Source: Gemmatimonadota bacterium | Lineage (GTDB): Bacteria; Latescibacterota; UBA2968; UBA8231 | Assembly (NCBI GenBank): GCA_002712305.1 | Contig: PATE01000009.1 | Coordinates: 2,700-12,690, forward strand | Direction: 5' to 3' | DNA: 9,991 nucleotides | Shown: one piece after another, positions 1-9,991 of the stretch | Layout: each line of letters begins with the position of its first letter | Numbering within the stretch: the stretch's first letter is position 1 | Position numbers and translations under genes: made by a program | Notes under the pieces: model-generated | The model's input: only the letters and a program-made list of their open reading frames with translations | Told to the model about the DNA's origin: nothing | The model's database searches: none

Positions 1-1
1 T

Positions 2-1189
2 ACTGGCTCAACGAACGTAACGACGAGCAGGAACAAGTTGTGGAACGACGGCGGCACCATCATGTGGGGTGCCACCGACCTCACGGCGGGCGGTAGTGGT
101 TCTACAAACTTCTTGCCGACCAGCCAGTCGGGCACCAACCTCGCTTCGGTTTCGGTCAGCGGCGATGACGTAACGGTCTCTGCTGTCAAGACGATCACGA
201 CACGCACTGACACTGGTCGTGACGGATTGGTTATCGAAACCGCCTCGAATGCGTCCACTGGGGTTCACCTAGAACTAAACGACCTCTCCAACGTAGACGT
301 AACGAGCGGAACAGCGCAATACGTCCCTTGGTCTACGGAGGCATTCGGGTTCAATCTTCAATACAGGACCGACATTGAACAGTTGGGTGTGTTCATCGCT
401 GGCTTGGGTGATGTCCAAGAGGCTTGCGACAACCGGCAACTTCTTCTCGCTAGTGGCTCCCAAGCCGCTCCCGCGTACTCGTTCGATGGTGATTCACACT
501 CCGGTATATGGAGGTCGGCTGATAACGAAATCTCGTTCGGTTTCTCCAACAGCCTGCGCGCAACAATGAACCTAGACGGTCTGTCGATGGTCGGTGGTAG
601 CGCAACCAAACCCGGTTACAACTTTCTAAGTGACACGAATACGGGGATGTGGAGGACGAGTAGTTACCTCTACGGGGGCCACGACGAAAACTGGGGGTGG
701 GCAGTCGGGGGGACCCCATCGGCGCCCAGCCTGTACGTCCACCCCAGTACCCCGTCGTGGACGTACTACCTGACAATGACCTCCACTTGGCAAGTGTCTT
801 ATACGTCGTCTGCTGCGCGGTACAAGGAGCGGATAGAGACAGTTGATGCGTCTGATGCGTTGACTCGTATCAAAGCGTTGCGACCAGTGGAGTTCTATTA
901 CAACCCCGACGTTGTTGATTCCAACGAGATGACATCCTATGAGAAATGGCGAGGTTTCGTTTCTGACGAAATGGCAGAGGTCGACCATTGGTATGCGTCT
1001 TATGGTTGGTACAAGTCCAATGACCCCACAAGCGAGGATTACACCAAGTCGTGGATGGGAGGTCCCGAGGACACCCCACCCGATCTGTCTGAGGCCAAAC
1101 CAGCCAACTGGCGGTACGACGCTGTTATAGCGGACTTGGTGTCGGTCGTGCAGACGCTAGAAGCCCGCATAGCGGTGCTGGAGGGGTGA
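2..1189 (+). CDS. Tail fibre/tail spike C-terminal part with peptidase S74 intramolecular chaperone (5'-partial)
   Basis: Virion receptor-binding fibre or spike, lacking its 5' end: the frame is open back to base 2 with no stop, and the first in-window start-like codon (TTG at 38) has no ribosome site, so it is probably internal. The body is rich in G/S/T/N. Two fibre-type repeats of the form P-x-Y-x-F...D...G-x-W-R start near bases 470 and 611. From about base 780 the protein becomes an S74 (endosialidase-type) chaperone: S-A-A-R-Y-K-E-R-I places the cleavage serine (codon 809-811) five residues before the lysine (824-826), followed by A-L-R-P-V-E-F and a terminal coiled coil (V-V-Q-T-L-E-A-R-I-A-V-L-E). 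In this family the chaperone helps trimer folding and then cuts itself off just before the serine, which would release about 126 residues. Odd: Ala follows the serine where Asp is usual. It ends the structural gene block. Confidence 0.88.
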   Translation, partial: TGSTNVTTSRNKLWNDGGTIMWGATDLTAGGSGSTNFLPTSQSGTNLASVSVSGDDVTVSAVKTITTRTDTGRDGLVIETASNASTGVHLELNDLSNVDVTSGTAQYVPWSTEAFGFNLQYRTDIEQLGVFIAGLGDVQEACDNRQLLLASGSQAAPAYSFDGDSHSGIWRSADNEISFGFSNSLRATMNLDGLSMVGGSATKPGYNFLSDTNTGMWRTSSYLYGGHDENWGWAVGGTPSAPSLYVHPSTPSWTYYLTMTSTWQVSYTSSAARYKERIETVDASDALTRIKALRPVEFYYNPDVVDSNEMTSYEKWRGFVSDEMAEVDHWYASYGWYKSNDPTSEDYTKSWMGGPEDTPPDLSEAKPANWRYDAVIADLVSVVQTLEARIAVLEG

Positions 1190-1191
1190 GG

Positions 1192-1197
1192 TAAGAT
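1192..1197 (+). promoter_or_regulatory. -10-like box TAAGAT 6 nt before the ATG at 1204
   Basis: TAAGAT fits the TANNNT -10 consensus and ends exactly 6 nt before ATG 1204, so transcription could begin at the A of the start codon (leaderless mRNA). No convincing -35 is visible at 17 nt spacing. A G-rich run at 1181-1191 looks like a Shine-Dalgarno sequence but is too far from the ATG to be a normal one. Confidence 0.4.
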
Positions 1198-1203
1198 TCA
1201 CAC

Positions 1204-1395
1204 ATGGCCGATTTAGCAGCAACCATGCCTGATGCCCAACTGGAAGCGCTTGATGCCTTTCTGGGTGGCTCGAACGAGACTGCCGAGGACAGGGTCGCAG
1301 CGATCAACGTCTGGCTCCAGAAGATGGTCGACGAGAAGTTGTGGAACATGGCCCGCACGAACGCGATGAACGCCATCTCCGATCCGACTGTCTAG
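1204..1395 (+). CDS. Small hypothetical protein (63 aa)
   Basis: I do not recognise this gene. It encodes a 63-residue, mostly helical, acidic protein beginning M-A-D-L-A-A-T-M-P-D with no signal peptide, membrane segment or cysteines. The pattern D-A-Q-L-E-A-L-D-A-F-L and W-L-Q-K-M-V-D-E-K-L-W looks amphipathic. It starts 14 nt after the tail-fibre stop, and a TAAGAT box 6 nt upstream of the ATG suggests its own, possibly leaderless, transcript. Its TAG stop forms the first three bases of the -10-like box of the next gene. Position between the tail fibre and the replication block is common for lysis or accessory genes, but nothing in the protein supports a lysis role. Confidence 0.6.
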   Translation: MADLAATMPDAQLEALDAFLGGSNETAEDRVAAINVWLQKMVDEKLWNMARTNAMNAISDPTV

Positions 1396-1398
1396 ACT
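1393..1398 (+). promoter_or_regulatory. -10-like box TAGACT 6 nt before the ATG at 1405
   Basis: TAGACT (TANNNT) overlaps the stop codon of the preceding gene and ends 6 nt before ATG 1405, the same geometry as at 1192 and 5185. It is compatible with a leaderless transcript. No Shine-Dalgarno sequence is seen before this ATG. Confidence 0.35.
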
Positions 1399-1404
1399 GC
1401 CCGC

Positions 1405-1548
1405 ATGACAGATCCAGAAATCGACATTCAGATAGTTATCGGTTCGCTAACCAACAAGATCGCGCAGATGACTGCCGAGATGGCCGTCAAGGACGCCCTG
1501 ATCGAAGCACTGCGGGCTGAGAGCGACAGCGCTGCCGCTGAAGAATGA
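1405..1548 (+). CDS. Small coiled-coil hypothetical protein (47 aa)
   Basis: A 47-codon ORF from ATG 1405 to TGA 1546-1548, short but well placed: it fills the gap between two neighbouring genes and ends 3 nt before the next ATG. The sequence runs M-T-D-P-E-I-D-I-Q-I-V-I-G-S-L and then has hydrophobic residues at heptad-like spacing (I-A-Q-M-T-A-E-M-A-V-K-D-A-L-I-E-A-L), so it is probably a helical, oligomerising protein with an acidic tail (A-A-A-E-E). There is no membrane segment or signal peptide. I do not recognise it. Small coiled-coil proteins occur in the same place in other phages, without known function. Confidence 0.55.
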   Translation: MTDPEIDIQIVIGSLTNKIAQMTAEMAVKDALIEALRAESDSAAAEE

Positions 1549-1551
1549 GAC

Positions 1552-1800
1552 ATGCCGTCCCGGTCGTTCCGCTACCGCCTCGCGTGCGCTGTTCCGGCGT
1601 ATGACATGGCGGAGGCGCTCGCTCAGGGCGTCCGGCTGTTCGACAACGAGGCGTTTGTCCACATAAAGGAATCGCAGGAAGACGACTTCTGGGAGATCGT
1701 CTGCCTGTTTAGCCTCCAGAAGGGCACCCCTGAGCAGTTCGCTGTGATGACGGTCCTGTTCAACAACGCTGTTGAGGAGGTCGGGGGGCGCGAGTTGTAG
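1552..1800 (+). CDS. Hypothetical protein (82 aa)
   Basis: Unrecognised 82-residue protein starting 3 nt after the previous stop, hence probably translated from the same message. The N-terminus is basic (M-P-S-R-S-F-R-Y-R-L), followed by alternating amphipathic stretches (A-E-A-L-A-Q-G-V-R-L-F, D-F-W-E-I-V-C-L-F) typical of a small folded alpha/beta protein. F-V-H-I-K and A-V-M-T-V-L-F could be strand or core segments. Two cysteines (A-C-A, V-C-L) do not form a zinc motif. No Shine-Dalgarno core precedes the ATG. It is the last gene before the promoter region at 1795-1860 and so may end the late/structural transcript. Confidence 0.65.
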   Translation: MPSRSFRYRLACAVPAYDMAEALAQGVRLFDNEAFVHIKESQEDDFWEIVCLFSLQKGTPEQFAVMTVLFNNAVEEVGGREL

Positions 1801-1823
1801 TTGACACGATCCTCGTGTATAGT
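1795..1823 (+). promoter_or_regulatory. Candidate promoter TTGTAG-N17-TATAGT
   Basis: TATAGT (1818-1823) is a good -10 with TTGTAG (1795-1800) 17 nt upstream. A closer match to the -35 consensus, TTGACA (1801-1806), is only 11 nt away and is probably not the partner. It lies in the longest non-coding gap of the left half, ahead of the replication operon, and would give a leader of about 55 nt before ATG 1885. Confidence 0.5.
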
Positions 1824-1828
1824 CTCTC

Positions 1829-1858
1829 TTGACGCCGACCGCGGTGTCGCCGTGTAAT
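1829..1858 (+). promoter_or_regulatory. Second candidate promoter TTGACG-N18-TGTAAT with ACCGCGGT palindrome
   Basis: TTGACG (1829-1834) and TGTAAT (1853-1858) are 18 nt apart. The spacer contains the perfect 8-bp palindrome ACCGCGGT (1838-1845), a possible operator. CGTGTA occurs at both candidate -10 regions (1814-1819 and 1851-1856), so this may be a duplicated promoter. Confidence 0.35.
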
Positions 1859-1869
1859 GACCTAAATAC

Positions 1870-1875
1870 AGGAGG
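1870..1875 (+). promoter_or_regulatory. Strong Shine-Dalgarno site AGGAGG
   Basis: A full AGGAGG lies 9 nt before ATG 1885. It is the best ribosome site in the window and fixes the start of the first replication/recombination gene, suggesting high expression. Confidence 0.8.
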
Positions 1876-1884
1876 CCGAAAGAC

Positions 1885-2607
1885 ATGGCTCAAATAGCCG
1901 AAGACTACGTATCCCCATCTGTGCGCTGGGGAATCCTCAAGCAGGACTACCCCGACGCTGTCGTGGAGTTCACGCAGCGCCTTGGTACCGAGATCGGGAT
2001 CCCTGAAAACTTCGGGGGCAAGGACCAGTACTGCGTCGCCCAAATCACACTCCGCCCCAACGACCCCGATGTGGTCATGGGGTACAAGCCGATTTCCGAC
2101 GCCCGCTCCGGTAAAGGTGACCACGCTTCTGATGCGTGGAACGTCCTCTGCACCAAGGCGATGGGTCGTGCCCTCAAGCGTGCCGGTTACGCCGACACAG
2201 CAGGAGAGATGCGCGTCCTTGTCCAGTACAAGCAGCGCCTCGCCGAGCAGGACGCCACCCGTGGCGGTGTCGAAGCACCGATGCCTGTGATCACTGCTGC
2301 CCCTGTCCACAACAGCCCGCTGGTAACCGAGGTTGAGGACGAAGAGTTCGACGCCGTTATCGCCGAGGTAGAGGTCGCTGACGTTTGGGACTCCGACGAG
2401 GAACGCGACGAAGCACACGTCGCCCTCAAGGCCACCGTTGTGGCACTACCAGCAGAGTACGCAGACAAGGCCCGTGATTCACACGAGAAGTTGAACGGTC
2501 GGCAGTGGCCGATGACGAGCGTCGCTCAGTTCAACACCCTCAAGAACTTCGTAGCCTCGCTCCACCTTGAGTGGGAGGCCGCTGGTTACGAGGACGAAGC
2601 ATCGTGA
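1885..2607 (+). CDS. Putative single-strand annealing/Rad52-ERF-like recombination protein
   Basis: A 240-residue protein. The N-terminal ~115 residues look like the ERF/Rad52-like single-strand annealing group found in phage recombination modules: opening R-W-G-I-L-K-Q-D-Y-P-D, then a strand segment Y-C-V-A-Q-I-T-L-R and, after S-D-A-W-N-V, the helix T-K-A-M-G-R-A-L-K-R-A-G-Y (residues about 92-105), matching the T-K-A-x-G-R-A-L-x-x-x-G-Y signature. Such proteins coat single-stranded DNA and anneal complementary strands during recombination-dependent replication. The middle (about 145-180) is a very acidic linker, followed by a small helical domain (R-Q-W-P-M-T-S-V-A-Q-F) and an acidic tail (E-D-E-A-S), as in single-strand DNA-binding proteins that recruit partners. 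Its stop overlaps the next ATG. The family call rests on a short signature, so a different ssDNA-binding protein remains possible. Confidence 0.5.
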   Translation: MAQIAEDYVSPSVRWGILKQDYPDAVVEFTQRLGTEIGIPENFGGKDQYCVAQITLRPNDPDVVMGYKPISDARSGKGDHASDAWNVLCTKAMGRALKRAGYADTAGEMRVLVQYKQRLAEQDATRGGVEAPMPVITAAPVHNSPLVTEVEDEEFDAVIAEVEVADVWDSDEERDEAHVALKATVVALPAEYADKARDSHEKLNGRQWPMTSVAQFNTLKNFVASLHLEWEAAGYEDEAS

Positions 2608-2963
2608 TGCTCGCTTCTCCGTTTGAGGTCGGCGTTGTTGGAGTCACGTTCAGGGGGTCTGCATACCCTCAGAACGTCTTCGAGATTGCTTCCCACATCG
2701 GCGTAGCGGAGCGCCCGTTGAAAGCCGACCTTGTCAGAGAACCCGGCAACCCGGTAGACAGCAAGGCCCTAAAGGTCGTGTACAAAGGCGCCCACATTGG
2801 GTACCTGCCGAAAGCAATAGCGTCGCAACTTTCCGATGAAATCGACGCTGGGACGACATGGTTTGCGATCATTGACCGCATTATCGTGTCGCCCGAAAAC
2901 CCCGAACAACCCGGTATCAGATTGAGAGTGTTCCGCCGTGAACTTGAACGACAAACTGCTTGA
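2607..2963 (+). CDS. Stand-alone HIRAN-domain protein
   Basis: A 118-residue protein that is almost entirely a HIRAN domain: opening strand V-G-V-V-G-V-T-F (about residues 8-15), then L-V-R-E-P-G-N-P-V-D (42-51) and H-I-G-Y-L-P (63-68), followed by a helix and a closing strand. The R-E-P-x-N-x-x-D and I-G-Y-L-P motifs are the family's hallmarks. HIRAN binds 3' single-stranded DNA ends and is known best as the N-terminal domain of the fork-reversal enzyme HLTF; in bacteria and phages it also occurs alone. I start at ATG 2607 (overlap with the upstream stop) rather than 2571, since the extra 12 residues lie inside the previous gene and precede the domain. Its end overlaps the next GTG start by 26 nt. 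A role in recognising DNA ends or stalled forks for neighbouring proteins is inference. Confidence 0.82.
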   Translation: MLASPFEVGVVGVTFRGSAYPQNVFEIASHIGVAERPLKADLVREPGNPVDSKALKVVYKGAHIGYLPKAIASQLSDEIDAGTTWFAIIDRIIVSPENPEQPGIRLRVFRRELERQTA

Positions 2964-3507
2964 AATAGAAGAGGCAGGCAACGAACTTCGCCGCCTCATG
3001 GGCGAAGCGATCCGCTCTGCTCAGGAAGAAGCCGAAGGCGGTGACCTTGAAGGTACCGCTGGGCCTCTGGTCGACCTGCTGGAGATCATCAAGGGCATCA
3101 AAGCCAATGTCCGCGACGCCGACAACGAGGCGAACCCCACACTGGTGACGATCATGGACAACATGGGCACCAAGAAGTTCGAGCGGGGCGCCCTCAATGT
3201 TGAGCGGAAGATCTCGTCGTATCGGACGAACTGGCAGAACGACGTCCTCATCCGGTCGGTGATCAACACGGCCTTGGATGAGATTGACCCGCGTAGTTAC
3301 GTCGATCAGGAGTCCGGTGAGTTCATCAACGAGCGTGAGATCGTCGCTCCGTGGATGGACGCTATCGTGGACCGCTTGTTGGCTTGTGCCGCATTCCGCG
3401 ACTGGCGGGTGACTGCGCTGCGGGCCCACATCCCCGGTTTAGACCCTGACAACTTCTGTGATGTGAAGCGCACCGTGAAGGCGGTCGTTTCCGCGAAAGG
3501 CAAGTAA
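2938..3507 (+). CDS. Conserved phage hypothetical protein of the recombination module (189 aa)
   Basis: Starts with GTG at 2938, overlapping the HIRAN gene by 26 nt, and ends in a TAATG overlap with the initiator gene, so it is firmly in the operon. The N-terminal third is an acidic helical region with heptad-like spacing (L-L-E-I-E-E-A-G-N-E-L-R-R-L). The middle has V-E-R-K-I-S-S-Y-R-T-N-W and V-L-I-R-S-V. The C-terminal part ends W-R-V-T-A-L-R-A-H-I-P-G-L-D-P-D-N-F-C. From memory, the combination of a VE+R...W segment, an acidic linker with E-S-G-E, and a final W-R-x-x-x-L-R...L-D-x-D-x-x-C block recurs in uncharacterised actinobacteriophage proteins beside recombination genes. I know no function. 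A DNA-processing partner role is suggested only by position. Confidence 0.75.
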   Translation: MNLNDKLLEIEEAGNELRRLMGEAIRSAQEEAEGGDLEGTAGPLVDLLEIIKGIKANVRDADNEANPTLVTIMDNMGTKKFERGALNVERKISSYRTNWQNDVLIRSVINTALDEIDPRSYVDQESGEFINEREIVAPWMDAIVDRLLACAAFRDWRVTALRAHIPGLDPDNFCDVKRTVKAVVSAKGK

Positions 3508-4313
3508 TGGCGATTGAGTGCATGGTGTGGGCGTTGGAACAGGACGGCCTCAAGACCAACGAGAAGTTCGTTCTGCTTGGGATAGCCAACCATTCCAGAC
3601 CCGACGGCCAGAACGCGTTCCCATCTCTGGAGACGATAGCCCGGTACACGGCTCTGTCGGTTTCCACGGTCCAGCGGGCTATCAACGCCCTGTGTGAGAA
3701 GGGCCTGATGACGAAGGACCCCGGTGGAGGACGCAAGTCGAACACTTATACGTTGATCATGCACAGAGCAGAAGTCATACAACTAGAGATCATTGAGGGT
3801 GGTCACGGTGACCATGCTAAGAACGACCCTGTAGACCCTGAGGGTAGTCACAGTGACCATGCACCCCGGTCATCTGTGACCACGCAGCCTAGTCAAGCCT
3901 TGACCAAGCAGCCTAGTCAGGCTTTGACCAAGGAACCGTCATATATCCGTCCTACAACCGCTCTAGAACCTTCGCGCGAAAAAAAGCGTGACACGGTGTG
4001 GGACGCGATCATGGAAGCGTGCGGTGTCAACACCGCGACGCTCAACTCCAACGAGCGTGGCCGCTACAACAAGGCCGTGAAGTTGCTCAAGGAGTCCAAC
4101 GCTACGGCGCATGAGATTCACACGCGGGTGGCCGTGTACCGCCGCAAGTTCAAGGGCGCCTCGGTCACCCCGGTGGCTATCGCCAACCACTGGTCTGAGT
4201 TGGACCCGGCGACCGTCCCGGTGGAGGATGTGCTTGCGGCCCCCAAGGGGTGGACCGCCATCAAGGAAGTGCGTGAAGAGCGGAACAAGGAGAACAGCAG
4301 TCCATGGGAATAA
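3507..4313 (+). CDS. Replication initiator/replisome organiser with N-terminal winged helix-turn-helix (lambda O-like layout)
   Basis: A 268-residue protein. Residues about 17-85 form a helix-turn-helix of the HTH_36 type seen in phage replisome organisers: T-N-E-K-F-V-L-L-G-I-A, then F-P-S-L-E-T-I-A-R-Y and the recognition-helix region S-V-S-T-V-Q-R-A-I-N-A-L, then G-L-M-T-K with a basic wing G-G-G-R-K-S-N-T-Y. Residues about 90-155 are a low-complexity linker with repeated G-x-H-x-D-H-A and Q-P-S-Q-A-L-T-K units. The C-terminal domain (about 160-255) has N-E-R-G-R-Y-N-K-A and V-T-P-V-A-I-A-N-H-W, resembling C-terminal domains of DnaD/initiator-like phage proteins that contact the helicase machinery. 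The linker DNA carries a phased inverted-repeat array (3802-3928), the lambda O/ori arrangement. TAATG links it to the gene before; a small ORF starts inside its 3' end. An ordinary phage repressor is less likely given the domain order and neighbours. Confidence 0.75.
   Translation: MAIECMVWALEQDGLKTNEKFVLLGIANHSRPDGQNAFPSLETIARYTALSVSTVQRAINALCEKGLMTKDPGGGRKSNTYTLIMHRAEVIQLEIIEGGHGDHAKNDPVDPEGSHSDHAPRSSVTTQPSQALTKQPSQALTKEPSYIRPTTALEPSREKKRDTVWDAIMEACGVNTATLNSNERGRYNKAVKLLKESNATAHEIHTRVAVYRRKFKGASVTPVAIANHWSELDPATVPVEDVLAAPKGWTAIKEVREERNKENSSPWE
3795..3862 (+). repeat. Two 23-nt direct repeats 45 nt apart, each with a GTCAC/GTGAC palindrome
   Basis: Copies at 3795-3817 and 3840-3862 match at 21 of 23 bases. 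Each contains an inverted repeat: GTCACGGTGAC (3802-3812) and GTCACAGTGAC (3847-3857). They encode the G-x-H-x-D-H-A units of the initiator linker. Both mismatches fall at equivalent positions flanking or centring the palindrome. Confidence 0.9.
3802..3985 (+). other. Candidate replication origin inside the initiator gene
   Basis: Five GTCA-N(3-5)-TGAC inverted repeats lie at 3802-3812, 3847-3857, 3869-3880, 3892-3904 and 3916-3928. Their centres are 45, 22.5, 23.5 and 24 nt apart, about two (or four) helical turns, so all face one side of the DNA; one degenerate position near 3830 would complete the row. Short A/T-rich tracts follow: ATATAT at 3940-3945 region and an A7 run at 3979-3985. Iterons in the middle of the initiator gene next to an A/T-rich zone is the arrangement of the lambda origin within gene O. 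The array itself is directly visible; the origin function is inferred. Confidence 0.6.
3885..3932 (+). repeat. Two 24-nt tandem repeats encoding QPSQALTK twice
   Basis: Copies at 3885-3908 and 3909-3932 match at 22 of 24 bases, and both differences are synonymous (CAA/CAG, GCC/GCT). Each carries a GTCA-N5-TGAC inverted repeat (3892-3904 and 3916-3928). Confidence 0.9.
3980..3986 (+). other. Possible -1 ribosomal frameshift site A_AAA_AAG
   Basis: In the initiator reading frame the codons AAA AAG are preceded by A, giving the heptamer A_AAA_AAG, the slippery site used by E. coli dnaX. A -1 slip would read GCG then TGA (3989-3991), ending the protein at about residue 161, just after the DNA-binding domain and linker. 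A possible stem 3994-3999/4030-4035 starts 7 nt downstream; a competing local hairpin (4021-4036) is as good. No internal Shine-Dalgarno stimulator is seen. Confidence 0.3.
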
Positions 4314-4420
4314 ACAAGCAGGACGACGACACGTTCACACTCGGGGAACTTCGCAAGATCCGCGGGCTGGATTTGAAGCCGGTGAAGAAGCCCCCCAAGA
4401 AGAAAGCCAAGAAGACATGA
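4304..4420 (+). CDS. Small lysine-rich hypothetical protein (38 aa)
   Basis: A 38-codon ORF, ATG 4304 to TGA 4418-4420. Support is positional: AAGGAG (4287-4292) lies 11 nt before the ATG, the ORF starts 10 nt before the end of the initiator gene, spans the gap exactly, and its stop overlaps the next ATG (ATGA at 4417-4420), the linkage style of the whole operon. The N-terminal half is mixed and acidic (K-Q-D-D-D-T-F-T-L-G-E-L-R-K-I-R-G-L-D-L); the C-terminal half is a K/P tail (K-K-P-P-K-K-K-A-K-K-T), as in nucleic-acid-binding tails. The T-L-G-E-L-R-K-I-R-G-L segment could be a single helix. I do not recognise it. It might be a small DNA-binding accessory factor, or mainly serve to couple translation. 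Confidence 0.6.
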   Translation: MGINKQDDDTFTLGELRKIRGLDLKPVKKPPKKKAKKT

Positions 4421-4821
4421 GCGGTCTAGACACGGCAGCGATGAAGCAACGCTTCCAGCAGCGCGCCGATGCGGTACGAAACCGAAACATGCCTCCGATC
4501 GCTGGCGCTGAACGCAAAGCGTTTGTTGAGCAGGCCGAACTTGACTATCAGGATTTTCTGCTTCTCGCTGACGCTGAAATCAGTTTGGACGGGGGCATCC
4601 TGACGGTCGATCTCCGGCCAGCGATCTGTGACGCCGCTATCCGAGGCGAGGGGCATTTGGAAACGGAAACCAAAGCAGCGATGGACAACATCGCCAAGGC
4701 GCTCCCGACCGACGGAAACAAGATCACCACCAAGATGCTTGACTCCAAAGCCGACCTCAAAGCCCTCATCGACGGTGCCGAGATGTTCAGGGTGGTCGAC
4801 ACCATTGAGCCAATCCAATGA
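4417..4821 (+). CDS. Conserved phage hypothetical protein (134 aa)
   Basis: Start chosen at ATG 4417 (ATGA overlap with the 38-aa ORF); the frame is open further upstream but only as out-of-frame reading of the initiator gene. The protein begins M-S-G-L-D-T-A-A-M-K-Q-R-F-Q-Q-R-A-D-A-V-R, a basic helix, followed by M-P-P-I-A-G-A-E-R-K-A-F, then E-L-D-Y-Q-D-F-L-L-L-A-D-A-E and the strand pair G-G-I-L-T-V-D-L-R-P. From memory, the succession R-x-x-x-V-R-x-R...P-P-I-x-G...R..F...A..D..D-F..L.D-A-E...L-R resembles an uncharacterised family in actinobacteriophages. No catalytic motif is evident. Its stop overlaps the loader start (ATGA at 4818). Position between initiator and loader suggests a replication accessory role, but this is inference. 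Confidence 0.75.
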   Translation: MSGLDTAAMKQRFQQRADAVRNRNMPPIAGAERKAFVEQAELDYQDFLLLADAEISLDGGILTVDLRPAICDAAIRGEGHLETETKAAMDNIAKALPTDGNKITTKMLDSKADLKALIDGAEMFRVVDTIEPIQ

Positions 4822-5129
4822 CCGACGACCACGCTGACTACGTCCTAGCCAAGTTGAGCGTCGTGTTCCCCAACAAGACCCTCACAGTGGAAGAGGTCAA
4901 GTTCTGGATTGAGAAACTGGCCCCCTACGACTTTGACGACGGCATGGAAGCCGTTGGGATGGTCGCTGATTCTTCCAAGTTCTGGCCGTCATGGTCTGAG
5001 TTTCGTGACTGCCTGCACGCCATCCGCCGACGCCACGACACGAAGGGCCTGCCTGCCCCGACAACCGAACCTGTCAGCAAGGAAGAGGCGAAGCGCTACC
5101 TGAGCGAGATACGGGCGAGCCTGCGATGA
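4818..5129 (+). CDS. Putative helicase loader (G39P/lambda P-like small protein)
   Basis: A 103-residue helical protein. Residues about 20-66 have T-V-E-E-V-K-F-W-I-E-K-L-A-P-Y-D-F-D-D-G-M-E-A-V and then F-W-P-S-W-S-E-F-R-D, the pattern of the N-terminal domain of small phage helicase loaders/inhibitors such as SPP1 G39P: a W-x-x-x-L segment, an aromatic/acidic turn, and a (F/W)-x-P-S-x-x-E-(I/F) motif. Such loaders bring the host or phage DnaB-type helicase to an initiator-marked origin. The rest is a basic, probably flexible tail (A-I-R-R-R-H-D-T-K-G, K-R-Y-L-S-E-I-R). No Walker motif, so it is not a DnaC/DnaI ATPase. ATGA overlap upstream. Location just after the initiator supports the call; no replicative helicase is in this window, so the partner is elsewhere in the genome or the host's. 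Confidence 0.5.
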   Translation: MTDDHADYVLAKLSVVFPNKTLTVEEVKFWIEKLAPYDFDDGMEAVGMVADSSKFWPSWSEFRDCLHAIRRRHDTKGLPAPTTEPVSKEEAKRYLSEIRASLR

Positions 5130-5157
5130 ACAACCTTGAAAAGCGGCAGAGGTGCTT

Positions 5158-5184
5158 TCCTCCGCTTACCGGATCGGCGGAGGA
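5158..5184 (+). promoter_or_regulatory. Hairpin covering the ribosome site of the resolvase gene
   Basis: TCCTCCGC (5158-5165) pairs perfectly with GCGGAGGA (5177-5184) across an 11-nt loop. The right arm contains GGAGGA, the only Shine-Dalgarno candidate for ATG 5197 (12 nt away), so folding would hide it. This fills most of the 67-nt gap, the only sizeable gap between 1885 and 5986. Confidence 0.45.
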
Positions 5185-5190
5185 TAGGCT
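5185..5190 (+). promoter_or_regulatory. -10-like box TAGGCT 6 nt before the ATG at 5197
   Basis: TAGGCT (TANNNT) ends exactly 6 nt before ATG 5197, as at 1192 and 1393; it also contains the in-frame TAG that bars an upstream start. A leaderless resolvase transcript would avoid the hairpin at 5158-5184. No clear -35 is visible. Confidence 0.35.
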
Positions 5191-5196
5191 CCCTGT

Positions 5197-5595
5197 ATGG
5201 CTCAGGCCAAACGGCGACCTACCTCATGGACGATCGTTGTTGAAGGGCACCTCTTCACCCTCAACGGTGAACGGACCATGCACTACCACAAGCGAGCCCG
5301 ACTCATTAAGACTTGGCGAGAAGCCGCTTTCGAAGCGGCGCGGAAAGCGAAGGTTCCGAAGATGACCAAGGTTGACATCGTCTGTCAGCCGTGCCGCGGC
5401 ACGAGACGCAACATGGCTGACACGGGCGGGCACTTCCCGGTGGCGAAGGCATGCATCGACGGCTTGGTCGACGCTCAGGTGGTCAAGGACGACGGCCCCG
5501 AATTCGTCAGGTCGCTGACGTTCCGATCCCCGTACATAGAGAAGGGGACGGAAGACAGGATGATTCTGATTATCAACGAAGTGGGTAAGTCGTGA
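5197..5595 (+). CDS. RusA-like Holliday junction resolvase
   Basis: A 132-residue protein of RusA length. After the N-terminal strand pair (W-T-I-V-V-E-G-H...R-T-M-H-Y) and a basic helix (R-A-R-L-I-K-T-W-R-E-A-A), the core motif is D75-T-G-G-H-F-P-V-A-K84-A-C-I-D-G-L-V-D-A then K-D-D99-G-P-E-F-V. This matches the phage RusA pattern D...K-A-x-x-D-G-L-x-D-A-x-x-x-x-D-D. In RusA the aspartates bind Mg2+ and the lysine assists cleavage of four-way DNA junctions. Compared with E. coli RusA (D-x-D-N-x-x-K) the second aspartate is replaced by glycine and the lysine is shifted by a small insertion, a variant I associate with phage members. ATG 5197 is the first start after an in-frame TAG at 5185. 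It overlaps the next gene by 4 nt (GTGA). Likely job: resolving recombination intermediates or reversed forks. Confidence 0.78.
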   Translation: MAQAKRRPTSWTIVVEGHLFTLNGERTMHYHKRARLIKTWREAAFEAARKAKVPKMTKVDIVCQPCRGTRRNMADTGGHFPVAKACIDGLVDAQVVKDDGPEFVRSLTFRSPYIEKGTEDRMILIINEVGKS

Positions 5596-5903
5596 CCGCC
5601 ATCGAAGAGATGCAGTCTGGCCTGTCAGAGGCAGAGGGGACCGAGGATCCTCTGGAGCGGGCACGGATCCTCAACGAGAAGGTTCTCCCGGCGATGGCCG
5701 CTCTCCGGCAGGGGGTCATCAAGCAGCGGGCTCTGTCGGTTAAGGAAGCCTGTGATTTCGGAGACGGTGGTGGCGGCCTGACCTATTCGCAGGTCGCTTC
5801 CGAGTTGGGCGTCTCGAAGCCCCTCATCCAGCAGATGGTCGCGTTGGCTAGGGAGATACACACTCTCCGGCTTGCGGCCAAGTCCAACGGATCGGGGAGA
5901 TGA
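5592..5903 (+). CDS. Small helix-turn-helix protein
   Basis: A 103-residue protein starting with GTG 5592 in a GTGA overlap with the resolvase stop. The N-terminal part is an acidic helical region (E-E-M-Q-S-G-L-S-E-A-E...E-R-A-R-I-L-N-E-K-V). The C-terminal part carries a sigma-4/ParB-like helix-turn-helix, residues about 62-90: L-T-Y-S-Q-V-A-S-E-L-G-V-S-K-P-L-I-Q-Q-M-V-A-L-A-R (read across the turn G-V-S). The D-F-G-D-G-G-G-G-L run before it is a flexible hinge. It probably binds DNA; as a regulator it could control the SNF2 promoter just downstream, which is speculation. A perfect palindrome GAGGATCCTC lies within the gene at 5643-5652. Its stop overlaps the next ATG. Confidence 0.7.
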   Translation: MTAIEEMQSGLSEAEGTEDPLERARILNEKVLPAMAALRQGVIKQRALSVKEACDFGDGGGGLTYSQVASELGVSKPLIQQMVALAREIHTLRLAAKSNGSGR

Positions 5904-5986
5904 AGTGGTGGGAGTACGCCGGTAACGGGGCTCTCCTGTTCGCGGGCGTGATGATTCTGGTGGTTTATTTCAAAAAAGTTCAGTAA
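5900..5986 (+). CDS. 28-residue single-pass membrane microprotein
   Basis: ATG 5900 overlaps the preceding stop (ATGA), as elsewhere in the operon, and the ORF ends at TAA 5984-5986. The peptide starts M-K-W-W-E-Y-A, then has an uninterrupted hydrophobic stretch (G-A-L-L-F-A-G-V-M-I-L-V-V-Y-F) of about one membrane span and ends K-K-V-Q, a layout predicting one transmembrane helix with a basic cytoplasmic end. It is too short for most gene callers. No Shine-Dalgarno core apart from G-rich sequence directly before the ATG; translation is probably coupled. Function unknown: candidates are a small holin-like, host-envelope or inhibitory peptide. Confidence 0.6.
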   Translation: MKWWEYAGNGALLFAGVMILVVYFKKVQ

Positions 5987-5991
5987 CGAGG

Positions 5992-6020
5992 TTGGCATTG
6001 GTCCGGTGCTAGTGTACCCT
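5992..6020 (+). promoter_or_regulatory. Candidate promoter TTGGCA-N17-TACCCT for the SNF2 gene
   Basis: TTGGCA (5992-5997) and TACCCT (6015-6020) are 17 nt apart. The -10 ends 7 nt before ATG 6028, so the mRNA would start at or within a base or two of the start codon. No Shine-Dalgarno sequence precedes the ATG, in keeping with a leaderless message. An alternative extended -10, TGC-TAGTGT (6007-6015), is also possible. Confidence 0.5.
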
Positions 6021-6027
6021 TTGGTGT

Positions 6028-8259
6028 ATGACTGACACGACTGCCATCAAAGACACCACTGCCACCCTGCTCCACCACGCGGCGCTTCAACTGTCCGCTC
6101 ATTGCGACGGCGCGATTTCCGAAGACGGTGTGGGCTTCAACGGCTCCGACACCAAGTTCGGCAACCGCGTTGCCATCATCCCAGCGGAGGACTGGACCGA
6201 CGCCATGGCGTGGGAGGTCCACCAGATGCTGCTCAAGTACAAGCGCCAGTTGGCGTGGTACGGCGTTGACTATGACGCCATCCCCGAGCCCCCGCGCCCG
6301 ATGTCCCTTGGCGACCCTCGCGGAGAGGCTCGTCAGAAGGCCCGCTCTATCGAAGGTGTGTCCACACGCAAGATCTCTCTGTCCAACGACACGTTCATCG
6401 TTCGTTTCGACTACGACGCCCGCTGTGTGTCTCAGGTCCGCATGATCCCCGACGCGTACTGGTCTGGCGCCCACAAGGTGTGGTACGTCCCCACCACGTC
6501 GGCTGCTGCCGTCCGCGCATTCGCTGACAGCAACCTGTTCGTCCCGACCGTTGAGGCTGCCATGATCCTGAACGGCGTGAAGGCCGAGGAAGCCGTCATG
6601 CCCGAGCCGAAGAAGCGTGTCCTGACCCTTGAGGGCCGCAAGATCGTCTTCTCCTTTGAGTACGACGCCGACCTTGTGTATTCGGTCAAGGCCATCCCCG
6701 GTCGTCAGTGGGACTCCAAGGCCAAGACGTGGTCCGCTCCGCTCACCTCAGGGTGGGACGCGATCGGCGTTGCCCGCGCATGGGATTTCGAGATCTCACC
6801 CGAGGTCGAAGCAGCCATCGACGGCGACGTCTATGAGCAGCAGCACCGCGAGCAGTTGTCCGGCGCCCACGACTACGAGATCGACATCGAAGGTCTCGGC
6901 ACGGTTCACCCGGTCACGGGTGACGCCATCGAACTCCGGCCTTTCCAGAAGGCTGGAGTCGCCTACGCGCTCGAAACGAAGCGCTGCTTCATCGCAGACG
7001 AGATGGGCCTAGGCAAGACCGTCCAGTCGCTGGCCGCGATTCAGGGTGCCAACGCGTACCCGATGCTGGTCGTGTGCCCCGCTTCATTGAAGATGAACTG
7101 GGAGCGTGAGGTCCGCATGTGGCTTCCCGGCAAGACCGTCCACATCGTCGACAACAAGGTCGGCGTGAAGAACGCGGACGTGGTCGTTATCAACTACGAC
7201 ATCCTCGCCAAGCAGAAGGTCCCCCTCAAGGGCATGCGCTTCCAGTCGTTGGTGTTCGACGAGAGTCACTACGCCAAGACCAGTAGCGCCCAGCGCACGA
7301 AGGCCCTCAAGGAGATCGCAGCGTCGATCCCCGCCGAGGGTCTGGTCCTCGCGCTCACAGGGACACCCGTCCTCAACCGCCCGATCGAACTGGTCTCCCA
7401 GTTGGAGATCCTTGACAGGATCGACGATTTCGGCGGGTCGTGGAACTTCCGCAAGAAGTACTGCGACGCGAAGCACAACGGCTACGGCTGGGACTTCAAG
7501 GGCTGCTCCAACGCGGACGAGTTGAACGAACTGCTTCGTCGCACCTGTTACGTCCGTCGCCAGAAGGCTGACGTCCTCACCGAACTGCCCGCCAAGGGCC
7601 GTTACACGGCTGAGGTCGAAATGGGTCACGCTGCTATGGCTGCGTACCGTGCCGTGGAGAACGACACCCTTGTGTGGCTGGCTGACGGCCAGCGGCATGA
7701 GCAGGCTGACGTGCTGTCCAAGATCACGACCCTCAAGCGCCTAGCGGGCGAGGGCAAGGTCGAAGCCGCCATTGAGTGGATCGACTCGTTCCTTGACAGC
7801 ACCGACCGCAAGTTGGTCGTGTTCGCCCACCACATTTCCGTGGTGGACGCTTTGGCTGCCAAGTACGGCGGTCTCAGGGTTGCCGGTAAGGACTCTTCGG
7901 AGGCCCGTCAGGCTGCCGTGGACACGTTCCAGAGCGATCCCGACGCACGGGTCATTGTCCTGAACATGAAGGCTGGTGGTGTGGGCCTCACCCTCACCGC
8001 AGCGTCCGACGTCCTGTTCGTAGAGCAGGGCTGGACCCCTGCCGAGCATGATCAGGCCGAGGACCGCTGTCACCGCATCGGGCAGGAAGAGCATGTGTCG
8101 GCGTGGTACCTCCTTGCGGAGGGCACCATCGATGATGACATCTATGCGCTGATCGCTAAGAAGCGGTTGGTGGTGGATGCCGTCACCGACGGGGACGACG
8201 AGGCTCAGGACAGCGTCCTCAACGATCTCGTTGCGACGCTGATCAAGAGGACGAAGTAA
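6028..8259 (+). CDS. SNF2-family annealing helicase/translocase with two HARP-like repeats (SMARCAL1/ZRANB3-like)
   Basis: A 743-residue DNA-dependent ATPase. Residues about 25-75 hold an N-terminal module with D-G-V-G-F-N-G-S-D-T-K-F-G. Two homologous HARP-like repeats follow, about 113-170 and 197-255, both with F-x-Y-D-A-x-x-V...V-x-x-I-P...W...K-x-W-x-x-P-x-T-S. The motor: L-R-P-F-Q-K (303-308), Walker A D-E-M-G-L-G-K-T (324-331), V-V-C-P-A-S-L, motif II D-E-S-H (411-414), L-T-G-T-P, the block Y-C-D-A-K...G-W-D...S-N-x-x-E-L followed by R-R-Q-K-A-D-V-L-T-E-L-P-A-K, then G-G-V-G-L-T-L and Q-A-E-D-R-C-H-R-I-G-Q (676-686). D-E-S-H and the Y-C-D-A/G-W-D block are typical of SMARCAL1/ZRANB3, which rewind RPA-coated DNA and reverse stalled forks. 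No nuclease or zinc finger is fused. All motor motifs are intact. Its own promoter lies just upstream. The fork-remodelling role is inferred from the family. Confidence 0.9.
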   Translation: MTDTTAIKDTTATLLHHAALQLSAHCDGAISEDGVGFNGSDTKFGNRVAIIPAEDWTDAMAWEVHQMLLKYKRQLAWYGVDYDAIPEPPRPMSLGDPRGEARQKARSIEGVSTRKISLSNDTFIVRFDYDARCVSQVRMIPDAYWSGAHKVWYVPTTSAAAVRAFADSNLFVPTVEAAMILNGVKAEEAVMPEPKKRVLTLEGRKIVFSFEYDADLVYSVKAIPGRQWDSKAKTWSAPLTSGWDAIGVARAWDFEISPEVEAAIDGDVYEQQHREQLSGAHDYEIDIEGLGTVHPVTGDAIELRPFQKAGVAYALETKRCFIADEMGLGKTVQSLAAIQGANAYPMLVVCPASLKMNWEREVRMWLPGKTVHIVDNKVGVKNADVVVINYDILAKQKVPLKGMRFQSLVFDESHYAKTSSAQRTKALKEIAASIPAEGLVLALTGTPVLNRPIELVSQLEILDRIDDFGGSWNFRKKYCDAKHNGYGWDFKGCSNADELNELLRRTCYVRRQKADVLTELPAKGRYTAEVEMGHAAMAAYRAVENDTLVWLADGQRHEQADVLSKITTLKRLAGEGKVEAAIEWIDSFLDSTDRKLVVFAHHISVVDALAAKYGGLRVAGKDSSEARQAAVDTFQSDPDARVIVLNMKAGGVGLTLTAASDVLFVEQGWTPAEHDQAEDRCHRIGQEEHVSAWYLLAEGTIDDDIYALIAKKRLVVDAVTDGDDEAQDSVLNDLVATLIKRTK

Positions 8260-8274
8260 GAAATCTGTGTATTT

Positions 8275-8309
8275 GGGTGGGGGGAGGTTGTGACACCTAC
8301 CCCCCACCC
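8275..8309 (+). terminator. Very strong G/C hairpin, possible terminator
   Basis: Left arm 8275-8288 pairs with right arm 8295-8309 over 14 bp with one bulged A (8299) and a 6-nt loop, starting 15 nt after the SNF2 stop. A transcript end is likely here, but no U-run follows, so it is not a standard intrinsic terminator; it could instead pause polymerase or protect an mRNA 3' end. The G-run arm could also fold as a G-quadruplex. Confidence 0.6.
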
Positions 8310-8317
8310 TGTACACT
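8288..8317 (+). promoter_or_regulatory. Candidate promoter TTGTGA-N18-TACACT overlapping the hairpin
   Basis: TTGTGA (8288-8293) sits in the hairpin loop and TACACT (8312-8317) just after it, 18 nt apart. It would start a transcript near 8324, ahead of the leader ORF and the 304-aa gene. The right hairpin arm forms the spacer, so the palindromic DNA could also be an operator. Confidence 0.4.
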
Positions 8318-8330
8318 GACAGGTGAAGCA

Positions 8331-8351
8331 ATGCGATACCCAGCCAACTAG
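8331..8351 (+). CDS. Possible six-residue leader peptide MRYPAN
   Basis: ATG 8331 is preceded at 4 nt by AGGTGA (8321-8326), a better ribosome site than any before the real gene at 8372, and the frame stops at TAG 8349-8351, 20 nt before that gene. It could be a regulatory upstream ORF, or simply chance. The rest of the 112-nt gap holds only the hairpin and promoter candidate. Confidence 0.25.
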   Translation: MRYPAN

Positions 8352-8371
8352 CGAAAGACACATCAGACATT

Positions 8372-9286
8372 ATGAAGAAAGCAGACATCAAACCGAACAG
8401 CGTCTATTACGTGAGCCAAGGCACCTACAACATGAACAGCGTGCGGCAGAACATCCGTAGTGGCTACATCCTCACGGGTGACACCATTGAGTGGCTGCCC
8501 CAGTACTCCACCGTGGAGCGTGCCGAAGAGTGGAAGGTCAAGTACGGAGAGCGTTATCAACTCGCGTACCTTGACCCGTCCAACTTCACGGTCGTTACGC
8601 CAGACCACACAGCGATGGCGTTCCTTGCCATTGACGACGCGAAGACTGTGGTCGACGTGATCGTTGAGGCTAACGGCCCCGGTTCGGATGACTACAGCGA
8701 TGTTCGCAACGCACTTCGCACCCGGTTCCCGAAGGCCATGGGCCACAGCAGCATCACCGCTGACAGGCTTGTCAGCAGGATCCACGTGAAGCAGGTCGAA
8801 CGTGAGATCGATCAGGACGCGTACTGGGCCAAGGCGCAAGCCGACGCTGACGCGGCCACCCAGCGTGTGATCGACAAGGCAGCACAAAAGGTCGCCTACG
8901 GGCATTACCGCAAGTGGGCGGACGCCGAGTTTGTCGCCAATGTCGCGCCGGTTGTTCAGGATGCGCTGCGCGGTATTCCGCAGGGCTTCATCGACGTTGT
9001 CGACAACGAATCGTTCCAGAGCAAGATCGTTTGCGACGGCGACTTCGACACTCTCTACAACAATTGGGGTGTCAACCTGACCGACAATGACGGTGAGACG
9101 GGTGTGGTCTTCGGCCAGCGGACGTTCAGCAGCAGCGAGGTTGAGATTGGCATGTCCTTCTCAACCATGTTGGCGATGGCCTTTGCGTGGAAGACGGTCT
9201 ACGGAGATCGGGACGCGGACGACATCGTGACAGAGTTTGCTCCCACCTTCGACCTCACTCGTCCTCCTGCGGAGGCACGGGCATGA
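8372..9286 (+). CDS. Hypothetical phage protein (304 aa)
   Basis: Not recognised as a whole. It begins M-K-K-A-D-I-K-P-N-S-V-Y-Y-V-S, resembling the opening M-K-K-A-D-L-x-V-G-x-x-Y of many actinobacteriophage proteins of unknown role (small beta-rich N-terminal unit). A central stretch (about residues 140-175) is helical and charged (V-K-Q-V-E-R-E-I-D-Q-D-A-Y-W-A-K-A-Q-A-D-A-D-A-A-T), and the C-terminal third contains F-I-D-V-V-D-N-E-S-F, G-D-F-D-T-L-Y-N-N-W-G-V and S-F-S-T-M-L-A-M-A-F-A-W. There is no signal peptide or clear membrane segment. No good Shine-Dalgarno sequence precedes ATG 8372. The stop overlaps the next start (ATGA at 9283). It starts a new transcription unit after the 8275-8309 hairpin. 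Confidence 0.72.
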   Translation: MKKADIKPNSVYYVSQGTYNMNSVRQNIRSGYILTGDTIEWLPQYSTVERAEEWKVKYGERYQLAYLDPSNFTVVTPDHTAMAFLAIDDAKTVVDVIVEANGPGSDDYSDVRNALRTRFPKAMGHSSITADRLVSRIHVKQVEREIDQDAYWAKAQADADAATQRVIDKAAQKVAYGHYRKWADAEFVANVAPVVQDALRGIPQGFIDVVDNESFQSKIVCDGDFDTLYNNWGVNLTDNDGETGVVFGQRTFSSSEVEIGMSFSTMLAMAFAWKTVYGDRDADDIVTEFAPTFDLTRPPAEARA

Positions 9287-9609
9287 GCAGCGCCAGCAGT
9301 AACGGCACTTGGATTGTCGGCGAGTGGGTCAAGGTCAGACGCGGTGGCGGGACACACGGATACCGACTACACACGCATCCCGGCTACGGCGCCGAATGGC
9401 AGCGAGGTTACGACGGCTATGTGGCCGAAGTTTGGCAGAACTCCTACGGGGGGTGGGAAGGCACGGTCCCCTCGCCTACGGGCGAGATTCGCAAATCTGG
9501 GTGGGCCATGAGTCGGCGTGTGCTGATGAGGCACACCCGCTTGTGGGCGCTCAATCAGATCGTTGACATGGTTACATCAACAAACGACACGAAAGCAGAA
9601 GACAAATGA
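9283..9609 (+). CDS. Hypothetical protein with one copy of a W-V-K-V/G-Y-x-A-x-V domain (108 aa)
   Basis: Start at ATG 9283 is fixed by GGAGG at 9271-9275 (7 nt spacing) and an ATGA overlap with the previous gene; the frame's upstream extension reads the previous gene out of frame. The 108-residue protein is rich in W, G and Y: E-W-V-K-V-R (14-19), D-G-Y-V-A-E-V (44-50), Y-G-G-W (55-58) and a C-terminal helix T-R-L-W-A-L-N-Q-I-V-D. The same order of motifs appears twice in the next gene, so the genes are paralogues. The aromatic, strand-rich pattern with a closing helix suggests a compact cytoplasmic domain. Function unknown. Its stop overlaps the next ATG (ATGA at 9606). Confidence 0.75.
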   Translation: MSSASSNGTWIVGEWVKVRRGGGTHGYRLHTHPGYGAEWQRGYDGYVAEVWQNSYGGWEGTVPSPTGEIRKSGWAMSRRVLMRHTRLWALNQIVDMVTSTNDTKAEDK

Positions 9610-9991
9610 AGACAGCAGAGATCATCACAGACACTTGGGTCAAGGTCGAAGCCGGTCATTACGTCCACACCACGGACGACGGCTACACGGCGACCGTCAC
9701 CAAAGACGGCTACGGCAACGGGTGGACCGCTGAGGCGGCTTCGCTTTCGGGTCTAACTAGCGGTAGCAACATGTGGCACGAAAGCATGGCTGACGCTCGC
9801 GAGTGGGCGCTCGTCCTGATCGACAACCTGCGGGAAGAGGCTGGAGAAGGCTTCATTAAAGACACTTGGGTCAGGGTCGAAGCCGGTCACTACGTCTACA
9901 CCACGGACGGCCCATTGGGTGCCTATACCGCTCATGTCAGGAACTCCGGCTATTCGTGGTATCTCCAGTCAAAGGCTTGCTGGAACGTGGA
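9606..9991 (+). CDS. Hypothetical protein with tandem copies of the same domain (3'-partial)
   Basis: ATG 9606 lies in an ATGA overlap with the preceding stop, and the frame stays open for 128 codons to the window edge, so the 3' end is missing. The protein has two tandem copies of one domain, starting at residues 9 and 86 (77-residue period). Each opens D-T-W-V-(K/R)-V-E-A-G-H-Y-V-(H/Y)-T-T-D, followed by a G-Y-T-A or A-Y-T-A strand, Y-x-x-x-W and, in copy 1, a helix D-A-R-E-W-A-L-V-L-I-D. Copy 1 shares W-V-K-V, G-Y-x-A-x-V, Y-G-x-G-W and R-x-W-A-L with the 9283 protein. DNA of the two copies is nearly identical at their starts (45 of 48 bases), so the duplication is recent. Function unknown. 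Confidence 0.75.
   Translation, partial: MKTAEIITDTWVKVEAGHYVHTTDDGYTATVTKDGYGNGWTAEAASLSGLTSGSNMWHESMADAREWALVLIDNLREEAGEGFIKDTWVRVEAGHYVYTTDGPLGAYTAHVRNSGYSWYLQSKACWNV
9630..9677 (+). repeat. 48-nt direct repeat, copy 1
   Basis: Matches 9861-9908 at 45 of 48 bases, in the same reading frame and 231 nt apart. It encodes the first strand region of the duplicated domain. Confidence 0.92.
9861..9908 (+). repeat. 48-nt direct repeat, copy 2
   Basis: Second copy of 9630-9677. Of three base differences, two change residues (K to R, H to Y) and one is silent. Confidence 0.92.

Follow-up and report, generated by a model that had tools for sequence, protein, structure and literature searches.

A replication and recombination block of tailed phages with HIRAN and HARP-SNF2 as separate genes

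Layout and conservation of the block

We analysed a 9,991-nt stretch of contig PATE01000009.1 (the window), in which a sequence-only reading had pointed out six elements: an annealing-like protein (SSAP), a stand-alone HIRAN protein, an initiator, a probable helicase loader, a RusA-like resolvase and a SNF2 ATPase with two HARP-like repeats. All six were found on the plus strand between positions 1885 and 8259, in one tightly packed operon (Table 1) in which the SSAP, HIRAN and p189 genes overlap, as do the rusA-like and HTH genes. HIRAN, SNF2 and the O-like initiator are good family matches, and profiles and AlphaFold models also support the HARP-like repeats and a RAD52/Sak-like fold, but the loader assignment is weak and the RusA-like protein lacks an equivalent of D70. 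The earlier list did not include p189, the ORF at 4417-4821, the HTH gene, the two mini-ORFs or the iterons.

Table 1. Features of the block, in window positions.
Feature	Position	Strand	Remarks
Single-strand-annealing-like protein, 240 aa (p240)	1885..2607	+	RAD52/Sak-like N-terminal core, helical C-terminal domain
Stand-alone HIRAN protein, 118 aa	2607..2963	+	PF08797
p189, conserved protein, function not assigned	2938..3507	+	Overlaps HIRAN gene
Replication initiator, lambda O-like/HTH_36	3507..4313	+	PHROG 1032 E 1e-19; PF13730 E 3.4e-16
Iteron-like array within initiator gene	3794..3941 (about)		Candidate origin
Basic mini-ORF, 38 aa	4304..4420	+	Overlaps initiator 3' end; KIRGxDLKPV common to many relatives
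ORF without assigned function, 134 aa	4417..4821	+	Only in some relatives
Probable helicase loader, 103 aa	4818..5129	+	PHROG 2289 E 1.6e-4; placed after initiator
RusA-like putative junction nuclease, 132 aa	5197..5595	+	PHROG 9203 E 2.8e-8
HTH protein, 103 aa	5592..5903	+	Overlaps rusA-like gene; weak HTH matches
Single-membrane-span mini-ORF, 28 aa	5900..5986	+	Position conserved in many relatives
SNF2 ATPase, 743 aa	6028..8259	+	Conserved N-terminal helical CDGA...GFNGSD region, two HARP-like repeats
HARP-like repeat 1, residues ~115-170	6370..6537	+	Z 6.4 against N-terminal domain of XPB over 56 residues, 1.7 A
HARP-like repeat 2, residues ~196-257	6613..6798	+	PF07443 alignment at 210-239; 4O66 matches

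The block genes are under purifying selection (dN/dS 0.01-0.43 across six pairs) and their order is kept in 20 phage contigs, all from one clade; together, these dN/dS values and this synteny show that gene content and order are conserved beyond chance. The diverged phage G042 retains the order SSAP-HIRAN-p189-initiator-loader...RusA-HTH, with the HTH gene beside rusA as in the 20 contigs, while its SNF2 gene is detached and lies ~15 kb from the block. As the SNF2 gene is not always within the block, its product may act independently. In another relative, G062, genes for SSB, an exonuclease, ParB and terminase are found elsewhere in the genome, and we found no polymerase-sized ORF without an assignment. 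A scan for promoters and terminators gave signals not above chance. We read the block as the module with which a group of tailed phages starts, recombines and probably repairs its replicating DNA. In agreement with the sequence-only reading, this one module contains a motor of the HARP-SNF2 type, a protein resembling junction nucleases and an annealing-like protein.

Annealing, HIRAN and initiation genes

Sequence family searches, including Pfam and PHROG, gave no match for the annealing-like protein. The core of its AlphaFold model (pLDDT mostly 80-91) has 80alpha Sak as its top PDB fold (Foldseek probability 1.00, E 0.012), and VIA Z values against RAD52/Sak folds are 6.5-7.1 (7.1 and 6.8 over 81-85 residues), exceeding those of unrelated folds by about 1. 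Judged from this model, the protein has an SSAP fold of the Rad52/Sak type, and its annealing activity is putative.

The HIRAN protein matches PF08797 at 33.5 bits (curated cut-off 24.7), a cut-off also passed by the HIRAN proteins of six in-clade records and of G042, and a search with the family profile finds HLTF HIRAN structures at E 1.8e-5. Across 14 sequences, N48 and D51, at the positions of HLTF N91 and D94, are invariant, while the position of HLTF N90 varies; in HLTF, N90/N91 are essential (PMC4666394). The neighbouring p189 is highly conserved (mean column identity 70% in 18 phages, dN/dS 0.03-0.09), with no match among Pfam, PHROG or NCBIfam families. We considered a Gp157- or Gam-like identity for p189 and rejected it, as no credible Pfam match was present among 18 members.

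Within the initiator gene lies an iteron-like array, built of GTCAnnnTGAC palindromes and TGACC...GTCA units spaced ~24 nt apart. The density of GTCA/TGAC peaks at 11 per 160 nt (simulations: mean 6.1, maximum 10), and this peak falls inside the initiator gene in 9/18 contigs, the window among them. By its PHROG family and the iteron-like array in its gene, the initiator fits the phage O-like class and is predicted to bind the iterons. The assignment of the helicase loader is weak, with 9/18 family members matching PHROG 2289 at 0.01.

The RusA-like protein and the SNF2 ATPase

All 19 members of the RusA-like family match PHROG RusA families, whereas Pfam RusA (PF05866) is matched neither by the window protein nor by any of 6/6 in-clade records; a sequence search for RusA in the PDB gave nothing meaningful. 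The catalytic acidic residues of RusA are D70, D72 and D91. In an alignment to E. coli RusA, whose hhalign probability is modest (26%), the equivalents of D72, K76 and D90/D91 are retained and the D70 position is Met in 19/19 members. Since a D70N mutant of RusA is nuclease-dead (PMC4909299), junction cleavage by a protein with no D70 equivalent is not assured. The family matches of the RusA-like protein are confined to RusA families of phages.

The ATPase of the SNF2 protein is clear: PF00176 is matched at 111.9 bits (E 4e-32) and PF00271 at 43.7 bits, the motifs DEMGLGKT, DESH and QAEDRCHRIGQ (Walker A/B and motif VI) can be read in the sequence, and the best PDB match of the domain is the archaeal SNF2/Rad54-family helicase 1z63. 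In one scan of genome contigs, the SNF2 relatives obtained were all distant.

In the AlphaFold model, the part preceding the ATPase forms two beta-beta-alpha-beta-beta-alpha units. PF07443 scores 18.1-19.4 bits in the window protein, under the curated cut-off of 25, and we therefore call the repeats HARP-like; the same family is matched in 24/24 family members (best E 1.1e-9). The sole match of the N-terminal profile among PDB sequences is the SMARCAL1 HARP domain 4O66 (E 0.028). Foldseek matches the region to XPB (probability 0.99) and to 4O66 (0.85-0.87), and VIA gives Z 4.5 against 4O66 over 63 residues at 5.1 A; the Z values for the HARP fold, 4.5-6.4, are middling. T4 UvsW is absent among the fold matches listed. 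Family profiles and the model back the two repeats as HARP-like, though the window protein's own PF07443 score is sub-threshold.

HIRAN and SNF2 are not an obligate pair

The sequence-only reading suggested modelling a HIRAN:SNF2 complex and called for a search for HIRAN, HARP-SNF2 and RusA genes together. They co-occur in the 20 clade contigs, but HIRAN was not found in 26/27 SNF2-bearing records outside the clade. These records, the detached SNF2 gene of G042 and a loose gap of 25-1921 nt to SNF2 do not support a dedicated HIRAN-SNF2 partnership, and we reject an obligate one. The HIRAN gene is instead coupled to the SSAP and p189 genes, overlapping both in nearly all contigs. Given the gene order in G042 and the 26 HIRAN-less SNF2 records, the genes that always accompany it are those for the annealing protein, p189 and the initiator rather than SNF2.

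Among stand-alone-HIRAN phages outside the clade, 6/14 also have a SNF2-domain ATPase over the Pfam cut-off, a raw count that includes several similar phages and has no matched background. One is Pamexvirus PaMx74, with its SNF2 ATPase ~8 kb from HIRAN; its HIRAN neighbours gave no match as p240 or p189 relatives. Viral contigs were scanned for HIRAN with clade-specific patterns, and remote HIRAN phages are out of reach of that scan. A HIRAN domain can work in trans on its motor: HLTF deprived of HIRAN regains fork reversal when its HIRAN domain is supplied separately (PMC4666394).

Proposed function

Most of the block resembles known phage toolkits. Fork reversal by a HARP-domain helicase and a resolvase, as the sequence-only reading envisaged for a phage, also has a precedent in T4, where the HARP-domain protein UvsW regresses forks and gp49 acts on the regressed forks (PMC3016281, PMC4666394). 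What is new is the unusual arrangement of HIRAN and HARP-SNF2 as separate genes.

Our preferred reading, to which we give a probability of roughly 0.6, is lambda-like initiation plus recombination-dependent replication, with the HARP-SNF2 protein as a UvsW-like remodeller of forks and branches. The initiator would bind the iterons in its own gene, as lambda O does, and with the loader bring in the replicative helicase of the host. Single strands would be annealed by the Sak/RAD52-like protein, aided by SSB and exonuclease (encoded elsewhere in G062). The HIRAN protein, presumably co-produced with p189 and the annealing protein, may bind fork junctions or the 3' ends of single strands and steer annealing and restart to them. 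The HARP-SNF2 ATPase would be a double-strand translocase that rewinds DNA and moves branches, a functional counterpart of T4 UvsW; it could reverse forks that have stalled and so bring about the change to recombination-dependent replication. Branches formed in this way would be trimmed or resolved by the RusA-like nuclease ahead of packaging.

A plainer account, which we regard as a serious possibility at somewhat less than even odds, is that the module is kept by descent and has no fork-reversal pathway: SNF2 would be a generic translocase for protein stripping or recombination, HIRAN an annealing accessory, and the RusA-like protein a debranching enzyme for packaging. SNF2 helicases are common in phages (1812/50697 records match), the T4 resolvase acts mainly at packaging (PMC3016281), and G042 shows that SNF2 is separable from the block. 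This account sits poorly, however, with the importance of HARP domains to fork reversal in other motors (PMC4666394) and with the retention of the HARP-like repeats in every one of the 24 members examined.

We find doubtful a split version of HLTF, in which HIRAN recruits HARP-SNF2 in trans, forks are reversed upon host defence or damage, RusA cuts the junction and annealing restarts replication. The HLTF experiment described above makes recruitment in trans conceivable, HIRAN, SNF2 and RusA genes occur together in the clade and in G042, and the outside phages with both domains, PaMx74 among them, point the same way, although that count is inflated by similar phages and has no matched background. 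HIRAN follows SSAP/p189 rather than SNF2, fork recognition may already come from HARP, the RusA-like protein lacks D70, and a link to defence is absent. Host defence as the trigger, part of the sequence-only reading, was abandoned: nothing links the module to defence, and no defence or anti-defence gene lies inside the block. Leaving the trigger aside, it is unlikely that free HIRAN serves HARP-SNF2 as an in-trans sensor of 3' ends or forks, with regressed forks passing to the atypical RusA-like nuclease and Sak-like annealing for restart; such a machine would unite in a single operon two recognition modules that in eukaryotes belong to different enzymes, HLTF and SMARCAL1.

Very improbable is a role of HIRAN and SNF2 in counter-defence or host takeover rather than replication: mobile elements link SNF2 ATPases to anti-restriction proteins (PMC5512222), G062 has an anti-restriction-type gene (phrog_7245) and the SNF2 domain resembles the ZorD and DrmD ATPases, but at scores far below those families' cut-offs, and the genes sit in an initiator/annealing operon with no methylase or restriction partner beside SNF2.

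If the SNF2 protein does regress forks, as our preferred reading allows, these phages would provide a minimal set of purifiable proteins from which the HIRAN and HARP recognition modules could be left out, or put back, one at a time. Phages beyond the T4 UvsW lineage would then be using the SNF2 fork-reversal toolkit. The analysis also names p189 as a highly conserved partner of the HIRAN and annealing genes, with no function assigned.

Comparison with known systems

Pamexvirus/DLP4-type phages likewise encode a small stand-alone HIRAN protein within their early/replication region and a SNF2 ATPase elsewhere in it (PMC6469090), but their HIRAN neighbours are unrelated to p240/p189, their SNF2 has no HARP part, RusA is not annotated nearby, and they encode their own DNA polymerase. 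The block shares with lambda O/P-type modules with Red/Sak genes the iterons in the initiator gene, the loader next to it, the annealing protein upstream and, in G062, genes for SSB and an exonuclease at other sites of the genome; it adds HIRAN, p189 and HARP-SNF2. With HLTF/Rad5 (HIRAN-SNF2) it has the HIRAN core in common, whereas here HIRAN is a separate gene beside the annealing protein and p189, and the RING part is absent. As in vertebrate SMARCAL1, two HARP-like repeats precede the SNF2 ATPase, a likeness to SMARCAL1/ZRANB3 in domain layout. T4 UvsW has a single HARP domain and is not classed among SNF2 proteins; T4 also differs in its UvsX strand exchange, in having no HIRAN, and in that no single operon unites these genes with an initiator. 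In the T4 system of UvsW, gp49 (endonuclease VII) and gp46/47, the phage itself encodes a HARP-domain SF2 motor that regresses forks and a resolvase for the regressed fork (PMC3016281, PMC4666394), a combination that the block would share.

A conserved phage block

The window lies on a contig of 15,910 bases (C30) in a draft assembly of 4.77 Mb and 146 contigs. The ORFs read on it are tail-, replication- and ParB-like, so C30 probably belongs to a phage and was binned with a bacterium. Family profiles, predicted folds and conserved order confirmed the gene content noted from the sequence alone. The order HIRAN-p189-initiator-loader-RusA-HTH is kept in 20 phage contigs (the window counted), with SNF2 directly downstream in 18; the other two, L067 and L069, end short of it. 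As all 20 belong to one clade, some being near-identical, this synteny is evidence of a stable module passed on by descent, not of repeated assembly. All block genes are under purifying selection, with p189 and the RusA-like and HTH genes among the most constrained. In longest-ORF measurements, which fix gene starts only approximately, SSAP overlaps HIRAN and HIRAN overlaps p189 in essentially every contig, and the gap upstream of SNF2 ranges from 25 to 1921 nt. The protein p189 matches no Pfam, PHROG or NCBIfam family.

Features of the block and of HIRAN loci in two other phages
Feature	Contig	Position	Description
p189	window	2938-3507	among the block's most conserved proteins; 93% identity to relative L003; motif AFRDWRVTALR..PGLDPD; always directly after HIRAN, diverged relative G042 included
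Iteron-like array	window	3794-3941	inside initiator gene; GTCAnnnTGAC palindromes and TGACC...GTCA units, spacing ~24 nt
38-aa lysine-rich mini-ORF	window	4304-4420	bridges initiator and following ORF; KIRGxDLKPV motif common to relatives
28-aa mini-ORF MKWWEYAGNGALLFAGVMILVVYFKKVQ	window	5900-5986	single membrane span; overlaps HTH gene stop; hydrophobic mini-ORFs of this kind occupy the position in many relatives
SNF2 N-terminal motif	window	6028-6300	near-invariant CDGA...DGVGFNGSDTKFG; outside Pfam; retained in 45%-identity relatives
HIRAN-like gp253 gene	L086 (Bacillus phage G)	2953-3309	between two DNA gyrase subunit genes
HIRAN gene	L083 (S. aureus phage P954)	11563-12309	in lysogeny region, apart from Sak/SSB/DnaD replication genes

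Protein assignments

The SNF2 protein passed the Pfam SNF2 cut-off. In the predicted fold of its N-terminus, a helical region precedes two beta-beta-alpha-beta-beta-alpha repeats, in line with the two HARP-like repeats of the sequence-only reading. The Pfam HARP score of the window protein itself is sub-threshold, but all 24 family members match HARP (best E 1.1e-9), and structural comparison of the repeats' model returned, at Z 6.4, the N-terminal domain of XPB and, at Z 4.5, the HARP domain of SMARCAL1; we therefore call them HARP-like, not HARP. In a search of PDB sequences with the N-terminal profile, the SMARCAL1 HARP domain was the sole match (E 0.028).

The stand-alone HIRAN protein likewise held up, passing the Pfam cut-off and retrieving crystal structures of HLTF HIRAN by profile search. 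Equivalents of HLTF N91 and D94 (N48 and D51) are invariant among 14 phage sequences, in which the N90 position is not kept; a double N90/N91 mutation destroys HLTF HIRAN function (PMC4666394).

The 240-aa protein matched no sequence family; the best fold matches of its model, 80alpha Sak and RAD52, bear out the guess of a strand-annealing-like protein. The supposed resolvase groups with phage RusA families but does not match Pfam RusA. In an alignment of modest probability, it retains the E. coli RusA positions D72, K76 and D90/D91, and D70 is methionine in 19/19 sequences. As RusA D70N is nuclease-dead (PMC4909299), junction cutting should not be assumed. The initiator matched O-like initiator families, and the loader was tentatively assigned by PHROG 2289 (E 1.6e-4).

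The array within the initiator gene is a candidate replication origin, resembling the lambda origin, which sits within gene O. Repeat-unit density peaks inside this gene in 9 of 18 contigs; the maximum is 11 in the window, where 50 simulations peaked at 10, and 10-11 against simulated maxima of 7-9 in L003, L007, L008 and L023. The array is missing or diverged in L009, L010, L018, L069, L070, L072 and L073.

Companions of HIRAN and proposed function

Outside the clade, HIRAN occurred in one of 27 SNF2-bearing records (26 viral and one bacterial, some short fragments), namely G042, and in none of 10 complete reference phages. G042 has the order SSAP-HIRAN-p189-(124 aa)-initiator-loader, with RusA-HTH coming after a set of ParB-like genes, and clade profiles recognise them all (E 1e-29 to 3e-53); its SNF2 gene, whose protein is 45% identical to that of the window, lies ~15 kb off, past tail genes. 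An SNF2-domain ATPase above the Pfam cut-off was present in 6/14 outside-clade phages with stand-alone HIRAN, a raw count that is only suggestive, as several of these phages are similar. In these comparisons, HIRAN's companions are the annealing protein and p189.

The 64 kb relative G062 encodes SSB, phage exonuclease (PHROG 298), ParB-like proteins, an anti-restriction-type protein, endolysins and terminase, and no unassigned polymerase-sized gene was seen among its listed ORFs. This gene set fits recruitment of the host replisome and recombination by exonuclease, SSB and annealing protein. Most likely, the block would first start replication and then sustain it through recombination, the HARP-SNF2 motor acting as a UvsW-like remodeller of branches or forks. 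HIRAN may also guide this motor in trans, since HLTF that lacks HIRAN regains reversal when given the isolated HLTF HIRAN (PMC4666394), although the phage protein's grouping with the annealing protein and p189 argues against it. Overall, the joint function proposed in the sequence-only reading gains partial support, and no evidence bears on host defence as the trigger.

Comparison with known systems

Phages commonly encode SNF2-family helicases. Annotation of stand-alone HIRAN in the replication regions of phages goes back at least to phage DLP4, with Iyer et al. 2006 cited (PMC6469090, PMC11236537). We found no published description of HIRAN, HARP-type SNF2, annealing protein and RusA-like gene as one conserved block. 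In Pamexvirus PaMx74, the SNF2 protein is without a HARP part and the genes next to HIRAN are unrelated to those of the clade; P954 also differs, its HIRAN gene lying away from replication genes. T4 is a direct precedent for fork remodelling by a phage HARP motor: its HARP-domain protein UvsW regresses forks in vitro and is required for regressed forks in vivo, and such forks are the proposed substrates of gp49 and gp46/47 (PMC3016281, PMC4666394).
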